Positions 1 to 64,000 of a stretch of 64,000 nt of DNA are shown here, piece by piece. The DNA comes from Pseudomonas antarctica (GTDB lineage Bacteria; Pseudomonadota; Gammaproteobacteria; Pseudomonadales; Pseudomonadaceae): assembly GCF_001647715.1 (NCBI RefSeq), contig NZ_CP015600.1:2666001-2730000 (forward strand), written 5' to 3'. Below the pieces are notes generated by a model. That model made no database searches. It had not been told where the DNA came from and worked only from the letters and a program-made list of their open reading frames with translations. The first letter of the stretch is position 1. Each line of letters starts with the position of its first letter. The position numbers and the translations under genes are program-made.

Positions 1-1170
1 GTCTGCCAGCAGGTCGGCGACATCCTCAAGCCCGACCGACAACCGCACCAGGCCCTCGCTGATACCGTGTTGCGCACGTTCTTCGGGGGTGTAGGTGGAA
101 TGGGTCATGCTGGCCGGGTGCTGGGCCAGCGACTCGGCATCGCCCAGGCTGACTGCGCGGGTGAATAACCCGAGGGCATTCATGAAGCGCCGACCGGTCT
201 CGATGCCGCCCTTGAGTTCAAACGCAATCATGCCGCCGGACAGTTTCATCTGGCGTGCCGCCAATTCGTATTGTGGGAAAGAGCGCAGCCCGGGGTAGGT
301 CACCCACTGCACGGCCGGGTGCGCCTGCAAGGCTTCGGCCACCGCCTGGGCGTTGCTGCAATGGCGGTCCATGCGCAGGGCCAGCGTCTTGAGGCCGCGC
401 ATCAACAGTGAGGCGTCCTGGGGCGACATCACCGCGCCGGTCAAGTCTTTGAGCCCTTGCAGGCGGATGCGTTGCGCCAGGGCCTGATTGCTCACGGCGA
501 TACCGGCAGTGATGTCACCATGGCCGCTGAGGTATTTAGTGGCCGAGTGCACCACCACGTCGGCCCCCAGCTCCAGGGGGCGTTGCAGATAAGGCGTGCA
601 GTAAGTGTTGTCGACCACCACGGTGACGTTGGGCTGCTGATGTGCGAGGTCGGCCACGGCGGCAATATCCACCAATCGAAGGTTGGGGTTGGCCGGGGTC
701 TCACAGTAGATCATGCGGGTGGCGGGGGTGAGTGCAGCGCGCAGGGCGGCCAGGTCGGTGAGGTCGACATGACGCACCTTGATACCGAATTCACCGATGC
801 CGTGGTGCAGCAGGGCGAAGGTGCAACCGTAGAGGGTCTGGCTGACGATCACTTCATCGCCCGGGCGCAGCAGGGTCCAGAACGTCGCGGCAATCGCGCC
901 CATGCCAGAACTGAAGGCCACGGCCGCCTCACCGTTTTCCAGGGTCGCCATGCGCGATTCGAGCAGCGCCAGGGTCGGGTTGGAAATACGCGTATAAAAA
1001 TGGCCGCTGGCTTCACCGGCAAAGCAGGCAGCGCCGTATTCAACCGTGGGAAAAGCGAACGTGGCGGACAGGTAGATAGGCGGCACGAGCGCGCCGTGAT
1101 GGTCCTTGGGGTCATAACCGTGGTGGATAGCGCGGGTGGAAAAGCCGAATGTGTTGTGTTTATTGTTCAT
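1..1170 (-). CDS. mdeA: Methionine gamma-lyase (3' end cut by window edge)
   Basis: Cytoplasmic PLP enzyme that cleaves L-methionine to methanethiol, 2-oxobutyrate and ammonia. On the minus strand it starts at ATG 1170 after a good AAGGAG and stays open to base 1. The 390 codons present lack only the last few residues of the roughly 398-residue family length. Visible motifs are TRAIHHGYD near the N-terminus, LYGCTF with Cys116 (the cysteine that marks methionine lyases among the Cys/Met enzymes), and [11 protein letters not shown] with the PLP lysine at 212. It closely resembles the P. putida enzyme I remember. The divergent Lrp-type gene is its expected regulator. In P. putida an E1-type 2-oxo acid dehydrogenase (mdeB) follows mdeA; that would lie outside the window. 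Confidence 0.93.
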
Positions 1171-1293
1171 GTCGGGCGCTCCTTATTTCCTACAATGCTA
1201 TGCTCATAACCACAGATGAACGTTGCAACATTGGCAGGAAAATCCCGGATTAAGGGACGAAATATCCATAAAAATAATGAATAGAGGCAAGCT

Positions 1294-1764
1294 ATGCCCG
1301 TCAGCCTGGATCGCACCGACAAAGCGCTTTTAAACGCATTGCAAGGCAATGCCCGCCTGACCGTGGCCGAGTTGGCCGACCGTGTTGCCCTGACCACTTC
1401 GCCGTGCTGGCGACGGGTGCGCAACCTGGAGGAGAGCGGGGTGATCAGCGGCTATCAGGCGATCCTCTCGCCCAAGGCGCTGGGGTATGGCGTGACGGCA
1501 TTTGTCAGCATCATGATGGAGAGCCACACCCAGGAAATCGCTCGCGCGTTTGAGCAACGATTGCTGGACATTCCCGAGATCGTGGCGTGCCATAACGTGT
1601 CGGGGCGCTATGACTTTTTACTTGAGGTAGTGGCCAAGGATCTGGAGTCGTTTGGCGAGTTTGCGCGGGAGGTGTTGCAGACCTTGCCTTGCGTCAAAGA
1701 GATCTATTCGAGCTTTTCCTACAAGTCGGTACGGCGGTTGCGGGTGATACCTTTGCCTGGGTGA
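1294..1764 (+). CDS. mdeR: Lrp/AsnC-family regulator, probable activator of mdeA
   Basis: A 156-residue Lrp/AsnC regulator of normal family length. The N-terminal winged helix-turn-helix (about residues 4-62) contains the typical LDRTDKALLNAL start and the TTSPCWRRVRNLEESGVI recognition segment. The C-terminal part (about 68-150) is the RAM effector-binding fold with the GRYDFLLEV strand. The ATG at 1294 follows AGAGG. The gene is divergent from mdeA across a 123-bp gap, the arrangement of mdeR-mdeA in P. putida, where the regulator activates mdeA in response to methionine. That role is inferred from family and position. Lrp proteins form octamers that wrap DNA, so the gap is the likely site of control for both genes. 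Confidence 0.88.
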   Translation: MPVSLDRTDKALLNALQGNARLTVAELADRVALTTSPCWRRVRNLEESGVISGYQAILSPKALGYGVTAFVSIMMESHTQEIARAFEQRLLDIPEIVACHNVSGRYDFLLEVVAKDLESFGEFAREVLQTLPCVKEIYSSFSYKSVRRLRVIPLPG

Positions 1765-1842
1765 CCGAGTACCTATCCCCGGTCTGCCAGCCCCCGCGCC
1801 GCCGACAAAGACTGTATCGCGCCAGCCGCCTGAAGTAGCCGT

Positions 1843-2613
1843 TCAGTTTGTCTTCAAGTACCCGCGTGGCGTGGTGCCGGTCATGCGTTTGAAGAAGGCG
1901 ATCAACGCGCTGTCACTGGCAAAGCCCAGTTCGAAGGCGCAGTAGCCCACGTTACGTCCCGTGGCGAGCAATTCGATGACTCGCATCAAGCGCCACTGCT
2001 GGCGCCATTGCTGATAGCCCAGGCCGGTTTCCCGCAGGAAAATCCGGCCGATGGTCTTGGTGCTGGCGCCAATTTGCTTTTCCAGGTCTTGCAGTGTGGG
2101 TGGCAATGTTTCGAGGTCTTCCAGCAAGGGGGCCAGGCGTTTGTCCTGCGGCAATGGCAGGAGCATCGGCTGCTCGGCGGCAGCCTGGATTTCGTCCAGG
2201 CACAAGGCCAACAGATGGGCATATCGGCCACTGTGCCAATCGGTCTCGTAGGGGGCCATCGCCATCGGTTCCAGCACCGCGTGCAGCAAGGTGCTGACTT
2301 CAATGACCCGTACCTGGTTTGGCAATTGCTCGGCCAATGCCGGGCTCACGTACAACGAACGGTAATCCACGGTTTTATGCATCACCGCGCGTTGGGGCAC
2401 GCCGCAGGGTATCCACGCCGCACGGGAGGGCGGCAGCAGGCACAGTTGGTTGTCCAGGGTGATACGGGTGCAACCTTGTCGAGTGAACAACAGTTGCCCG
2501 CGCTGGTGCCGATGCAGGCCGGAGTCATGGTCGCCGAGCAGCGCGGCGATGCCAACAACGGGCGCCGCCAGGCAGTCGGGATCGAAGGATTCATCGGCGG
2601 CAAGCCAAGCCAT
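1843..2613 (-). CDS. AraC-family transcriptional regulator
   Basis: A 256-residue regulator with an N-terminal cupin sensor (about residues 15-150, with the LHRHQRGQLLFTRQG strand that usually lines the ligand pocket) and a C-terminal double helix-turn-helix (about 160-255). The signature KTIGRIFLRETG and FASDSALIAFFKRMTGTTPRGY segments are clear. The ATG at 2613 is the first usable start, though its ribosome-binding site is weak. It is divergent from an MFS exporter, the arrangement seen in E. coli NimR/NimT-like pairs, so it most likely controls that transporter and itself. The effector is unknown. Confidence 0.85.
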   Translation of the reverse strand: MAWLAADESFDPDCLAAPVVGIAALLGDHDSGLHRHQRGQLLFTRQGCTRITLDNQLCLLPPSRAAWIPCGVPQRAVMHKTVDYRSLYVSPALAEQLPNQVRVIEVSTLLHAVLEPMAMAPYETDWHSGRYAHLLALCLDEIQAAAEQPMLLPLPQDKRLAPLLEDLETLPPTLQDLEKQIGASTKTIGRIFLRETGLGYQQWRQQWRLMRVIELLATGRNVGYCAFELGFASDSALIAFFKRMTGTTPRGYLKTN

Positions 2614-2711
2614 AGGTTGTCCGATTTAATGGATAAGTTGTCGAAGTCAGGATAATAGCCCAGTCGCTCGTCTTTAAACTTCTTGTGTTGTTTTATGCGA
2701 GTGAGTTGTTG

Positions 2712-3842
2712 ATGAACCTAAAAAAAATAGGGGTGTTGGCGGTGGTGTTGCTGATGTTTCCGCAACTGGCCCAAACGCTTTACAGCCCGGCCCTGGGTGA
2801 TATCGGTCGGGCTTTTGCGGTTGGGCCTGAACGGGCAGGGCAGACCCTTTCGGTGTATTTCCTGGCGTTCGCGTTCGGGGTGGTGGTGTGGGGCCGGTTG
2901 TGCGATCGCTGGGGGCGGCGACCGGTGATGTTGGCCGGGCTGGCCTTATATATTGGCGCCACAGCGCTGGCCTTGGGTGTAAGCACGTTCAATGCTTTGT
3001 TACTGGCCCAGGCCCTGGCCGCGTTTGGCGCGGCAGTAGGCTCGGTGGCGACGCAGACGATCTTGCGCGACCGTTTCCACGGTGCGCAATTGGCCCAGGT
3101 GTTTTCCATAATGGGCGTTGCCCTTGCTGCCAGCCCGGCGCTTGGTTTGTTCAGCGGCGCGACCCTGGTGCAGCACTTTGGTTATCGCGGCATGCTCACG
3201 GGCTTGTTGCTGCTGGCATTGGCATTATGGGGCTGGTGCGTCTGGGCCTTGCCTGAAACACGTCCAGTGTCATTGCCGACGGCATCGCTGCTCGAGACTC
3301 TGAACCTGATGCTCAGGGACGCAGCGATTTGGCGCTCGGTCGGGTTGGTGGCGGCGTTCAATATTGCGTTGTTCGGCTATTACAGCGTGGGCCCGTTTAT
3401 CTTTTCACAACTGGGGTTGTCCGCCGCTGAGTTCGGTTACAGCGGTGTGCTGCTGGCGCTGGGGTCTGGGCTCGGGGCCTGGCTGAACAAGCGGTTGCTC
3501 AACCGTGGCATGAACGGTGATCAGTTGGTACTGACCGCCGCCGGATTAGCGGTGTTGGGTGGCTTGCTGGTCTTGCTGCTGCAAGACAGCTGGTTGTTCG
3601 TAGGGCCTATGTTGCTTGTGGTGCTGGCATTCGGCATGGCGATTCCTAATGTGCTCGGGGCTGCGCTTGTACGTTATTCCGACCGCCTTGGCAGCGCCGC
3701 CGCGGTATTCGGCTTGCTGTATTACCTGGCCATCGGCGCGGGACTTACCCTGGTGGCCTGGGCCCAGAACCTTGGCTGGAGTCTTTTGATCTGTGGCGTG
3801 GCGGCGCTGTGGATGGCAACGCCGCGAGTGTTCAGAAGTTGA
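2712..3842 (+). CDS. MFS exporter (Bcr/CflA-like, 12 TM)
   Basis: Inner-membrane major facilitator of 376 residues. An in-frame start nine codons upstream exists at 2685, but MNLKKIG at 2712 begins right before the first membrane helix and is preferred. The MFS loop 2-3 signature appears as WGRLCDRWGRRPVM, and the half-repeat and glycine-rich helices of a drug/H+ antiporter follow. It is divergent from the AraC gene, which probably regulates it. Its last 11 bases overlap the 3' end of the convergent TonB receptor gene. Likely role: efflux of a small organic compound; the substrate cannot be read from the sequence. Confidence 0.82.
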   Translation: MNLKKIGVLAVVLLMFPQLAQTLYSPALGDIGRAFAVGPERAGQTLSVYFLAFAFGVVVWGRLCDRWGRRPVMLAGLALYIGATALALGVSTFNALLLAQALAAFGAAVGSVATQTILRDRFHGAQLAQVFSIMGVALAASPALGLFSGATLVQHFGYRGMLTGLLLLALALWGWCVWALPETRPVSLPTASLLETLNLMLRDAAIWRSVGLVAAFNIALFGYYSVGPFIFSQLGLSAAEFGYSGVLLALGSGLGAWLNKRLLNRGMNGDQLVLTAAGLAVLGGLLVLLLQDSWLFVGPMLLVVLAFGMAIPNVLGAALVRYSDRLGSAAAVFGLLYYLAIGAGLTLVAWAQNLGWSLLICGVAALWMATPRVFRS

Positions 3843-5973
3843 CCGAAGCACTCAGGCGCGCCGTCAACGGTGCGCCCTGGAACAGATAGTCATCGCCCAT
3901 GTACTCGCCCGCATCGCGCCAATAGCGCTTGTCGAACAGGTTGTCGACGCTCAGGCGAAACACCGTTTCATAACCGTCGATTTTAGTGGTGTAACGGCTG
4001 CCGACATTGACCACTGCGTAATCGCCCACCTCCACATTGCCGGTGCGGTTGGCGTATTTCCTGGCGCTGTATTGCACGCCGCCGAGCAGCGCTAAACCAT
4101 TCATCCATGGTAACGCGTAGTCGGCGTACACACTGGCGCGCAGTGTGGGCACATTGATCGCCTGGTGGCCTTCATAATCTGGCGTGCCACTGTTGTTCAC
4201 CCGCGCGCGAATCGCCGCCACGCTGGTTGCGATTTGCAGGCGGTCGGTGGCCCAGCCGTTGGCGGACAGTTCCAGGCCAGTGTTTTTTTGCTCGCCTTGT
4301 TGCACGTAGGTGAACGTGTCGCCTGCGGGCCTGGCGTACTGATAAGCCTGGCGCGTCTGGAATACGGCGGCGGCGAAGCTGATGCGGCGCCAGTCATATT
4401 TAACGCCGGCTTCGATTTGTCGCGAGACAGTAGGTGCCAAGGTGTCCCCGCTGTTACTGGCGAACCACGGCGCAGTGCCGCCCAGCGAAAGCCCCTTGCT
4501 GTAGCTGGTGTACAGCGAGATATTTTCCACGGGTTTGTAGATTAACGAGGCTTGAGGCAGGAACACGTATTGCTGGGTGTGGCGTGACTCGTTGCCATTC
4601 TCATCGAAAGCTTTTTCATCCAGGCGCACTTCGCGACCGCCGAGGATGGTCTGCCATTGCTCGTTGAAACGGATGCGGTCGGTGACGAACAGCCCGTATT
4701 GGCGGCTGTCGAGGTTGCGGTGGCTGTCGTTCAGGGGTTTATCGGTAGGCGTGAAGGTGGGCGCATCCTCATAGATATTGCCGCTGCCGATCCACTCATT
4801 GACTGACTTACGTTTGTCGATCACCCGGCGAAACGCACTGGTGCCGAAGGTCAACTCATGGCCCAGGCCTGCTGTTTCGAATAGCCCTGTCATGGCGGCC
4901 TGGACTTCATCGTCGCGGCGGGTGTCGTCGGGGCTGCGGTAGTCGTAGATGTCGTAGTTGCCTTCGGGGGTGAAGTAATTGCCGACGCCCTGAGTGTCTC
5001 CACCCCACGCAAACGAACTGTAGTCATCAATCACCACCTGGCTGCGCGCCGCGCTCACGCTGCCTTTCCACTGATCGCTGAAGCGGTATTCAAACTTGCC
5101 GTTGAGGTTCAACGAGTCGATACCGACCTGATGGGAACCACTCTGGTGGCCCAGCAGTTTCTTTGGCGAAGCGTCATGCGGCACTTGCGTGCCGCCCAAT
5201 AGTTGATAACCCGGCACCGAGCGCTGTTGCTTGTTCTGGTATTCCGCATCCAGTTGCAGCAGCGCGTCGGGGCTGATGTTCCAGTCGAAGGCCAGGGACA
5301 CAAAGTCGCGCTGGCCATTGGCATGTTCCACATAGGCATTGAGGTCTTCGTGGGCGACGTTGGCGCGCAGGCCAAACTGCTGTTCGCTGCCAAACCAGCC
5401 GCCGACATCGGTGGCGATATAGCCACTGCCACGGTCATCGGTGGACACCGTCACCGAACGCACATCCTCCGGGCGTTTGGTCACGTAGTTGATCACGCCG
5501 CCGGGCTCGGAAATCCCGCTTTGCAAACCGGCCAGGCCTTTGAGCACTTCCACCTGCTGCTTGTTTTCCAGGGCGACGTTCTGTTCGCCGGTGATGGTGC
5601 GCCCGTTGATCTTGTAGCTGCTCGCGGCGTTCAGCGAGAAGCCGCGCACCACGAAGTTTTCGTAGTAGCCGATGGGCGCATAGCTGTCGCCCACCGAGGC
5701 ATCGTTGCGCAGCACTTCACTGAGCAGGCGCGCTTGTTGGTCCTTGATCAGTGCGGCGTTGATCACCGTGATTGACGCCGGGGTGTCCAGCAAGGGGGCT
5801 TCACTGAAGCCGCCGACCGAAGCGGTGTCCGTGCGGTAGCCCGATTCCTCCTGGCCCTGGACCTGTACCGCCGGCAGTTCTATGTCAGCCGCTGGACTGC
5901 TACCGATACCGCCACTGAGCAGCAAGCCAAGGGCAAAACGTGAAGTGACGACGGGACGAAAACGCAACACCAT
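3832..5973 (-). CDS. TonB-dependent siderophore receptor
   Basis: Outer-membrane ferric-siderophore receptor of 713 residues. A signal peptide of about 29 residues ends at PAA. The plug (about 45-165) carries DTPASITVINAALIKDQQ and the VVRGF strand, then GGVINYVTKRP. The 22-strand barrel ends with the canonical terminal phenylalanine (SASVNF). There is no room for the extra N-terminal signalling domain of FpvA-type transducers, so this receptor should only transport. No ECF sigma/anti-sigma pair sits beside it. Ligand class is probably a xenosiderophore or ferrichrome-like compound, but that is a guess. I found no convincing Fur box in the 105 bp upstream. Confidence 0.88.
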   Translation of the reverse strand: MVLRFRPVVTSRFALGLLLSGGIGSSPAADIELPAVQVQGQEESGYRTDTASVGGFSEAPLLDTPASITVINAALIKDQQARLLSEVLRNDASVGDSYAPIGYYENFVVRGFSLNAASSYKINGRTITGEQNVALENKQQVEVLKGLAGLQSGISEPGGVINYVTKRPEDVRSVTVSTDDRGSGYIATDVGGWFGSEQQFGLRANVAHEDLNAYVEHANGQRDFVSLAFDWNISPDALLQLDAEYQNKQQRSVPGYQLLGGTQVPHDASPKKLLGHQSGSHQVGIDSLNLNGKFEYRFSDQWKGSVSAARSQVVIDDYSSFAWGGDTQGVGNYFTPEGNYDIYDYRSPDDTRRDDEVQAAMTGLFETAGLGHELTFGTSAFRRVIDKRKSVNEWIGSGNIYEDAPTFTPTDKPLNDSHRNLDSRQYGLFVTDRIRFNEQWQTILGGREVRLDEKAFDENGNESRHTQQYVFLPQASLIYKPVENISLYTSYSKGLSLGGTAPWFASNSGDTLAPTVSRQIEAGVKYDWRRISFAAAVFQTRQAYQYARPAGDTFTYVQQGEQKNTGLELSANGWATDRLQIATSVAAIRARVNNSGTPDYEGHQAINVPTLRASVYADYALPWMNGLALLGGVQYSARKYANRTGNVEVGDYAVVNVGSRYTTKIDGYETVFRLSVDNLFDKRYWRDAGEYMGDDYLFQGAPLTARLSASVNF

Positions 5974-6078
5974 GGGGGCAGGGCCTTAAAGCGCAGGGCA
6001 GGGGGGCGCATAAACTAGGGGTATGTGTGAGGTTTTACAAGATGCAAAGCGCGGACTCGGCCACCGGTTGACGGTGGT

Positions 6079-6975
6079 TCAACCGTGGCGCTTGAGGGTC
6101 TCGCTGGGCAGTTCCTTGAACAACGCCCGATAGCTGTTGGAAAACCGCCCCAAATGCCAGAACGACCAGTTCATCGCCACTTCGGCCACGGTGGTGTCGG
6201 TGGCGTTGAGCAGTTCGCGTCGCGCCCCGTTCAAACGCCGCAGGCGCAACCACTGTGCCGGGCTCATCCCGGTGTAGGTCTTGAACCCTTGCTGCAATTG
6301 ACGCAGCGGCACGCCGGCAATCTGCGCCAGCTCCAACAGGTTGACGGTTTCGTCCGGCGCATCCGCTGCCCACTCGCCGATGCGCGCCATCAACTGGCGT
6401 TCTGCACTGCGGCGCTGTAACGAACTACGGTCCAGGCACACGCAAGCGTTGTCGAGAATGAATAGGCAATCGTCGAGTAACTGTTGGGTGAGGGTGTCGC
6501 GGCTGATCGGGTCGAGCGTGGCGGACAACCGTGTGAGGGTGCCGCTGAGCCAGCGCGTGAACAGCGCGTTCTGCTGGCACGTCAGCGGTGCCATGAACAA
6601 CCCTTCCAGTTTCGCCACGTCCAGCCCATGGCGCTGGACGAACTGCGGGCCGAACACGACGGCCACTTCACGGTAATTCTCCGGAGTGATCCAGGTGTTG
6701 CGGCTTTCGCCATTGAGCATGTAGAGCGCGTTGTCGCTGCCGTCGAAACAGAACGCCAACGCGCCCGGCGGGGCATTGAAGTGCTGTTCCACGCGCGTGT
6801 TCATGCACTCTTCGTACACTTGTACCCCTTGCAGGTCGAGGTAGCGGATCTGCCCGGCAAAATGCCCCGGGGACATCTGCTGGTACTGCTGCACCCAACC
6901 GGGTGTCGCACTGCATTGAGCGGCCACATCACCGGTGGTGAAGGCCTGTACGCGCAAAGCTGTTGCCTGTGTCAT
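6079..6975 (-). CDS. AraC-family regulator, EutR-like
   Basis: A 298-residue protein with a long, poorly conserved N-terminal sensor (1-190) and a C-terminal AraC helix-turn-helix pair (about 200-298; VNLLELAQIAGVPLRQLQQGFKTYTGMSPAQWLRLRRLN, and FWHLGRFSNSYRALFKELPSETL). The WxxGxFS type of second helix resembles the EutR/ethanolamine branch. ATG 6975 follows AGGTTACCC. It is divergent from the glutamine-synthetase-like gene (start 7114), with 138 bp between the two starts, so it is the likely controller of the amine-utilisation operon. It lies back-to-back with the TonB receptor gene but probably serves the operon to its right. Confidence 0.82.
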   Translation of the reverse strand: MTQATALRVQAFTTGDVAAQCSATPGWVQQYQQMSPGHFAGQIRYLDLQGVQVYEECMNTRVEQHFNAPPGALAFCFDGSDNALYMLNGESRNTWITPENYREVAVVFGPQFVQRHGLDVAKLEGLFMAPLTCQQNALFTRWLSGTLTRLSATLDPISRDTLTQQLLDDCLFILDNACVCLDRSSLQRRSAERQLMARIGEWAADAPDETVNLLELAQIAGVPLRQLQQGFKTYTGMSPAQWLRLRRLNGARRELLNATDTTVAEVAMNWSFWHLGRFSNSYRALFKELPSETLKRHG

Positions 6976-7113
6976 GGGTAACCTGGGCGCACTCTATTGG
7001 TGCGTTATGGTTCGTGCAAAGTGGATAGATGCCGACGTGCGGCGGCATCAAGATAGACCTCAATGCGCCGAGAGTACAAGCCGACGCCGCATCCAACCCA
7101 TGACGAGGTCCTT

Positions 7114-10875
<3,762 letters not shown>

Positions 10876-10891
10876 TGCGCCGCGGTCTGAG

Positions 10892-10981
10892 TGTGGGAGC
10901 GGGCTTGCCCGCGAAAGCAGGGTGTCAGGCGATGCATTCGGTGACTGATTCACCGCCTTCGCGAGCAAGCCCGCTCCCACA
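10892..10981. repeat. REPIN (paired REP, GGGCTTGC class)
   Basis: Two inverted copies of a roughly 25-bp REP (TGTGGGAGCGGGCTTGC at the left, its complement at the right) separated by about 40 bp of unrelated sequence. It lies between the convergent oxidase and LysR genes, where it can form a bidirectional hairpin in both mRNAs. Confidence 0.85.
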
Positions 10982-10993
10982 TTTAATGCATCG

Positions 10994-11887
10994 TCAGCCT
11001 TCAGGTTCGGTGAGCACCTTACGGAAGGTTTCGACCAAGGGTCGCAGGTTGATCCGATGCCACGCGGCCCACAGCGGGGTGGTGTAAGTCAGCCATGGTA
11101 ATTCGCGCAACACCACGCCGGGCGGGGCATTGCGGCTCAGGCCTTTTTGCACCATTGCCACGCCCAATCCCGAGGCAACCAGGCCGAGTGCGGTAAACGG
11201 CTCGCTGGCTTCCATGGGGATTTGCGGCGTGAAACCGGCGCGAATGCAGGCGGCGACGAAGTCATCGGCCGGGTTGGCGCCGGGTTTGCGCTGGACGCCG
11301 ATCCACTCCTGATCGGCCATATGTTCGGGTAACAGCTCGCTTTGGCGGGCCAATGGATGATGCTCCGGCAGGGCCAGCAGCATCGGGTCGTCCAGCACTT
11401 GCAGGGCGATCAGGTCCGGGTCATCAGCGGCCGGTGGTTCGCTGACCAGGGCAATATCGAGGCTGCGTTGGCGCAGGCCCTCGAGCTGCTCCAGGGAGGG
11501 CAAGTTGTACAGCTTGATATGCACGGTCGGCCGGTCGCCCCGCAATACACGCAAGGCATTGGGCAGCACGCCGGCATGCATGGCGTTTTCGATATAGCCG
11601 ATGCACAGGCCGCCTTCTTCGCCGCGACCCAGGCGCTTGCCCAACGATTCCAGGCGATTGGCATGGGTCAGCAGCGCCTTGGTTTCGGCAAGAAAGGTCT
11701 GGCCATCGCGGGTCAGTCGGATGCGTTGCTGGCTGCGTTCGAACAGGGTCAGGCCCAGGCGTTCTTCGAGCTGGGCGATCTGCCGGCTCAGGGGTGACTG
11801 GGATATGTGCAGGCGTTCGGCAGCGCGGCCCACGTGTTCTTCTTCTGCGACCACTTCAAAGTAGCGCAGTTGGCGGAGGTCAATCAT
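10994..11887 (-). CDS. LysR-family transcriptional regulator
   Basis: A 297-residue LTTR. MIDLRQLRYFEVVAEEEHVG at 11887 is the right start: it gives the standard N-terminus and follows AGGTCTAAC; an upstream in-frame start adds 20 unlike residues. The winged helix-turn-helix (1-65, with AAERLHISQSPLSRQIAQLE) is followed by the linker helix and a periplasmic-binding-like effector domain (about 90-290). It is divergent from the aldo/keto reductase operon, with 113 bp between the starts, and is its likely regulator. Confidence 0.88.
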   Translation of the reverse strand: MIDLRQLRYFEVVAEEEHVGRAAERLHISQSPLSRQIAQLEERLGLTLFERSQQRIRLTRDGQTFLAETKALLTHANRLESLGKRLGRGEEGGLCIGYIENAMHAGVLPNALRVLRGDRPTVHIKLYNLPSLEQLEGLRQRSLDIALVSEPPAADDPDLIALQVLDDPMLLALPEHHPLARQSELLPEHMADQEWIGVQRKPGANPADDFVAACIRAGFTPQIPMEASEPFTALGLVASGLGVAMVQKGLSRNAPPGVVLRELPWLTYTTPLWAAWHRINLRPLVETFRKVLTEPEG

Positions 11888-12000
11888 GTTAGACCTGCAA
11901 GGACTCAAGTTGGTCGTAGTATGTCTTGGACGGTCTGATCTGCGCAATCTAGGATCTGCTCAACGGTCACAGCGACCCTGAACCCGATTAAGGATCCACC

Positions 12001-13005
12001 ATGAGCTTGAAAGACAAATTGCCCGGCCCATTGGGCTTCGGCACCGCCCCGTTGGGCAATATGTTCCGCGCCATTCCTGAAGACGAAGCCCAGGCCACTG
12101 TCGCAGCCGCATGGAATGCGGGCGTGCGCTACTTCGATACCGCGCCGTTCTACGGCTCGGGCCTTGCGGAAATTCGATTGGGCCAGGCCCTGTCGCAGTA
12201 CAACCGCGATGATTTCGTGCTCAGCACCAAAGTCGGACGAGTGATTCTCGATGAAGTCGAACACAGCACCCGCGACCTGGGCGAAAAAAGCGGCGTGTTT
12301 GAACACGGTCGACCGAACAAGATGCTCAACGACTACAGCGCCGACGCTACCTTGCGTTCCATCGAAGACAGCCTTGAACGCCTGCAAACCGATCGCCTGG
12401 ACATCGTCTGGATTCACGACATCGCCCAGGACTTCTACGGCGACCAGTGGCTGGACTACTTCAACCAGGCGCGCACCGGCGCCTTCAAGGTATTGACCCG
12501 CTTGCGCGAAGAAGGCGTGATCAAGGCCTGGGGCTTGGGCGTGAACCGCGTTGAGCCCTGCGAGCTGACCCTGGACCTCAGCGAGGCCCAGCCCGATGGC
12601 TTCCTGCTGGCCGGCCGCTACACGTTGCTCGACCATGAGCGTGCGCTGCAACGTTTGATGGACGCAGCCCTGGCGCAGAACGTCGAGATTGTCGTTGGCG
12701 GCCCTTACAGTTCGGGCATCCTGGCCGGCGGCGCGCACTTTGAATACCAGCCCGCCAGCCCTGCGATCATCCACAAGGTCGAGCAGATCAAGGCCATTGC
12801 CCAGGCGTTTGGCGTCAGCGTGAAAGCGGCCGCCCTGCAATTTTCCCTGGCCCACCCGGCGGTGGCCGCAGTGATTCCGGGTGCCAGTCGTCCGGGGCGG
12901 ATTGCCGAAGACGTCGCAGCGTTGTCAGAGAATATTCCGGCGGCCTTCTGGCAGGCGCTGCGCGATGCCGGCCTGGTCTCGACCCGTGCGCCGTTGCCGC
13001 TTTAA
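12001..13005 (+). CDS. Aldo/keto reductase (D-threo-aldose dehydrogenase-like)
   Basis: NAD(P)-dependent oxidoreductase with a TIM barrel, 334 residues. The AKR catalytic tetrad is complete: Asp46 and Tyr51 in YFDTAPFYG, Lys77 in STKVG, and His139 in WIHDI. The cofactor end shows VIPGASRPGRIAED. The LGFGTAPLGN start and long loop 95-110 place it with fucose/D-threo-aldose dehydrogenases and pyridoxal dehydrogenase. The ATG at 12001 follows AAGGATCCACC. The SDR gene begins 15 bp after its stop, and an SRPBCC gene follows, so the three are probably one transcript under the divergent LysR protein. Confidence 0.86.
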   Translation: MSLKDKLPGPLGFGTAPLGNMFRAIPEDEAQATVAAAWNAGVRYFDTAPFYGSGLAEIRLGQALSQYNRDDFVLSTKVGRVILDEVEHSTRDLGEKSGVFEHGRPNKMLNDYSADATLRSIEDSLERLQTDRLDIVWIHDIAQDFYGDQWLDYFNQARTGAFKVLTRLREEGVIKAWGLGVNRVEPCELTLDLSEAQPDGFLLAGRYTLLDHERALQRLMDAALAQNVEIVVGGPYSSGILAGGAHFEYQPASPAIIHKVEQIKAIAQAFGVSVKAAALQFSLAHPAVAAVIPGASRPGRIAEDVAALSENIPAAFWQALRDAGLVSTRAPLPL

Positions 13006-13020
13006 TTTCAGGAGTCTGAT

Positions 13021-13818
13021 ATGAACATCGATGTAAGCGGCAAAGTAGCCATCGTCAGCGGCAGCACCGCAGGCATTGGCCTGGGCATCAGCCAGGCGCT
13101 GGCAGAGTCCGGTGCGACCGTGGTGGTGATCGGGCGTGAAGCAGGGAAGGTCGATGACGCCCTGGCGAGCATTCGCCAGGCGGTACCGGGCGCTGATCTG
13201 CGTGGCTGGGTGGCGGATCTCGGTACGGCTGAGGGCGCAGCGACACTGTTCGCCGCCGAACCGCGCGCCGACATCCTGGTCAACAACCTGGGCATCTTCA
13301 ATGATGTGGATTTCTTTGAAGCGCCAGACAGTGAGTGGACGCGCTTCTACGAGGTCAATGTGATCGCTGGCGTGCGCCTGGCGCGGCATTATGTGCCGGG
13401 TATGGTCGAGCAGGGCTGGGGGCGGGTGATCTTCCTGTCGTCGGAGTCCGGCGTGGCGACACCGGCGGACATGATCAACTACGGCGTGACCAAAAGCGCC
13501 AATTTGGCCGTGTCCCACGGCCTGGCCAAGCGTCTGGCCGGTACGGGCGTGACCGTCAACGCGGTGCTGCCGGGGCCAACCTTTACCGACGGCCTGGAGC
13601 ATATGCTCAAGGACGCCACGGCGAAGTCCGGGCGCAGTGCGCGGGACGAGGCGGATGTATTTGTGCGTAATGCGCGGCCTACTTCGATCATCCAGCGTGC
13701 GGCAAATGTGGATGAAGTGGCCAACCTGGTGGCGTACATTGCTTCACCCCTGTCTTCTGCAACCACAGGTGCCGCGTTGCGGGTCGACGGCGGCGTTGTC
13801 GACAGCATGGCGATCTGA
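13021..13818 (+). CDS. Short-chain dehydrogenase/reductase
   Basis: Classical SDR of 265 residues with an N-terminal NAD(P) fold: GSTAGIGLG (residues 14-22), NNLGIF, the catalytic Ser in LSSESGVATP, and Tyr154/Lys158 in YGVTK. It starts at ATG 13021 after AGGAGTCTGAT. Being second in the AKR-SDR-SRPBCC cassette suggests it handles the product of the first enzyme, for example a hydroxyl or lactol oxidation, but no substrate can be assigned. Confidence 0.87.
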   Translation: MNIDVSGKVAIVSGSTAGIGLGISQALAESGATVVVIGREAGKVDDALASIRQAVPGADLRGWVADLGTAEGAATLFAAEPRADILVNNLGIFNDVDFFEAPDSEWTRFYEVNVIAGVRLARHYVPGMVEQGWGRVIFLSSESGVATPADMINYGVTKSANLAVSHGLAKRLAGTGVTVNAVLPGPTFTDGLEHMLKDATAKSGRSARDEADVFVRNARPTSIIQRAANVDEVANLVAYIASPLSSATTGAALRVDGGVVDSMAI

Positions 13819-13845
13819 AGTCTTATTTTTTCTGGAGTATTTATT

Positions 13846-14256
13846 GTGGCGACAGCTTCTTCTGTTATTGAAATTCCGGTCTCGGCCGATCAGGTTTGGC
13901 AATTGGTCGGTGGCTTCAACGCGCTGCCGGATTGGCTGCCCCTGATCGTCAAGAGTGAGGCGAGTGAAGGCGGGCGTGTGCGTCACCTGGAAACCGCAGA
14001 TGGCGGCGTGGTGGTCGAGCGTATGCAGAGCTTTGATAACGTGGCGCGCACCTACAGCTACACCATTGAGCAGTCGCCGTTTCCGGTGAGTGCTTACCTG
14101 GCGACCTTGCAGGTTGAAGCGTTGACCGAGGCGTCGGCGAAAGTGACCTGGTCCGGCGTATTTACCCCGGCTGCCGGGACCACCGATGCGGAGGTGGAGG
14201 CCTTGTTTGCTGGTGTTTACAGCGGCGGGCTTGAGGCGCTGCGCGCTAACTTCTAA
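13846..14256 (+). CDS. SRPBCC-family protein (polyketide cyclase-like)
   Basis: A 136-residue START/Bet v 1-like fold with a hydrophobic cavity. It starts with GTG at 13846 after TCTGGAGTA; no better start exists. Typical features are the EIPVSADQVWQLVGGF first strand and helix, the ALPDWLPLI segment, and the SYTIEQSPFPV strand. Proteins of this kind bind small hydrophobic ligands or act as cyclases or hydrolases. Third gene of the cassette, 27 bp after the SDR. A REPIN follows its stop. Function inferred from fold only. Confidence 0.75.
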   Translation: MATASSVIEIPVSADQVWQLVGGFNALPDWLPLIVKSEASEGGRVRHLETADGGVVVERMQSFDNVARTYSYTIEQSPFPVSAYLATLQVEALTEASAKVTWSGVFTPAAGTTDAEVEALFAGVYSGGLEALRANF

Positions 14257-14274
14257 CAGGCAAAGTAGGCCTGA

Positions 14275-14364
14275 TGTGGGAGCGGGCTTGCTCGCGAAAG
14301 CGGTGAGTCAGTCGATATTTTCGGTGGCTGATACTCCGCATTCGCGAGCAAGCCCGCTCCCACA
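14275..14364. repeat. REPIN (GGGCTTGC class)
   Basis: Inverted REP pair between the convergent SRPBCC and histidine-kinase genes. The right arm runs into a short T-run (ACATTTTTT), so it may also serve as an intrinsic terminator for the plus-strand cassette. Confidence 0.85.
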
Positions 14365-14383
14365 TTTTTTACCGCTGTGATGT

Positions 14384-15778
14384 TCAGGCTTCGGGCATCA
14401 GCTGCCGCCGACACTCCAACACCAACCGCGCACCGCCACTCTGGCTGCTGCCGACGTCCAGCTTGAACCCGTGCAAGTTGATGATCGCCGCGACAATCGA
14501 CAAGCCCAGGCCGAACCCGCCTTGCTGGTCGCTTTCATCCACGCGATAGAAGCGCTGGAATACCGCATCGCGTTCCGCCGCCGGAATGCCCGGGCCGGAA
14601 TCGTGTACTTCGATGCGCGTGCTGCCGCTGTCGTTGACCCCGCGCAATATCACTTCACCGCCCGGTGGCGAGAACTTGATCGAGTTGCTCAACAGGTTGG
14701 CCAAGGCCTCGAACAACAATGCGCGGTCGCCGGTAATCCACGGCAGTGACTCCGGCACTTCGAGCCGCAGCTGCAATTCGCCTTCTTCGGCCAGCGGTAG
14801 ATAGAAGTCATGCAACTCGCGCAGCAGTGGTAATGGGTCCATTACCAGGAAGCCTGAGCGGCGCTGGTGGTCTTCCAGCTCCGAGATCCGCAGCAGCCCA
14901 CGAAAGCGCGCCATCAGGGTGTCGGTTTCGGCAATCGCGTCGTCCAGTTTCACCGCGTAGCCCGAATCTTGCTCTGCCTCTTGTTTGATGCGGTAGAGCT
15001 GCGCACGCAAGCGTGTCAGTGGGGTGCGCAGGTCATGGGCGATGTTGTCGCACACGCCCTTGACCTCGTTCATCAGCTTCTCGATACGGTCGAGCATGGC
15101 ATTGACGATGGCGGCAAGCATGTCCAGTTCGTCACGCCGGTTCGACAGCGGCAAACGGTGGGTCAGGTCGCCGGCGACGATAGCTTCGGCGCTGGCCTGG
15201 ATCCCGCGAATGCGTCGTAGCGGGCGCCGGCGCAACAAATGCCAGCCGGCCGCGCCGGGAATAATCGTCAGCGACAGCGCCCACAGCAGTGCATGCCAGA
15301 TGATCCGTGTAACGCCGAACAGCGAACCGTTGGCGCGTACCAGCACCAGCCAGCGACCGTCTTCGGTGTGGGTGGCCACGGCGTCGCAGCTGTCCTTGGG
15401 GAGTTTTGGGTCGTCGGAGTCGACGCAATTGGCCAGGGCGTGGATCTTGCCGTCCAGCGGCAGGTCCGGTGGCACGGCGCGGATTGGGCCGCTCAAGGGG
15501 CGAAATTGCTCATCGAACAGGCCGTAGGCGTCCACGCCCTTCATGTCGAAGGTCATGCTGGTGGTCAGGGCTTCCACCAATTCTTCGCCGTCGAAACGCT
15601 GGAACAAATGCTGACGCTGCATCAGGGAGTGGCGCGACAAGTCGCCGAGGTACCCTGACACCTCGTAGTACAGCACCCCCATGAGGATGCAACTCCAGGC
15701 CACAAACAGCGAGCTGTAAAGCGCCAGCAAGCGGCTGCTGGAGGAGCGCCAGCCCTTAGAGGGGTTCAGCAATGACAT
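14384..15778 (-). CDS. Sensor histidine kinase (OmpR-partner type)
   Basis: Inner-membrane sensor kinase of 464 residues. TM1 (about 17-39), a periplasmic sensor of about 120 residues containing two cysteines (NCVDSDDPKLPKDSC), TM2 (about 161-185), a HAMP domain, then the dimerisation helix with His248 in NIAHDLRTPLT. The ATPase domain shows the N-box (NLLSNSIKF), G1 (DSGPGIP), the F-box (FQRFYR) and G2 (GGFGLGLSI). It overlaps the response-regulator gene by 23 bp and is certainly co-transcribed with it. The signal sensed is unknown; the two periplasmic cysteines might form a disulfide. Confidence 0.9.
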   Translation of the reverse strand: MSLLNPSKGWRSSSSRLLALYSSLFVAWSCILMGVLYYEVSGYLGDLSRHSLMQRQHLFQRFDGEELVEALTTSMTFDMKGVDAYGLFDEQFRPLSGPIRAVPPDLPLDGKIHALANCVDSDDPKLPKDSCDAVATHTEDGRWLVLVRANGSLFGVTRIIWHALLWALSLTIIPGAAGWHLLRRRPLRRIRGIQASAEAIVAGDLTHRLPLSNRRDELDMLAAIVNAMLDRIEKLMNEVKGVCDNIAHDLRTPLTRLRAQLYRIKQEAEQDSGYAVKLDDAIAETDTLMARFRGLLRISELEDHQRRSGFLVMDPLPLLRELHDFYLPLAEEGELQLRLEVPESLPWITGDRALLFEALANLLSNSIKFSPPGGEVILRGVNDSGSTRIEVHDSGPGIPAAERDAVFQRFYRVDESDQQGGFGLGLSIVAAIINLHGFKLDVGSSQSGGARLVLECRRQLMPEA

Positions 15779-16439
15779 AACCGGAACCTCGTACCGTGCG
15801 GATCAACGGCGTGAGGCCCGGTGGATCGATTTTTTTGCGCAGGCGACCGATGTGCACGTCGATCAGGTTGGTGCCCGGGTCAAAGTGATAGCCCCAGACT
15901 TCCTCGAAAATCATCATCCGCGACAAAATCTGCCCGGTGTTGCGCATCAGGAACTCGAGCAGTTTGTATTCGGTCGGCAGCAAGCTCAGCGGTTGTTCGG
16001 CGCGGCTGGCTTCGCGGCTGATCAGGTTCAGTTCAAGGTCGGCCACGCGCAGGGCGGTTTCGAATTCCTTGACCGTGCTTTTGCGGCGCAGCAGCACTTC
16101 GACGCGGGCGGCCATTTCGTCAGAAGCGAACGGTTTGGTCAGGTAGTCGTCACCGCCGGCACGCAAGCCACGCACACGCTCGTCGACATCGGAGAGGGCG
16201 CTGATCATCAGGATCGGCGTCGACACCCCGATGGTGCGCAGGGTCGTGACGATGGCCAGGCCATCCAGCTCCGGCAGCATACGGTCGAGGGTGATCAGAT
16301 CGTAATCACCACTCACAGCGCGGACCAGGCCTTCGCGGCCGTTGTCCACCCAATCCACGTCCAGTCCATGGCTACTCAGCTCGGCGACGATCTCGCGGGC
16401 CGTTACGGCGTCATCCTCGATGGTCAAAATACGGGTCAT
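15756..16439 (-). CDS. OmpR-family response regulator
   Basis: A 227-residue regulator. MTRILTIEDDAV at 16439 is chosen because AGGTAATCC precedes it; a GTG eight codons earlier is possible. The receiver domain has the acidic pocket Glu8/Asp9/Asp10, phospho-acceptor Asp52 in LITLDRMLP, and the Lys in YLTKPFA. The C-terminal winged helix (about 130-225) shows LLEFLMRNTGQILSR and DVHIGRLRKKID. It is the upstream partner of the overlapping histidine-kinase gene. Targets are unknown; the membrane-protein gene across the 410-bp gap is one possibility. Confidence 0.91.
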   Translation of the reverse strand: MTRILTIEDDAVTAREIVAELSSHGLDVDWVDNGREGLVRAVSGDYDLITLDRMLPELDGLAIVTTLRTIGVSTPILMISALSDVDERVRGLRAGGDDYLTKPFASDEMAARVEVLLRRKSTVKEFETALRVADLELNLISREASRAEQPLSLLPTEYKLLEFLMRNTGQILSRMMIFEEVWGYHFDPGTNLIDVHIGRLRKKIDPPGLTPLIRTVRGSGYVIAEPL

Positions 16440-16575
16440 AGGATTACCTGGTGAGCGATTCACACTAGAAGTGGGGCCATTTTGCCAAGAACCAGCTGAA
16501 TGTTTCCTAAATTAAACTTCATGTTGGCAAAACCACCACAAATTTAATCACTGAGCCGGTCCGGTGTGCGCGCTG

Positions 16576-16613
16576 GGTTGCCGGCGATGGCAGTGTGCCG
16601 GCAACCGTTTTGT
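16576..16613 (+). terminator. Hairpin resembling an intrinsic terminator
   Basis: The stem GGTTGCCGGC pairs perfectly with GCCGGCAACC over an 11-nt loop and is followed by GTTTTGT. No annotated plus-strand gene ends here, so it would either end an unannotated short transcript or attenuate transcription into the membrane-protein gene. Confidence 0.4.
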
Positions 16614-16630
16614 CATTGGTACACCGCTAC

Positions 16631-16652
16631 CGCAGGCAAGCCAGCTCCCACA
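16631..16652. repeat. Single REP (TGGCTTGC class)
   Basis: One unpaired copy, CGCAGGCAAGCCAGCTCCC plus flanking bases, of the second REP class. Without an inverted partner it cannot form a REPIN hairpin. Confidence 0.6.
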
Positions 16653-16849
16653 GGCACCGCGTTTGTGGGGAGATTGCAGAACGCCCGCCCCGAACAGGCT
16701 TTTCTTGCAACTTGCATGGTTTAACGAAGTTCAATTTAGTTAACGTATTGAAATATAAGGATTTTAAATTTTGCGCCGACTGGCACGCTGCCTGCACTGT
16801 CCCTTTTGAGACTTGTAACACTATTTTTCCTGCCGGGAGCAAAACAACA

Positions 16850-17755
16850 ATGATCACATCCTCATCCACGCTGCAAGAGTCGAGTTCGCGCTCCGGGGTT
16901 TCCTGGGGCGCAATTTTTGCCGGGGCCGCTGCGGCGGCTGCACTGTCCCTAATCCTCGTGTTGTTGGGCTTCGGCCTGGGCTTTTCGGCAGTGTCGCCGT
17001 GGGCCGACAGCGGCATTAGCGCCAAGGGGCTCGGCATTTCCACGATTGTCTGGCTGGCATTTACCCAGATCGTTGCCTCGGGCCTGGGCGGTTATATCGC
17101 CGGTCGGTTGCGCGTGAAGTGGGCCAATATGCACGGCGATGAAGTGTACTTTCGCGACACGGCCCATGGTTTCCTCGCTTGGGCGGTTGCGACGCTGGTC
17201 ACTGCGGTGCTGGTAGTCGGTTCGGTCAGCAGCGTGGTCAGCGGTGGCGTTAAAGCCGGTGCCAGTGTTGCAGCGGGTGCCGCCAGCGGCATGAGCCAGG
17301 CAGCCGGCAGCGCAGCCAAAGGCGCCAACAGCGGCGACTTCGACTATTACGTCGATAGCCTGTTCCGCGATGACCGCCCGGCTGCCGTCAGCGACGACGC
17401 CGTACACGGCGTGGTAGCCCGCATCCTCACCCGCACACTGAGCAACGACGGCCAACTGGCGCCGGAAGACCGTACCTACCTCGCCCAGTTGATCAGCCAG
17501 CGCACCAACCTCAGCCAGGCCGACGCCGAAGCGCGGATCGACAAGGTCTACGGCGAAGCCCGTAAAGCCATCGAAGACGCCAAGCTCAAGGCCAAGCAAG
17601 CTGCCGATACCGCTGCGAAAGTCGCTGCCTACACGTCGCTGTGGACCTTTGTTGCGCTGTTGATCGGTGCCTTCTTCGCCAGCTTCGCCGCTACCTTCGG
17701 CGGCCGTCGTCGGGATGCCGTGGTGTATGTCGAAACCGAACACTTTGTCCGTTAA
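16850..17755 (+). CDS. Conserved inner-membrane protein, PhnA-like/YrzE-like annotation group
   Basis: A 301-residue membrane protein. The start MITSSSTL at 16850 follows GGGAG and directly precedes the first membrane helix; a longer in-frame extension upstream crosses the hairpin and REP and is unlikely. Membrane segments lie at about 18-45, 62-85, 100-127 and 270-290. Between the last two is a soluble, partly coiled section with an alanine/lysine-rich helix (AEARIDKVYGEARKAIEDAKLKAKQAADTA, split here only in description). The C-terminus is cytoplasmic. No known catalytic motif. A 24-codon membrane peptide gene follows after 15 bp, so the two may form a complex. Confidence 0.75.
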   Translation: MITSSSTLQESSSRSGVSWGAIFAGAAAAAALSLILVLLGFGLGFSAVSPWADSGISAKGLGISTIVWLAFTQIVASGLGGYIAGRLRVKWANMHGDEVYFRDTAHGFLAWAVATLVTAVLVVGSVSSVVSGGVKAGASVAAGAASGMSQAAGSAAKGANSGDFDYYVDSLFRDDRPAAVSDDAVHGVVARILTRTLSNDGQLAPEDRTYLAQLISQRTNLSQADAEARIDKVYGEARKAIEDAKLKAKQAADTAAKVAAYTSLWTFVALLIGAFFASFAATFGGRRRDAVVYVETEHFVR

Positions 17756-17770
17756 TTCAAGGAGAACATC

Positions 17771-17845
17771 ATGCGCTCATTACTTCTGTGGTTCCTCGGC
17801 GTGCCTATCCCGGTCATTATTCTGATCGCGATCTTCATGCACTAA
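17771..17845 (+). CDS. 24-residue single-helix membrane peptide
   Basis: A tiny gene with a strong, well-spaced AAGGAGAACATC in front of ATG 17771 and a TAA at 17843. The product begins MRSLLLWFLGVPIPV and continues as one hydrophobic helix ending in IFMH. It lies 15 bp after the membrane-protein gene and is followed at once by a REPIN, so it is the last gene of that operon. The good ribosome-binding site and the helix-only composition support a real small membrane protein rather than chance. Function unknown; a role in stabilising the neighbouring membrane protein is plausible. Confidence 0.68.
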   Translation: MRSLLLWFLGVPIPVIILIAIFMH

Positions 17846-17868
17846 ACCTGAGCCTGGCTCGGTCCCCA

Positions 17869-17954
17869 GTGGGAGCGGGCTTGCTTGCGAAGCGGTCTTT
17901 CAGCGACTCATGAGCTGACGGATACACCGCTTTCGTGAGCAAGCCCGTTCCCAC
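17869..17954. repeat. REPIN overlapping the 3' end of an MFS gene
   Basis: Inverted REP pair of the GGGCTTGC class with a few substitutions (CTTGCTTGCGA on the left, GTTCCCAC on the right). Its right arm, from 17908 to 17954, is read as coding sequence by the minus-strand MFS gene. Confidence 0.83.
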
Positions 17955-19137
17955 TTTTGGTTTGGCGCAGGGTCAGCCAGCCTGTGACCAGCAATGCACT
18001 GGCGACCAGGGTCATGATCACCAACGGTTCTGAAGTACCGTCCGACAGCAGCCCGGTCGCCCAACTGCTGACCGCCGTGAGGAACATTTGGGTAAAAAAG
18101 AACAACCCCGATGCCGTCCCCGCAATCGCGCCGTAAGGCTGCAATACCGAGAGCTGGCAGGCCGGAATCACCATCCCCACCGACACCATGATCACCACCA
18201 TCGGCAGCACAATTGCCAGCCAATCACCCGGCAGCAGGGCCGTAGCCCCCGCGAGCATCAGGCTACCCAGCACGTTCAGGCCGATTGCGGCGCTGATCAA
18301 AGCGTCGGGTTCGAAACGCAGCACCAGGCGCCGGAACAGGTTTGCCCCGAGCATATAACCGCTGATGGTTGCAGCAAACACCAGCGCGTAGGCCGTGGCG
18401 GACAGGTGGAAGCCCCGTTGCAACAAGGCCGAAGATTCGCTGATAAACGGGAAATAGGTGCTGTACACGCAGCCGATGGCGATGGAGTAACGCAGGAAGT
18501 AGCGGTCGCGCAGGAGCTGGCCGTAGAGGCGCAGCAGGTTGCCTGGCGGCGCCGCGGCGACTTCCGGCGGGCGGGTTTCTGGCAAGCGGCGATACACCAC
18601 CAGGTACAGCCCCGCGCCGATGACGCCGAGCACCACAAACAGGCCACGCCAGTTGATAAAGGGCAGCATCAGGCTGCCCAGCACCGGCGCGGCCATCGGC
18701 GAGATCGCCATGGCCATGGAGATCAGGCCGAGCAGGCGCGCCTGTTCATGACGGTCGAAGTAATCACGCACGATTACCCGACCGATCACCGTGGTGCAGC
18801 AACCGCCCAGGGCCTGGAACAGGCGGGCGACGATCAGCACCTCAAGGCTGTTGGCCAGCGCACAGGCCACGGTCGCGAGCACATACAGAAACAGCCCGGC
18901 CAACAAAATCGGGCGACGCCCGAAGCGGTCCGTCAGTGGGCCGCTGACTAGCAGGGAAATCGCCGAACCCAAGGTGTACAGCGTGAGGGTCAGTTGCAGT
19001 TGGCTGTCGCTGGTGTGGAAGTAATCGGCCATGGCGGGCAGGGCCGGCAGGTGCATGTCCAGGGTGATACGTGGCAGGCCGATCAGTACGGTCAGCAGTA
19101 CCAGCCAGAAGCAGGAGGAGAGGGCGCGTTGAGTCAT
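17908..19137 (-). CDS. MFS multidrug exporter (Bcr/CflA family)
   Basis: Inner-membrane H+ antiporter of 409 residues with 12 predicted helices. The loop 2-3 signature is SGPLTDRFGRRPILLAG, and the LPALPAMADYFHTSDSQLQ start is typical of Bcr/CflA drug exporters. The final 16 residues, KSGNGLAHESGVSVSS, are encoded by the right half of a REPIN, so the native stop has been replaced. The gene is divergent from a MocR-type regulator, which probably controls it. The start ATG at 19137 has only a weak ribosome-binding site. Confidence 0.87.
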   Translation of the reverse strand: MTQRALSSCFWLVLLTVLIGLPRITLDMHLPALPAMADYFHTSDSQLQLTLTLYTLGSAISLLVSGPLTDRFGRRPILLAGLFLYVLATVACALANSLEVLIVARLFQALGGCCTTVIGRVIVRDYFDRHEQARLLGLISMAMAISPMAAPVLGSLMLPFINWRGLFVVLGVIGAGLYLVVYRRLPETRPPEVAAAPPGNLLRLYGQLLRDRYFLRYSIAIGCVYSTYFPFISESSALLQRGFHLSATAYALVFAATISGYMLGANLFRRLVLRFEPDALISAAIGLNVLGSLMLAGATALLPGDWLAIVLPMVVIMVSVGMVIPACQLSVLQPYGAIAGTASGLFFFTQMFLTAVSSWATGLLSDGTSEPLVIMTLVASALLVTGWLTLRQTKSGNGLAHESGVSVSS

Positions 19138-19229
19138 GGGAAGCTTCTTCGCAATGCATTGAACCCGAACTCTAACGGCTCTGTGGTTTAATCCTCAGGG
19201 CCACTTATGCATAGAGTGATTGGACCACT

Positions 19230-20651
19230 ATGAGCCGAGGAAAAGCCGCATCCGCCCTGGACCTGCCGCGCCCCGATACATTGGAGGCCGGCAAGCAGCA
19301 GGGCGCCTACGAGGCCTTGCGTGCGGCGATCTTGAACCGCCAATTGCCGGCCGGCAGCCGATTGCCGTCCACCCGCAGCCTGGCCGAACGCTGGCTGCTG
19401 TCGCGCGGTACGCTTGAAGCGGCGTTCGAGCGATTGCACAGCGAAGGCTACGTGCAGCGCGTGGCGGGCTCCGGCACGCGGGTGTGCGCGGTGATCCCCG
19501 AGCAATTTATTGCGGCCTTGGCGCCCACCGAAAGCCCACGCCGTATGGCCGTGCCCGATCAGCCTGATGCGGGCGTGCAAAGTCACGTGCCCTTCGTTGC
19601 GCGGCGCCCGGATGCCGGCCTGTTCGATCTGAAAGCCTGGGCACGCTGCATCTCCCGCGGGCTACTGTCGGCAGGGCCGGGTGCGCTGGAAGCTTCCCAC
19701 CCGGCCGGATTGCCGGCGTTGCGCGCGCAAATTGCCGATTACTTGCGCAGCTATCGCGGCATGCACTGCGAGGCGGACGAGGTGATCGTCACCACCGGCA
19801 TTCGCCATGGCCTCGACCTGATTGCCCGCACCTTGCTTAAACCGGGCGACACGGCGTGTGTCGAAGACCCCGGCTATACACCGGCGCGTCGCCTGTTCAC
19901 GCTGGCAGGCGCGCAGGTTGTGCCGATCCCGGTCACGGCCGAAGGCCTCGACACCGCGCAACTCCCGGGTGCTGCACGCTTGGCGTATGTCACGCCTGCA
20001 CACCAGGCGCCGTTGGGCATGACCCTGTCGGTCTCGCACCGCCTGGCGCTGTTGGACTGGGCCGCGCGCACGGATGCCTGGGTGGTCGAAGACGATTACG
20101 ACAGCGAATACAACTACAACAGTGCGCCCCTGGCGGCGCTCAAATCCCTGGATTCCGGCGATCGGGTGATTTACTGCGGCAGCTTCAACAAGAACCTGTT
20201 CCCCGGCTTGCGCGTGGGCTTCATGGTCGTGCCCAGGACGCTGCGACCCGCGTTGCTGCGTACCTTGCAACTGACCGGGCATTCAGTGGGCGCCACGGAT
20301 CAAGTGGGGTTGGTGGAGTTCCTGGGCAGCGGGGCCTTTGTGCGCCATCTGCGCGCCTCGCGTCAGGCGTATCAGGCCCGGCGCGATGCCTTGCTGGCCT
20401 GTCTCCCGCAAGGCTGCGCGGTCAGCGGCCAGCAGGCCGGGTTGCACTTTGTGCTGTGGTTGCCGGCCGGCGGCGATGAGGCGGATTTCTGCACGCGTGC
20501 CGCCGCTGTGGGGCTGACGTTGCAGCCGTTGGGCAAGTTCTGCGTCGAAGCGAGCTTGGCGCCGGCAGTGATCATTGGCTACACCGCGTTGACCCTGGCG
20601 CAGATCCGTTTTCACGGGCGAGTGCTCACGAAATTGTTAATGGCGACTTAA
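19230..20651 (+). CDS. MocR-family regulator (GntR helix-turn-helix fused to aminotransferase fold)
   Basis: A 473-residue PLP-binding regulator. The N-terminal GntR domain (about 25-90) has the GSRLPSTRSLAERWLLSRGTLE segment. The C-terminal fold-type I aminotransferase domain (about 120-470) carries the AHQAPLGMTL region, VVEDDYDSEYNY with the PLP-ring Asp, and GSFNKNLFPGLRVGF with the expected Schiff-base lysine. These proteins sense PLP or PLP-amino acid adducts rather than catalyse transamination. Divergent from the MFS gene with 92 bp between the starts; probable regulator of it. Confidence 0.88.
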   Translation: MSRGKAASALDLPRPDTLEAGKQQGAYEALRAAILNRQLPAGSRLPSTRSLAERWLLSRGTLEAAFERLHSEGYVQRVAGSGTRVCAVIPEQFIAALAPTESPRRMAVPDQPDAGVQSHVPFVARRPDAGLFDLKAWARCISRGLLSAGPGALEASHPAGLPALRAQIADYLRSYRGMHCEADEVIVTTGIRHGLDLIARTLLKPGDTACVEDPGYTPARRLFTLAGAQVVPIPVTAEGLDTAQLPGAARLAYVTPAHQAPLGMTLSVSHRLALLDWAARTDAWVVEDDYDSEYNYNSAPLAALKSLDSGDRVIYCGSFNKNLFPGLRVGFMVVPRTLRPALLRTLQLTGHSVGATDQVGLVEFLGSGAFVRHLRASRQAYQARRDALLACLPQGCAVSGQQAGLHFVLWLPAGGDEADFCTRAAAVGLTLQPLGKFCVEASLAPAVIIGYTALTLAQIRFHGRVLTKLLMAT

Positions 20652-20677
20652 CGCCCGCTTGGCTAGACTCGCGCCCC

Positions 20678-21016
20678 ATGAGCCGCCTCCTGCGTTTAAT
20701 CCTGGTCATGCTGTTAAGCCTCACGCTTCCCCTGACCGGGATGGCGGGTGTGCCGTCGAGCACCGAGCCTTGCCCGATGCAGATGTCGGACATGCAAATG
20801 ATGACGGACATGCCCCCCGATTGCTGCCAGGACGGCGTCGACCATGGCAAGGCCTGCAAGCCCGGCCAGGAGTGCAAGAGCGGTGGCTTGCTGCAACTGT
20901 CGATGCCGGTGCTCAAGGCCCCACTGACCCTGGCACACCCTTTAACCGCCAGCCTCTCCTCGGACTTCATCCCCGACCGCACGCCGCCCGGCGTCTGGCG
21001 CCCGCCCCGTCGCTGA
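20678..21016 (+). CDS. Small periplasmic Met/Cys/His-rich protein at head of cus operon
   Basis: A 112-residue protein with a signal peptide (about 1-23, ending GMAG). A Met-rich stretch, MQMSDMQMMTDM, is followed by a CC pair, two further cysteines and histidines, all good Cu(I)/Ag(I) ligands. The C-terminal part is proline-rich. It lies 95 bp before cusC in the same direction. It resembles in position and size the CzcI/CopI-type small periplasmic proteins that lead many heavy-metal efflux operons. A role in binding copper or silver in the periplasm, or in regulation, is inferred. Confidence 0.7.
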   Translation: MSRLLRLILVMLLSLTLPLTGMAGVPSSTEPCPMQMSDMQMMTDMPPDCCQDGVDHGKACKPGQECKSGGLLQLSMPVLKAPLTLAHPLTASLSSDFIPDRTPPGVWRPPRR

Positions 21017-21111
21017 TTCCTGTTGCACCTGAAGACTCATCCCGACCCGGGATGACCTTGCTGTGGGCCGCTTAAAGCGCGACGCAGCGGAACAGATCAG
21101 GAATCTTCAAC

Positions 21112-22350
21112 ATGAATTCCCTCTACATGCGCGCCCTGGTGGTGGGCGTGCTGGTGTGGCCGGCGCTGGCCTCTGCGCTGACCCTGGATGACGCCCTGCG
21201 CCTGGCGCAAAACAACGCGCCCTCACTGACCGCAGAGTCGGCCAAGCTGCAAGCCGCCTCACAGGTGGCAATTGCGGCCGGTGAATTGCCCGACCCGAAA
21301 CTGGTGGTAGGCCTGCAAAACTTCCCCATCGGCGGGCCCAATCGCGGCACATTGTATGGCGATGACATGACCGACCAGATGATCGGAATCCAGCAACAGG
21401 TGCCCAGCCGCGACAAGCGCAAGGCCCGCGTGGAGCTGGCGGATGCAACGATAGAACGCACGGCGGCTGAAGGCCGGATCGAGCGGCTGAGCGTGCGCCA
21501 GGCCACGGCCCAGGCGTGGATTCGCGCCTACGCCGTGGAGCGCAAAGAGGCCTTGTTCAAAGACTTTTATCGGCAGAATCGCCTGTTGCAAGACAGCGTG
21601 CGTGCGCAGTTGGCCGCGGGACGTGGCCAGGCTTCTGATGCCGTTATTCCCAAGCAGGAAGCCGCCGAGTTGGCGGAGCGCGAGGACGAGTTGACCCAAC
21701 AACGCGCCCAGGCGCGCGCCGCCCTCAAGCGCTGGATCGGCGCGGCCGCCAATGAGGCGCCCAGCGGCCAGTTACCCAAATGGACCATCGACAGTCTCGG
21801 CTACAGCCACAACCTGCATCAACACCCTGAGCTGCAAGCCTTTGTACCGCGCACTCGCGAGGCGCAGGCGCGCTTGCAGGAAGCCAGGGCGCAAAAGACC
21901 TCGGACTGGAGTTGGGAGGTCGACTACCAGCACCGGGGCCGGGAATACGGCGATATGGTCAGCCTGCAATTGAGTTTTGACCTGCCGATTTTCCCTGGCC
22001 GCCGACAAAACCCGGGTATCGCTGCCAAGCAGGCCGAGGTGGATCAACTGGATGCCGAGCGCGAAGCCGCTACCCGTGAACATACCCAGATGCTCGATGA
22101 CGACCTCGCGGTGTATCAGCGCCTGGACCGCGCCGTGCTGCGCAGCCAGGACAGCCTGGTGCCGCTGGCCGAAGAGAAGGTGGCGTTGAGCCTGGCCGGT
22201 TATCGCGCGGGCAAGGGCGACTTGTTGAATGTGGTCAGTGCCCGTCGCGAGCTGGTCCAGGCCCGCTTCAAACAGATGGATGCCATCGAGCAGCGCGCCT
22301 TGATCGGTGCCCAGTTGTATTTCGCCTATGGGGAGCCCAGCAATGAATAA
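21112..22350 (+). CDS. cusC: Outer-membrane efflux channel (TolC/CusC type)
   Basis: Outer-membrane factor of the RND system, 412 residues. It has a signal peptide (about 1-22, ending ASA-LTLDDAL) and two tandem outer-membrane-efflux-protein repeats rich in long heptad helices, seen as ALRLAQNNAPSLTAESAKLQ and, in the second half, VALSLAGYRAGKGDLLNVVSARREL. No N-terminal lipobox is visible, unlike E. coli CusC. The ATG at 21112 follows AGGAATCTTCAAC. Its stop overlaps the start of the adaptor gene by eight bases. Confidence 0.88.
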   Translation: MNSLYMRALVVGVLVWPALASALTLDDALRLAQNNAPSLTAESAKLQAASQVAIAAGELPDPKLVVGLQNFPIGGPNRGTLYGDDMTDQMIGIQQQVPSRDKRKARVELADATIERTAAEGRIERLSVRQATAQAWIRAYAVERKEALFKDFYRQNRLLQDSVRAQLAAGRGQASDAVIPKQEAAELAEREDELTQQRAQARAALKRWIGAAANEAPSGQLPKWTIDSLGYSHNLHQHPELQAFVPRTREAQARLQEARAQKTSDWSWEVDYQHRGREYGDMVSLQLSFDLPIFPGRRQNPGIAAKQAEVDQLDAEREAATREHTQMLDDDLAVYQRLDRAVLRSQDSLVPLAEEKVALSLAGYRAGKGDLLNVVSARRELVQARFKQMDAIEQRALIGAQLYFAYGEPSNE

Positions 22351-23581
22351 TCGAATCGTCGCATTACTGGTGCTGCTGGGGCTGGGGGCGGGCTACGGGT
22401 TGGCGCAGTTGCATCCGCAAACCTCGGTTGCGCCTGCATCGAAAGACGATAAGCAGGCGTTGTACTGGTACGACCCGATGTACCCGCAGCAGAAGTTCGA
22501 CAAACCCGGCAAGTCGCCCTTCATGGATATGCAATTGGTTCCGCGCTACGCCGAAGCTGAAGGTGCTGCTGCAACTATGCCAGCGGTACAGATCGACCCA
22601 CGGCAAACCCAGAATATCGGCGTGCGCCTGGCGAGCGTGACCCGTGGCGTGATGACCTCTACGCTGGACCTGTCGGGCATCCTTGCCTTCAACGAGCGTG
22701 AGGTGGCGGTGGTCCAGGCGCGGGCCGCCGGGTTTGTCGAGCGGGTGTATGCGCGCGCGCCGGGGGATGTGCTAAAAGCCGGCGCGCCCTTGGCGGACCT
22801 CCTGATCCCCGAGTGGGCGGCGGCCCAGGAAGAATTCCTCGCACTGCGTCACAGCGGTGACAGCGGGTTGATCGCGGCGGCCCGGCAACGCTTGCGACTG
22901 AGCGGCATGCCTACCGGTTTGATCCAGCAAATGGAGCGCAGTGGCCGGGTGCAGTCGGTGTTGACGGTCACCAGCCCGTTGAGCGGCGCATTGCAAACCC
23001 TGGAGGTGCGCGAAGGCATGACGCTGGCGGCGGGGCAGACCCTGGCGCGGATCAACGGGTTGGATCAGGTGTGGTTGCAGATCGCCGTACCGGAGGCCCA
23101 AGGGGCGACATTGGCGGTGGGGCAAACCGTGCAGAGCCGGTTTGTCGGTTTACCCGGCAAGCGCGTCTCCGGCACCGTCAGCGCGATCTTGCCGGCCACC
23201 GCCATGGACAGTCGCACCGTGCAGGTACGTGTGGAATTGCCCAACCCCGATGGCACCTTGCGCCCGGGCATGACCGCTCAAGTGCGCCTGGCGCAAACCA
23301 GCGGGCAAGCGGTGCTGCAAGTGCCCAGCGAAGCCTTGATCCGCACCGGCAAACGCGTGCTGGTGATGCTGGCCGAGGAGGGCGGGCATTATCGGCCGGT
23401 CGAAGTCGAAGCCGGCGCGGAAAACCGGGACCAGACGGTGATCCGCAGCGGTTTGCAGGAAGGCCAGCAGGTGGTCGCTTCCGGGCAATTTCTGCTGGAC
23501 TCGGAAGCCAGTTTGAGGGGAATTACCGCGCCACCGTCCGGCATGCCTGAAATGGGTATGCAACCGGGAGCCCAGCCATGA
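22343..23581 (+). CDS. cusB: RND periplasmic adaptor (CusB type)
   Basis: Membrane-fusion protein of 412 residues joining channel and pump. The start [13 protein letters not shown] at 22343 overlaps the end of cusC; GGGGAG lies upstream. After a membrane anchor it has a heavy-metal-binding domain, [19 protein letters not shown] followed by FMDMQLVP, the type found in Cu(I)/Ag(I) adaptors with methionine ligands. Then come a barrel-sandwich/lipoyl region (about 100-250), a beta-barrel ([20 protein letters not shown]) and the membrane-proximal domain. Stop and cusA start overlap as ATGA. Confidence 0.9.
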
Positions 23582-26500
23582 TCGCCCTGCTGATTCGTGG
23601 GGCGGTGGCTAACCGTTTTCTGGTGTTGCTTGCCACGCTATTCATCACGGCATGGGGCGTTTGGGCGGTGCAAAACACCCCGGTCGATGCCTTGCCGGAT
23701 CTCTCGGATGTGCAGGTGATTATCCGCACGCCGTTCCCGGGCCAGGCGCCGCAGATCGTGGAAAACCAGGTCACCTACCCGATGACCACCACCATGTTGT
23801 CGGTACCGGGTGCCAAGACTGTACGCGGGTTTTCGTTCTTCGGTGACAGCTACGTTTACGTGCTGTTCGACGAAGGTACCGACCTGTATTGGGCCCGTTC
23901 GCGGGTGTTGGAATACCTCAGCCAATTGCAGGCACGCTTGCCGGCCTCGGCCAAACCCTCGCTGGGGCCGGACGCCACCGGGGTCGGCTGGATCTACCAA
24001 TACGCATTGGTGGACCGCACGGGCCAACACGACCTGGCGCAGTTGCGTGCCTTGCAGGACTGGTTTCTTAAATTCGAACTCAAGACCCTGCCGAATGTGG
24101 CGGAAGTCGCGACCATCGGCGGCCAGGTCAAGCAGTACCAAGTGCAGCTCGACCCACCGGCCATGGCCAGTCACGGCATCACCCAGGCTCAAGTTGCGCA
24201 GGCTATCGGCAAGGCCAATCAGGAAACCGGCGGCTCGGTGCTGAATATGGGCGAGTCCGAGTACATGGTGCGAGCGTCCGGTTACCTGAAAAGCCTGGCT
24301 GATTTTCGCGCCATTCCATTGCGCCTCGACAGCAACAATGTGCCGGTGACGCTCGGCGATGTGGCAACGGTCCAACTAGGCCCGGACCTGCGCCGTGGCA
24401 TCGGCGAGCTCGACGGCGAAGGCGAAGCGGTCGGCGGCGTGGTGATTCTGCGCAGCGGTAAAAATGCGCGTGAAGCCATCGCTGCGGTCAAAACCAGGCT
24501 GGAGCAATTGAAGAGCAGCCTGCCGCCCGGTGTGGACATCGTCACGACCTACGACCGCAGCAAATTGATCGACCGTGCCGTCGACAACCTGAGCCACAAG
24601 CTGCTGGAAGAGTTCCTGGTGGTGGCGCTGGTGTGCGGGATTTTCCTCTGGCATCTGCGCTCATCGCTGGTGGCGATCATCTCGTTGCCGGTGGGCGTGT
24701 TGATCGCGTTTATCGTCATGCGTTTCCAGGGGCTCAACGCCAATATCATGTCCCTGGGCGGCATCGCGATTGCCATTGGTGCGATGGTGGACGCGGCGGT
24801 GGTGATGATTGAAAACGCCCACAAGAAGATCGAAGCCTGGCACCACGCCCATCCCGGCAAAACCCTTGAGGGTGATGAGCACTGGAAGGTGGTGACCGAT
24901 GCGGCGGTGGAGGTCGGGCCGGCGCTGTTTTTCTGTTTGCTGATCATCACCCTGTCGTTTATCCCGGTGTTCACCTTGCAGGCCCAGGAAGGCCGCTTGT
25001 TCGGCCCGCTGGCTTACACCAAGACCTACGCCATGGCGGCAGCGGCCGGGTTGTCGGTGACGTTGATCCCGGTGCTGATGGGCTATTGGATTCGCGGGCG
25101 CATTCCCGACGAGCAGCGTAACCCGCTCAATCGCGGCCTGATCAAACTCTATCAACCGGCCCTGGATGCCGTGCTGCGTTGGCCGCGCGTGACCTTGCTG
25201 GTGGCGCTGCTGATGGTCGCCAGCGTGCTGTGGCCGGTGGCGGAACTCGGTGGCGAGTTCCTGCCGCCGCTGGACGAGGGCGACTTGCTCTACATGCCGT
25301 CGGCATTGCCGGGGCTGTCGACGCAGACCGCAGGTGAACTGCTGCAACGCACGGACCGCCTGATCAAGAGTGTGCCGGAAGTGGCCCATGTGTTTGGCAA
25401 GGCCGGCCGCGCCGAAACCGCCACCGACCCGGCGCCGCTGGAGATGTTCGAGACCACGATCGAGTTCAAGCCCCGGGACCAATGGCGCCCCGGCATGACC
25501 CCGCAATCATTGGTGAAGGAGCTGGACCGTGTGGTGCAGGTGCCGGGCCTGACCAATATCTGGATTCCCCCCATCCGCAACCGTATCGACATGCTCGCCA
25601 CCGGCGTCAAAAGCCCGATCGGCGTGAAGGTGGCGGGCACCAGCCTGATGCAGATCGACGCGGTGACCCAGGCCGTGGAGAAGGTCGCCAAGGGTGTGCC
25701 CGGCGTGAGTTCGGCATTGGCCGAGCGCCTGACCGGCGGGCGCTATATCGATGTGGATATCGACCGCGCGGCAGCCGCGCAATACGGTCTGAACATCGCT
25801 GATGTGCAGTCGATTGTGTCGGGGGCCATTGGCGGGGAAACCATTGGCGAAACTGTAGAAGGTCTGGCGCGCTTCCCCATCAGCCTGCGTTACCCCAAGG
25901 CCTGGCGCGACTCGGTGGAGTCGCTACGCAATCTGCCGATCTATACGCCACAGCGCAGCCAGATCACCCTCGGTACGGTGGCCAGGCTCAAGGTCAGTGA
26001 AGGCCCGCCGATGCTCAAAAGTGAAAATGCACGGCCTTCCGGCTGGGTGTATATCGACGTGCGTGATCGCGACTTGGCGTCCGTGGTCAAGGACCTCCGT
26101 GAGGCCATCAACCAGCAGGTGCACCTGCAACCGGGCATGAGCCTCAGCTATTCGGGGCAGTTCGAGTTTCTGGAGCGGGCCAATCAGCGTTTGAAGCTGG
26201 TCGTGCCGGCGACCTTGCTGATCATCTTTGTGTTGCTGTACCTGACCTTCCGCCGTGTGGACGAGGCGTTGCTGATCCTCGGTACATTGCCGTTCGCACT
26301 GACCGGTGGCGTCTGGTTGCTCTACTGGCTGGGCTTCAACCTGTCGGTGGCCACGGGCGTGGGCTTTATCGCGTTGGCGGGCGTGTCGGCCGAGTTTGGC
26401 GTGATTATGCTGCTCTACCTGAAAAACGCCTGGGCCGAGCGCAAGGACGGTGACCTGCTGGCGGCCATCACCGAAGGCGCAGTGCTGCGGGTGAGGCCCA

Positions 26501-26688
26501 AGGCGATGACCGTTGCGGTGATCATCGCCGGGTTGTTGCCGATCCTGCTGGGCGGCGGCACGGGCAGTGAGGTCATGAGCCGCATCGCCGCGCCGATGAT
26601 CGGCGGCATGCTAACGGCGCCGTTGTTGTCGCTGTTCGTGATCCCGGCCGCGTATCACCTGATGCGCCGTGCCAAGGCCAAACGCTGA
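23578..26688 (+). CDS. cusA: Cu(I)/Ag(I) RND efflux pump (CusA)
   Basis: Proton-driven inner-membrane pump of 1036 residues with 12 helices and two large periplasmic loops. The TM4 motif [18 protein letters not shown] is of the monovalent-metal (Cu/Ag) class rather than the Zn/Co/Cd class. Counting codons, Asp405 and Glu412 lie in that motif, and methionines fall at 573 (LLYMPS), 623 (LEMFETT) and 672 (IDMLATG), the same numbers as the three-methionine metal site known for E. coli CusA. This makes Cu(I)/Ag(I) the likely substrates. It ends the operon that starts with the small Met-rich protein. No CusRS-like pair is adjacent. Confidence 0.94.
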
Positions 26689-26711
26689 GCAAACATGGGG
26701 GAGGGGGCTCG

Positions 26712-26784
26712 TGTGGGAGCGGGCTTGCTCGCGAATACGTTGTGTCAGTCGCCAGATACATTGACGGACCCACCGCCATCGCGG
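26712..26784. repeat. Left part of a REPIN split by an insertion
   Basis: REP of the GGGCTTGC class (TGTGGGAGCGGGCTTGC) plus spacer, ending in GCCATCGCGG where the 996-bp element begins. The missing right arm resumes at 27791 with GCGAGCCCGCTCCCAC. Confidence 0.85.
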
Positions 26785-27111
26785 CATAGGTATCTACGCA
26801 ACTATTTGTGTCGCTTTAGGCCTGTGAGGGGGTTAGGTAGGTTGAGTACATATCCGTTGCTGCGGTAACGGCTGCTTAGGGTTCCGCCCTTACGGCGGGT
26901 CACTTTTTTACAAAGCGCCTAAAAAAGTAACCAAAAAACGCTTTGCCCCACCACTCGGTGCCTCGCCTGGGCTCGGCATGCCCGCACTCCGGCTTGAATC
27001 CGTGGGCCGCCGCAATGGGCCATCCTTGGCCCAGTGCGGCTAACCCGGCGTCCTGCCGGGTTACCCACGGATTCAAGCCTGCGTTCGGCCATCGTGGTTA
27101 ACGGGGCCTGT

Positions 27112-27447
27112 CAGATCAAGATCAAAAGCAGAGCACGGCGGCCTGGTAGCCGACCTGAGTGGTTGAAGCAAAAGCAGGGCAACAGCACAGCAACACCACT
27201 TTTACCGGATGAAATGAGTTCCAACTGTGGGAGCGGCGGTGCGACGATTCGACTTGCTCGCGAATGCGGTGTGTCAGTCAACTTATTTGTAACTGACACA
27301 CCGCATTCGCGAGCAAGCCCGCTCCCACATTTGATTGGGTTCAGCTTCCAAGATCAGGTCGGCTGTAAGGCCGCCTCGGTTTTGCTTTTGATCTAACCAC
27401 TCAGGTCGGCTACCAGGCCGCCGTGCTCTGCTTTTGATCTTGATCTG
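27112..27447. repeat. Inner palindrome with perfect 53-bp arms
   Basis: Bases 27112-27164 and 27395-27447 are exact inverted copies (both contain GATCAAAAGCAGAGCACGG or its complement). The right arm is preceded by a diverged direct copy of itself at about 27354-27394 (AGGTCGGCTGTAAGGCCGCC). It looks like a second repeat family inserted into the larger element. Confidence 0.8.
27226..27329. repeat. REPIN in the centre of the element, left arm with a 15-16 bp insertion
   Basis: The right arm is a normal REP of the GGGCTTGC class. The left arm reads TGTGGGAGCGG, then about 16 extra bases (CGGTGCGACGATTCGA), then CTTGCTCGCGAATGC. The inner sequences GCGGTGTGTCAGT and ACTGACACACCGC also pair, giving a longer stem than the other REPINs here. 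Confidence 0.75.
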
Positions 27448-27790
27448 CTGTTGATCTTAGGCGCCCCGTTAACCACGCTGGCCGAACGTAGGTATTACGG
27501 AGCGGGTAAACCGGCAGGACGCCGGTTTAGCCGCGACGGGGCAGGGACGGCCCGTCGCGGCGGCCCGCTTCGTGATGCCGGAGTGAGGGCACACCGAGCC
27601 CAGGCGAGGTGCCGAGTGGTGGGGCAAGAGCCTTTTGGTTACTTTTGGGCTCCTTTCAAAAGTGACCCGCCGTAAGGGCGGAACCCATGTCAGCCGTTAC
27701 CCAAACAACGGATATGTACTCAACGCCCCCCCGACAACCACAGCACTCAACCCGTAAAAAAAGATGTGTAGATACCTATGGCCATCGCGG

Positions 27791-27807
27791 GCGAGCCCGC
27801 TCCCACA
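27791..27807. repeat. Right remnant of the split REPIN
   Basis: GCGAGCCCGCTCCCACA completes the REP arm interrupted at 26784. Removing the element and one copy of GCCATCGCGG restores a normal REPIN. Confidence 0.82.
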
Positions 27808-27829
27808 GGGGATATCCAATGCCACAGGA

Positions 27830-28750
27830 TCAGTCGTCGAAGCCGACCTGCTCGTGAATCTCATCCACCTTCAATTCCAACCGGTACGCCACGGCAATAA
27901 ACAACGCCTGGCACAGGCACAAGGTGGCGCTCAACGAGCGGAAGGCAAACGATGACCCTTCATTCACCAACAGCACCGCGTTCGCCCGTTTGGCCAGGGG
28001 CGATAGGTTGCTGTCGGTGATGATCAGGGTCTTGGCCTGGTGATGTTGGGCAATGCGCAGGCAGTGCTGGGTCTCTTTGCCGTAGGGCGTAAAGCTGATG
28101 GCAATCACCAGGTCATTGGCGCGCACGCTGCGCATCTGTTCGCGGTAGCTGCCGCCCAGGCCTGAAATCAGGTGAATGCGCTTGTTGGTGTGTTGCAGGT
28201 TGTAGACCAGGTAATCGGCCACCGCAAAGGAGCGGCGCACACCGACCACGTAGATATTGTCGGCATTGACCACCAGGTCCACGGCCTTCTCAAACGCCAC
28301 ATCGTCCAGTTCCAGCCCCAGGCGCTCGATGCCGGACAGGGTGGCGTTCACACATTCACGCGCCAGGTCGCCGCCGCTGGCCTTCTGCGATTTGTTCGCG
28401 ATCATGCTGCGAATGCGCTGCTGGTAGTTCTGCACCGGCGTGGTCTTGTGGGTGTAGGCCTCGCGAAACAGCGCCTGCATCTCACTGAACCCACTGAAGC
28501 CGAAGCGCTGGGAAAACCGCACGATGGCCGACGGGTGCACTTCACATTCGCGGGCGATGTCGCTGATGCGGTCAACCATGATCCGGTCGCTTTGCTGGCT
28601 CATGTAGCTGGCGATGCGTTTGAGCTGGCGCGGCAGACTTTCATATTCGTCGGTGATCAGCTGCAACAGGCGCTCGGCATTGATCGGGGGGCTGGCGAGA
28701 GGGTCTTGCGAAGGAGTCTCGGGCGTGGCCGGCTGATCGGTGCGGGACAT
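27830..28750 (-). CDS. iolR: RpiR-family repressor of the inositol genes
   Basis: A 306-residue regulator. ATG 28750 is chosen over a TTG two codons upstream; AAAGGA precedes it. The N-terminal RpiR helix-turn-helix (about 25-105) has DRISDIARECEVHPSAIVRFSQRFGFSGFSE (read in parts). The C-terminal SIS sugar-phosphate isomerase-like domain (about 140-270) shows IYVVGVRRSFAVADY and VIAISFTPYGKETQH. It is divergent from iolC across 285 bp that hold two GGAA-N6-TTCC-like sites. In related bacteria IolR represses iol genes until an inositol intermediate is bound, and I infer the same here. Confidence 0.88.
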   Translation of the reverse strand: MSRTDQPATPETPSQDPLASPPINAERLLQLITDEYESLPRQLKRIASYMSQQSDRIMVDRISDIARECEVHPSAIVRFSQRFGFSGFSEMQALFREAYTHKTTPVQNYQQRIRSMIANKSQKASGGDLARECVNATLSGIERLGLELDDVAFEKAVDLVVNADNIYVVGVRRSFAVADYLVYNLQHTNKRIHLISGLGGSYREQMRSVRANDLVIAISFTPYGKETQHCLRIAQHHQAKTLIITDSNLSPLAKRANAVLLVNEGSSFAFRSLSATLCLCQALFIAVAYRLELKVDEIHEQVGFDD

Positions 28751-28895
28751 GGGCAATCCTTTTGGCTTGTTCTTCTGATGCGCTGATGGGTGTGCGCAAG
28801 TCTACAGGGTAGGCGCAAAAAAATACCCCGGCATCACGGCGCCTATGGGCGGCTGAAACGGCGCAGGAGGGCTGGCATGCCATTATGCTGGCTTA

Positions 28896-28924
28896 TTGGA
28901 AAAAATATTCCACTAAAAATAATT
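28896..28924 (+). promoter_or_regulatory. Predicted sigma-70 promoter of iolC
   Basis: TTGGAA at 28896-28901 and ATAATT at 28919-28924 with a 17-bp spacer, in an otherwise GC-rich genome. It would start transcription near 28931, about 105 bases before the iolC ATG. The predicted IolR site overlaps its -35 box. Confidence 0.5.
28898..28911. promoter_or_regulatory. Predicted IolR operator 1 (GGAA-N6-TTCC)
   Basis: GGAAAAAATATTCC is an exact match to the GGAA-N6-TTCC site known for IolR proteins of alphaproteobacteria such as Caulobacter and Sinorhizobium. It sits over the -35 box of the predicted iolC promoter, a suitable place for repression. Confidence 0.6.
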
Positions 28925-28926
28925 AT

Positions 28927-28940
28927 GGAATAAATATTGA
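28927..28940. promoter_or_regulatory. Predicted IolR operator 2 (degenerate)
   Basis: GGAATAAATATTGA keeps the GGAA half and the six-base spacer, with TTGA in place of TTCC. It lies 29 bp from operator 1, close to three helical turns, and over the predicted transcription start. Confidence 0.4.
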
Positions 28941-29035
28941 TTGAGGCCGCTGAACGTTCTAGTCTGCTTGCACCAAGAGCGTGTGCCGTCACCACGGCGG
29001 CACCACGCAGGCTGATAAAAATAACAGGAGCCAGC

Positions 29036-30973
29036 ATGGGCCAGACTCGTTTTGCCAGTGGGCGTCAATTGGATCTGATTTGCCTCGGGCGCCTGGGCGT
29101 CGACCTCTACGCACAGCAAGTGGGTGCGCGGCTTGAGGACGTGTCCAGCTTCGCCAAATACCTCGGCGGGTCGTCCGCCAATATCGCGTTCGGCACCGCG
29201 AGGCTGGGGCTCAAGTCGGCGATGCTGAGCCGGGTAGGGGACGACCACATGGGCCGCTTCCTGGTGGAATCCCTGGCCCGTGAAGGCTGTGATGTCAGCG
29301 GCATCAAGGTCGACGCGGAGCGCCTTACCGCCCTGGTCCTGCTGGGCCTCAAGGACCGCGAAACCTTCCCCTTGGTGTTCTACCGCGAAAACTGCGCCGA
29401 CATGGCGCTGCGCGCTGAGGACATCAGCGAAGCCTTTATTGCCTCCAGCAAAGCCTTGCTGATCACCGGCACACATTTCTCCACCGATGGCGTGTACAAG
29501 GCCAGCATCCAGGCCCTGGACTACGCCGCTAAACACAACGTCAAGCGCGTGCTGGATATTGACTACCGCCCCGTGCTGTGGGGCCTGGCGGGCAAGGCGG
29601 ATGGTGAAACCCGGTTTGTCGCCGACCAGAATGTCAGCCAGCATGTGCAGAAAATCCTGCCACGTTTCGACTTGATCGTCGGCACGGAAGAAGAGTTTTT
29701 GATCGCGGGCGGCAGTGAAGATTTGCTCACCGCTTTGCGTACCGTACGTGAACTGACCCCGGCGACCCTGGTGGTCAAACTCGGCCCGCAAGGTTGCACG
29801 GTGATCCACGGCGCGGTGCCAGCGCGGCTGGAGGATGGCGCAATTTACCCGGGCGTGCGGGTTGAAGTGCTGAATGTGCTGGGGGCCGGCGATGCGTTTA
29901 TGTCGGGCTTCCTCAGCGGCTGGATAAACGATGCCAGCGATGAGCGCTGCAGCCAGTTGGCCAACGCCTGCGGTGGTCTCGTCGTGTCCCGCCACGCTTG
30001 CGCGCCGGCCATGCCAACGCCTGCCGAACTGGATTACCTGTTCAATAGCCCGGTGCCCATCACCCGCCCTGACCAGGACGTCACCCTCCAGCGCCTGCAC
30101 CGGGTCACCGTGCCGCGTAAAGCCTGGAAGCAGCTGTTCGTGTTTGCGTTCGACCATCGCTGGCAATTGGTGGACCTGGCGCAAAAAGGCGGCCAGGACC
30201 TGACGCGTATCAGCGACATCAAGCAGCTGTTTATCCAGGCCATTGAACGTGTGGAACATAAGCTACGCGAGCAAGGTGTCGAGGCTGATGTGGGCCTGCT
30301 GGCCGACCAACGCTTCGGGCAGGATGCGCTCAATGCCGCCAGCGGTCGCGGCTGGTGGATCGCCCGCCCGGTGGAAGTGCAGAACTCGCGGCCCCTGGCG
30401 TTTGAGCACGGTCGCTCGGTAGGCAGCAATCTGATCGCCTGGCCGCAGGAGCAAATCATCAAGTGCCTGGTGCAATTCCACCCTGACGACGAGCCGATGC
30501 TGCGCCTGGAACAGGAAGCGCAACTCAAGGCCGTGTACGAGGCCTCCCTGGTCAGCGGCCATGAGCTGTTGCTGGAAGTCATCCCGCCCAAAGACCACCC
30601 GTCGACCTATCCCGACGTGCTCTATCGCAGCCTCAAGCGCTTGTACAACCTGGGCATCTACCCGGCATGGTGGAAGATCGAGGCGCAATCGGCCGCAGAC
30701 TGGAAAAAGCTCGATGAGCTGATCCAGGAACGCGACCCGTACTGCCGCGGCGTGGTGCTGCTGGGCCTTAACGCATCGGCTGAATGCCTCGCCGATGGCT
30801 TCCAGCAAGCCAGCCAAAGCACCACCTGCCGTGGGTTTGCGGTGGGCCGCACGATCTTCCAGGAACCGAGCCGCGCGTGGATGGCGGGGGAGATTAATGA
30901 TGAGACGTTGATTGAGCAGGTGCAGCAAACCTTCGAACAGCTCATCAACGCCTGGCGCAGTTCGCGCACCTGA
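29036..30973 (+). CDS. iolC: Bifunctional 5-dehydro-2-deoxygluconokinase / aldolase-like protein
   Basis: A 645-residue fusion acting in the lower inositol pathway. The start MGQTRFASGRQLDL at 29036 follows AGGAG. Residues about 10-330 are a PfkB/ribokinase kinase: GRLGVDLYA, the YLGGSSANIAFG substrate loop, and the catalytic VLGAGDAFMSGFL motif. Residues about 345-640 are the DUF2090 domain, a class I aldolase-like barrel (FVFAFDHRWQLVDLA; CRGFAVGRTIF at the end). It would phosphorylate 2-deoxy-5-keto-gluconate and, through the second domain, probably cleave the product to malonate semialdehyde and DHAP, since no separate iolJ is present. First gene of the iol operon. Confidence 0.9.
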   Translation: MGQTRFASGRQLDLICLGRLGVDLYAQQVGARLEDVSSFAKYLGGSSANIAFGTARLGLKSAMLSRVGDDHMGRFLVESLAREGCDVSGIKVDAERLTALVLLGLKDRETFPLVFYRENCADMALRAEDISEAFIASSKALLITGTHFSTDGVYKASIQALDYAAKHNVKRVLDIDYRPVLWGLAGKADGETRFVADQNVSQHVQKILPRFDLIVGTEEEFLIAGGSEDLLTALRTVRELTPATLVVKLGPQGCTVIHGAVPARLEDGAIYPGVRVEVLNVLGAGDAFMSGFLSGWINDASDERCSQLANACGGLVVSRHACAPAMPTPAELDYLFNSPVPITRPDQDVTLQRLHRVTVPRKAWKQLFVFAFDHRWQLVDLAQKGGQDLTRISDIKQLFIQAIERVEHKLREQGVEADVGLLADQRFGQDALNAASGRGWWIARPVEVQNSRPLAFEHGRSVGSNLIAWPQEQIIKCLVQFHPDDEPMLRLEQEAQLKAVYEASLVSGHELLLEVIPPKDHPSTYPDVLYRSLKRLYNLGIYPAWWKIEAQSAADWKKLDELIQERDPYCRGVVLLGLNASAECLADGFQQASQSTTCRGFAVGRTIFQEPSRAWMAGEINDETLIEQVQQTFEQLINAWRSSRT

Positions 30974-31003
30974 ACACAGTCTTTAACCTGAAAGGCATTC
31001 AAA

Positions 31004-31044
31004 TGTGGAAGCTGGCTTGTCGATTCGACAAGCCAGCTTCCACA
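31004..31044. repeat. Perfect 41-bp intercistronic palindrome
   Basis: TGTGGAAGCTGGCTTGTCGA, one central T, then the exact complement. It lies in the 115-bp gap between iolC and iolE. The stem resembles the TGGCTTGC REP class with the spacer deleted. No T-run follows, so it is more likely an mRNA stability or processing hairpin than a terminator. Confidence 0.7.
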
Positions 31045-31088
31045 CACACCAGATATCAGTGAAGCTGAAAAACAATAAAGGTGCAGCC

Positions 31089-31979
31089 ATGCCCGCAATC
31101 CGAATTGGCATCAACCCGATCTCCTGGAGCAACGACGACCTGCCGGCGCTGGGTGGCGAAACGCCCCTGAGCACCGCCCTGAGCGAAGGCAAGGAAATCG
31201 GCTACGAGGGTTTTGAGCTCAACGGCAAATTCCCCAAGAACGCAAAAGGGGTGGGCGATGTGTTGCGCCCCTATGACCTGGCGCTGGTCTCTGGCTGGTA
31301 CTCCAGCCGCCTGGCGCGGCGTTCGGTGGCAGAGGAAATCGAGGCCATCGCCGGTCACGTCGAGCTGCTGAAACAGAACGGTGCCACGGTGTTGGTCTAC
31401 GGCGAAGTGGCTGATTCTATCCAGGGCTCGAAAGTCCGCCTGATCGAACGCCCGCGTTTGCACAGCGAACAGGCCTGGCAGGACTATGCCGACAAACTCA
31501 CCGAGTTGGCGCGCTTCACCCTGTCCCAGGGCGTGCGCCTGGCTTACCACCACCATATGGGCGCCTACGTCGAGTCGCCGGAGGACATCGACCAGCTGAT
31601 GCGCCGAACCGGCCCGGAAGTCGGCCTGCTGTTCGATTCGGGCCACTGTTACATGGGCGGTGGCGAACCCATCGAGGTACTGCGCAAACACATCGACCGC
31701 GTCTGCCACGTGCACTTCAAGGACGTACGCAAGCCGGTGGTGCAACTGGCGCGCAATCAGATGTGGAGCTTTCCGGACTGCATCGTCAATGGCACCTTCA
31801 CCGTGCCCGGCGATGGCGATATCGACTTTGCCGAGCTGCTCGATGTATTGCTGGCCGCCCACTACGAGGGCTGGCTGGTAGTTGAAGCCGAGCAGGACCC
31901 GGCCGTGGCGCCCAGCTATATCTATGCGAAAAAGGGCTATGACACGTTGCGCGCGCTTCTCAACGAGAGGACTGAGTGA
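31089..31979 (+). CDS. iolE: Myo-inosose-2 dehydratase
   Basis: A 296-residue TIM-barrel enzyme that dehydrates 2-keto-myo-inositol to the diketone intermediate. MPAIRIGINPISWSNDDLP at 31089 is the family N-terminus; an upstream in-frame start runs through the palindrome and is rejected. Further motifs are EGFELNGKFPKN, the LAYHHHMGAYVES strand, LLFDSGHCYMGGG, and VCHVHFKDVR with metal-binding His and Asp/Glu residues. Its stop overlaps the iolB start (TGATG), so the two are translationally coupled. Confidence 0.93.
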   Translation: MPAIRIGINPISWSNDDLPALGGETPLSTALSEGKEIGYEGFELNGKFPKNAKGVGDVLRPYDLALVSGWYSSRLARRSVAEEIEAIAGHVELLKQNGATVLVYGEVADSIQGSKVRLIERPRLHSEQAWQDYADKLTELARFTLSQGVRLAYHHHMGAYVESPEDIDQLMRRTGPEVGLLFDSGHCYMGGGEPIEVLRKHIDRVCHVHFKDVRKPVVQLARNQMWSFPDCIVNGTFTVPGDGDIDFAELLDVLLAAHYEGWLVVEAEQDPAVAPSYIYAKKGYDTLRALLNERTE

Positions 31980-32767
31980 TGAGCTTGTTGGTTAAAAGCA
32001 GCAAACGCGGGCAAACCATGGTCGCGCTGGAAGAGGGGCGCCTGGAGTACGTGGGCTTTGCCGCCTACCGCCTGAGCCTCGGTGAAAGCCTGCCGGTCAG
32101 CGCTGGCGATAAAGAGGTGTGCCTGGTACTGCTCAGTGGCCGGGTGAATATCGAGGGCGAGGGGTTCAACTGGCAGAACCTCGGTGATCGTCAGTCGGTA
32201 TTCGAAGACAAATCACCCTTCGCCGCCTACCTGCCGCCGGGCACCGAAGCGCAGATTACCGCCTTGAGCGATGTGCAAATCGCCGTCTGCGCCGCGCCCG
32301 GTGCAGAGGGGTTTGAACCGCGTCTGATCCGTCCTGAACAGTGCAAACGCAGCGTGCGCGGCAAAGGCGCCAATACCCGTTATGTGTGTGACATCCTGCC
32401 TGACAGCGAGCCGGCCCATTCGCTGCTGGTGGTGGAAGTGCGCACGCCCTCCGGGCATTCGTCGAGCTACCCGCCACACAAACACGACACCGACGACCTG
32501 CCGCACCAGAGTTTTCTCGAAGAAACCTACTACCACCAGATTAATCCGCCCCAAGGCTTCGTGTTCCAGCGGGTGTACACCGACGACCGCAGTATCGACC
32601 AGGCCATGGCCGTGGAAAACAGCGACTTGGTGGTCGTGCCCAAGGGTTATCACCCGGTCAGCGTGCCGTATGGCTACGAGTCGTACTACCTGAACGTGAT
32701 GGCCGGCCCCAAGCGCGCCTGGCATTTCCATAACGACCCACAGCACAGCTGGCTGCTGGACCTTTAA
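31979..32767 (+). CDS. iolB: 5-deoxy-glucuronate isomerase
   Basis: A 262-residue double-cupin isomerase converting 5-deoxy-glucuronate to 2-deoxy-5-keto-gluconate. The ATG at 31979 shares its first base with the iolE stop; a GTG three bases earlier is less likely. The metal-binding PPHKHDTDDLPHQSFLEETYYH (given in parts: PPHKHD, then EETYYH) is the family signature, with a last histidine in WHFHND. Length and motif order agree with the IolB family throughout. Confidence 0.93.
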   Translation: MSLLVKSSKRGQTMVALEEGRLEYVGFAAYRLSLGESLPVSAGDKEVCLVLLSGRVNIEGEGFNWQNLGDRQSVFEDKSPFAAYLPPGTEAQITALSDVQIAVCAAPGAEGFEPRLIRPEQCKRSVRGKGANTRYVCDILPDSEPAHSLLVVEVRTPSGHSSSYPPHKHDTDDLPHQSFLEETYYHQINPPQGFVFQRVYTDDRSIDQAMAVENSDLVVVPKGYHPVSVPYGYESYYLNVMAGPKRAWHFHNDPQHSWLLDL

Positions 32768-32792
32768 TCGGTTTGGACGGAGAACAATAACA

Positions 32793-33614
32793 ATGCAGTC
32801 GTCTCTGCGTTTTGCCCTAAACCGTATGGTCGCGCCCAACCTTTCCCTGCCGGACTTCATCCAGTTGGCTGCGGCCCTCAAATGCGATGCCATCGAGATT
32901 CGCAACGACCTCAAGGGGCACGAAATCGAATTCGGCACGCCGGCCAGCCGCGTGCGCGAGTTGTGCGCAGGGCAGGGCATTGCGGTGCTGTCGATCAACG
33001 CGCTGTACCCGTTTGATGTATGGAACGATGAACGTCGCGCCCAGGCGATCGCCCTCGCCACCTATGCCCGCGAATGCGGCGCGCAAGGCCTGGTGATGTG
33101 CCCGCTGAATGAGCGCGGCGATGCACGCAGCGAAGCCCAGCGTGCCGCCGGTTTGCGCACGGCGTTGAGCGAGCTGGCGCCGATCCTGCGTGAATACGCG
33201 ATTCTGGGTTTTATCGAGCCCCTGGGGTTTGAGGAATGTGCTCTGCGCCGCAAGCGCGTGGCGGTGGACGCGATCCAGTCGATTGGCGGGTTGGATGTGT
33301 TCCGCCTGGTGCACGACACCTTTCATCATCACCTGGCCAGCGAGCATGAGTTCTTCCCGGAACTGACCGGGCTGGTGCATATCTCCGGCGTGGAAGATGC
33401 AGACGCACCACTGAATTCGATTCGCGACGGCCACCGCGTGCTGGTCGGCGAGGGCGATATCCTCGGCAATGCTGCGCAGATCGACACCTTGCTCAGCACC
33501 GGGTATGGCGGCTATCTGTCGTTCGAGCCGTTTGCTGAAAGCGTGCATGGGCTGGTGGATATTCAGCAGGCCATTGGGGCAAGCATCGCCCACCTGCAAA
33601 ACGCCCGGCCCTGA
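32793..33614 (+). CDS. iolI: 2-keto-myo-inositol isomerase-like TIM-barrel protein
   Basis: A 273-residue member of the AP endonuclease 2 / xylose isomerase-like superfamily. It carries the FALNRMVAPNLSL start, DAIEIRNDL, the IEPLGFEECALR strand with a metal-binding Glu, LVHDTFHHHLA with Asp/His ligands, and HISGVEDAD. The same layout is seen in B. subtilis IolI, which interconverts 2-keto-myo-inositol and 1-keto-D-chiro-inositol and would let D-chiro-inositol enter the pathway. IolH-like function cannot be ruled out. Confidence 0.82.
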   Translation: MQSSLRFALNRMVAPNLSLPDFIQLAAALKCDAIEIRNDLKGHEIEFGTPASRVRELCAGQGIAVLSINALYPFDVWNDERRAQAIALATYARECGAQGLVMCPLNERGDARSEAQRAAGLRTALSELAPILREYAILGFIEPLGFEECALRRKRVAVDAIQSIGGLDVFRLVHDTFHHHLASEHEFFPELTGLVHISGVEDADAPLNSIRDGHRVLVGEGDILGNAAQIDTLLSTGYGGYLSFEPFAESVHGLVDIQQAIGASIAHLQNARP

Positions 33615-33671
33615 CGCTCCCTCATAACATCACTGTTGATCGACAGATTTGCATTCATACAAGGTGCGAAC

Positions 33672-35603
33672 ATGACCACAACACGATTGACCATGGCCCA
33701 GGCCCTGGTGAAGTTTCTGGATAACCAATACGTCGAAGTCGATGGCGTGCAGAGCAAGTTTGTCGCCGGTGTGTTCACCATTTTTGGTCACGGCAACGTG
33801 CTGGGCCTGGGCCAGGCCCTGGAGCAGGACAGCGGCGACCTGGTGGTGCACCAGGGCCGCAACGAGCAGGGCATGGCCCACGCCGCCATCGGTTTTGCCA
33901 AGCAGCACCTGCGCCGCAAGATCTACGCGTGCACCGCATCCGTGGGCCCGGGCGCGGCCAATATGCTGACCGCTGCGGCGACCGCCACGGCCAACCGTAT
34001 TCCGTTGCTACTGCTGCCGGGCGATGTGTATGCCAGCCGCCAACCTGACCCGGTGCTGCAGCAAATCGAGCAATTCCACGACCTGAGCATCAGCACCAAC
34101 GATGCGTTCCGTTCGGTGAGCAAATACTGGGACCGCATCAACCGTCCCGAACAGTTGATGACCGCCGCGATCCACGCCATGCGCGTGCTCACCGACCCCG
34201 CCGAAACCGGCGCTGTGACCCTGGCGCTGCCTCAGGATGTGCAGGCCGAAGCCTGGGACTATCCCGACTATTTCCTGCAAAAACGTGTGCACCGTATCGA
34301 GCGTCGTCCAGCCACCCACGCGATGATCGCTGACGCTGTGGCCGCCTTTCGGGGCAAACGCAAGCCGCTGATCATCTGCGGCGGTGGTGTGAAGTACGCC
34401 GGGGCAAATGCCGCGTTGCAAGCCTTTGCCGAGCGCTTTGATATTCCTTTCGCCGAAACCCAGGCGGGCAAGAGTGCGGTGGTGTCCAACCACCCGCTGA
34501 ACCTCGGCGGCATCGGTGAAACCGGCTGCCTGGCGGCTAACCTGCTGGCGCCCGAGGCCGATCTGATTATCGGCATCGGCACGCGTTATACCGATTTCAC
34601 GACCTCATCCAAATCGCTGTTCAAGCATCCCGAGGTGAAGTTTCTCAACCTCAATATCAGCCCCTGCGATGCCTTGAAGCTCGACGGCGTACAAGTGCTG
34701 GCGGACGCGAAGGTTGGCCTTGAGGCACTGGCTGACGCCTTGGGCGACTACCGCGCCGGTTGGGGCGAGCAGGTCTGCGACGCCAAGGCGCAGCTGGAGG
34801 CGGAAGTGGACCGTGTGCATCACGTGGAATACAGCGGTGATGATTTTGTTCCGCAGGTTGATGACCACCTGGATCGCGCGGTGCTGCGCGAATTCATCGA
34901 ATTGACCGGCTCGTGCCTGACTCAGAGCCGTGTACTCGGTGTGCTCAATGACACCCTGGCCGATGACGCCATCATCGTCGCCGCCGCCGGTAGCCTGCCC
35001 GGCGACTTGCAGCGCAGCTGGCGCAGCAAAGGCGTCAACACCTACCACGTCGAGTATGGCTATTCATGCATGGGCTACGAGATCAACGCGGCCCTCGGCG
35101 TGAAGCTGGCTGAACCGACAAAGGAGGTGTACGCGCTGGTCGGCGATGGCTCTTACATGATGCTGCACTCGGAGCTTGCCACCTCGATCCAGGAGCGGCG
35201 CAAGATCAACGTGGTGCTGCTGGACAACATGGCGTTCGGTTGCATCAACAACCTGCAGATCGGCAACGGCATGGACAGCTTCGGCACGGAATTTCGCTTC
35301 CGCAACCCCGAGAGCGGCAAGCTCGACGGCGGCCTGGTGCCGGTGGATTTCGCCATGAGCGCGGCGGCTTATGGCTGCAAGACCTATAAGGTCAGCACCG
35401 TGGAACAGCTCGAATCGGCGCTGGCCGATGCGCGCACACAAACGGTATCGACGTTGATTGATATCAAGGTACTGCCCAAGACCATGATCCACGGCTACTT
35501 GTCGTGGTGGCGTGTGGGTGTTGCCCAGGTGTCCACCAGCGAACGCACGAATGCGGCGGCGAAAAAACTCAATGAACAGCTGGCCAAGGCCCGGCAGTAC
35601 TAA
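33672..35603 (+). CDS. iolD: THcHDO hydrolase (TPP-dependent, IolD)
   Basis: A 643-residue ThDP enzyme that opens the ring of 3D-(3,5/4)-trihydroxycyclohexane-1,2-dione. The ATG at 33672 follows AAGG; an earlier in-frame start 12 codons upstream has no ribosome-binding site. The N-terminal Pyr domain has the catalytic Glu in [13 protein letters not shown]. The PP domain holds the ThDP/Mg motif [15 protein letters not shown] with NMAFGCINN. The [16 protein letters not shown]-terminus is typical of IolD. Confidence 0.94.
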
Positions 35604-35606
35604 TAA

Positions 35607-36632
<1,026 letters not shown>

Positions 36633-36661
36633 GCCCCACTCCACTGAACGCACTTGGTCGG

Positions 36662-36751
36662 TGTGGGAGCTGGCTTGCCTGCGATGACGGCGGCACATTC
36701 AACATTGATGCCGCCTGATACACCGCTTTCGCAGGTAAGCCAGCTCCCACA
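36662..36751. repeat. REPIN (TGGCTTGC class) inside the iol gene cluster
   Basis: Inverted pair TGTGGGAGCTGGCTTGCC and GGTAAGCCAGCTCCCACA with about 50 bp between. It separates two same-direction genes, unlike most REPINs here, and may reduce read-through from iolG to the next dehydrogenase. Confidence 0.83.
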
Positions 36752-36788
36752 TTTAGATCGGGTTTCCACTTCATGAAGGAGCGCATAT

Positions 36789-37817
36789 ATGCGAATCGGA
36801 CTTGTCGGCTACGGCCACGGCGGCCGTTATTTTCACGCACCGTTGATTGCAACCCTGCCCGGCGCAACCTTTGTGGGCGTAGTGACACGTTCCCCCGAGC
36901 GTCGCCTACAGCTGGCGAGCGACCATCCAGGCCTCAAGGCCTTCGACTCCATTGGCCAGATCGTCGAGGCGGGTGTTGATGCTTTAGTGATTTCCACCAC
37001 CCTCAAAGGACGCCCCGCCCTGGTGCTGGAAGCCATCGAACACGGGGTTGCGGTGGTCAGCGACAAGCCCTTCGCCGCCAATGCCGAACAGGCTCAGGCA
37101 CTGATCACGGCCGCCGAACGCCAGGGTGTATTGCTCAGCGTCTACCAGAACCGGCGTTGGGATTCGGATTTCCTGACCCTGCGTAAACTGATTGACGCCG
37201 GCGCTCTGGGCGCAATCACGCGCTTTGAGTCGCGCGTCGAACGTTATAGCCCGGACGCGGTGGGCAATGTCAGCGGCGGCGGTTGGTTGCGCGACCTGGG
37301 CAGCCATCTGGTGGACCAGGCGCTGCAATTGTTCGGCCCGGTGGACCGGGTGTTCGCCCAACTGCAATTCAGCCCGCAACATCCGACCCTCGATCACGGC
37401 TTTTTCGTTTCCCTGACTCACGCCAATGGGGTGATTTCCCACCTGTGGGGCAGTGCGCTGCAAAACAGCCAGGCCCCGCGTTTTCGCGTCAGTGGCACCT
37501 TGGGGTGTTACACCGTGGAGGGGCTGGACGGTCAGGAAGCCGCACTGATGGCGGGCAAGTCGCCGAAAACCGAGGGCGAGCACTGGGGCGCGGAAGAGCA
37601 TCGGCGTTGGGGGTGGTTTGAACAGGGCGAGGAGCGTGAGCGGGTGCCGTCGGAGAAAGGCTGCTGGACGCAGTTCTATCGCCAGTTGCAAAGTGCTGTC
37701 CAAGGGCTTGGGCCGCTGCCGGTGGATGCCAATGACGCATTGGAAACCACCCGTATATTGGACGCTGCACGCCTTAGCAACGAGCGCCAGCAGGTGGTTT
37801 CAACAAAAATAGAATAA
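36789..37817 (+). CDS. Gfo/Idh/MocA-family oxidoreductase, probable second inositol dehydrogenase
   Basis: A 342-residue NAD(P)-dependent dehydrogenase. It has GLVGYGHGGRYFHAPLI at the N-terminus, DKPFA in place of EKP (usual in the YdgJ/IolW-like branch), QNRRWDSDFLTL, and GGGWLRDLGSHLVDQALQLFGP with the catalytic Asp and His. It starts at ATG 36789 after AAGGAG. Position in the iol cluster and branch suggest oxidation of scyllo-inositol or a related stereoisomer; only about family level is certain. Confidence 0.82.
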   Translation: MRIGLVGYGHGGRYFHAPLIATLPGATFVGVVTRSPERRLQLASDHPGLKAFDSIGQIVEAGVDALVISTTLKGRPALVLEAIEHGVAVVSDKPFAANAEQAQALITAAERQGVLLSVYQNRRWDSDFLTLRKLIDAGALGAITRFESRVERYSPDAVGNVSGGGWLRDLGSHLVDQALQLFGPVDRVFAQLQFSPQHPTLDHGFFVSLTHANGVISHLWGSALQNSQAPRFRVSGTLGCYTVEGLDGQEAALMAGKSPKTEGEHWGAEEHRRWGWFEQGEERERVPSEKGCWTQFYRQLQSAVQGLGPLPVDANDALETTRILDAARLSNERQQVVSTKIE

Positions 37818-37838
37818 AATTCTAAAACAGGTTGATAT

Positions 37839-37852
37839 GGAAATTATTTTCT
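37839..37852. promoter_or_regulatory. Predicted IolR operator upstream of ibpA
   Basis: GGAAATTATTTTCT matches GGAA-N6-TTCC at seven of the eight fixed positions. The nearby palindrome TAGAATAAAATTCTA may be a second site with five-base spacing. This supports joint control of importer and catabolic genes. Confidence 0.48.
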
Positions 37853-37945
37853 AATAAAGTCTTTTCCAGGTTGCATAAAGTACGTCTCGGACTCGATTCG
37901 GGCGACTCGACAAAAACAAGATCAAAAACAACCAGGTACCGTCAG

Positions 37946-38131
37946 ATGAAAATCTTCAACGCTGTACTGCGAGTTTTACGCCCCGCCCTTGCGCCCCGCG
38001 GTCTGCCCCGCGCGCGGCCGTTTTATTTCTCCTTCCTTAATGTGCTGTGCGTCGAAAACAAAGGCGCGCTGGTGTGCTGCATTCCCGGCGCACCGGTGGT
38101 TCAACTGCCGTCTTCGCCAGCCACGCTCTGA
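37946..38131 (+). CDS. Possible 61-codon leader ORF upstream of ibpA
   Basis: An open frame starting MKIFNAVLRVLRPALAPR and ending in a proline/serine-rich tail. There is no clear ribosome-binding site, and the composition (arginine/proline rich, two CC/C groups) is not that of a known family. It could be a short protein or a leader peptide that tunes importer expression, or simply chance. I keep it only because it fills the leader and begins with ATG. Confidence 0.2.
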   Translation: MKIFNAVLRVLRPALAPRGLPRARPFYFSFLNVLCVENKGALVCCIPGAPVVQLPSSPATL

Positions 38132-38179
38132 TAAACGCAACGTCCAAAAAACCAACAAGAAATTGGAGACAGACCGTTC

Positions 38180-39115
38180 ATGAAGACCCCGATCCGTTTT
38201 ACCGCGCTGGCCTTGTCCATGCTGCTTGCCAGCGGTTTTGCCGCGGCCGCCGATATCAAGGTGGGCGTGACCATGTCCGCTTTCGATGACACGTTCCTGA
38301 CCTACCTGCGCGAAGACATGGACAAGCAAGCCAAGTCCTATCCCAAGGGTGACGGCGTACAGCTGCAGTTCGAAGACGCCCGGGCCGACGTGGTCAAGCA
38401 ACTGAGCCAGGTCGAGAACTTTATCAGCCAGAAAGTCGACGCGATTATCGTCAACCCGGTCGATACCGCCTCGACCAAGAACATCATCAGTGCCGCTACC
38501 AAGGCGGGCATCCCGCTGGTCTTCGTCAACCGTCGTCCTGACCAAAAAGAGTTGCCCAAGGATGTCGTCGCGGTGACGTCCGATGACGTCGAGGCCGGTC
38601 GTCTGCAAATGCAGTACATCGCCGACAAGCTCGGCGGCAAGGGCAAGATCGTCATCCTGCTGGGTGACCTGGCGAACAACTCCACCACCAACCGTACCAA
38701 AGGTGTGAAGGAAATCCTGGCCAAATACCCCGGCATTACCATCGAGCAAGAACAGACCGGCATCTGGCTGCGTGACAAGGGCATGACCCTGGTCAACGAC
38801 TGGCTGACCCAAGGTCGCGAATTCAATGCGGTTCTGGCCAACAATGATGAGATGGCCATTGGCGCGTCCATGGCGCTGAAGTCGGCGGGTACCAAGCCGG
38901 GCACCGTGTTAATTGCGGGGGTTGATGGCACGCCGGACGGTTTGAACGCAATTACCAAGGGCGACATGGCGGCGTCGGCCTTCCAGGACGCCAAGGGCCA
39001 GGCGGTCGGTTCGGTGGAGGCGGCGCGCAAGATGGCGAAGAAGGAGCCGGTCGAGCAGAACGTAATCATCCCGTTCAAGCTGATCACACCGGACAACGTC
39101 AAAGACTTCAAGTAG
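38180..39115 (+). CDS. ibpA: Inositol ABC transporter periplasmic binding protein
   Basis: A 311-residue sugar-binding protein of the RbsB/Peripla_BP_4 type. The signal peptide (about 1-23) ends AAA-DIKVG. Ligand-cleft motifs are TMSAFDDTFLTYL, DAIIVNPVDT, PLVFVNRRPD, LANNDEMAIGASMA and IAGVDGTPDGLNA. Strong similarity to the IbpA proteins of inositol importers, and position after the iol genes and before the ATPase and permease, fixes its role. It carries inositol to the inner-membrane complex IatAP. Confidence 0.9.
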   Translation: MKTPIRFTALALSMLLASGFAAAADIKVGVTMSAFDDTFLTYLREDMDKQAKSYPKGDGVQLQFEDARADVVKQLSQVENFISQKVDAIIVNPVDTASTKNIISAATKAGIPLVFVNRRPDQKELPKDVVAVTSDDVEAGRLQMQYIADKLGGKGKIVILLGDLANNSTTNRTKGVKEILAKYPGITIEQEQTGIWLRDKGMTLVNDWLTQGREFNAVLANNDEMAIGASMALKSAGTKPGTVLIAGVDGTPDGLNAITKGDMAASAFQDAKGQAVGSVEAARKMAKKEPVEQNVIIPFKLITPDNVKDFK

Positions 39116-39178
39116 CCCTTCATAACAACAATAAGCAAGCAGGGCGGCCACGGTCGCTCTGCTGATGGAGTACCCGAT

Positions 39179-40732
39179 ATGCTTGCTCAAGCCACCGTCT
39201 CGCAGCCTCCCGGCATCCAGCCCGTGCTGCAGGAAGAACCCTACCTGCTGGAAATCCTCAACATCAGCAAAGGCTTTCCCGGCGTCGTGGCCCTGGCCGA
39301 TGTGCAATTGCGGGTACGCCCGGGTTCAGTGCTGGCGCTGATGGGCGAGAACGGTGCGGGTAAATCGACGCTGATGAAAATCATCGCCGGTATCTACCAG
39401 CCTGACGCGGGGGAAATTCGCCTACGTGGCAAGCCGATTGTGTTTGAAACACCGCTGGCGGCGCAGAAGGCCGGGATCGCGATGATCCACCAGGAACTCA
39501 ACCTGATGCCGCACATGAGCATCGCCGAAAATATCTGGATCGGTCGCGAGCAGCTCAACAGCCTGCACATGGTCAACCACCGTGAAATGCACCGCTGCAC
39601 TGCCGAATTGCTGGCACGCCTGCGCATCAACCTTGACCCCGAAGAACATGTCGGCAACCTCAGCATCGCCGAGCGGCAGATGGTCGAGATTGCCAAGGCG
39701 GTGTCCTACGACTCCGACATCCTGATCATGGATGAACCGACCTCAGCCATTACCGAGAAGGAAGTGGCCCACCTGTTTTCGATCATTGCCGACCTCAAGT
39801 CCCAAGGCAAAGGCATCGTCTATATCACGCATAAAATGAACGAAGTGTTCGCCATTGCCGACGAAGTGGCGGTGTTTCGTGACGGCCACTACATCGGTCT
39901 GCAGCGCGCCGACAGCATGAACAGCGACAGCCTGATTTCGATGATGGTCGGCCGTGAACTGAGCCAGTTGTTCCCGGTGCGCGAGACGCCCATTGGCGAA
40001 CTGCTGTTGTCGGTGCGTGACCTGCGCCTGGACGGTGTGTTCAAGGACGTGTCATTCGATCTGCACGCCGGTGAAATCCTCGGCATCGCCGGGTTGATGG
40101 GCTCGGGCCGCACCAACGTGGCGGAAACGATCTTCGGCATCACCCCAAGCTCCGGAGGGCAGATCACTCTCGACGGCAAGCCGGTGCGCATCAGCGACCC
40201 GCACATGGCCATCGAGAAGGGTTTTGCGCTGTTGACCGAAGACCGCAAGCTCAGCGGCCTGTTCCCGTGCCTGTCGGTCCTGGAAAACATGGAGATGGCC
40301 GTGCTGCCGCTTTACTCGGGCAACGGGTTTATCCAGCAGAAGGCCCTGCGCGCCTTGTGCGAAGACATGTGCAAGAAGCTGCGGGTGAAAACCCCATCCC
40401 TAGAACAGTGCATCGACACGTTGTCCGGCGGCAACCAGCAAAAAGCCCTGCTGGCGCGTTGGCTGATGACCAACCCACGCCTGTTGATTCTCGATGAGCC
40501 GACCCGTGGCATCGATGTCGGCGCCAAGGCCGAGATCTATCGCTTGATTTCCTTCCTCGCCAGCGAAGGTATGGCGGTGATCATGATTTCCTCCGAACTG
40601 CCGGAAGTGCTGGGCATGAGCGACCGGGTGATGGTGATGCACGAAGGCGAACTGATGGGCACCCTGGATCGCGCAGATGCAACCCAGGAAAAAGTCATGC
40701 AGTTGGCTTCCGGTATGACCGTAGTCCACTGA
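39179..40732 (+). CDS. iatA: Inositol ABC transporter ATPase
   Basis: A 517-residue tandem ATPase of the carbohydrate-uptake-2 family. Domain 1 (about 22-260) has Walker [10 protein letters not shown], a degenerate signature [14 protein letters not shown] and Walker [12 protein letters not shown]. Domain 2 (about 270-515) has a degenerate Walker A (GLMGSGRTN), signature [14 protein letters not shown] and Walker [16 protein letters not shown]. The asymmetric sites are normal for this family. It starts at ATG 39179 after TGGAGTACC. Confidence 0.92.
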
Positions 40733-40763
40733 CGAACAGCACAGAATAAGAAGGTGATTGGCT

Positions 40764-41786
40764 ATGAACGCAATAACAGACAACAAGCCTGCCACGGCAC
40801 CGGTCAAGCGCCGTCGGCGTTTACCCACCGAGCTGAGCATCTTCCTGGTGCTGATCGGCATCGGCCTGGTATTTGAACTGTTCGGCTGGATCGTGCGTGA
40901 CCAGAGCTTCCTGATGAACTCCCAGCGCCTGGTGCTGATGATCCTGCAAGTGTCGATCATCGGCCTGCTGGCGATCGGTGTGACCCAAGTGATCATCACC
41001 ACCGGTATCGACCTGTCCTCCGGCTCTGTGTTGGCGTTATCGGCGATGATCGCCGCCAGTCTGGCGCAGACCTCGGACTTTTCCCGCGCGGTGTTCCCCA
41101 GCCTGACTGACTTGCCGGTGTGGATTCCCGTGGCGATGGGCCTGGGGGTCGGGCTGCTGGCGGGAGCGATTAACGGCAGTATCATCGCCGTTACCGGTAT
41201 CCCGCCGTTTATTGCCACCTTGGGCATGATGGTCTCGGCGCGTGGCCTGGCGCGTTACTACACCGAAGGCCAGCCGGTGAGCATGCTGTCGGACTCCTAC
41301 ACGGCGATTGGTCATGGTGCGATGCCGGTGATCATCTTTCTGGTGGTGGCGGTGATCTTCCATATCGCCCTGCGCTACACCAAGTACGGCAAGTACACCT
41401 ACGCCATCGGCGGCAACATGCAGGCGGCGCGCACGTCGGGGATCAACGTCAAGCGCCATCTGATCATCGTCTACAGCATTGCCGGGTTGCTGGCGGGCCT
41501 GGCCGGTGTTGTCGCTTCGGCGCGTGCCGCTACCGGCCAGGCCGGTATGGGCATGTCCTATGAACTGGACGCGATTGCTGCGGCGGTGATCGGCGGCACC
41601 AGCCTGGCGGGCGGGGTAGGGCGCATCACCGGCACCGTGATCGGCGCGTTGATCCTCGGGGTGATGGCGAGCGGGTTTACCTTTGTCGGGGTGGATGCGT
41701 ATATCCAGGACATCATCAAGGGCCTGATCATCGTGGTGGCGGTGGTAATCGACCAATATCGCAACAAGCGCAAACTCAAGCGCTAA
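40764..41786 (+). CDS. iatP: Inositol ABC transporter permease
   Basis: A 340-residue BPD_transp_2 permease with about 8-10 membrane helices; it pairs with IatA. The ATG at 40764 (MNAITDNKP) is preferred over the TTG two codons upstream; AAGG precedes. Typical segments are GVTQVIITTGIDLSSGSVLALS, GIPPFIATLGMM and AVIGGTSLAGGVGRITGT. The basic tail KRKLKR is cytoplasmic. A REPIN follows and probably marks the end of the operon. Confidence 0.92.
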   Translation: MNAITDNKPATAPVKRRRRLPTELSIFLVLIGIGLVFELFGWIVRDQSFLMNSQRLVLMILQVSIIGLLAIGVTQVIITTGIDLSSGSVLALSAMIAASLAQTSDFSRAVFPSLTDLPVWIPVAMGLGVGLLAGAINGSIIAVTGIPPFIATLGMMVSARGLARYYTEGQPVSMLSDSYTAIGHGAMPVIIFLVVAVIFHIALRYTKYGKYTYAIGGNMQAARTSGINVKRHLIIVYSIAGLLAGLAGVVASARAATGQAGMGMSYELDAIAAAVIGGTSLAGGVGRITGTVIGALILGVMASGFTFVGVDAYIQDIIKGLIIVVAVVIDQYRNKRKLKR

Positions 41787-41816
41787 CGCAGATTTGCAGC
41801 TGGCGCAGAACCAAAG

Positions 41817-41905
41817 TGTGGGAGCGGGCTTGCTCGCGAAAGCGGTGTATCAGTGCCCAATGCGCTGCCTGACACTCAGCATTCGCGAGCAAGCCCGCTC
41901 CCACA
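41817..41905. repeat. REPIN (GGGCTTGC class) after iatP
   Basis: Inverted pair TGTGGGAGCGGGCTTGC and GCAAGCCCGCTCCCACA around about 40 bp, 30 bp past the iatP stop. Confidence 0.85.
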
Positions 41906-42210
41906 TTTGGATCTGCGCCAATGAGTTCTAACCGTTTGTCTTCTATATAGCTCCACAAGACTGAATTTCTTGCTATAAACGCACTCCGATGACCATTCGC
42001 CAAGCCCGTCCTGGTGCCTTTGGGGGTTAATTGGGAAAAAATGCCTGTCTTTTCAGTTGCTGAGCCCTCAAGTCGGCCTTAGACTGCCGCCCCTCGTAAA
42101 TTGAGTGCCGGGTGGCGCTTGAAATGGATGGCGCCTTTCCGAGACCGGCACAGGCCTTCCGGGAAGCTCCCTTATTCGCCTTAATGCACGTATTTTTTAT
42201 AGAGAAATCA
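41906..42210. other. Long 5' leader of the DksA-like gene
   Basis: About 305 bp without a gene. A likely -10 box TATAAA lies at 41975-41980 in an AT-rich patch. The following leader includes a 13-codon frame (41989-42030). I searched by eye for a Zur-type palindrome and saw none. Confidence 0.4.
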
Positions 42211-42615
42211 ATGACAAAGGAAAAGTTGCTGGCCATGCCGGCGGATGACTACATGAATGCCGAACAGCACGCTTTTTTCGAGCAGTTGCTGCAAGACATG
42301 AAGGTGGAACACCACGCGCGCATTGAACAGAACCGCATCGCCATCGAAAGCCTGGATACCCCGGCTGACCCGGCTGACGCCGCTTCTGTGGAAGAAGAGC
42401 GCACTTGGCTGGTGAATGCCATCGACCGCGACCAGCGTATGCTGCCGCAGCTTGAGCGCGCTCTGGAGCGCATCAAGGAAGATTCTTTTGGCTGGTGCGA
42501 TGACAGCGGCGAGCCTATCGGCCTCAAGCGCCTGCTGATCAGCCCAACCACCAAATACTGCATCGAAGCGCAAGAACGTCACGAGCAGATCGACAAGCAC
42601 CAGCGTCAAGCCTGA
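42211..42615 (+). CDS. dksA2: DksA2-like RNA polymerase-binding factor with reduced cysteine set
   Basis: A 134-residue TraR/DksA protein that enters the RNA polymerase secondary channel and acts with ppGpp. Residues 15-80 form the coiled coil with tip residues DTPADPADAASVEEER. The C-terminal zinc-finger region reads CDDSGEPIGLKRLLISPTT then KYCIEAQE: only two of the four zinc cysteines remain, the second and fourth being Ser and Ala. This matches the zinc-independent DksA2 of P. aeruginosa in length and motif. The start at 42211 is the family N-terminus; an in-frame upstream extension is rejected. Confidence 0.88.
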   Translation: MTKEKLLAMPADDYMNAEQHAFFEQLLQDMKVEHHARIEQNRIAIESLDTPADPADAASVEEERTWLVNAIDRDQRMLPQLERALERIKEDSFGWCDDSGEPIGLKRLLISPTTKYCIEAQERHEQIDKHQRQA

Positions 42616-42789
42616 TACGCTGAAGGCTGCTGTGCTGAAATTGGACGCCGTGCATGCGGTGTCCAGAAATACCGTTTACACCCCTGTCTGTTGATTTGCT
42701 GCAAGTAACTCCACTAAAGGCCCATGGATAATGGCCCAATACTGGCGTTTAATGCGTAAACAATAACGACAAGCAGTGGGGTAACGACG

Positions 42790-44406
42790 ATGGCTGGAGA
42801 CGGATCTCTGATGGGCGCAGCGGTGCCACCGCACACGGTGGCGCGCGTGCTGCCCGGCTGGCCGACGCAGCTTGTGCAGAGCGCCGCCCTGGTGCTGGTA
42901 TTGCTGGGTCTGGCCTTTGCCGGCTTGCCGTTGTACGTCTGCGTGCCACTGGCCTTGTTGGTGATCTGGCTGCCCGCCCTCAAAACCCGTGCGCCCCGCG
43001 TGCAGCCATCCCCGGCCGTCGACACGGTGGGCGAACTGACCCGTGATCTTTCCTATACCACCAGCCATAACGCGCTTTCCGCTGCCGGCGTGGCCTATTC
43101 GGTCAAGCAACTGGCGGCTCGGGTGCAGTCGCAACTGAGCGCAGCCAAGCAGATTGTCAGCAGTGCCGAAGTGATGATCGGTACCGAACAGGTCACCTCC
43201 CAGCTCAGCCGCCAAGCCCTGGGCGCGGCCAGCCAGGCCCATCAGTGCAGCACGCAAGGGCGTGAAGTGCTGGCGCAGTCGATCATCCGCATGCGCCAGC
43301 TCAGCCAGCGCGCCAATGCCAGCCGTGAACTGATCGAAGCCTTGAGCCAGCGCAGTGAGGAAATCCAGCGCGTGACCCTGGTGATCCAATCCATCGCCAG
43401 TCAGACCAACTTGCTTGCATTGAACGCCGCCATCGAAGCGGCGCGTGCGGGTGAGCACGGGCGCGGCTTTGCCGTGGTCGCCGATGAAGTGCGTGGCCTC
43501 GCCGGGCGCACAGCCACGGCCACCGACGAGGTTGGGGTGATGGTCGCTGATATCCAACAACGTACCGCTCAAGTGGTTGAGCAGATTCGTCAACTGTCGG
43601 CGGACCTGCACATCGGCGTCGAGCAAGTGGAACATGCGGGCGAGCAACTGGAAAACATCGCCAGCCTGGCGGCGGATGTGGAAGGGCAAGTCCACGAGAT
43701 TGCGCAGGGCACCGACACTAACCGCGCGCAACTCGATAGTCTGTTCCACGCCGTGGAGCAAATGCGCAGCGACTTGACGGTGAGCGACGAGCAAACTCGG
43801 CAACTGGCCGACGTCGCCGTGCAAATGGAGGGGCAGGCGGAAACCATCAGCGAACGCCTGGCTGAGGTCGGCCTGGACGACTATCACCAGCGCATCTACG
43901 ACCTGGCCCGTGAAGGCGCCAGCCGTATTGCCGAACAGTTTGAGGCCGATGTCTTGCAAAACCGTATCAGCCTGGAGGACTTGTTTGACCGCAGCTACAC
44001 GCCCATTCCGAATACCCGCCCGAGCAAATACCACACGCGTTTTGATGGCTACACCGACCAAGTCTTACCGGCGATCCAGGAGGCGTTGCTGCCGCGCCAT
44101 GAAGGGTTGGTATTCGCTATCGCCTGCACACCTCAGGGCTACGTGCCGACGCACAACAAGGCGTTCTCCCACGCCCTCACCGGTGACGCGCAGGTCGATG
44201 CACTGCAGAACCGTACCAAGCGCAAATTTGAAGACCGCACCGGCATTCGTTGCGGCAGCCATCAACAAGCGGTGTTGTTGCAGACCTACACCCGCGACAC
44301 CGGCGAGTTGATGCACGATTTGTCGGTGCCGATTATGGTCAGGGGCAGGCATTGGGGGGGCTTGCGCCTGGGCTATAAACCGGAAGGGGCTAAAGCCGCG
44401 CGTTAG
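42790..44406 (+). CDS. Methyl-accepting chemotaxis protein with C-terminal sensor-like domain
   Basis: A 538-residue chemoreceptor of unusual order. The only membrane segment is a hairpin at about 28-58, with no periplasmic sensor and no clear HAMP. The signalling helices (about 75-350) contain the hairpin tip [38 protein letters not shown] (read in parts), strictly conserved in MCPs. Residues about 400-530 form an extra domain with [23 protein letters not shown] and [20 protein letters not shown], resembling a sensor module found at the C-terminus of some receptors. It probably senses a cytoplasmic or redox/metabolic signal. GGGGTAACGACG precedes the ATG. Confidence 0.87.
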
Positions 44407-44429
44407 GATTGTTGCTGTTTATGCAATGG

Positions 44430-44452
44430 AGCTATTCCGGGGATAGCTTTTT
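44430..44452 (+). terminator. Intrinsic terminator after the chemoreceptor gene
   Basis: AGCTAT pairs with ATAGCT over the loop TCCGGGG and is followed by five T, 24 bp past the stop codon. Confidence 0.6.
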
Positions 44453-44520
44453 CCAACTGGAATAAAACCGTAGCATGGCCAACATTGTTAGGCAGCTAAC
44501 TAATGTTGCGGAGATTCTCC

Positions 44521-44724
44521 ATGCAAAATAAGGTTGATGTGGCCGTGATGATCGGCAGTGGCGTACCACAAGCCCTGCGTGCGCTGGGTCAGAAAGCTTG
44601 CTGGGTGGTGTTGCTCAATGGTGAGCAACGCGGCACTGCGTTCGCCAGCCGCGATGAAGCCGAGGAGTGCAGGGCTGCCTGGGAGGCGCTGATGCGCCTG
44701 GAACAGTCAGACAGCCTGCATTGA
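44521..44724 (+). CDS. Small hypothetical protein (67 aa)
   Basis: The start MQNKVDVAVMIGSG at 44521 follows GGAG; a start six codons earlier is possible. The product is a compact alpha/beta protein with ALRALGQKACWVVLLNGEQRG and an acidic helix SRDEAEECRAAWEALMRLE. No recognisable family beyond similarity to small Pseudomonas proteins. Function unknown. The gene is tail-to-tail with the DUF2789 gene, six bases between stops. Confidence 0.65.
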   Translation: MQNKVDVAVMIGSGVPQALRALGQKACWVVLLNGEQRGTAFASRDEAEECRAAWEALMRLEQSDSLH

Positions 44725-44730
44725 CGGGGG

Positions 44731-44967
44731 TTAGTGCGGTTGATGCAGACGCTGGTTCAGTTCATCCACCGGGATGGCCCATTCGGCGTCTTCGCGCAAT
44801 TCTTCCTTGAGAAACGCCGCTTGTTGCGGCGTCCAGAAAGGTGCATCGATCAGCTTAACGTCTTCATCCAGCGTGTGTGCGCCGATGAATGCGTCGATGG
44901 CTTCGGGGCTTGAATCCAGGCCGAGTTGTTCAAACAGAGTTTCAAGTGTCGGGATTGGCGCGTCCAT
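44731..44967 (-). CDS. DUF2789 family protein
   Basis: A 78-residue acidic helical protein. MDAPIPTLETLFEQLGL at 44967 follows GGAGAACGACC and is preferred over a start 12 codons upstream. The conserved LFEQLGLDSSPEAIDAFI and FWTPQQAAFLKEELREDAEWA segments identify the DUF2789 family, common in Pseudomonas and of unknown function. Confidence 0.8.
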   Translation of the reverse strand: MDAPIPTLETLFEQLGLDSSPEAIDAFIGAHTLDEDVKLIDAPFWTPQQAAFLKEELREDAEWAIPVDELNQRLHQPH

Positions 44968-45027
44968 GGTCGTTCTCCATGCAAGGTGATGGTCGTTGTG
45001 CATGTGAGGCTCAGGGCGTGTCAGAGT

Positions 45028-45258
45028 TCAGGAATTAAGTGCCCCCGAATCCACGGCGGTTTTCAGGGCCTTGGCGGCATCCTTTGCTGCAACTGCGGCG
45101 GCGTCGACAGTTTTGAACCAACGATCTTTTTCTACCTGATGCGTGGTGATCGTGGTCAGCGGTGGTTTGGCCCGCATGATGATCACCGCTTGAAACTCAC
45201 CGTCTACTTCCCTCGCATCGCCATGGATGAAAAATTCGCCAATATCAAATTCCGTCAC
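45028..45258 (-). CDS. Small hypothetical protein (76 aa, GTG start)
   Basis: The likely start is GTG 45258 (VTEFDIGEFFIHGD), with AAGGGAAGG nine bases upstream; the longer in-frame extension to 45597 is arginine-rich and looks non-coding. The product has two beta strands (FQAVIIMRAKPPLTTITTHQV) and an alanine-rich C-terminal helix (DAAAVAAKDAAKALKTAVDSG). It resembles small stress- or DUF-annotated Pseudomonas proteins, but I cannot name a family. Confidence 0.6.
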   Translation of the reverse strand: MTEFDIGEFFIHGDAREVDGEFQAVIIMRAKPPLTTITTHQVEKDRWFKTVDAAAVAAKDAAKALKTAVDSGALNS

Positions 45259-45422
45259 GTATAGCCTTCCCTTCAAGGTAACTGCACTGATGAAACCTGA
45301 CCCGCAGGGGGCAAACTTCAATGGACGGAGCAGTATGGCAGTTGTTGAGGGGCGACGGCGCAGTAAAGTCATCCAGACGACGAAACAAACCCGCCGTAAG
45401 CGGCGTGCAAGCTGGCGTCGAG

Positions 45423-45644
45423 CTATTTGGCCAACTCGCAGGCCTGGGCGTGCGTACTGCGAAAACCTCTGATTCTGCCGCTGGTCACTTCCAGGATATG
45501 TAAGAAATTGCGGCCGGCCGGTACAACTGGGTAAAGAACGGAATTGGAGTACCCGTTGGGGTAATCTAAGCAGTAGTATTGGCGCTCGTCTTGACATGAT
45601 GAACGAGCGCCGGAAGGCGTAACGTCGTGTTGGCGCGGGTGCAT
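45423..45644 (-). CDS. Possible small ORF, perhaps a degraded gene
   Basis: A 73-codon frame whose second half, YYCLDYPNGYSNSVLYPV followed by GRNFLHILEVTSG and RGFRSTHAQACELAK, looks like real protein, whereas the first 20 residues do not. No good ribosome-binding site is seen at the ATG. It may be a short gene starting at a non-ATG codon, or a remnant. Low confidence. Confidence 0.35.
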   Translation of the reverse strand: MHPRQHDVTPSGARSSCQDERQYYCLDYPNGYSNSVLYPVVPAGRNFLHILEVTSGRIRGFRSTHAQACELAK

Positions 45645-46050
45645 GGCCAGCGCCTGTCGATCAATCGTGTTGACTCACCAGCAGCGTTTCGGCTGGTTTT
45701 GACCCGTGTTGCTGTTTTAGTATTGTCGTCGGCAGCCCATGCTTGGTTCCACGCCAGGTAATTTGTTATGTGTAGGTTGTCGGAAACTGCGTTTTTAACT
45801 GGGTTATTCTCTGAAGCTGGTCGGCGCGTATTCTCGGGCCGTTGAACCTGTGATTTTCTGTGGCGCCAGATGACCTTACATGAGGTCCATCGCGCACGCC
45901 TGTACTAGTCTCATGACGTAGAAGCGGGTTCTCTTCAGTTTTTTTTCGAATGTGTAATCGTGGCTACGCGCTATTTTTTGTGGCTACGGGTCGTTTTTTT
46001 GTGCTGCCCGCTCCGGCGGTCGGCGTTATTTTTGATGTGGGGGCGTTTCC
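45645..46050. other. Gene-free stretch of about 400 bp
   Basis: No credible coding frame on either strand. Small structures only: ACCAGC/GCTGGT hairpin near 45678-45700 followed by TTTTGA, and a T-rich tract near 45938-45946. It probably holds the promoter and 5' leader of the gene at 46051. Confidence 0.4.
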
Positions 46051-46521
46051 TTGGCAGTCAGTAATCTGGATATGCACGCGTTATTCGTGCTGGGTGATTT
46101 GCGCGCAAAGTTGGTCAAGCAGTTTCAATCCCGTTTCGTTTACATCACAGAGCAGACGCCGGAAGGTATCTACATCGCCGAGATCGATACCGAAACGGCG
46201 TTGGTCGTGGATGACAAACCACGCCTGGAACTCAAGGTGGGTGACCACTTTCGCGCGGCCGTGTTGCCGAGTCGTGAAGGTGGCAAGTTCGAACTGAAGT
46301 TCCGCGACATCAAGTTGACGGTGTATGGCCTGGGCGATTACGCCTTCGTTTCTTCGGCCGAAGGCCAGGGCATCGTATTCAAGGAAGGCCACAGCGTGAT
46401 GCTGGTGTTTGCCGCCAATGAACAGCTGCAGGAAGGCCTGACCAAAACCCTCAAGGCGGTGACCGGTAAGGCGGCCAAGTGGCGCAAGGGCGAACTGGTG
46501 ACCTTCAAGGCCAGCGAGTAG
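46051..46521 (+). CDS. Conserved hypothetical protein (156 aa)
   Basis: Starts with TTG at 46051 (a later ATG at 46072 is the alternative); GGGGGCG lies upstream. The sequence is a mixed beta-rich fold with FQSRFVYITEQTPEGIYIAEIDTETALVV (in parts) and a basic C-terminus (GKAAKWRKGELVTFKASE). No signal peptide, no membrane segment. No known domain recognised. Codon use fits the genome, so it is probably a real cytoplasmic protein. Confidence 0.65.
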   Translation: MAVSNLDMHALFVLGDLRAKLVKQFQSRFVYITEQTPEGIYIAEIDTETALVVDDKPRLELKVGDHFRAAVLPSREGGKFELKFRDIKLTVYGLGDYAFVSSAEGQGIVFKEGHSVMLVFAANEQLQEGLTKTLKAVTGKAAKWRKGELVTFKASE

Positions 46522-46652
46522 TCGCCAAACACTGTGTGTATTTTTGCTCTCCCGGAACCTCTACTACAGTTGAGTTGACTTAACTATTCAGAGGCTTCGC
46601 GCATCCGCAGCAAAGCCTTCCGCTATGGTTGTGAAAACGCGAGGTGCAAGGC

Positions 46653-47669
46653 ATGAAAGGATTGAGATCGCTGTTGGCGGCGTCCCTGACGACCCTGGGG
46701 TTGTCGGTGGCCTCACTGCCGATATCGGCCGCCCAGGCACCGGTGCATTTCGCCGACCTGAACTGGGAAAGCGGCAGCCTCATCACCGAGGTGCTGCGGT
46801 TTATCGTCGAGAAGGGCTATGACCTGCCCACCGACACCTTGCCCGGTACCACGATCACCCTGGAAACCGCCTTGGCGAAAAACGACATCCAGGTGATCGG
46901 CGAAGAATGGGCCGGCCGTAGCCCGGTCTGGATCAAGGCAGAAGCCGAAGGCAAAGTGGTCGGTCTGGGCGATACGGTCAAGGGAGCCACCGAGGGTTGG
47001 TGGGTGCCGGAATATGTGGTCAAGGGCGACGCTGCCAAAGGCCTTAAGCCGTTGGCGCCGGACCTCAAAACTGTGCAGGACCTGGCGCGTTACAAGGACG
47101 TGTTCAAGGACCCCGAGTCGCCTGGCAAAGGGCGCTTTCTGAACAGCCCGATCGGCTGGACGTCGGAAGTGGTGAACGCGCAGAAGCTCAAGGCTTACGG
47201 CCTGAGCGACAGCTACGTGAACTTTCGCAGCGGCTCCGGTGCGGCACTGGATGCTGAAATTGCGTCGTCGATCCGTCGAGGCAAACCGGTATTGTTCTAC
47301 TACTGGTCACCAACGCCCTTGATGGGGCGTTACAAATTGATCCAGTTGCAAGAGCCACCGTTTGACGCCGATGCCTGGAAGACGCTCACCGACGCGGATA
47401 ATCCGAATCCGAGGCCGACTCGGTCGTTGGCGTCCAAGTTGAGCATTGGTGTGTCGACGCCGTTCCAAAAGGACCACCCGCAGATTGCTGAGTTTTTTAC
47501 TAAGGTTCAGTTTCCTATCGAGCCGCTTAATAAATCGCTGGCATCGATGAGCGAGAAACACACGCCGCCACGGGATGTGGCTCAGGTGTTTCTGAAAGAG
47601 CACCCTGAGGTGTGGAAGGCTTGGTTGACGGAAGATGTGGCGCAGAAAGTGGAAGCGAGCCTGAAGTAA
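46653..47669 (+). CDS. Glycine betaine/choline-type ABC substrate-binding protein (orphan)
   Basis: A 338-residue OpuAC-family periplasmic protein. The start MKGLRSLLAAS at 46653 follows GAGG; a GTG three codons before is possible. The signal peptide (about 1-27) ends ISAAQA. Ligand-site segments are FADLNWESGSLITEV, EEWAGRSPVWIKA, EGWWVPEYVV and FYYWSPTPLMGRYKL, whose tryptophans and tyrosines form the aromatic cage for quaternary amines. No permease or ATPase gene lies nearby, so it would dock on a transporter encoded elsewhere, as Pseudomonas CbcX/BetX/CaiX do. Confidence 0.82.
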   Translation: MKGLRSLLAASLTTLGLSVASLPISAAQAPVHFADLNWESGSLITEVLRFIVEKGYDLPTDTLPGTTITLETALAKNDIQVIGEEWAGRSPVWIKAEAEGKVVGLGDTVKGATEGWWVPEYVVKGDAAKGLKPLAPDLKTVQDLARYKDVFKDPESPGKGRFLNSPIGWTSEVVNAQKLKAYGLSDSYVNFRSGSGAALDAEIASSIRRGKPVLFYYWSPTPLMGRYKLIQLQEPPFDADAWKTLTDADNPNPRPTRSLASKLSIGVSTPFQKDHPQIAEFFTKVQFPIEPLNKSLASMSEKHTPPRDVAQVFLKEHPEVWKAWLTEDVAQKVEASLK

Positions 47670-47712
47670 CCGACGGTCCTTCTATTGAATGGATATCCAA
47701 ATGTGGGGCTTG

Positions 47713-47800
47713 TGTGGGAGTCGGGCTTGCCCGCGATAGCATCGCCGCGGTGTAACGGATATACCGAGGTGACGGCATCGCAGGCAAGCCAGCTCCCACA
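47713..47800. repeat. REPIN with mixed REP arms
   Basis: The left arm is of the GGGCTTGC class (with one extra T: GGGAGTCGGGCTTGCCC), the right arm of the TGGCTTGC class (GCAAGCCAGCTCCCACA). It lies between the convergent binding-protein and TonB-receptor genes. Confidence 0.75.
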
Positions 47801-47818
47801 CTTGATTGCATTCCAGCG

Positions 47819-49945
47819 TTAGAACCTGGTTTGCACCGCGACCTCCAAGGTCCTTGGTGAACCCAGGTAGTACGCCGGCGACACATGCGCGAACTCGGCG
47901 TACACCTCATTCGTCAGATTACGCACCCGCCCGGTCACCGACGTGTGCGAGTCCACTTTGTAGCGCAGGAAAGTCCCGAACAGCGTGTAGGCCGGCACCG
48001 TCTGAGTGTTGGCATTATCCGCAAACACCTCTGCGACATACCGCGCATCCACACCGCCTTGCCAATCCTCAGAAAAGTCATAGGTCAGCCACACGTTGCC
48101 CACGCGCTTGGGCACGTTGGTGGGTGTGTTGCCTTTGCGCGAGACCACCGCGCCGCTGGCGATTTTCTCGTTGAAATCATCGTACTCGGCATCCACCCAG
48201 GCAAAGTTGCCTTCGGCCAGCAGCCTTGGCGTGATGCGCAATGAACTGGCCAACTCGATCCCCTTGGATGTCTGGGCACCCACCGGGATGCTGTTGTTCG
48301 GGTCCAACGGGTCGGTGACGGCAAAATCCTTGCGCTCGATCTTGTACGCCGCGAGGGTGGCCGAACCGCGACCGTCCAGGTAATCGAACTTGCTGCCTAC
48401 TTCCCACTGCTTGCCAGTCGACACGTCGAATACTTGGGTGGTGGTCGATGGCTGCTCAGCCGCCGTGCTGTATTGCACATACACATTGGCCGATGGAATG
48501 AACTGGTAGGTCAGGCCCACGCGGCCGGTTACCGGCTCCCAACTGCGCCTGAAATGCCGTGGGTTGGTGGCGGTGATGGTGCGGTGATTGGTGACGTCCA
48601 GATCGATAGCGTCGTAACGCAAGCCCGTCAAGAGCGAGAGTTTATCGGTGAGGCCCAGGCGATTTTCTACGAACAGTGCCTTGGTTGTGACTTGGTTGGT
48701 CTTGTCTTTGACGAAGCCAGGCTTGGTGCCTGGGATAGCGTAGAAATGCCCAGGGTTGTAGTCGTTCGGGTCCACCGTGCTGTTACCCGGCACGTTCAGC
48801 GGGTTGTTGGTAGTGCTGTTGACTTTGTACTCAAAGCCGCCCGACCACGTTGTCGAAAGGCCGAAGAACGTGTCGTCATGGCGCAGCTCGAATTGGTTGC
48901 CGTTCTGCTCGCCCTGATGACGGACTTGATAAGCGGTCGAGCGGTTCACCGCGCTATTGTCGGCGTTGTATTGGTAGGTCTCCAGGTTGCGATAGTCGCG
49001 TTGGCTGTCGAGGTGATAAAGGGTGTTTTTCAGCGTGGTACTGTCGTTGATCCGGTAGTCGATGATCGAGCGCGCCCAGAGGGTGCGTTGTTCGTAACGG
49101 CCGTCGGCGACGTTGTAGTTGTTGAAGCGGTTGTGCTTGTCGATCTTCAACTCGCCGGCCTTGGGATTGAGCACCGGTGTGCCCCAATACGGGCTGTCTT
49201 CGTGTTCATCCTGGTATTCCAGGGCCAGGGTGTGGGACAGGTTGGGCGTGAGGTCGCTGAGCAGGGAAAACGCCACGCTCCAGGCATCACGCTGGTCGCG
49301 GTCGATGTAGCTGTGGTTGGTGTTGCGGCTGACGTCCAGGCGCGCGTAATGCTGCACCTCGGCGCCCGGTTCGGTCAGAGCGTGATTGAGGCCAAAGGCT
49401 ATGCCGGCGGTGTCGTAGCTGCCATAAGTGAGCTGGCCTTCGGCGGCCTGTTCCTCACGGGTTGCGAGCTTCGTCACGTAGTTCAGCGAGCCGCCCACGG
49501 AGCCGGCGCCGTTGATCAAGGAGGAGGGGCCACCGACCAATTCCACGCGGTCGTAAATCCACGCATCGACCGGCCGTGCCAAGCCGGTGGCGACATTGAT
49601 GCCGTTGAACATTTGGGTGATCTGGCTGCTGGTAAAGCCACGATAGGACACAAACCCGCCAAACCCGGGTGGCGCACTGGCGTTGACGCCTGGCAGAGTG
49701 TTGGCAGCATCGCGAAAGGTCTTGGCGCCATGGCGCTCGATGTCATTGCGAGTGGCGATGGCCACCGACGCCGGGGTTTCCCGCACGCTTAAGCCCAGCC
49801 GGGAAGCCGTGCCGCTGGATTGATCCAGGGCCAGCCCCGGCTCAGTGGATTGTTCGCCATCAATGGTGGTGGGGGCTAATTCCAGCGCCCAGGCACAGAC
49901 AGGCAGGCAGCCGAACAGGCCCGCCAACAAGGGTAAATGTTTCAT
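47819..49945 (-). CDS. TonB-dependent outer-membrane receptor
   Basis: A 708-residue receptor. The true start is MKHLPLLAGLFG at 49945 (AGGATTCAACC upstream); in-frame sequence beyond it is not coding. Signal peptide about 1-20. The plug (about 45-160) has ETPASVAIATRNDIERHGAK, FVSYRGFTSSQ and GGSLNYVTKLAT. The barrel ends in a terminal Phe (EVAVQTRF). It resembles ferric-siderophore receptors, but the DUF2946 gene directly upstream is a frequent companion of copper receptors, so the ligand might be a metal complex. No signalling domain. Confidence 0.85.
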   Translation of the reverse strand: MKHLPLLAGLFGCLPVCAWALELAPTTIDGEQSTEPGLALDQSSGTASRLGLSVRETPASVAIATRNDIERHGAKTFRDAANTLPGVNASAPPGFGGFVSYRGFTSSQITQMFNGINVATGLARPVDAWIYDRVELVGGPSSLINGAGSVGGSLNYVTKLATREEQAAEGQLTYGSYDTAGIAFGLNHALTEPGAEVQHYARLDVSRNTNHSYIDRDQRDAWSVAFSLLSDLTPNLSHTLALEYQDEHEDSPYWGTPVLNPKAGELKIDKHNRFNNYNVADGRYEQRTLWARSIIDYRINDSTTLKNTLYHLDSQRDYRNLETYQYNADNSAVNRSTAYQVRHQGEQNGNQFELRHDDTFFGLSTTWSGGFEYKVNSTTNNPLNVPGNSTVDPNDYNPGHFYAIPGTKPGFVKDKTNQVTTKALFVENRLGLTDKLSLLTGLRYDAIDLDVTNHRTITATNPRHFRRSWEPVTGRVGLTYQFIPSANVYVQYSTAAEQPSTTTQVFDVSTGKQWEVGSKFDYLDGRGSATLAAYKIERKDFAVTDPLDPNNSIPVGAQTSKGIELASSLRITPRLLAEGNFAWVDAEYDDFNEKIASGAVVSRKGNTPTNVPKRVGNVWLTYDFSEDWQGGVDARYVAEVFADNANTQTVPAYTLFGTFLRYKVDSHTSVTGRVRNLTNEVYAEFAHVSPAYYLGSPRTLEVAVQTRF

Positions 49946-50040
49946 GGTTGAATCCTGAAAAACTTGGCTTGAAAACAACGCACAGCCGCCCGTATTCCCC
50001 AATGGGAACGGTGGCCGGTGCAGATCGGAAAGCGAAGGAA

Positions 50041-50430
50041 TCAGGCGAAAGCGGGTGGCGCGCGAGGGTTGGCCGTGGGCCAGGTGAAGCGGGCAGGGAT
50101 GTCGGCGGCGAGAACCACGGCCGGTGGTGGCGCGTGAGGTTGTGGCAACACCGCCACATTCAGGCTGGAGCTCAGTGCCGGGCCCATGCCGCCGGTCGAA
50201 CAAAGCGGGCAGCCGAACGCCTTGGACAGCGTCGGCAGGTTCTCATCCGTGGAGTTAGTCTGCGCCGGCGCCTGGGTACGCGGGTCAACCGTACAGAACT
50301 GGCCACCGATGCCGTTGAGTTGCATCCCCAGCATCTGCCCATGACCAATACTGCACGCGAACACATTGAACAGGACGCAGCAGTAAAGCATCCAGGCAAT
50401 GAGCGAGCGGTCGGCACGGGCGATTTTCAT
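50041..50430 (-). CDS. DUF2946 family protein
   Basis: A 129-residue small protein with one N-terminal membrane/signal segment (SLIAWMLYCCVLFNVFACSIG) and a later FGCPLCSTGGMG containing the CxxC that marks DUF2946. The start at 50430 (MKIARADRS) is chosen; a start six codons upstream is possible. It lies 95 bp before the TonB-receptor gene in the same direction and is probably its operon partner. DUF2946 genes often sit beside copper-uptake or copper-resistance genes, which hints at copper. Confidence 0.72.
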   Translation of the reverse strand: MKIARADRSLIAWMLYCCVLFNVFACSIGHGQMLGMQLNGIGGQFCTVDPRTQAPAQTNSTDENLPTLSKAFGCPLCSTGGMGPALSSSLNVAVLPQPHAPPPAVVLAADIPARFTWPTANPRAPPAFA

Positions 50431-50522
50431 GGGGCGGCACTTTACCATCAGCCGCCGACGAAATGCCTACAAAAAATCTCAGGGCGACTATCCTAATTCG
50501 CACCTTTCAGGGAGAGCCAGTC

Positions 50523-50960
50523 ATGAGCTTTGTCATCGCGCGGTGGATCGTCGGGGTTTTTACCTGCATCAGCATGGTGCACCTGTACTGGGCCGCCGGT
50601 GGCAAACTCGGCAGCGTTGCGGCCATTCCCCAGCTGCCCGGCGAATTCGCCCGCGGGCCAAGGCCGGCATTCAAGCCCTCGGCACTGGGCACGTTCCTCG
50701 TCGCGATGGGGTTGGTGGCAATTGCTTTGCTGGTTTGCCTGCGAGCTGGGCTGTATTTCTCGCCCGTGCCCCATGGAGCGCTGCAGTGGGGGATCAGCGC
50801 GATAGCCTTGGTCATGTTTGCCAGGGCGATTGGGGATTCGGAGTTGGTGGGGTTTTTCAAGAAGGTGGGTGGGTCCAGGTTTGCAAGGTTGGACACGTAT
50901 TTTTATTCGCCGTTGTGTTTGGTGTTGGGGGTGGGGTTGTTGGTGGTGGCGTGGGGGTGA
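50523..50960 (+). CDS. DUF3995 integral membrane protein
   Basis: A 145-residue membrane protein with four helices (about 5-25, 55-77, 82-100, 120-143). MSFVIARWIVG at 50523 follows AGGGAGAGCC. The MVHLYWAAGG motif after helix 1 and the DTYFYSPLCLVLG end match the DUF3995 family. Function unknown. It is divergent from the DUF2946 gene. The last third is unusually G/T-rich. Confidence 0.75.
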   Translation: MSFVIARWIVGVFTCISMVHLYWAAGGKLGSVAAIPQLPGEFARGPRPAFKPSALGTFLVAMGLVAIALLVCLRAGLYFSPVPHGALQWGISAIALVMFARAIGDSELVGFFKKVGGSRFARLDTYFYSPLCLVLGVGLLVVAWG

Positions 50961-51627
50961 GTGGGGCGGTGCGATAATAATGTGGCGCTCATTTGACTCA
51001 GGTTGGTTGCTTTTTTTGGGGAGCTCGCAAGTTAAGTATTGATGAAGCAATGAACATCTTCAGGGATTATTATTTCGAATAATGTTTTGTGTGGCGCTGA
51101 AGTGACTTCGTATAATCGGTCGAGAATAAGAGTTGGGCGCTGCATGTGTTTCGCTGTCATAAAATCTACATAGAATTACTGCTGGATTTGCCCTGAGGTA
51201 ATCGCGGATTTTTATGGCAGTGATGCAGTCTTCAAAGATTGTCATGCTGCTCCAGAGGCCACATATTTTCGCGCTGGTTTTTGAAATATCATAAAAACGT
51301 CTTGGGAGCCTTCCAGGGTCTGAGGGGCGATTTGACTCGGGTTACGCGATCGACTTTTGATATTGGAATAGACATTGCTGAGTTTTTTTGAAGAAAATCA
51401 CTGCTTTAAGTTCGCCTGGTTAGCTATTCTACTTGGTCTTTATCTTCTCATAGTTTGATTAAAAATTTATATGTGGTGGATCGGTTTCATTTCTGTATCT
51501 TGAAGTAAATATGGGGGTTGTCGCTGATTTTCTAAGGCGTCATGAACTTTATTTCATTTGCCCTTTCGGTAGCAGGACTATATGAAAACACTGATTATAA
51601 TCCTGAGCCAATGTTTATCTAAAATAA
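50961..51627. other. AT-rich tract without a convincing gene, next to the Rhs immunity end
   Basis: About 670 bp with much lower GC than the rest. A 61-codon minus-strand frame (51060-51245) and a 26-codon plus-strand frame with a fair ribosome-binding site (51542-51622, MNFISFALSVAGLYEN...) are the only readable pieces. Such tracts downstream of rhs genes commonly hold displaced toxin tips or orphan immunity genes; here any such genes appear decayed. Confidence 0.45.
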
Positions 51628-52053
51628 TTATTCGTCTTTTGTTGAAAAGGCCACGTCAATCCTGTCGACATTTAATTTTATAAACGAATCGTTCAGATCC
51701 GGGTGGTCGTAGTGCACGCCCTCATCGCTCAGTAAAGTAAAAGTTTGAAAAGTGTCATTATGTAGCATCCCGTAAAGTATGTAAGAGAAACCATTCTCTA
51801 TGCGCTCGGCAAAAATATTAATCGAATCGACTTTTTGAGCGTGATAATAATCAGCTAGGTTTAAGTTTAGCTCTACATCATAATTTTTCCCTACCTCAAT
51901 TTCGTAAGGGCAGAAGCTAGCGAAGCAAGTGACTACGGTTTTATCAATGAGTAGTGTCACCTCTTCCTCTATCAGTTCATTGAGCGCTACGACCTGTGCT
52001 TTCTTAAACTTACTCGGTGTGAGGTGTGATGGTTTTGTCATAGGCGTTGCCAT
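51628..52053 (-). CDS. Probable immunity protein for the Rhs toxin
   Basis: A 141-residue acidic cytoplasmic protein directly after the rhs gene. Its ATG at 52053 has a strong GGAGGACAATAA that lies inside the 3' end of rhs, and the two frames overlap by 44 bp, so it is translated from the same mRNA. It has no signal peptide and is rich in Asp/Glu and aromatic residues (FASFCPYEIEVGKNY, GFSYILYGMLHND). No known immunity family recognised. Base composition is more AT-rich than the neighbours, as is usual for recently acquired immunity genes. Function inferred from position. Confidence 0.72.
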   Translation of the reverse strand: MATPMTKPSHLTPSKFKKAQVVALNELIEEEVTLLIDKTVVTCFASFCPYEIEVGKNYDVELNLNLADYYHAQKVDSINIFAERIENGFSYILYGMLHNDTFQTFTLLSDEGVHYDHPDLNDSFIKLNVDRIDVAFSTKDE

Positions 52054-55000
52054 TTATTGTCCTCCAGAAATCTTTTCCGCTTTTAGTGTGGAGCGTTGTA
52101 ATCTGTCTGTCCTGGTTGGTTCCCACAAAAGCAAACTTTGCTTGGCCTGATCTATTTAAGCCTAAGAGTAAAACATATCCTGTTCTTTGGCCGCCTTTGT
52201 AAGGATAGTTGACTGGGGTGCCGTTATCCATCACATGCCGTGCGGTGAGTAAGTACTCGTGGCTATTTTTGGAGTTGAATTCTGCTCCATGCTTCTCGTA
52301 ATGGGCGATCAGTTTTTCTTCGGATCCAAACTCAGTGAGGCGTCGTGAGGTCGAAGGCGTGGAGGGCTCGTCTTTATGAGCCTTAGCTTTTTCTGATGGC
52401 TCCTCAACTTCAGCATCCGGATTGCATCCTTTTCCTCCTGGGCAGGTGCTCAATCCCAGCGGGTCTACCCATCCGGTTGGGTTGGGTACGTACTGGTAGG
52501 TGTTGATCCCTCCCGCCAACTTCACCGGGTCAGGCGTCAGGTAACGACCACTATCCGGATTGTAGTAGCGATGGCGGTTGTAGTGCAGCCCGCTTTCCGC
52601 ATCGAAATATTGGCCCTGAAAGCGCAGCGGGTTGTCGACTTTATCTATGTCGAGTCGGGCAATCTCACCGTAGGCGCGGTAGTGCGCCGACCAGACGATT
52701 TCACCGTCAGGCGCGGTCAGCTCCTGCGGTGTGCCTAGATGATCGAGTTGGTAGTGGAAGGGCTGGGTGTCTTTTGGACCAAAGCCTTCCAGCATTGCCA
52801 GAGGCCTAAAACTGTCCGGTTCGTAGATGTAGCTGCGATGGCGATCCGCGTGATGCTCGGCAATCAGCTTGTCGCCTTGCCAAAAAAACTCTGTCGTTAT
52901 GTCGTCGACGGTTTTGCTGATCCGTCGCCCAAACGGGTCATAACGATAGCTGGCGGTTTTCCCGTTCGGCTGGGTAATGCCGATCAGCCGATGCTGGCAG
53001 TCGTAGCGGTATTCAGTAACGAGTTGATGGCCCTTGCCACGTCGCTGACGGATCAGGTTGCCGAAGGCGTCATAGTCGTAATGATGATCGCCCTGGATCA
53101 TCAACCGATTCCCCGCCACGATGTCCGGGCCGGGTCGATCCTGCATTAGCAGGTTGCCTGCCGGGTCGTGGCCGAAGCGTTCTTGCACGCCTTGCGAGTG
53201 ATCGGCCCGGGTCAGGCGGGCGAGGGGATCGTAGTGGTAGTCGTGTTGGCCTTTACGGGTATCGAGCAGGCGGGTGAGGTTGCCGGTTTTGTCGTAGTCG
53301 TATTGGCGCTGGTAGAGGGTGTGTTGCTGTTGGCTGACAGCATGGGTGTGCAGGCGGTTTTGCTCGTCGTAGTGGTAGTTGCTGAGGAGCTGGCCTTGTT
53401 GGCGCTGGTGCTCGCGACCGGTTTTGAACAGGTGAGACGTGAGCGTTTCATCATTCAGTTCAACGGTGGAAAGGTGGCCGCCTTTGTCGTGGTTGAAGGT
53501 GAGGCGGTTGTTGTCCGGCAGACGCAGGTTTTGCAGCTGGCCGCAGGCGTCGTAACCGTAGCGCAAGGTGCCCCAGCCTTGGTGGTCGGCGGTGAGGCGG
53601 TTTTGGCTGTCGTATTCGTAGGCTAGCGCCCAGTGGCCGTCGTCGACGCTGAGAAGGTTGCCTTGGCGGTCGTAGGCGTAGTCAACAAGGTTGCCGTCGG
53701 GCAGGGTTTTTCGTACAAGGCGGCCAGCGTGGTCTCGCTCGTAGCCGGTGACGAGCTGACTACCGTCATCACCATATTCGGTCTTTTCCGCCAGGTTGCC
53801 GTTGAGGTCGTAAACGTAGGCGGTGCGCTGGCCGTCAAAACCGATTTCCTGCTGGATCAGGCCATTGGGGTGGTAATCGAGCTGGTAGGTTTCGCCGACT
53901 TCGTTTTCGATGGCGGTCAGCAGCAACCGCACGTTGTCGTAGCGGTAGTTGACCTGGCTGCCGTCGGCATTGATGCGGCGGCTGATCAGGTGCAGACCGT
54001 CGGCGTACTCGTAGCGGGTGACGTGGCCCCGTTCATCGCGTTCGGCGGTGATTTTTCCGTAGGGGTTGTAGCTGTATTCCCGCGTCGCGCCGCCTGGCAA
54101 CACAACACGAGTCAACCGACCCACGCTGTCCCATTGATACTGAGTCAGCGCGCCCTGTTCATCCTCGTGCGCAACCTTGCGCCCAAGATCGTCATAGCGA
54201 TAGCGCTTGATACCGCCATTCGGCAGCTGCTCCTCAAGCAACTGACCACGTTCATTCCAGACCAGCCGGTGACAACTGTTATCCGGATACCAAATCCCGG
54301 TCAGTTGCCCGTATTTGTTGTAGCTGTAGTCCGTAATGTGGCCGTCGGGATCGGTCTTACGAATGACGTCGCCCTGGTCGTTGCGCTCATACTTCCAGAC
54401 CGCCTCACCACGCCGTACAACCCGTACGAGCCCGTTATCGTGCTCGTAGGAAGTCGGCTCATCCTCCCCAGGAAACAACGCCACCAAACGTCCGGCGTCG
54501 TCGTACTGATACGCCGTCACCGCGCCCAACGGGTCCTGCTCGACCGTCAGCCGGCCTTTGTCGTCATAGGACTTGAAGTGCTCGGCACCGTCGGGATCAA
54601 TGCGCTGCACCAGCCGCGCCCGCTGATCGTGGACGTAAACTTCCCGACTGCCATCAGCGTTCTGAACCGTGACCCGGCCGTTGTCATCCCACGCATACCG
54701 CGTGTCCATCTGCGAAAAGCTGGCCCAGTGCCGGACACAGCGTGCCGCCTTGCCAGCCCGTTCCCATGCCCAAAAGAAACTCGCCCCACCGGCCAACTGC
54801 CGCTCAAGAATGACGTGCTGATCGTCGTACCGATAAATCTCGCTTTCACCGACAGCATTGGTCGCCGACACCAGTCGGCCAATATCGTCATAGGCGTAGG
54901 AAACGACGTTCTGTTCAGTCACCCATTCAAAGGGTTCATGCCCTTTGGCGCGATGAACCTGGTAGTCCACGGCCACGATTCGGCCGAACTCATAGCGCAA

Positions 55001-56644
55001 AAACAGCGAGCGACCTGCACCGTTATCCAGTCGTTCGATTCGCCCCAAACGATCACGGCTGATGCGCAGCCGGTTTTCATACGTATCGCTGATGGCCGTC
55101 AGCACACCGTCGCGGAAATGGTAGAAACGCGACGCCTGAGCCAGCACTAACTCATCGGGCAAAGCGCCCAAGTAGATCGCCGCTTCGGCCAGGCTGTTGG
55201 TAATCGCCGGCCGAGCCACCGTAGGCAAGGGTAGGGCAGTCGACCGGTTCTCATGATCCGTCCACACCACCGAATCACCCGTAACCACCAACCGCTGGGC
55301 CAGCGCATGACTCCAGCCAAACCCCAAGCCGCAATCCACGTCCACCGCACTGGTGCGATACAGCCGCGTCCACTCAAACGGCAAAACCCCATCCAAGGTG
55401 CCGTCGGTGAGGGTCAGCAATTCTTCCCCGGTCACCATCGACACCGGGCATCCATTAGTAGCCGTCTTATCCGCAGCCGCCGCCGCATCCCCGTTCGGGT
55501 TTTTAGCCGACGCAGGCACATCATTAACCGACTCTTTCTGCTTGAGAACCGCGTTCTGCCGCGCCCGCCAGCGCATCTGCATCGTGCCTTGCTTGAGCCC
55601 GCCGACCACGCCGCGAACCGCCACCGCCTTGTAGCGATCCACCGCCTGCATAAACCTGGTCAGAATCGTGAGCAGGCTCCTGACAAAACCAACGGCGGCT
55701 TCAAGAATCTGTGCGCCATACTTGACCAACCGTACACTCAGATACGCCACTCCCGCCGCCGGCAGCGCGATCATCAACACCGCGCCAATCACCAGGTCAA
55801 TCAACAAGGACACCACAAACCCGGCCGCCACCTCGGCTATCTCGCCCGGCGGCAGCGCGTCCAGCCACAGCATGGCCGTGCGCACTATCAGGTACAGCGC
55901 CGCCTCATCACTGGCCAGCAACATCGCCTGTTCCATGACCTTGGGCGCATCGGTGGCCAACTGCGCCAACTTGGCGGCCTCGGTGCCGAGCTGCTCGACG
56001 TATTTCAACGGGTCTTCAAGAATCGCCTGCACCAGCTTGATGCTGTCCCACACGTCCCGGATCGCCGCCCAACTGCCCGCCAGCACGCCGCTGCCAATCG
56101 CGCTGGCGGTCGATTGCTGCCAATAGGGTTTGAAGTCTTTCCATTGCTCGCGCAGCCATTGCTCCAGGTCCGCCGTCAGCCCGGCGTAGGACGCAAACAA
56201 CGCGTCCACCTGGTGCGCAGAAACGCCGCCCTGCACCCGCACCTCATATCGCCCGCCTGCCACGCAGGTGTGTGAGCCTTTGCCGTGTTCATCCAGCATG
56301 ATCACGGTGGAACTGCCGTCATCCAGTCGAATAACCTCAACCGGGATGTCGCCGATCGGCACGTCGTACACCGACTCGAACGTGCTTTCGATCTTCAGCA
56401 CACCGCCCGCCGGGCAGCGGGCGACGGTGGAAAAACGCGTATCGGAAATACTGACTGATTGTTGCGAATCCCCCGCCCTCAGTACCCGATCCATCCCCAG
56501 CAACGACGGCATATCCGTTGCGTGGCTGAGCGAATCCAATGCCCGCGCATACCAGGCCCCCATCTGCTGGCGATACTCCGCCAGGCTCTGATGAAAGCCA
56601 TTCAGTTCATGTTCGATAAAGGCAATGTGGGCAGCGTTGGTCAT
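52010..56644 (-). CDS. Rhs-family polymorphic toxin (contact-dependent effector)
   Basis: A 1544-residue Rhs protein. Residues 1-160 are a poorly conserved N-terminal region without a PAAR motif, followed by hydrophobic segments at about 245-320 that may be membrane-passing helices. The DUF6531 start (CPVSMVTGEELL) leads into about 850 residues of YD repeats that form the cocoon. The core ends in YQYVPNPTGWVDPLGL, the self-cleavage region. The last 146 residues (from about 1399) are a separate, variable toxin domain containing LIAHYEKHGAEFNS and TNQDRQITTLHTKSGKDFW, reminiscent of the BECR (EndoU/colicin D/RelE-like) RNase group; that assignment is tentative. Probably exported by a type VI system encoded elsewhere. 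Confidence 0.9.
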   Translation of the reverse strand: MTNAAHIAFIEHELNGFHQSLAEYRQQMGAWYARALDSLSHATDMPSLLGMDRVLRAGDSQQSVSISDTRFSTVARCPAGGVLKIESTFESVYDVPIGDIPVEVIRLDDGSSTVIMLDEHGKGSHTCVAGGRYEVRVQGGVSAHQVDALFASYAGLTADLEQWLREQWKDFKPYWQQSTASAIGSGVLAGSWAAIRDVWDSIKLVQAILEDPLKYVEQLGTEAAKLAQLATDAPKVMEQAMLLASDEAALYLIVRTAMLWLDALPPGEIAEVAAGFVVSLLIDLVIGAVLMIALPAAGVAYLSVRLVKYGAQILEAAVGFVRSLLTILTRFMQAVDRYKAVAVRGVVGGLKQGTMQMRWRARQNAVLKQKESVNDVPASAKNPNGDAAAAADKTATNGCPVSMVTGEELLTLTDGTLDGVLPFEWTRLYRTSAVDVDCGLGFGWSHALAQRLVVTGDSVVWTDHENRSTALPLPTVARPAITNSLAEAAIYLGALPDELVLAQASRFYHFRDGVLTAISDTYENRLRISRDRLGRIERLDNGAGRSLFLRYEFGRIVAVDYQVHRAKGHEPFEWVTEQNVVSYAYDDIGRLVSATNAVGESEIYRYDDQHVILERQLAGGASFFWAWERAGKAARCVRHWASFSQMDTRYAWDDNGRVTVQNADGSREVYVHDQRARLVQRIDPDGAEHFKSYDDKGRLTVEQDPLGAVTAYQYDDAGRLVALFPGEDEPTSYEHDNGLVRVVRRGEAVWKYERNDQGDVIRKTDPDGHITDYSYNKYGQLTGIWYPDNSCHRLVWNERGQLLEEQLPNGGIKRYRYDDLGRKVAHEDEQGALTQYQWDSVGRLTRVVLPGGATREYSYNPYGKITAERDERGHVTRYEYADGLHLISRRINADGSQVNYRYDNVRLLLTAIENEVGETYQLDYHPNGLIQQEIGFDGQRTAYVYDLNGNLAEKTEYGDDGSQLVTGYERDHAGRLVRKTLPDGNLVDYAYDRQGNLLSVDDGHWALAYEYDSQNRLTADHQGWGTLRYGYDACGQLQNLRLPDNNRLTFNHDKGGHLSTVELNDETLTSHLFKTGREHQRQQGQLLSNYHYDEQNRLHTHAVSQQQHTLYQRQYDYDKTGNLTRLLDTRKGQHDYHYDPLARLTRADHSQGVQERFGHDPAGNLLMQDRPGPDIVAGNRLMIQGDHHYDYDAFGNLIRQRRGKGHQLVTEYRYDCQHRLIGITQPNGKTASYRYDPFGRRISKTVDDITTEFFWQGDKLIAEHHADRHRSYIYEPDSFRPLAMLEGFGPKDTQPFHYQLDHLGTPQELTAPDGEIVWSAHYRAYGEIARLDIDKVDNPLRFQGQYFDAESGLHYNRHRYYNPDSGRYLTPDPVKLAGGINTYQYVPNPTGWVDPLGLSTCPGGKGCNPDAEVEEPSEKAKAHKDEPSTPSTSRRLTEFGSEEKLIAHYEKHGAEFNSKNSHEYLLTARHVMDNGTPVNYPYKGGQRTGYVLLLGLNRSGQAKFAFVGTNQDRQITTLHTKSGKDFWRTINGNAYDKTITPHTE

Positions 56645-56975
56645 CCGTGACGTCTCGGCAAGATGGCAAGGCGTCGGAGTCTGCTGCAGGAAAAAGCGGC
56701 TGGACGAGTGGTTGGAAAAATCAGAAATAGATGACTTTAAGCGGGTAAAAACCGCAAAAAACTAACCCGAAGGCCTACACAAAAAAGCGATTCAGCTCAT
56801 TGCGCCAGCCTTGACGACAACCTCGACACCACGGCGGCCTATGCCTACTTGGATAACCGCGCGAGTGCGACCTAGCAGGAGCGATAAGTCGTCGATAAGG
56901 CAATTTAATGGCCCCTTTGTAACAAAATTCTCGCCAGAATCGCTTTTATTTTCAGGTGGTTAGGTGGGGATGCAA
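56645..56975. other. Gap upstream of the rhs gene
   Basis: About 330 bp. Bases 56805-56875 can be read as a short coding-like remnant (LDDNLDTTAAYAYLDNR followed by a stop), but with no start. The rest is probably the leftward rhs promoter and the rightward promoter of the next gene (AT-rich from 56895 on). Confidence 0.4.
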
Positions 56976-57305
56976 ATGCGCACTGTTGGAATGATGCTGA
57001 TCGCCTGCTCCCTGGCCGGCGGCGCGGCTGCCGTGCAGGCACGGGAGCTGCGCGAAGGTGACAAGTACATGTGCAGCTGGGGCGCAGGCACCGCCGCCAG
57101 GGCTCAGGAACTCAAACTGTCGGGCGTGTCGCTGTATGCCGCGCGGCAGAAGATCCAGACCATCAAGTTCAGCAAATCGTGGATGCGCATGATGGCGATG
57201 GGCATCACCGAGCAGACTTATGACAGCCCTTCACGTCTCAAACCTGAGGTGATTCGTCAGAGTTTTTATCAGGATTGCCTGCGTTACAAAGTGGCGCGCA
57301 AATGA
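56976..57305 (+). CDS. Small secreted/periplasmic hypothetical protein
   Basis: A 109-residue protein with a signal peptide (about 1-23, ending AVQA). The ATG at 56976 has AGGTGG at a good distance; GTG 56964 and ATG 56970 are in-frame alternatives. Mature part: two cysteines (MCSWGAG and QDCLRYK) that may form a disulfide, and a basic amphipathic middle (TIKFSKSWMRMM). Similar small proteins occur in other Pseudomonas, without known function. Confidence 0.65.
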   Translation: MRTVGMMLIACSLAGGAAAVQARELREGDKYMCSWGAGTAARAQELKLSGVSLYAARQKIQTIKFSKSWMRMMAMGITEQTYDSPSRLKPEVIRQSFYQDCLRYKVARK

Positions 57306-57412
57306 TCCACCGGCGATTTGCACTGGCCAGTGCAAAATTTGCGTAAACCTGTCCAACTTTGCCCTGGCGTGCCTCGCCATACTGGCGCCAGGTAAACCAA
57401 GAGGCACAGGCC

Positions 57413-58108
57413 ATGACTGATTACGTATTCACCCCCGCGCCAACCCCATCCCTGGCCATACAAGGCAGCGACGCGCGTTTCCCGCTGCGTCGCGTCTTCT
57501 GCGTAGGCCGCAACTACAGCGAGCACGCCCGCGAAATGGGGCATGACCCGGATCGCGAGCCGCCGTTTTTCTTCATGAAGCCGGCGGATACGGTAGTGCC
57601 GGCCAAAGGGGTGATTGCTTACCCGCCGTTGACCGCTGACCTGCACCACGAAGTGGAACTGGTGGTGGCCATCGGCAAAGACGGGGTGGATATCAGCCCG
57701 GAACAGGCTTTTTCGCATATATGGGGTTATGGCGTCGGCATTGACCTGACTCGCCGAGACCTGCAGGCCCAGGCGAAAAAGCTCTCCCGTCCGTGGGAAT
57801 GGGCCAAGGCTTTCGATGAGTCGGCGCCCAGTACCGCGTTGCAGCCTGTGAGTGCGGTAGGGCACCCGTCGAGCGGCAAAATCTGGCTCAAGGTCAATGG
57901 TGAGCAACGCCAGCTCGGCGACCTGGCCGATCAGATTTGGTCGGTCAGTGAAGTAATCAGCCACGCCTCCAAATCGGTAGCACTCAAGGCCGGTGACCTG
58001 ATCTTTACCGGCACCCCGGCGGGCGTCGGCGCGTTGCAGCCGGGGGATGTGGTCACCGCCGGCATCGACGGCGTTGGCGAGTTGAGTTTCACCCTCGGCC
58101 AAGGTTGA
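57413..58108 (+). CDS. Fumarylacetoacetate hydrolase-family protein (fumarylpyruvate hydrolase-like)
   Basis: A 231-residue FAH-domain enzyme that would cleave a C-C bond in an acylpyruvate. Metal ligands Glu80, Glu82 (HHEVELVV) and Asp111 (GIDLTRRD) are in place, with CVGRNYSEHA at the start and the DLIFTGTPAGVGALQPGD loop. ATG 57413 follows AAGAGG. The AraC gene begins 37 bp downstream and probably belongs to the same unit. Fumarylpyruvate hydrolase in gentisate breakdown is the closest guess, but no gentisate dioxygenase is nearby. Confidence 0.85.
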   Translation: MTDYVFTPAPTPSLAIQGSDARFPLRRVFCVGRNYSEHAREMGHDPDREPPFFFMKPADTVVPAKGVIAYPPLTADLHHEVELVVAIGKDGVDISPEQAFSHIWGYGVGIDLTRRDLQAQAKKLSRPWEWAKAFDESAPSTALQPVSAVGHPSSGKIWLKVNGEQRQLGDLADQIWSVSEVISHASKSVALKAGDLIFTGTPAGVGALQPGDVVTAGIDGVGELSFTLGQG

Positions 58109-58144
58109 GGCTAAAGTGGTGCCCAGGCCACCCGAGAGACTGTT

Positions 58145-59053
58145 ATGCCAGGCACCCGCGTCACCACCTATGGCATGGAGCAACGCAGCGACCGCCCCGA
58201 CTTCTATATCCGCGATAGACGCGGGCGGGCGGCGCTGACCAGCCCGCATCGGCATGAATACTTCCAGATCCAGATCAACCTGGGCGGCGACACCGTGCAA
58301 CATATCGGCGGCGCGGTGCGACCGTTTCCGCACAAAGCCCTGGCGTTTATCCTGCCCCATCGCCTGCATGTGATTCCCCACCCGCAAGACGGCGAGTTCA
58401 TGCTGATCAACTTCAGCCAGGCGTTTTTCCTGCCGCAATTGACCTGCGATCCGTTGGATTTGGAGGACATCCCCATCGGCCAGGCGCCGGAGTTGTCGCC
58501 GTTTCGCTTTCAGGAGCAACTGGATTTCATTCTCGACGACGCGGCCTTCGACGAAGTGAAAACCTGGCTCGCGCATATGCGCACCCTGGACGCCCATCGC
58601 ACGTTCGGCGCCCGTGAGCGACTAAAAGGCTATCTATTCCAACTGGTCGGCCTCGTCTGCGAACAGTACGCCGAACCCTTGCAGGCATTTGCCGCCAATA
58701 ACGCCACGCGGCGCGGTCGCAAAGACGCCCTGGCAAGGCTGCAGGGCTATATTCGCGAGCATCTGCACGAACCGACGCTCAACCTGACCGACGCGGCGGC
58801 CGCTGCGTTCCTGTCGCCCAACTACCTCACTCATCTGCTACGCAAAGAAACCGGCAAACCCTTTTCCCAATGGGTGCTTGACCGTCGCATGCAGTTGGCG
58901 CGCACCTTATTGCTCAACAGCGCGCAAATGATCGGTGTGATCGCCCAGCGCTGCGGGTTTATGGATCAAGCGTATTTCTCCCGGTGTTTTCGTAAGGCCC
59001 ACGGCTTGACCCCAGGGCAGTTTCGCCGTCGGCAGCAGACAGAATCCTTGTAG
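58145..59053 (+). CDS. AraC-family regulator with cupin sensor
   Basis: A 302-residue regulator. The N-terminal cupin (about 35-130) has SPHRHEYFQIQINLGG. The C-terminal AraC domain (about 200-300) shows LNLTDAAAAAFLSPNYLTHLLRKETGKPFSQW (in parts) and GFMDQAYFSRCFRKAHGLTPGQFRR. It follows the FAH gene in the same direction and may regulate it. Effector unknown. Confidence 0.85.
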   Translation: MPGTRVTTYGMEQRSDRPDFYIRDRRGRAALTSPHRHEYFQIQINLGGDTVQHIGGAVRPFPHKALAFILPHRLHVIPHPQDGEFMLINFSQAFFLPQLTCDPLDLEDIPIGQAPELSPFRFQEQLDFILDDAAFDEVKTWLAHMRTLDAHRTFGARERLKGYLFQLVGLVCEQYAEPLQAFAANNATRRGRKDALARLQGYIREHLHEPTLNLTDAAAAAFLSPNYLTHLLRKETGKPFSQWVLDRRMQLARTLLLNSAQMIGVIAQRCGFMDQAYFSRCFRKAHGLTPGQFRRRQQTESL

Positions 59054-59136
59054 TCGCGCGCTTTCTCTTACAAATCCACCACAATGTATATGTTTCTATT
59101 TGCATACAATCGCATGTTGTAGGGGAGGAGGCGTTC

Positions 59137-59583
59137 ATGGAAAACCTCGTACGATTGGCGACGCTTGCGGATATCGACAGCTTGTTTGCCATCCGCACCG
59201 CGGTGCTGCAAAACCACTTGAGTCGTGCACAGCTGGCCGACCTTGGCATTACGCCGCAGGTGTTGGCAGACAGCATCCGCGAAGCGCCGTGTGTATGGGT
59301 CGCGCACGTGAATGGCCAACCCGCCGCGTTTTCCATGGTCGACGTGGCCGAAGGCGAGGTGTTTGCGATGTTCGTGCACCCTGCCTACGAGGGCCGTGGC
59401 TTGGGCCGCCGACTGATGGCGGTGGCTGAAGCCGCGTTGTTCGAACGCCACGACAGGTTGTTTCTGGTCACGGATGGACGTGATGAGATAAGGGCCAATG
59501 GGTTTTACCAACGACTGGGTTGGTCGAAGGTGGGACAGGTCGATGGCGACGATGTCCGTTATGAAAAGAGCAGGGCGCCTTAA
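59137..59583 (+). CDS. GNAT-family N-acetyltransferase
   Basis: A 148-residue acetyltransferase. The acetyl-CoA motif A is VHPAYEGRGLGRRLM, preceded by the FAMF beta strand, and motif B is FYQRLGW near the C-terminus. ATG 59137 follows a purine-rich GGGGAGGAGG. The acceptor is unknown. The next small gene begins five bases after its stop. Confidence 0.85.
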   Translation: MENLVRLATLADIDSLFAIRTAVLQNHLSRAQLADLGITPQVLADSIREAPCVWVAHVNGQPAAFSMVDVAEGEVFAMFVHPAYEGRGLGRRLMAVAEAALFERHDRLFLVTDGRDEIRANGFYQRLGWSKVGQVDGDDVRYEKSRAP

Positions 59584-59587
59584 AGCA

Positions 59588-59848
59588 ATGAACCTACCAG
59601 AACCCTCTCCGGCCAACAGCTTTCGCTATTTTTCGATCGGGGTTCTGTGCGTGGCGGTGCTGCTCGGCGTCTGTTTTATACGGTTTAACGCCCAGGTAGA
59701 CCGTGATCGGCAAGAGGCAGCAGAGCGCCTGGCCCTCTGCCAACGTATAGAAAACGTTGCTCGCGCGGCATCGCCCGCAGGCTTTGAGTCGCCCGAAGCC
59801 TGCAAACAATTAAGACAGCGGTATTCCGACAGTGTCGCGCCGTTGTAG
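59588..59848 (+). CDS. Small single-pass membrane protein (86 aa)
   Basis: A start at 59588 (MNLPEPSPANSFRYF) gives one membrane helix (about 14-32, SIGVLCVAVLLGVCF) and a charged periplasmic or cytoplasmic tail with three cysteines. Probably co-transcribed with the acetyltransferase, four bases away. No family recognised. Confidence 0.6.
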   Translation: MNLPEPSPANSFRYFSIGVLCVAVLLGVCFIRFNAQVDRDRQEAAERLALCQRIENVARAASPAGFESPEACKQLRQRYSDSVAPL

Positions 59849-60012
59849 GCAATAACCCCATTTTAATAGCGGAAATACAGCCGAGAAGTCGTTAGGGTTA
59901 TAACGCTTAATTGCACCAAAAAGTGGCACTTTTAGTCTTCGACACCCTGAAAATTGTGTGGTTATTGAATGACTTACGACGCTTTTAATCCGACGAAAGG
60001 ATTAAAATAATC

Positions 60013-60041
60013 TTGTGACAGGTTTATCCAGTCGGTAGTAT
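60013..60041 (+). promoter_or_regulatory. Predicted sigma-70 promoter of a small RNA
   Basis: TTGTGA at 60013-60018 and TAGTAT at 60036-60041 with an exact 17-bp spacer, in a gene-free stretch. No coding frame follows; instead a strong terminator lies about 40 bp downstream of the expected start. Confidence 0.5.
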
Positions 60042-60046
60042 TGCCG

Positions 60047-60115
60047 GGCGTTCACCTCCCACGGTTTATGCATTTTTAAATCCCAAGTTTCCATCAGCTA
60101 CTTGGGATTTTTTTT
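60047..60115 (+). ncRNA. Candidate small RNA of about 70 nt
   Basis: Delimited by the promoter at 60013-60041 and the intrinsic terminator ending at 60115. The 5' half (GGCGTTCACCTCCCACGG) contains CACCTCC, complementary to Shine-Dalgarno sequences, and the middle is U-rich before a stable hairpin, features common in Hfq-binding base-pairing sRNAs. Not recognised as a named family. Confidence 0.45.
60078..60115 (+). terminator. Strong intrinsic terminator
   Basis: AAATCCCAAG and CTTGGGATTT form a perfect 10-bp stem over a 13-nt loop, followed by a run of eight T. It faces the minus-strand diguanylate cyclase gene. Confidence 0.8.
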
Positions 60116-60136
60116 GCCCGGAGTTTGACTTCGACG

Positions 60137-61081
60137 TCAAGTTTCAATATCGGCAAACTCCGCTCGCATCCGTCCATTACGTTTGGCCTGGTACAGCAAC
60201 TTGTCGACGGATTCGACAAACCCCAGCATCGCGCTGTTCGGTGTAACGACATGGGTGCCGACTCCCAGGCTCAGCGTCAGTAACTGGGAAACCGCTGAAA
60301 ATTCGTGCTCGATCTGCTGCTGGCAGATGAGATGCAGGCAGCGTCGGGCCACCTGCCTGGCTGATGCCGCGTCGGTCTCCGGCAGCAACCACACAAACTC
60401 CTCGCCGCCGATACGTGCGATGAAATCCCGTGGCCGGTTGGCCGCCAGCGACAAGGTACGAGCCACCTGGCGCAGGCATTCATCGCCCTTGAGATGGCCG
60501 TAGTGGTCGTTGTACTGCTTGAAAAAATCAATATCGAGAATGATCAACGACAACGGCAGCTGGCTTCGCTGCGCGCTGGCCCATTCCCGTTCGAGTACGG
60601 TGTCGAACATCCGGCGGTTGGCGATGCCGGTGAGGCCGTCCTGAAAAGAATACTCCTCCAGTTGTTTTTGCAGGCGGATCAGGTGTTCTTCGGTCTTCTT
60701 GCGCTCGCTGATATCGAACATAAAGCCAATCAATGCCTGGACTTCATCGTCCTTGCGCACCACATGCACCACGTCGCGAATCCACACATAGTCGCCGTTC
60801 ACTGTCAGCGCGCGGTAATCGGCTTCATGGTCCACGCCGGCGCGTGATTGCGACACGCAGAAATTCACCACGTATTCGCGGTCGTCCGGGTGCATCCGTT
60901 CTACCCAGTCATCCACGCTGACCCAACTTTGCGGGGTCCAGCCCAACAACGTTTCGATCTGCGGTCCGATATAGCTGAAGGTCATGGTCTGCCAGTCAAT
61001 GCGCCAGGGGATGGCCTTGGTCGACTCCAGCAGCGTCCTGTACACGTCACTATCAGGCTGGCTCGGTGGATTGATGCTCAT
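60137..61081 (-). CDS. PAS-GGDEF diguanylate cyclase
   Basis: A 314-residue cytoplasmic protein. Residues about 20-140 are a PAS/PAC sensor of the PAS_3 type (GWTPQSWVSVDDWVERMHPDD; RKDDEVQALIGFMFDISERKKTE). Residues about 155-310 are GGDEF: DGLTGIANRRMFD, DIDFFKQYNDHYGHLKGDECLR, an inhibitory RxxD site (RPRD), and the active loop GGEEF. It should make c-di-GMP in response to a PAS-sensed signal and is feedback-inhibited. No EAL domain. Confidence 0.92.
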   Translation of the reverse strand: MSINPPSQPDSDVYRTLLESTKAIPWRIDWQTMTFSYIGPQIETLLGWTPQSWVSVDDWVERMHPDDREYVVNFCVSQSRAGVDHEADYRALTVNGDYVWIRDVVHVVRKDDEVQALIGFMFDISERKKTEEHLIRLQKQLEEYSFQDGLTGIANRRMFDTVLEREWASAQRSQLPLSLIILDIDFFKQYNDHYGHLKGDECLRQVARTLSLAANRPRDFIARIGGEEFVWLLPETDAASARQVARRCLHLICQQQIEHEFSAVSQLLTLSLGVGTHVVTPNSAMLGFVESVDKLLYQAKRNGRMRAEFADIET

Positions 61082-61326
61082 GGCGGGCTGCTCGAGTGAT
61101 GGCGAAAAGCCAAGAGCGTCTTTTGAACCACGCCGCGAGTCAAGCCTTCGCCAAAGTGACGGACGAGAGGTCGTGTGCTGGGTTTCTGGCGTCAGCGCAC
61201 CAGCATTTACAGGGCAAAATGCGGCACAGGTATCACTTTTGAATTAATTGTTCAGTAGCAGGCAAAACCTTATCTATGCTGGGTGCATCACACCAACAGG
61301 GTAGAACCCAGGGACGGGGGCTCAGC
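61082..61326. other. Divergent promoter region
   Basis: 245 bp between the diguanylate cyclase and DUF1652 genes; no gene or strong structure seen. AT-rich patch near 61230-61280. Confidence 0.35.
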
Positions 61327-61575
61327 ATGATTTCGATCATCGAACTCAACCGCATCATGGCCGTGGGCTTCCTCCCGCTTTCCTGTGATTGCAGCCTCAA
61401 CAGCGACGGCTCGCTGCGCATCAGCGTGTTCGAGCCGGCGTCCGGTCGTGTCGACTTGCTGCTGACCCGGGTGTCGCCCCAAGGCCTGGACAGCATCCGT
61501 TCCATCTCAAACCTGATTGGCGAATTGCGCACCGAGATCAAGGCCGGGCGCCGTGGCTTTGCTGCGGTGGGCTAG
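61327..61575 (+). CDS. DUF1652 family protein
   Basis: An 82-residue protein found almost only in Pseudomonas. MISIIELNRIMAVGFLPLSCDCS at 61327 is the family N-terminus, and the GRVDLLLTRVSPQGLDSIRSIS segment fits. GGGGGCTC lies upstream. Function unknown. Its stop overlaps by four bases (CTAG) the stop of a convergent small lipoprotein gene. Confidence 0.82.
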   Translation: MISIIELNRIMAVGFLPLSCDCSLNSDGSLRISVFEPASGRVDLLLTRVSPQGLDSIRSISNLIGELRTEIKAGRRGFAAVG

Positions 61576-61712
61576 CTGTTGACGGTGCTGGTGGGCGTGG
61601 ACACTGCGCCGTAGTAGCGCCAGCAGCAATGCCGGTGTTCCGGCAGGATCACGCAGCCGCTGAGGCTGACGATCAACAGGGCGGCAACCAGCATATAGAG
61701 TCGACGGGACAT
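61572..61712 (-). CDS. Small lipoprotein (46 aa)
   Basis: ATG 61712 has GAGGAAATATC in front. The product begins MSRRLYMLVAALLIVSLSGC: a charged N-terminus, a hydrophobic core and a clear lipobox (LSGC, Cys20). The mature part is only 27 residues (VILPEHRHCCWRYYGAVST, then a short tail) with a histidine/cysteine group that could bind a metal. The last residue of the lipid-modified protein is not Asp at +2, so outer-membrane sorting is expected. Tail-to-tail with the DUF1652 gene. Confidence 0.68.
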   Translation of the reverse strand: MSRRLYMLVAALLIVSLSGCVILPEHRHCCWRYYGAVSTPTSTVNS

Positions 61713-61937
61713 GATATTTCCTCATTGTGTGTTCTGCGTTACCTCTTGAACGCCGCCACCTGCGCAAATCCGTCGCGATGCCTGCACACATTTCATCAAG
61801 CCCCCTCATCCCCTGAGCAATACTCCTTTCAATCTCGGCCTTGAAAAAAAGCTGCGCGACGTGCGACGGATTTTTCGGCGCACGCCGTTGAACTCATCAG
61901 CAGCGAGCATTTTCGTTCGCCATATGGAGGAGTTGCC

Positions 61938-62249
61938 ATGAGAACACTGGCCAAATTGCGCTATGCCCTGTTGATCCCGATGGCCTTTGCCGCGCTTGTC
62001 AGTACCCCGACCTTTGCCCAGACCGAAGTGATCATCCGCCAGGCGCCTCCGGCAGAACGGGTTGAAGTGATCCCTGCCGAACGCCCGGGCTACGCGTGGG
62101 ACCGTGGCCACTGGAAATGGGAACGCGGTGCCTATGCATGGGTGCCGGGCCATTGGCAGCCGGTGATGCGCAATGCCCGCTGGGAGCCTGGGCACTGGGA
62201 ATCCCGTGGCCCGAACTGGTATTGGCGCGAAGGCCATTGGGTCCGCTGA
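61938..62249 (+). CDS. WxxGxW-repeat (YXWGXW) secreted protein
   Basis: A 103-residue periplasmic protein: signal peptide about 1-28 (ending TFAQ), then four tandem repeats of the WDRGHW / WVPGHW / WEPGHW / WREGHW kind. GGAGGAG precedes the ATG. Repeats of this type occur in BcpO-like and other small envelope proteins of unknown function. It lies 38 bp before the ECF sigma gene and may be co-transcribed with, or a target of, that system. Confidence 0.82.
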   Translation: MRTLAKLRYALLIPMAFAALVSTPTFAQTEVIIRQAPPAERVEVIPAERPGYAWDRGHWKWERGAYAWVPGHWQPVMRNARWEPGHWESRGPNWYWREGHWVR

Positions 62250-62286
62250 AATTTGATACTTAGCCTGCGGACCGAGAGTTACCCGA

Positions 62287-62865
62287 TTGAAAGACACTGA
62301 TCCGGACGTTGAGCTACTGGCGCGTATCAGCAACAACGAGCCTGCCGCCGTCAACGAAATGGTAACGCGCAAGTTGCCGCGTTTGCTCGCGCTCGCCAGT
62401 CGGATCCTGGGGGATGCCGACGAAGCCAAGGACGTCGCCCAGGAAAGTTTTCTGCGGATCTGGCGCCAGGCGGCCAACTGGCGCGCCGGCGAAGCGCGTT
62501 TTGACACCTGGCTGCACCGGGTGGCGCTCAACCTGTGCCATGACCGTCTGCGCCGGCGCAAGGAACGCCCGTTGAACGAGGAGGAGGCGCTGACACTGGC
62601 GGACAGCGCGCCGTCCCCGGATGAACAGTTGGAAACAGCCGACCGCAGTGCCCGAATGGCCGCTGCATTGGCCAGGTTACCCGAGCGCCAGCGCGAAGCC
62701 ATTGTGCTGCAGTACTATCAGGAGCTGTCGAACATCGACGCCGCGGCTCTGATGAATATCAGCGTCGAGGCACTGGAGAGCCTGCTGTCGAGGGCCCGCC
62801 GCCAGTTGCGCAGCCAACTTGCCGACACACCCGGGCTTGCCCGCCCAGGAAGGGGAAAATCATGA
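62287..62865 (+). CDS. ECF RNA polymerase sigma factor
   Basis: A 192-residue sigma-70 family member with region 2 (about 20-95; ILGDADEAKDVAQESFLRIW is the -10 recognition part) and region 4 (about 125-180; LPERQREAIVLQYYQELSNIDAAALM is the helix-turn-helix). It starts at TTG 62287, since no suitable ATG or GTG exists at the family N-terminus. Its stop overlaps the next gene by four bases, the standard sigma/anti-sigma arrangement. Confidence 0.9.
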   Translation: MKDTDPDVELLARISNNEPAAVNEMVTRKLPRLLALASRILGDADEAKDVAQESFLRIWRQAANWRAGEARFDTWLHRVALNLCHDRLRRRKERPLNEEEALTLADSAPSPDEQLETADRSARMAAALARLPERQREAIVLQYYQELSNIDAAALMNISVEALESLLSRARRQLRSQLADTPGLARPGRGKS

Positions 62866-63293
62866 CACCTGAACGATTTGCGCACTTGGCTGATGCCTAT
62901 GGAGCCAGCTTGCACCGCTGGCCCATCGCTGAACAGGCCGCGGCCCAGGCCTTGCTCGACAGCGGTAACGCCAGCGCGCGCGAGGCGTTGTGCGATGCGG
63001 GCTGGCTGGATGGGCAGTTGGACAACCATCAACTGGCCTGCGCAGATCCGGCACTGGCACGGCAGATTCGCCAATCCGCCCCGCGACGCGCCTCTTTCTG
63101 GTCGCGCTATGCCAACTGGTTATCGCCCGCCGGCCTGGTCGGTGTGGGGATTGCAGGTATCGCCGCCGGGGTGCTGGTGGCGTCGTTGAGTGTGCCATTG
63201 CCCATGTTGTCATCCGAAGTGCTGCCCAGTGTCTTCGATCAGGGCGATGCCGACGTCGTCTTCACTGTCAACGCCGAGGAAACCGAGCAATGA
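62862..63293 (+). CDS. Anti-sigma factor, single-pass membrane protein
   Basis: A 143-residue protein, ATGA-coupled to the sigma gene. Residues 1-75 are a cytoplasmic helical sigma-binding domain (FAHLADAYGASLHRWP); there is no HxxxCxxC zinc motif, so it is not a ZAS-type factor. One membrane helix lies at about 90-112 (LVGVGIAGIAAGVLVASL), with a short periplasmic tail. Expected role: hold the ECF sigma factor inactive until a periplasmic signal arrives. Confidence 0.8.
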   Translation: MTPERFAHLADAYGASLHRWPIAEQAAAQALLDSGNASAREALCDAGWLDGQLDNHQLACADPALARQIRQSAPRRASFWSRYANWLSPAGLVGVGIAGIAAGVLVASLSVPLPMLSSEVLPSVFDQGDADVVFTVNAEETEQ

Positions 63294-63784
63294 CCGTAAA
63301 ATCCCTTAAACCCTGGCTGGTCGTCTCGGTGTTGCTCAACGTGTTCCTGATCGGCGGTGTAGGTGGCGGCCTGTATCACTGGATGGCCACTGCCAAGCCC
63401 GCCGAAGCGGTGGTCAACCAGCACGGCCTGCGCCAGGCGATGATCAAGTTGCCGGCAGAGCGCCGCAAAGAGTTGCGCCAACTGCTGCGGCATAACCGTG
63501 CTGACAGCCAACCGCTGATCATGGCCGGTCGCGAAGCGCGCCTGGGTGTGATCAAACAACTCGAAGCGCCGACGCTGGACCACGATGTACTGGTGGCCGA
63601 ACTGGCCAAGGCCCGCGAAGCGGATGTCGCGCTCAGGGCGCTGGTGGATGCCACACTGGCGCAGTTCGCAAGCAACTTGCCCCAGGATGAACGGCAGAAA
63701 CTGGTCGAGGCGCTGTACCAGCGCGGGCAGGGCAAAACCAAGGAGAAACTCCCCCAGGTCGCGGGGAATAAACCGCGTTCTTGA
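63290..63784 (+). CDS. Periplasmic metal-sensor-like protein (CnrX/Spy-type)
   Basis: A 164-residue membrane-anchored periplasmic protein, again ATGA-coupled. One N-terminal membrane helix (about 9-29), then long helices with KLPAERRKELRQLLRHNRAD and NLPQDERQKLVEALYQRGQ, the paired LPxxxRxxL pattern of the metal-resistance/CnrX and Spy/CpxP families. With the sigma and anti-sigma genes it forms a three-part unit like CnrYXH, so it probably senses a metal or envelope stress and releases the sigma factor. The metal is not predictable. Confidence 0.8.
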   Translation: MTVKSLKPWLVVSVLLNVFLIGGVGGGLYHWMATAKPAEAVVNQHGLRQAMIKLPAERRKELRQLLRHNRADSQPLIMAGREARLGVIKQLEAPTLDHDVLVAELAKAREADVALRALVDATLAQFASNLPQDERQKLVEALYQRGQGKTKEKLPQVAGNKPRS

Positions 63785-63825
63785 TCTGTATGCAGGTGAC
63801 GACCTGGCTCCTGAGTCAGGCCCGG

Positions 63826-64000
63826 TCAGCTGTGGGGGCTGGCTTGCCTGCGATGCAGGCGACTCGGTCTTTGCGATCTAAGCGCACTGTCCACCTGCAA
63901 CCTCGCCATACCCACTTGATGCAACACCGAAATCCCCAACATTCGTGACGTCCGGTGCAGACCCGTGCGCACGACAATCAGCGGATTAAAGCGGTTGGAT
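63826..64000 (-). CDS. Partial open frame at right edge, C-terminus partly REP-encoded
   Basis: Minus-strand frame open at base 64000, 57 codons then TGA at 63826. The first part read (SNRFNPLIVVRTGLHRTSRM) has coding-like codon use; the last 20 or so residues (RLHRRQASPHS) come from a REP at 63831-63855. Either the C-terminal end of a real gene extended by a REP or a chance frame; the other two minus frames stop within 20 bases of the edge, so this is the only long one. Confidence 0.3.
   Translation of the reverse strand, partial: SNRFNPLIVVRTGLHRTSRMLGISVLHQVGMARLQVDSALRSQRPSRLHRRQASPHS
63831..63855. repeat. Single REP (TGGCTTGC class)
   Basis: TGTGGGGGCTGGCTTGCCTG with one substitution from the class consensus; its inverted partner is not seen. 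Confidence 0.6.

Follow-up and report, generated by a model that had tools for sequence, protein, structure and literature searches.

REPs are known targets of insertion sequences, among them ISPsy8, which duplicates 3 bp of its target, and ISRm22, which duplicates 6 bp (PMC1525189). Like the REP-targeting ISPsy8, ISPa11, ISPpu9/10 and ISRm22 as partially described, the element reported here inserts at a fixed place in REPs, but it duplicates 10 bp, reaches 1016 bp and was found with no transposase carrying its ends among the places listed in our searches. With MITEs it shares terminal inverted repeats at the exact copy ends, a duplication of fixed length (22 of 35 elements) and the absence of a transposase inside. 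MITE-like repeats are reported from Pseudomonas fluorescens, and a 320-bp family named R200 with 47 copies from its strain SBW25 (PMC2718517). The likeness between R200 and the arm described below rests on size and copy number, and identity of the two would be a guess.

The second point of comparison is the group of decoy RNAs comprising RsmX, RsmY, RsmZ, CsrB and CsrC. NMR and calorimetry on RsmE, as excerpted, define the stem-borne hexaloop ANGGAX as a high-affinity site in which N and X are variable and omission of N lowers affinity, and the stem-loops of RsmZ are closed by a C-G pair (PMC4005645). The 127-nt RsmZ unites a terminator with eight GGA motifs (PMC4005645). CsrR1 and CsrR2 of Alcanivorax are described as single sRNA loci (PMC9788540), and we set them beside the arm by description only. 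The Rfam family TwoAYGGAY (RF01731), with two tandem hairpins bearing GGA loops, has been tabulated among candidate RNAs from human gut, Gammaproteobacteria and Clostridiales (PMC2864571) and was predicted by others to bind CsrA (PMC4333381).

The window analysed here, a stretch of 64,000 nt from the Pseudomonas antarctica genome, holds an element whose insertion into a REPIN was the subject of an original prediction. A conserved structured RNA with two nearly invariant GGA loops in the arms of this element was not seen at that time, and this dispersed, selected, outward-reading RNA with two CsrA/RsmA-type loops is the more important finding than the insertion. The arm shares with the decoys the A(N)GGAX loops on C-G closed stems, though two GGA hairpins per copy are spread here over 38 copies. 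From TwoAYGGAY as tabulated it differs in being a high-copy repeat with further helices that lies inside mobile elements. No description of a high-copy or mobile TwoAYGGAY or of a repeat bearing Rsm/Csr sites was found in the literature searched, subscription papers being mostly outside its scope; intergenic repeats of such sort have so far been catalogued as MITE-like or without an assigned function.

The element, its target site and its relatives

The gene-less element spans 26785–27780 (996 bp) and ends in terminal inverted repeats that are perfect over 13 bp (CATAGGTATCTAC). Exact direct 10-bp copies of GCCATCGCGG flank it at 26775–26784 and 27781–27790, and when direct-repeat lengths from 3 to 15 were tried at its ends, only 10 gave a match, with 0 mismatches. 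A mechanical inverted-repeat search revealed long arms with complementarities of 78% over 193 nt, 90% over 67 nt and 74% over 42 nt, self-alignment an inner inverted pair of 53 perfect nt, and the centre is occupied by a REP-type inverted pair (27226–27329) with perfect 26-nt arms at 27253–27278 and 27292–27317, one half of which has additional bases relative to a consensus built from ten aligned copies. The exact repeats at these coordinates confirm what the original prediction had claimed, namely a 996-bp element with perfect 13-bp ends and a 10-bp duplication inside a REPIN, with long imperfect arms, inner perfect arms and a central REPIN (Table 1). The claim that no transposase or other gene lies inside is borne out as well, as there is only one ORF of at least 80 aa (120 aa with a GTG start, no family search). 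Both neighbouring genes, whose names cusA and iolR are putative labels from the original prediction, converge on the element. Among the aligned copies, two different REP types occupy the same central place (27226–27329 in the window and the centre of L006 and L008), as if exchanged or replaced.

Table 1. Positions of the features of the element and its flanks in the window.
Feature	Position	Strand	Basis
Target REPIN, left part	26712..26784	.	With right part aligns to uninterrupted REPIN of L242
Target duplication GCCATCGCGG, left copy, part of a REP	26775..26784	.	Exact 10-bp direct repeat at element ends
Left terminal inverted repeat CATAGGTATCTAC	26785..26797	+	Perfect; 26 genome sites (≤1 mismatch) vs 1 for reversed-pattern control
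Terminator-like hairpin, inward-facing, left arm, antisense of GGA strand	26883..26899	+	Pattern match only
Left arm, structured RNA core	26951..27097	- (leftwards, outward)	Model R1 167.4 bits, full length; TwoAYGGAY 51.1 bits
Left arm hairpin A, loop and closing pair C-AAGGAT-G, hexaloop ANGGAX	27021..27028	-	ANGGAY in 42/42 representatives
Left arm hairpin B, loop and closing pair C-AGGAC-G, pentaloop	27049..27055	-	A(N)GGAY in 41/42 representatives
Inner 53-bp perfect inverted pair, left copy	27112..27164	+	Inverted-repeat search, self-alignment
Central REPIN	27226..27329	.	REPIN at this place in ten aligned copies, two REP types
Inner 53-bp perfect inverted pair, right copy	27395..27447	-	Inverted-repeat search, self-alignment
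Right arm, structured RNA core	27473..27619	+ (rightwards, outward)	Model R1 149.2 bits, full length; TwoAYGGAY 34.4 bits
Right arm hairpin B, loop and closing pair C-AGGAC-G	27515..27521	+	Alignment
Right arm hairpin A, loop and closing pair C-AGGGAC-G	27542..27549	+	Alignment, folding
Terminator-like hairpin, inward-facing, right arm	27666..27682	-	Pattern match only
Right terminal inverted repeat	27768..27780	-	Perfect; same genome count
Target duplication, right copy	27781..27790	.	Exact 10-bp direct repeat
Target REPIN, right part	27781..27807	.	With left part aligns to uninterrupted REPIN of L242

Empty sites were surveyed in 30 loci with the downstream gene, one of which is the window's own, and in eight of the other 29 the upstream gene adjoins. 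The end motif (≤2 mismatches) was absent from the 3.4-kb locus of each of these eight two-gene relatives, and between their two genes nothing but REP-type sequence matched the element. One of the eight, L242, carries an unbroken REPIN at the same place, which aligns with the joined flanks of the window and supports the earlier statement that removal of the element restores an intact REPIN. The nesting order of insertion proposed before is likewise in agreement with the ends, the duplications, the multiple copies and the uninterrupted site of the relative.

The genome of the window contains 125 stretches that match the element, full or near full-length relatives being 83–93% identical. The count of its 13-bp end against the reversed-pattern control (Table 1) indicates a family of ends that is not due to chance, and in multiple genome copies these repeats coincide with the copy ends. 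Eight two-ended copies are present in this genome: six measure 971–1016 bp, a seventh 941 bp and an eighth 455 bp. A 10-bp direct repeat was seen in seven of them with 0, 1, 0, 3, 3, 2 and 1 mismatches and was missing in the 455-bp eighth copy; by eye, the eight copies are flanked by REPs interrupted at a similar position. A 19-bp form of the end is present in 45 of 398 genus genomes with up to 62 sites per genome, the reversed control giving 0 among the genomes listed. When elements from this and other genomes are taken together (n=35, 57–1016 bp; L153, L154 and L168, which have a flank in common, possibly represent a single place at contig ends, and the end filter removed L005), 22 of the 35 show a 10-bp duplication with ≤3 mismatches and 13 lack a clear one. 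Left and right flanks swapped between different elements pass the same test in 234 of 1190 cases, a background that exists because the elements share REP targets, and some of the 10-bp duplications lie outside obvious REPs (L144, L169). The element is a member of a gene-less terminal-repeat family (57–1016 bp) that prefers REPs, and we regard its mobile history as highly probable.

Several copies deviate from the common form. A 57-bp element (L114:1501-1557) consists of almost only the two terminal repeats and has a 10-bp duplication with 4 mismatches. The inner arm part is repeated at 289- or 267-bp spacing in L054:1618-2477, L056:2529-2617 and L058:1579-1991, with no second full arm matching nearby. 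The left arm of the window (26785-27193) is 90–98% identical to many single-arm copies of its own genome (L054-L063), whereas matches to the right arm alone reach about 87–88%, and this contrast suggests exchange between copies.

A full-length copy with a transposase, which the original prediction had proposed to look for, was not seen among the places listed: the 13-bp end searched in 57 relatives, the 19-bp end in 398 genus genomes and the end with 1 mismatch in three dense genomes all led to short gene-less pairs only among the places or matches listed, and contig ends resembling a long shared element were set aside for the same result. In viral contigs no autonomous element was seen with the end pattern, and the two loci found have a single end each and no arm, one of them inside a reading frame. 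A plasmid collection searched with the arm gave no match. A phage collection gave one record, MT121968.1 (L236:2540-2689), in which an arm located beside tail genes breaks off at its TTTTGG motif; adjoining it is an annotated transposase gene, which from its protein we take to be of IS3 type. Because the adjoining arm is truncated, this gene was not accepted as the mover. The sequence also changes at the TTTTGG motif in the own-genome copies L007 and L009.

A structured RNA in both arms

The two arms are copies of the same structured RNA, some 270 nt long, and both are read outward from the centre of the element. At a gathering score of 43, the Rfam model of TwoAYGGAY places the left arm above (51.1 bits, outward strand) and the right arm below the threshold (34.4 bits), so that by score only the left arm belongs to this family, while the two GGA-loop hairpins are present. 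The same model matched above its gathering score in 16 of 18 other arm-bearing loci scanned and gave no match in 14 control genomes. MicroRNA-named Rfam matches on the central REPIN fell below their gathering scores and were taken for palindrome artefacts.

To describe the structure, 94 full arms were taken from this and other genomes, 27 partial matches being left out, and 42 representatives less than 90% identical were kept and aligned. RNAalifold returned 71 pairs for these, 31 of them with changes on both sides compared to 17.7 in shuffles. Paired cells amount to 98.1% vs 88.8% in shuffled alignments and cells changed on both sides to 249 vs 68.3, a value that 0 of 500 shuffles reached, with the relatedness between copies kept in these covariation counts. 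Sliding the structure by 1–3 columns lets the pairing drop to 33–44%. In a further set of 24 loci aligned to the core covariance model (147 positions, 50 pairs), 46 of the 50 pairs covary with 338 both-sided cells vs 87.6, as counted on 33 distinct rows that include 3 antisense ones, before identical rows were merged.

The strand on which the structure is kept can be read from one-sided changes in mostly Watson-Crick pairs, which on the GGA strand are G-U in 33 and A-C in 4 cases, with ratios of 57:5 and 78:11 in two further sets; p-values for these ratios are only indicative, given the dependence between cells, the use of the GGA strand for predicting the structure and the fitting of the further sets to the model. 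The consensus energy is -109.3 on the GGA strand vs -92.5 on the other, and 38 of 42 sequences are more stable on the GGA strand. The excess of G-U over A-C points to selection on an RNA transcribed outward, unlike what a DNA palindrome alone would give, and the pattern of changes makes it almost certain in our view that the arm is a structured RNA on the GGA strand.

This RNA is not confined to the element. Core model matches were obtained in 78 of 99 genus genomes, several with at least 31 copies, and in 13 of 249 genomes of a phylum survey; copy numbers per genome are lower bounds, since up to 31 were scored in the genus and up to 12 in the phylum. By kinship, five of the 13 genomes belong to the same genus (the window's own included), four to two other genera of the family and one to another family of the order, while the remaining three are labelled 'same class' only, one being a weak match (37 bits). 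Distinct sense matches in the 24 loci mentioned above number 31, of which 19 come from genomes outside the genus (36 rows including 3 antisense matches and two same-place pairs), and GGA is present in both loops in all 31 with the stems largely rewritten. When named genomes were scanned with a pattern, 80 loci were listed, 18 of which contain model matches, 30 in total and several weak, from Halothiobacillus, Gammaproteobacteria bacterium 28-57-27, PMG_192, PMG_258, Cellvibrionaceae, Solimonas and a few others. GGA is kept in loop B in 29 of these 30, loop A being pre-fixed by the search pattern in one match per locus. Of 41 loci of other genomes fetched by the terminal repeat alone, in which L108 coincides with L147 and L107 is perhaps a chance site, 13 contain a model match. 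As the arms (78/99 genomes) are spread more widely than the exact terminal repeat (45/398), the RNA and the mover look separate and later combined.

Among 48 chosen genus loci from other genomes, a pair of strong arms (both ≥100 bits) is divergent in 23, tandem in 2 and convergent in 0. Reading of the spacers between divergent arms disclosed REP-type palindromes in 14 of 24, the window included, which means that the arm-REPIN-arm composite recurs in the genus; a strict pattern with both REP halves is present in 6. Convergent arm pairs occur in nine loci from a Halothiobacillus sp., bacterium 28-57-27 and PMG_192 (L290, L294, L296, L312, L315, L324, L331, L334 and L338).

GGA loops and their possible partner

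Hairpin A bears the loop ATGGAT, AGGGAT, AAGGAT or AGGGAC, closed by C-G in every case (42/42), and hairpin B bears AGGAC, ATGGAT, AGGGAT or AAGGAT in 41 of 42 representatives and AGTAC once. A(N)GGAX directly on a C-G closed stem, the form expected of Csr/Rsm binding sites, is hence found in loop A in 42/42 and in loop B in 41/42, although 28 of the 42 have in hairpin B the pentaloop, which is of lower affinity. Hairpin C varies in its loop, with 14 forms among the same 42 arms. Since the GTAAG loop of a further hairpin is kept in 38/42 and numerous other unpaired columns never change, GGA does not stand out by conservation alone. In the GGA loops A, G, G and A are fixed, N is free or missing and the last base is mostly C or T, a pattern that follows the rules described for RsmE (PMC4005645).

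The genome of the window has 38 model copies with GGA in both loops in 38/38 and GGAYG in both in 37/38; one copy lacks the A before GGA in loop B and another has lost a closing pair. A core copy on the 135-kb second contig (G000:C2:58020-58145) has a changed closing pair in loop B and keeps GGA. An earlier recognition pass over 86 cores left loop B unrecognised in 6 and loop A in 5. In the right arm of the window, the stem of hairpin A is changed on both sides relative to the family (ATGGG/CCCAT to ACGGG/CCCGT), and a G-G mismatch directly under the closing pair may weaken this site. Genes for CsrA-family proteins were detected in 10 of 10 genomes tested, three in that of the window; these genes are very common, which makes their presence weak evidence. 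Judged by the loops, the arm RNA is probably bound by an Rsm/Csr protein.

As the best explanation, which we hold to be moderately probable, we propose a non-autonomous mobile element that disperses an Rsm/Csr-binding RNA related to TwoAYGGAY. A MITE-like element with a 10-bp duplication and a preference for one REP position would have inserted into the REPIN between two convergent genes, moved by a putative transposase supplied in trans, the movement itself being read from ends, duplications and the empty site. Its cargo would be two divergently arranged copies of the ~270-nt RNA, each with two neighbouring C-G closed A(N)GGAX hairpins on the outward strand, and covariation together with the G-U over A-C asymmetry suggests that the arm is under selection as outward-strand RNA. 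Transcription could arise by read-through from a convergent neighbour or via an unseen promoter. A sense arm would then offer a high-affinity-type hexaloop and, about 30 nt away, a pentaloop, and the two sites together could accommodate one Rsm dimer. The 38 copies could serve as a decoy scattered over the genome or, as 3'-end elements, recruit Rsm locally.

That the copies work as decoys inside the cell is less probable than binding. It is a tentative idea, with the odds somewhat against it, that a mobile repeat has made an Rsm/Csr recognition site its dispersed cargo, so that dozens of copies per genome, in Pseudomonas-type and other gammaproteobacterial genomes, titrate or recruit a global regulator. 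If expressed, the family would add up to 76 candidate Rsm sites to the genome of the window and change the view of the regulator's free concentration; if true, repeat copy number and insertion sites would tune this free pool and the fate of neighbouring transcripts. Whether a global post-transcriptional regulator can be rewired by a mobile repeat could be tested directly on this family. Should there be no binding, it is still the case that one repeat family holds an RNA fold that both the genus and other Gammaproteobacteria conserve, and the existing Rfam model covers only part of this high-copy structured RNA, whose covariation is strong.

The RNA might also be real and selected with its GGA loops serving another partner or the repeat's own spread in place of Rsm/Csr, for example as guide-like RNA, as transposase-binding RNA or as single-stranded DNA. 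Dispersal in many copies would fit this, as would the frequent inverted pairs, divergent in the genus (23/48 loci) and convergent in nine loci elsewhere as if pairing mattered, and insertion sequences of the IS110/IS1111 kind, some of them REP-targeting, use a non-coding RNA according to partial accounts. We nevertheless judge both the general idea and these examples unlikely, as no transposase gene was seen in the arm spacers read, where the longest open stretch is 139 aa (no family search), and the loop variation follows the RsmE rules as excerpted.

Transcription and folding of the locus

For a full two-armed transcript one long hairpin is preferred, with an MFE of -712 or -716 kcal/mol compared to -444 or -434 kcal/mol when pairs are limited to 180 nt, so the ~1-kb hairpin proposed earlier is supported as thermodynamics. 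As sense and antisense arms pair in such a transcript, two-armed copies may mask themselves, and transcripts of single arms or outward ones would be the active form. These folding models leave two options: local hairpins form faster and prevail, or the two-armed copies hide their own GGA loops and the single-arm copies are active. A consensus scan of the region gave no sigma-70-type promoter-like site. GacA-box-like sites, sought in the 4-kb locus by consensus, numbered one with 3 mismatches against 0.61 expected, no more than chance would give, so that by consensus scans the locus differs from sRNA genes of the RsmX/Y/Z type in lacking its own GacA-controlled promoter. With the neighbouring genes converging, read-through from either side passes the antisense arm and then the sense arm, giving one GGA-sense arm per direction, and from their sequence the inward terminator-like hairpins would limit such read-through. 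The long-hairpin fold, the lack of a promoter-like site in the scan, the inward terminator-like hairpins and the G-G mismatch weaken the decoy role of the window copy more than that of the family.

The original prediction had suggested that the element may act as a two-way insulator, which is taken here as a transcriptional insulator or terminator between the convergent genes. This idea receives weak support from the inward terminator-like hairpins in both arms, which account for two of the four terminator-like sites in the region (1.3 +/- 1.2 in shuffles), while the T-tracts of both are offset from the stem. Among 21 chosen loci of the same genome, called with a crude ORF caller, the neighbouring genes are arranged tail-to-tail in 12, co-directionally in 7 and head-to-head in 2. 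The tail-to-tail position would suit an insulator, but intergenic repeats of such genomes are biased to tail-to-tail places anyway, as far as the excerpted report goes (PMC2718517), and in 21 chosen loci of other genomes the same crude caller gave just 6 tail-to-tail arrangements next to 10 co-directional, 2 head-to-head and 3 undetermined ones. As an insulator would also leave the conserved GGA loops on the other strand unexplained, we consider this role quite improbable.

Finally, a plain selfish MITE without a role at the RNA level, whose hairpins arise incidentally from nested palindromes and stay similar through gene conversion and recent spread, would account for the nested repeats, the high copy number, the REP targeting and the identity of up to 98% between arms of different copies, yet it appears very doubtful, as DNA palindromes would not give both-sided stem changes across deep divergence or a wobble asymmetry between strands, and the loops persist while the stems are largely rewritten.
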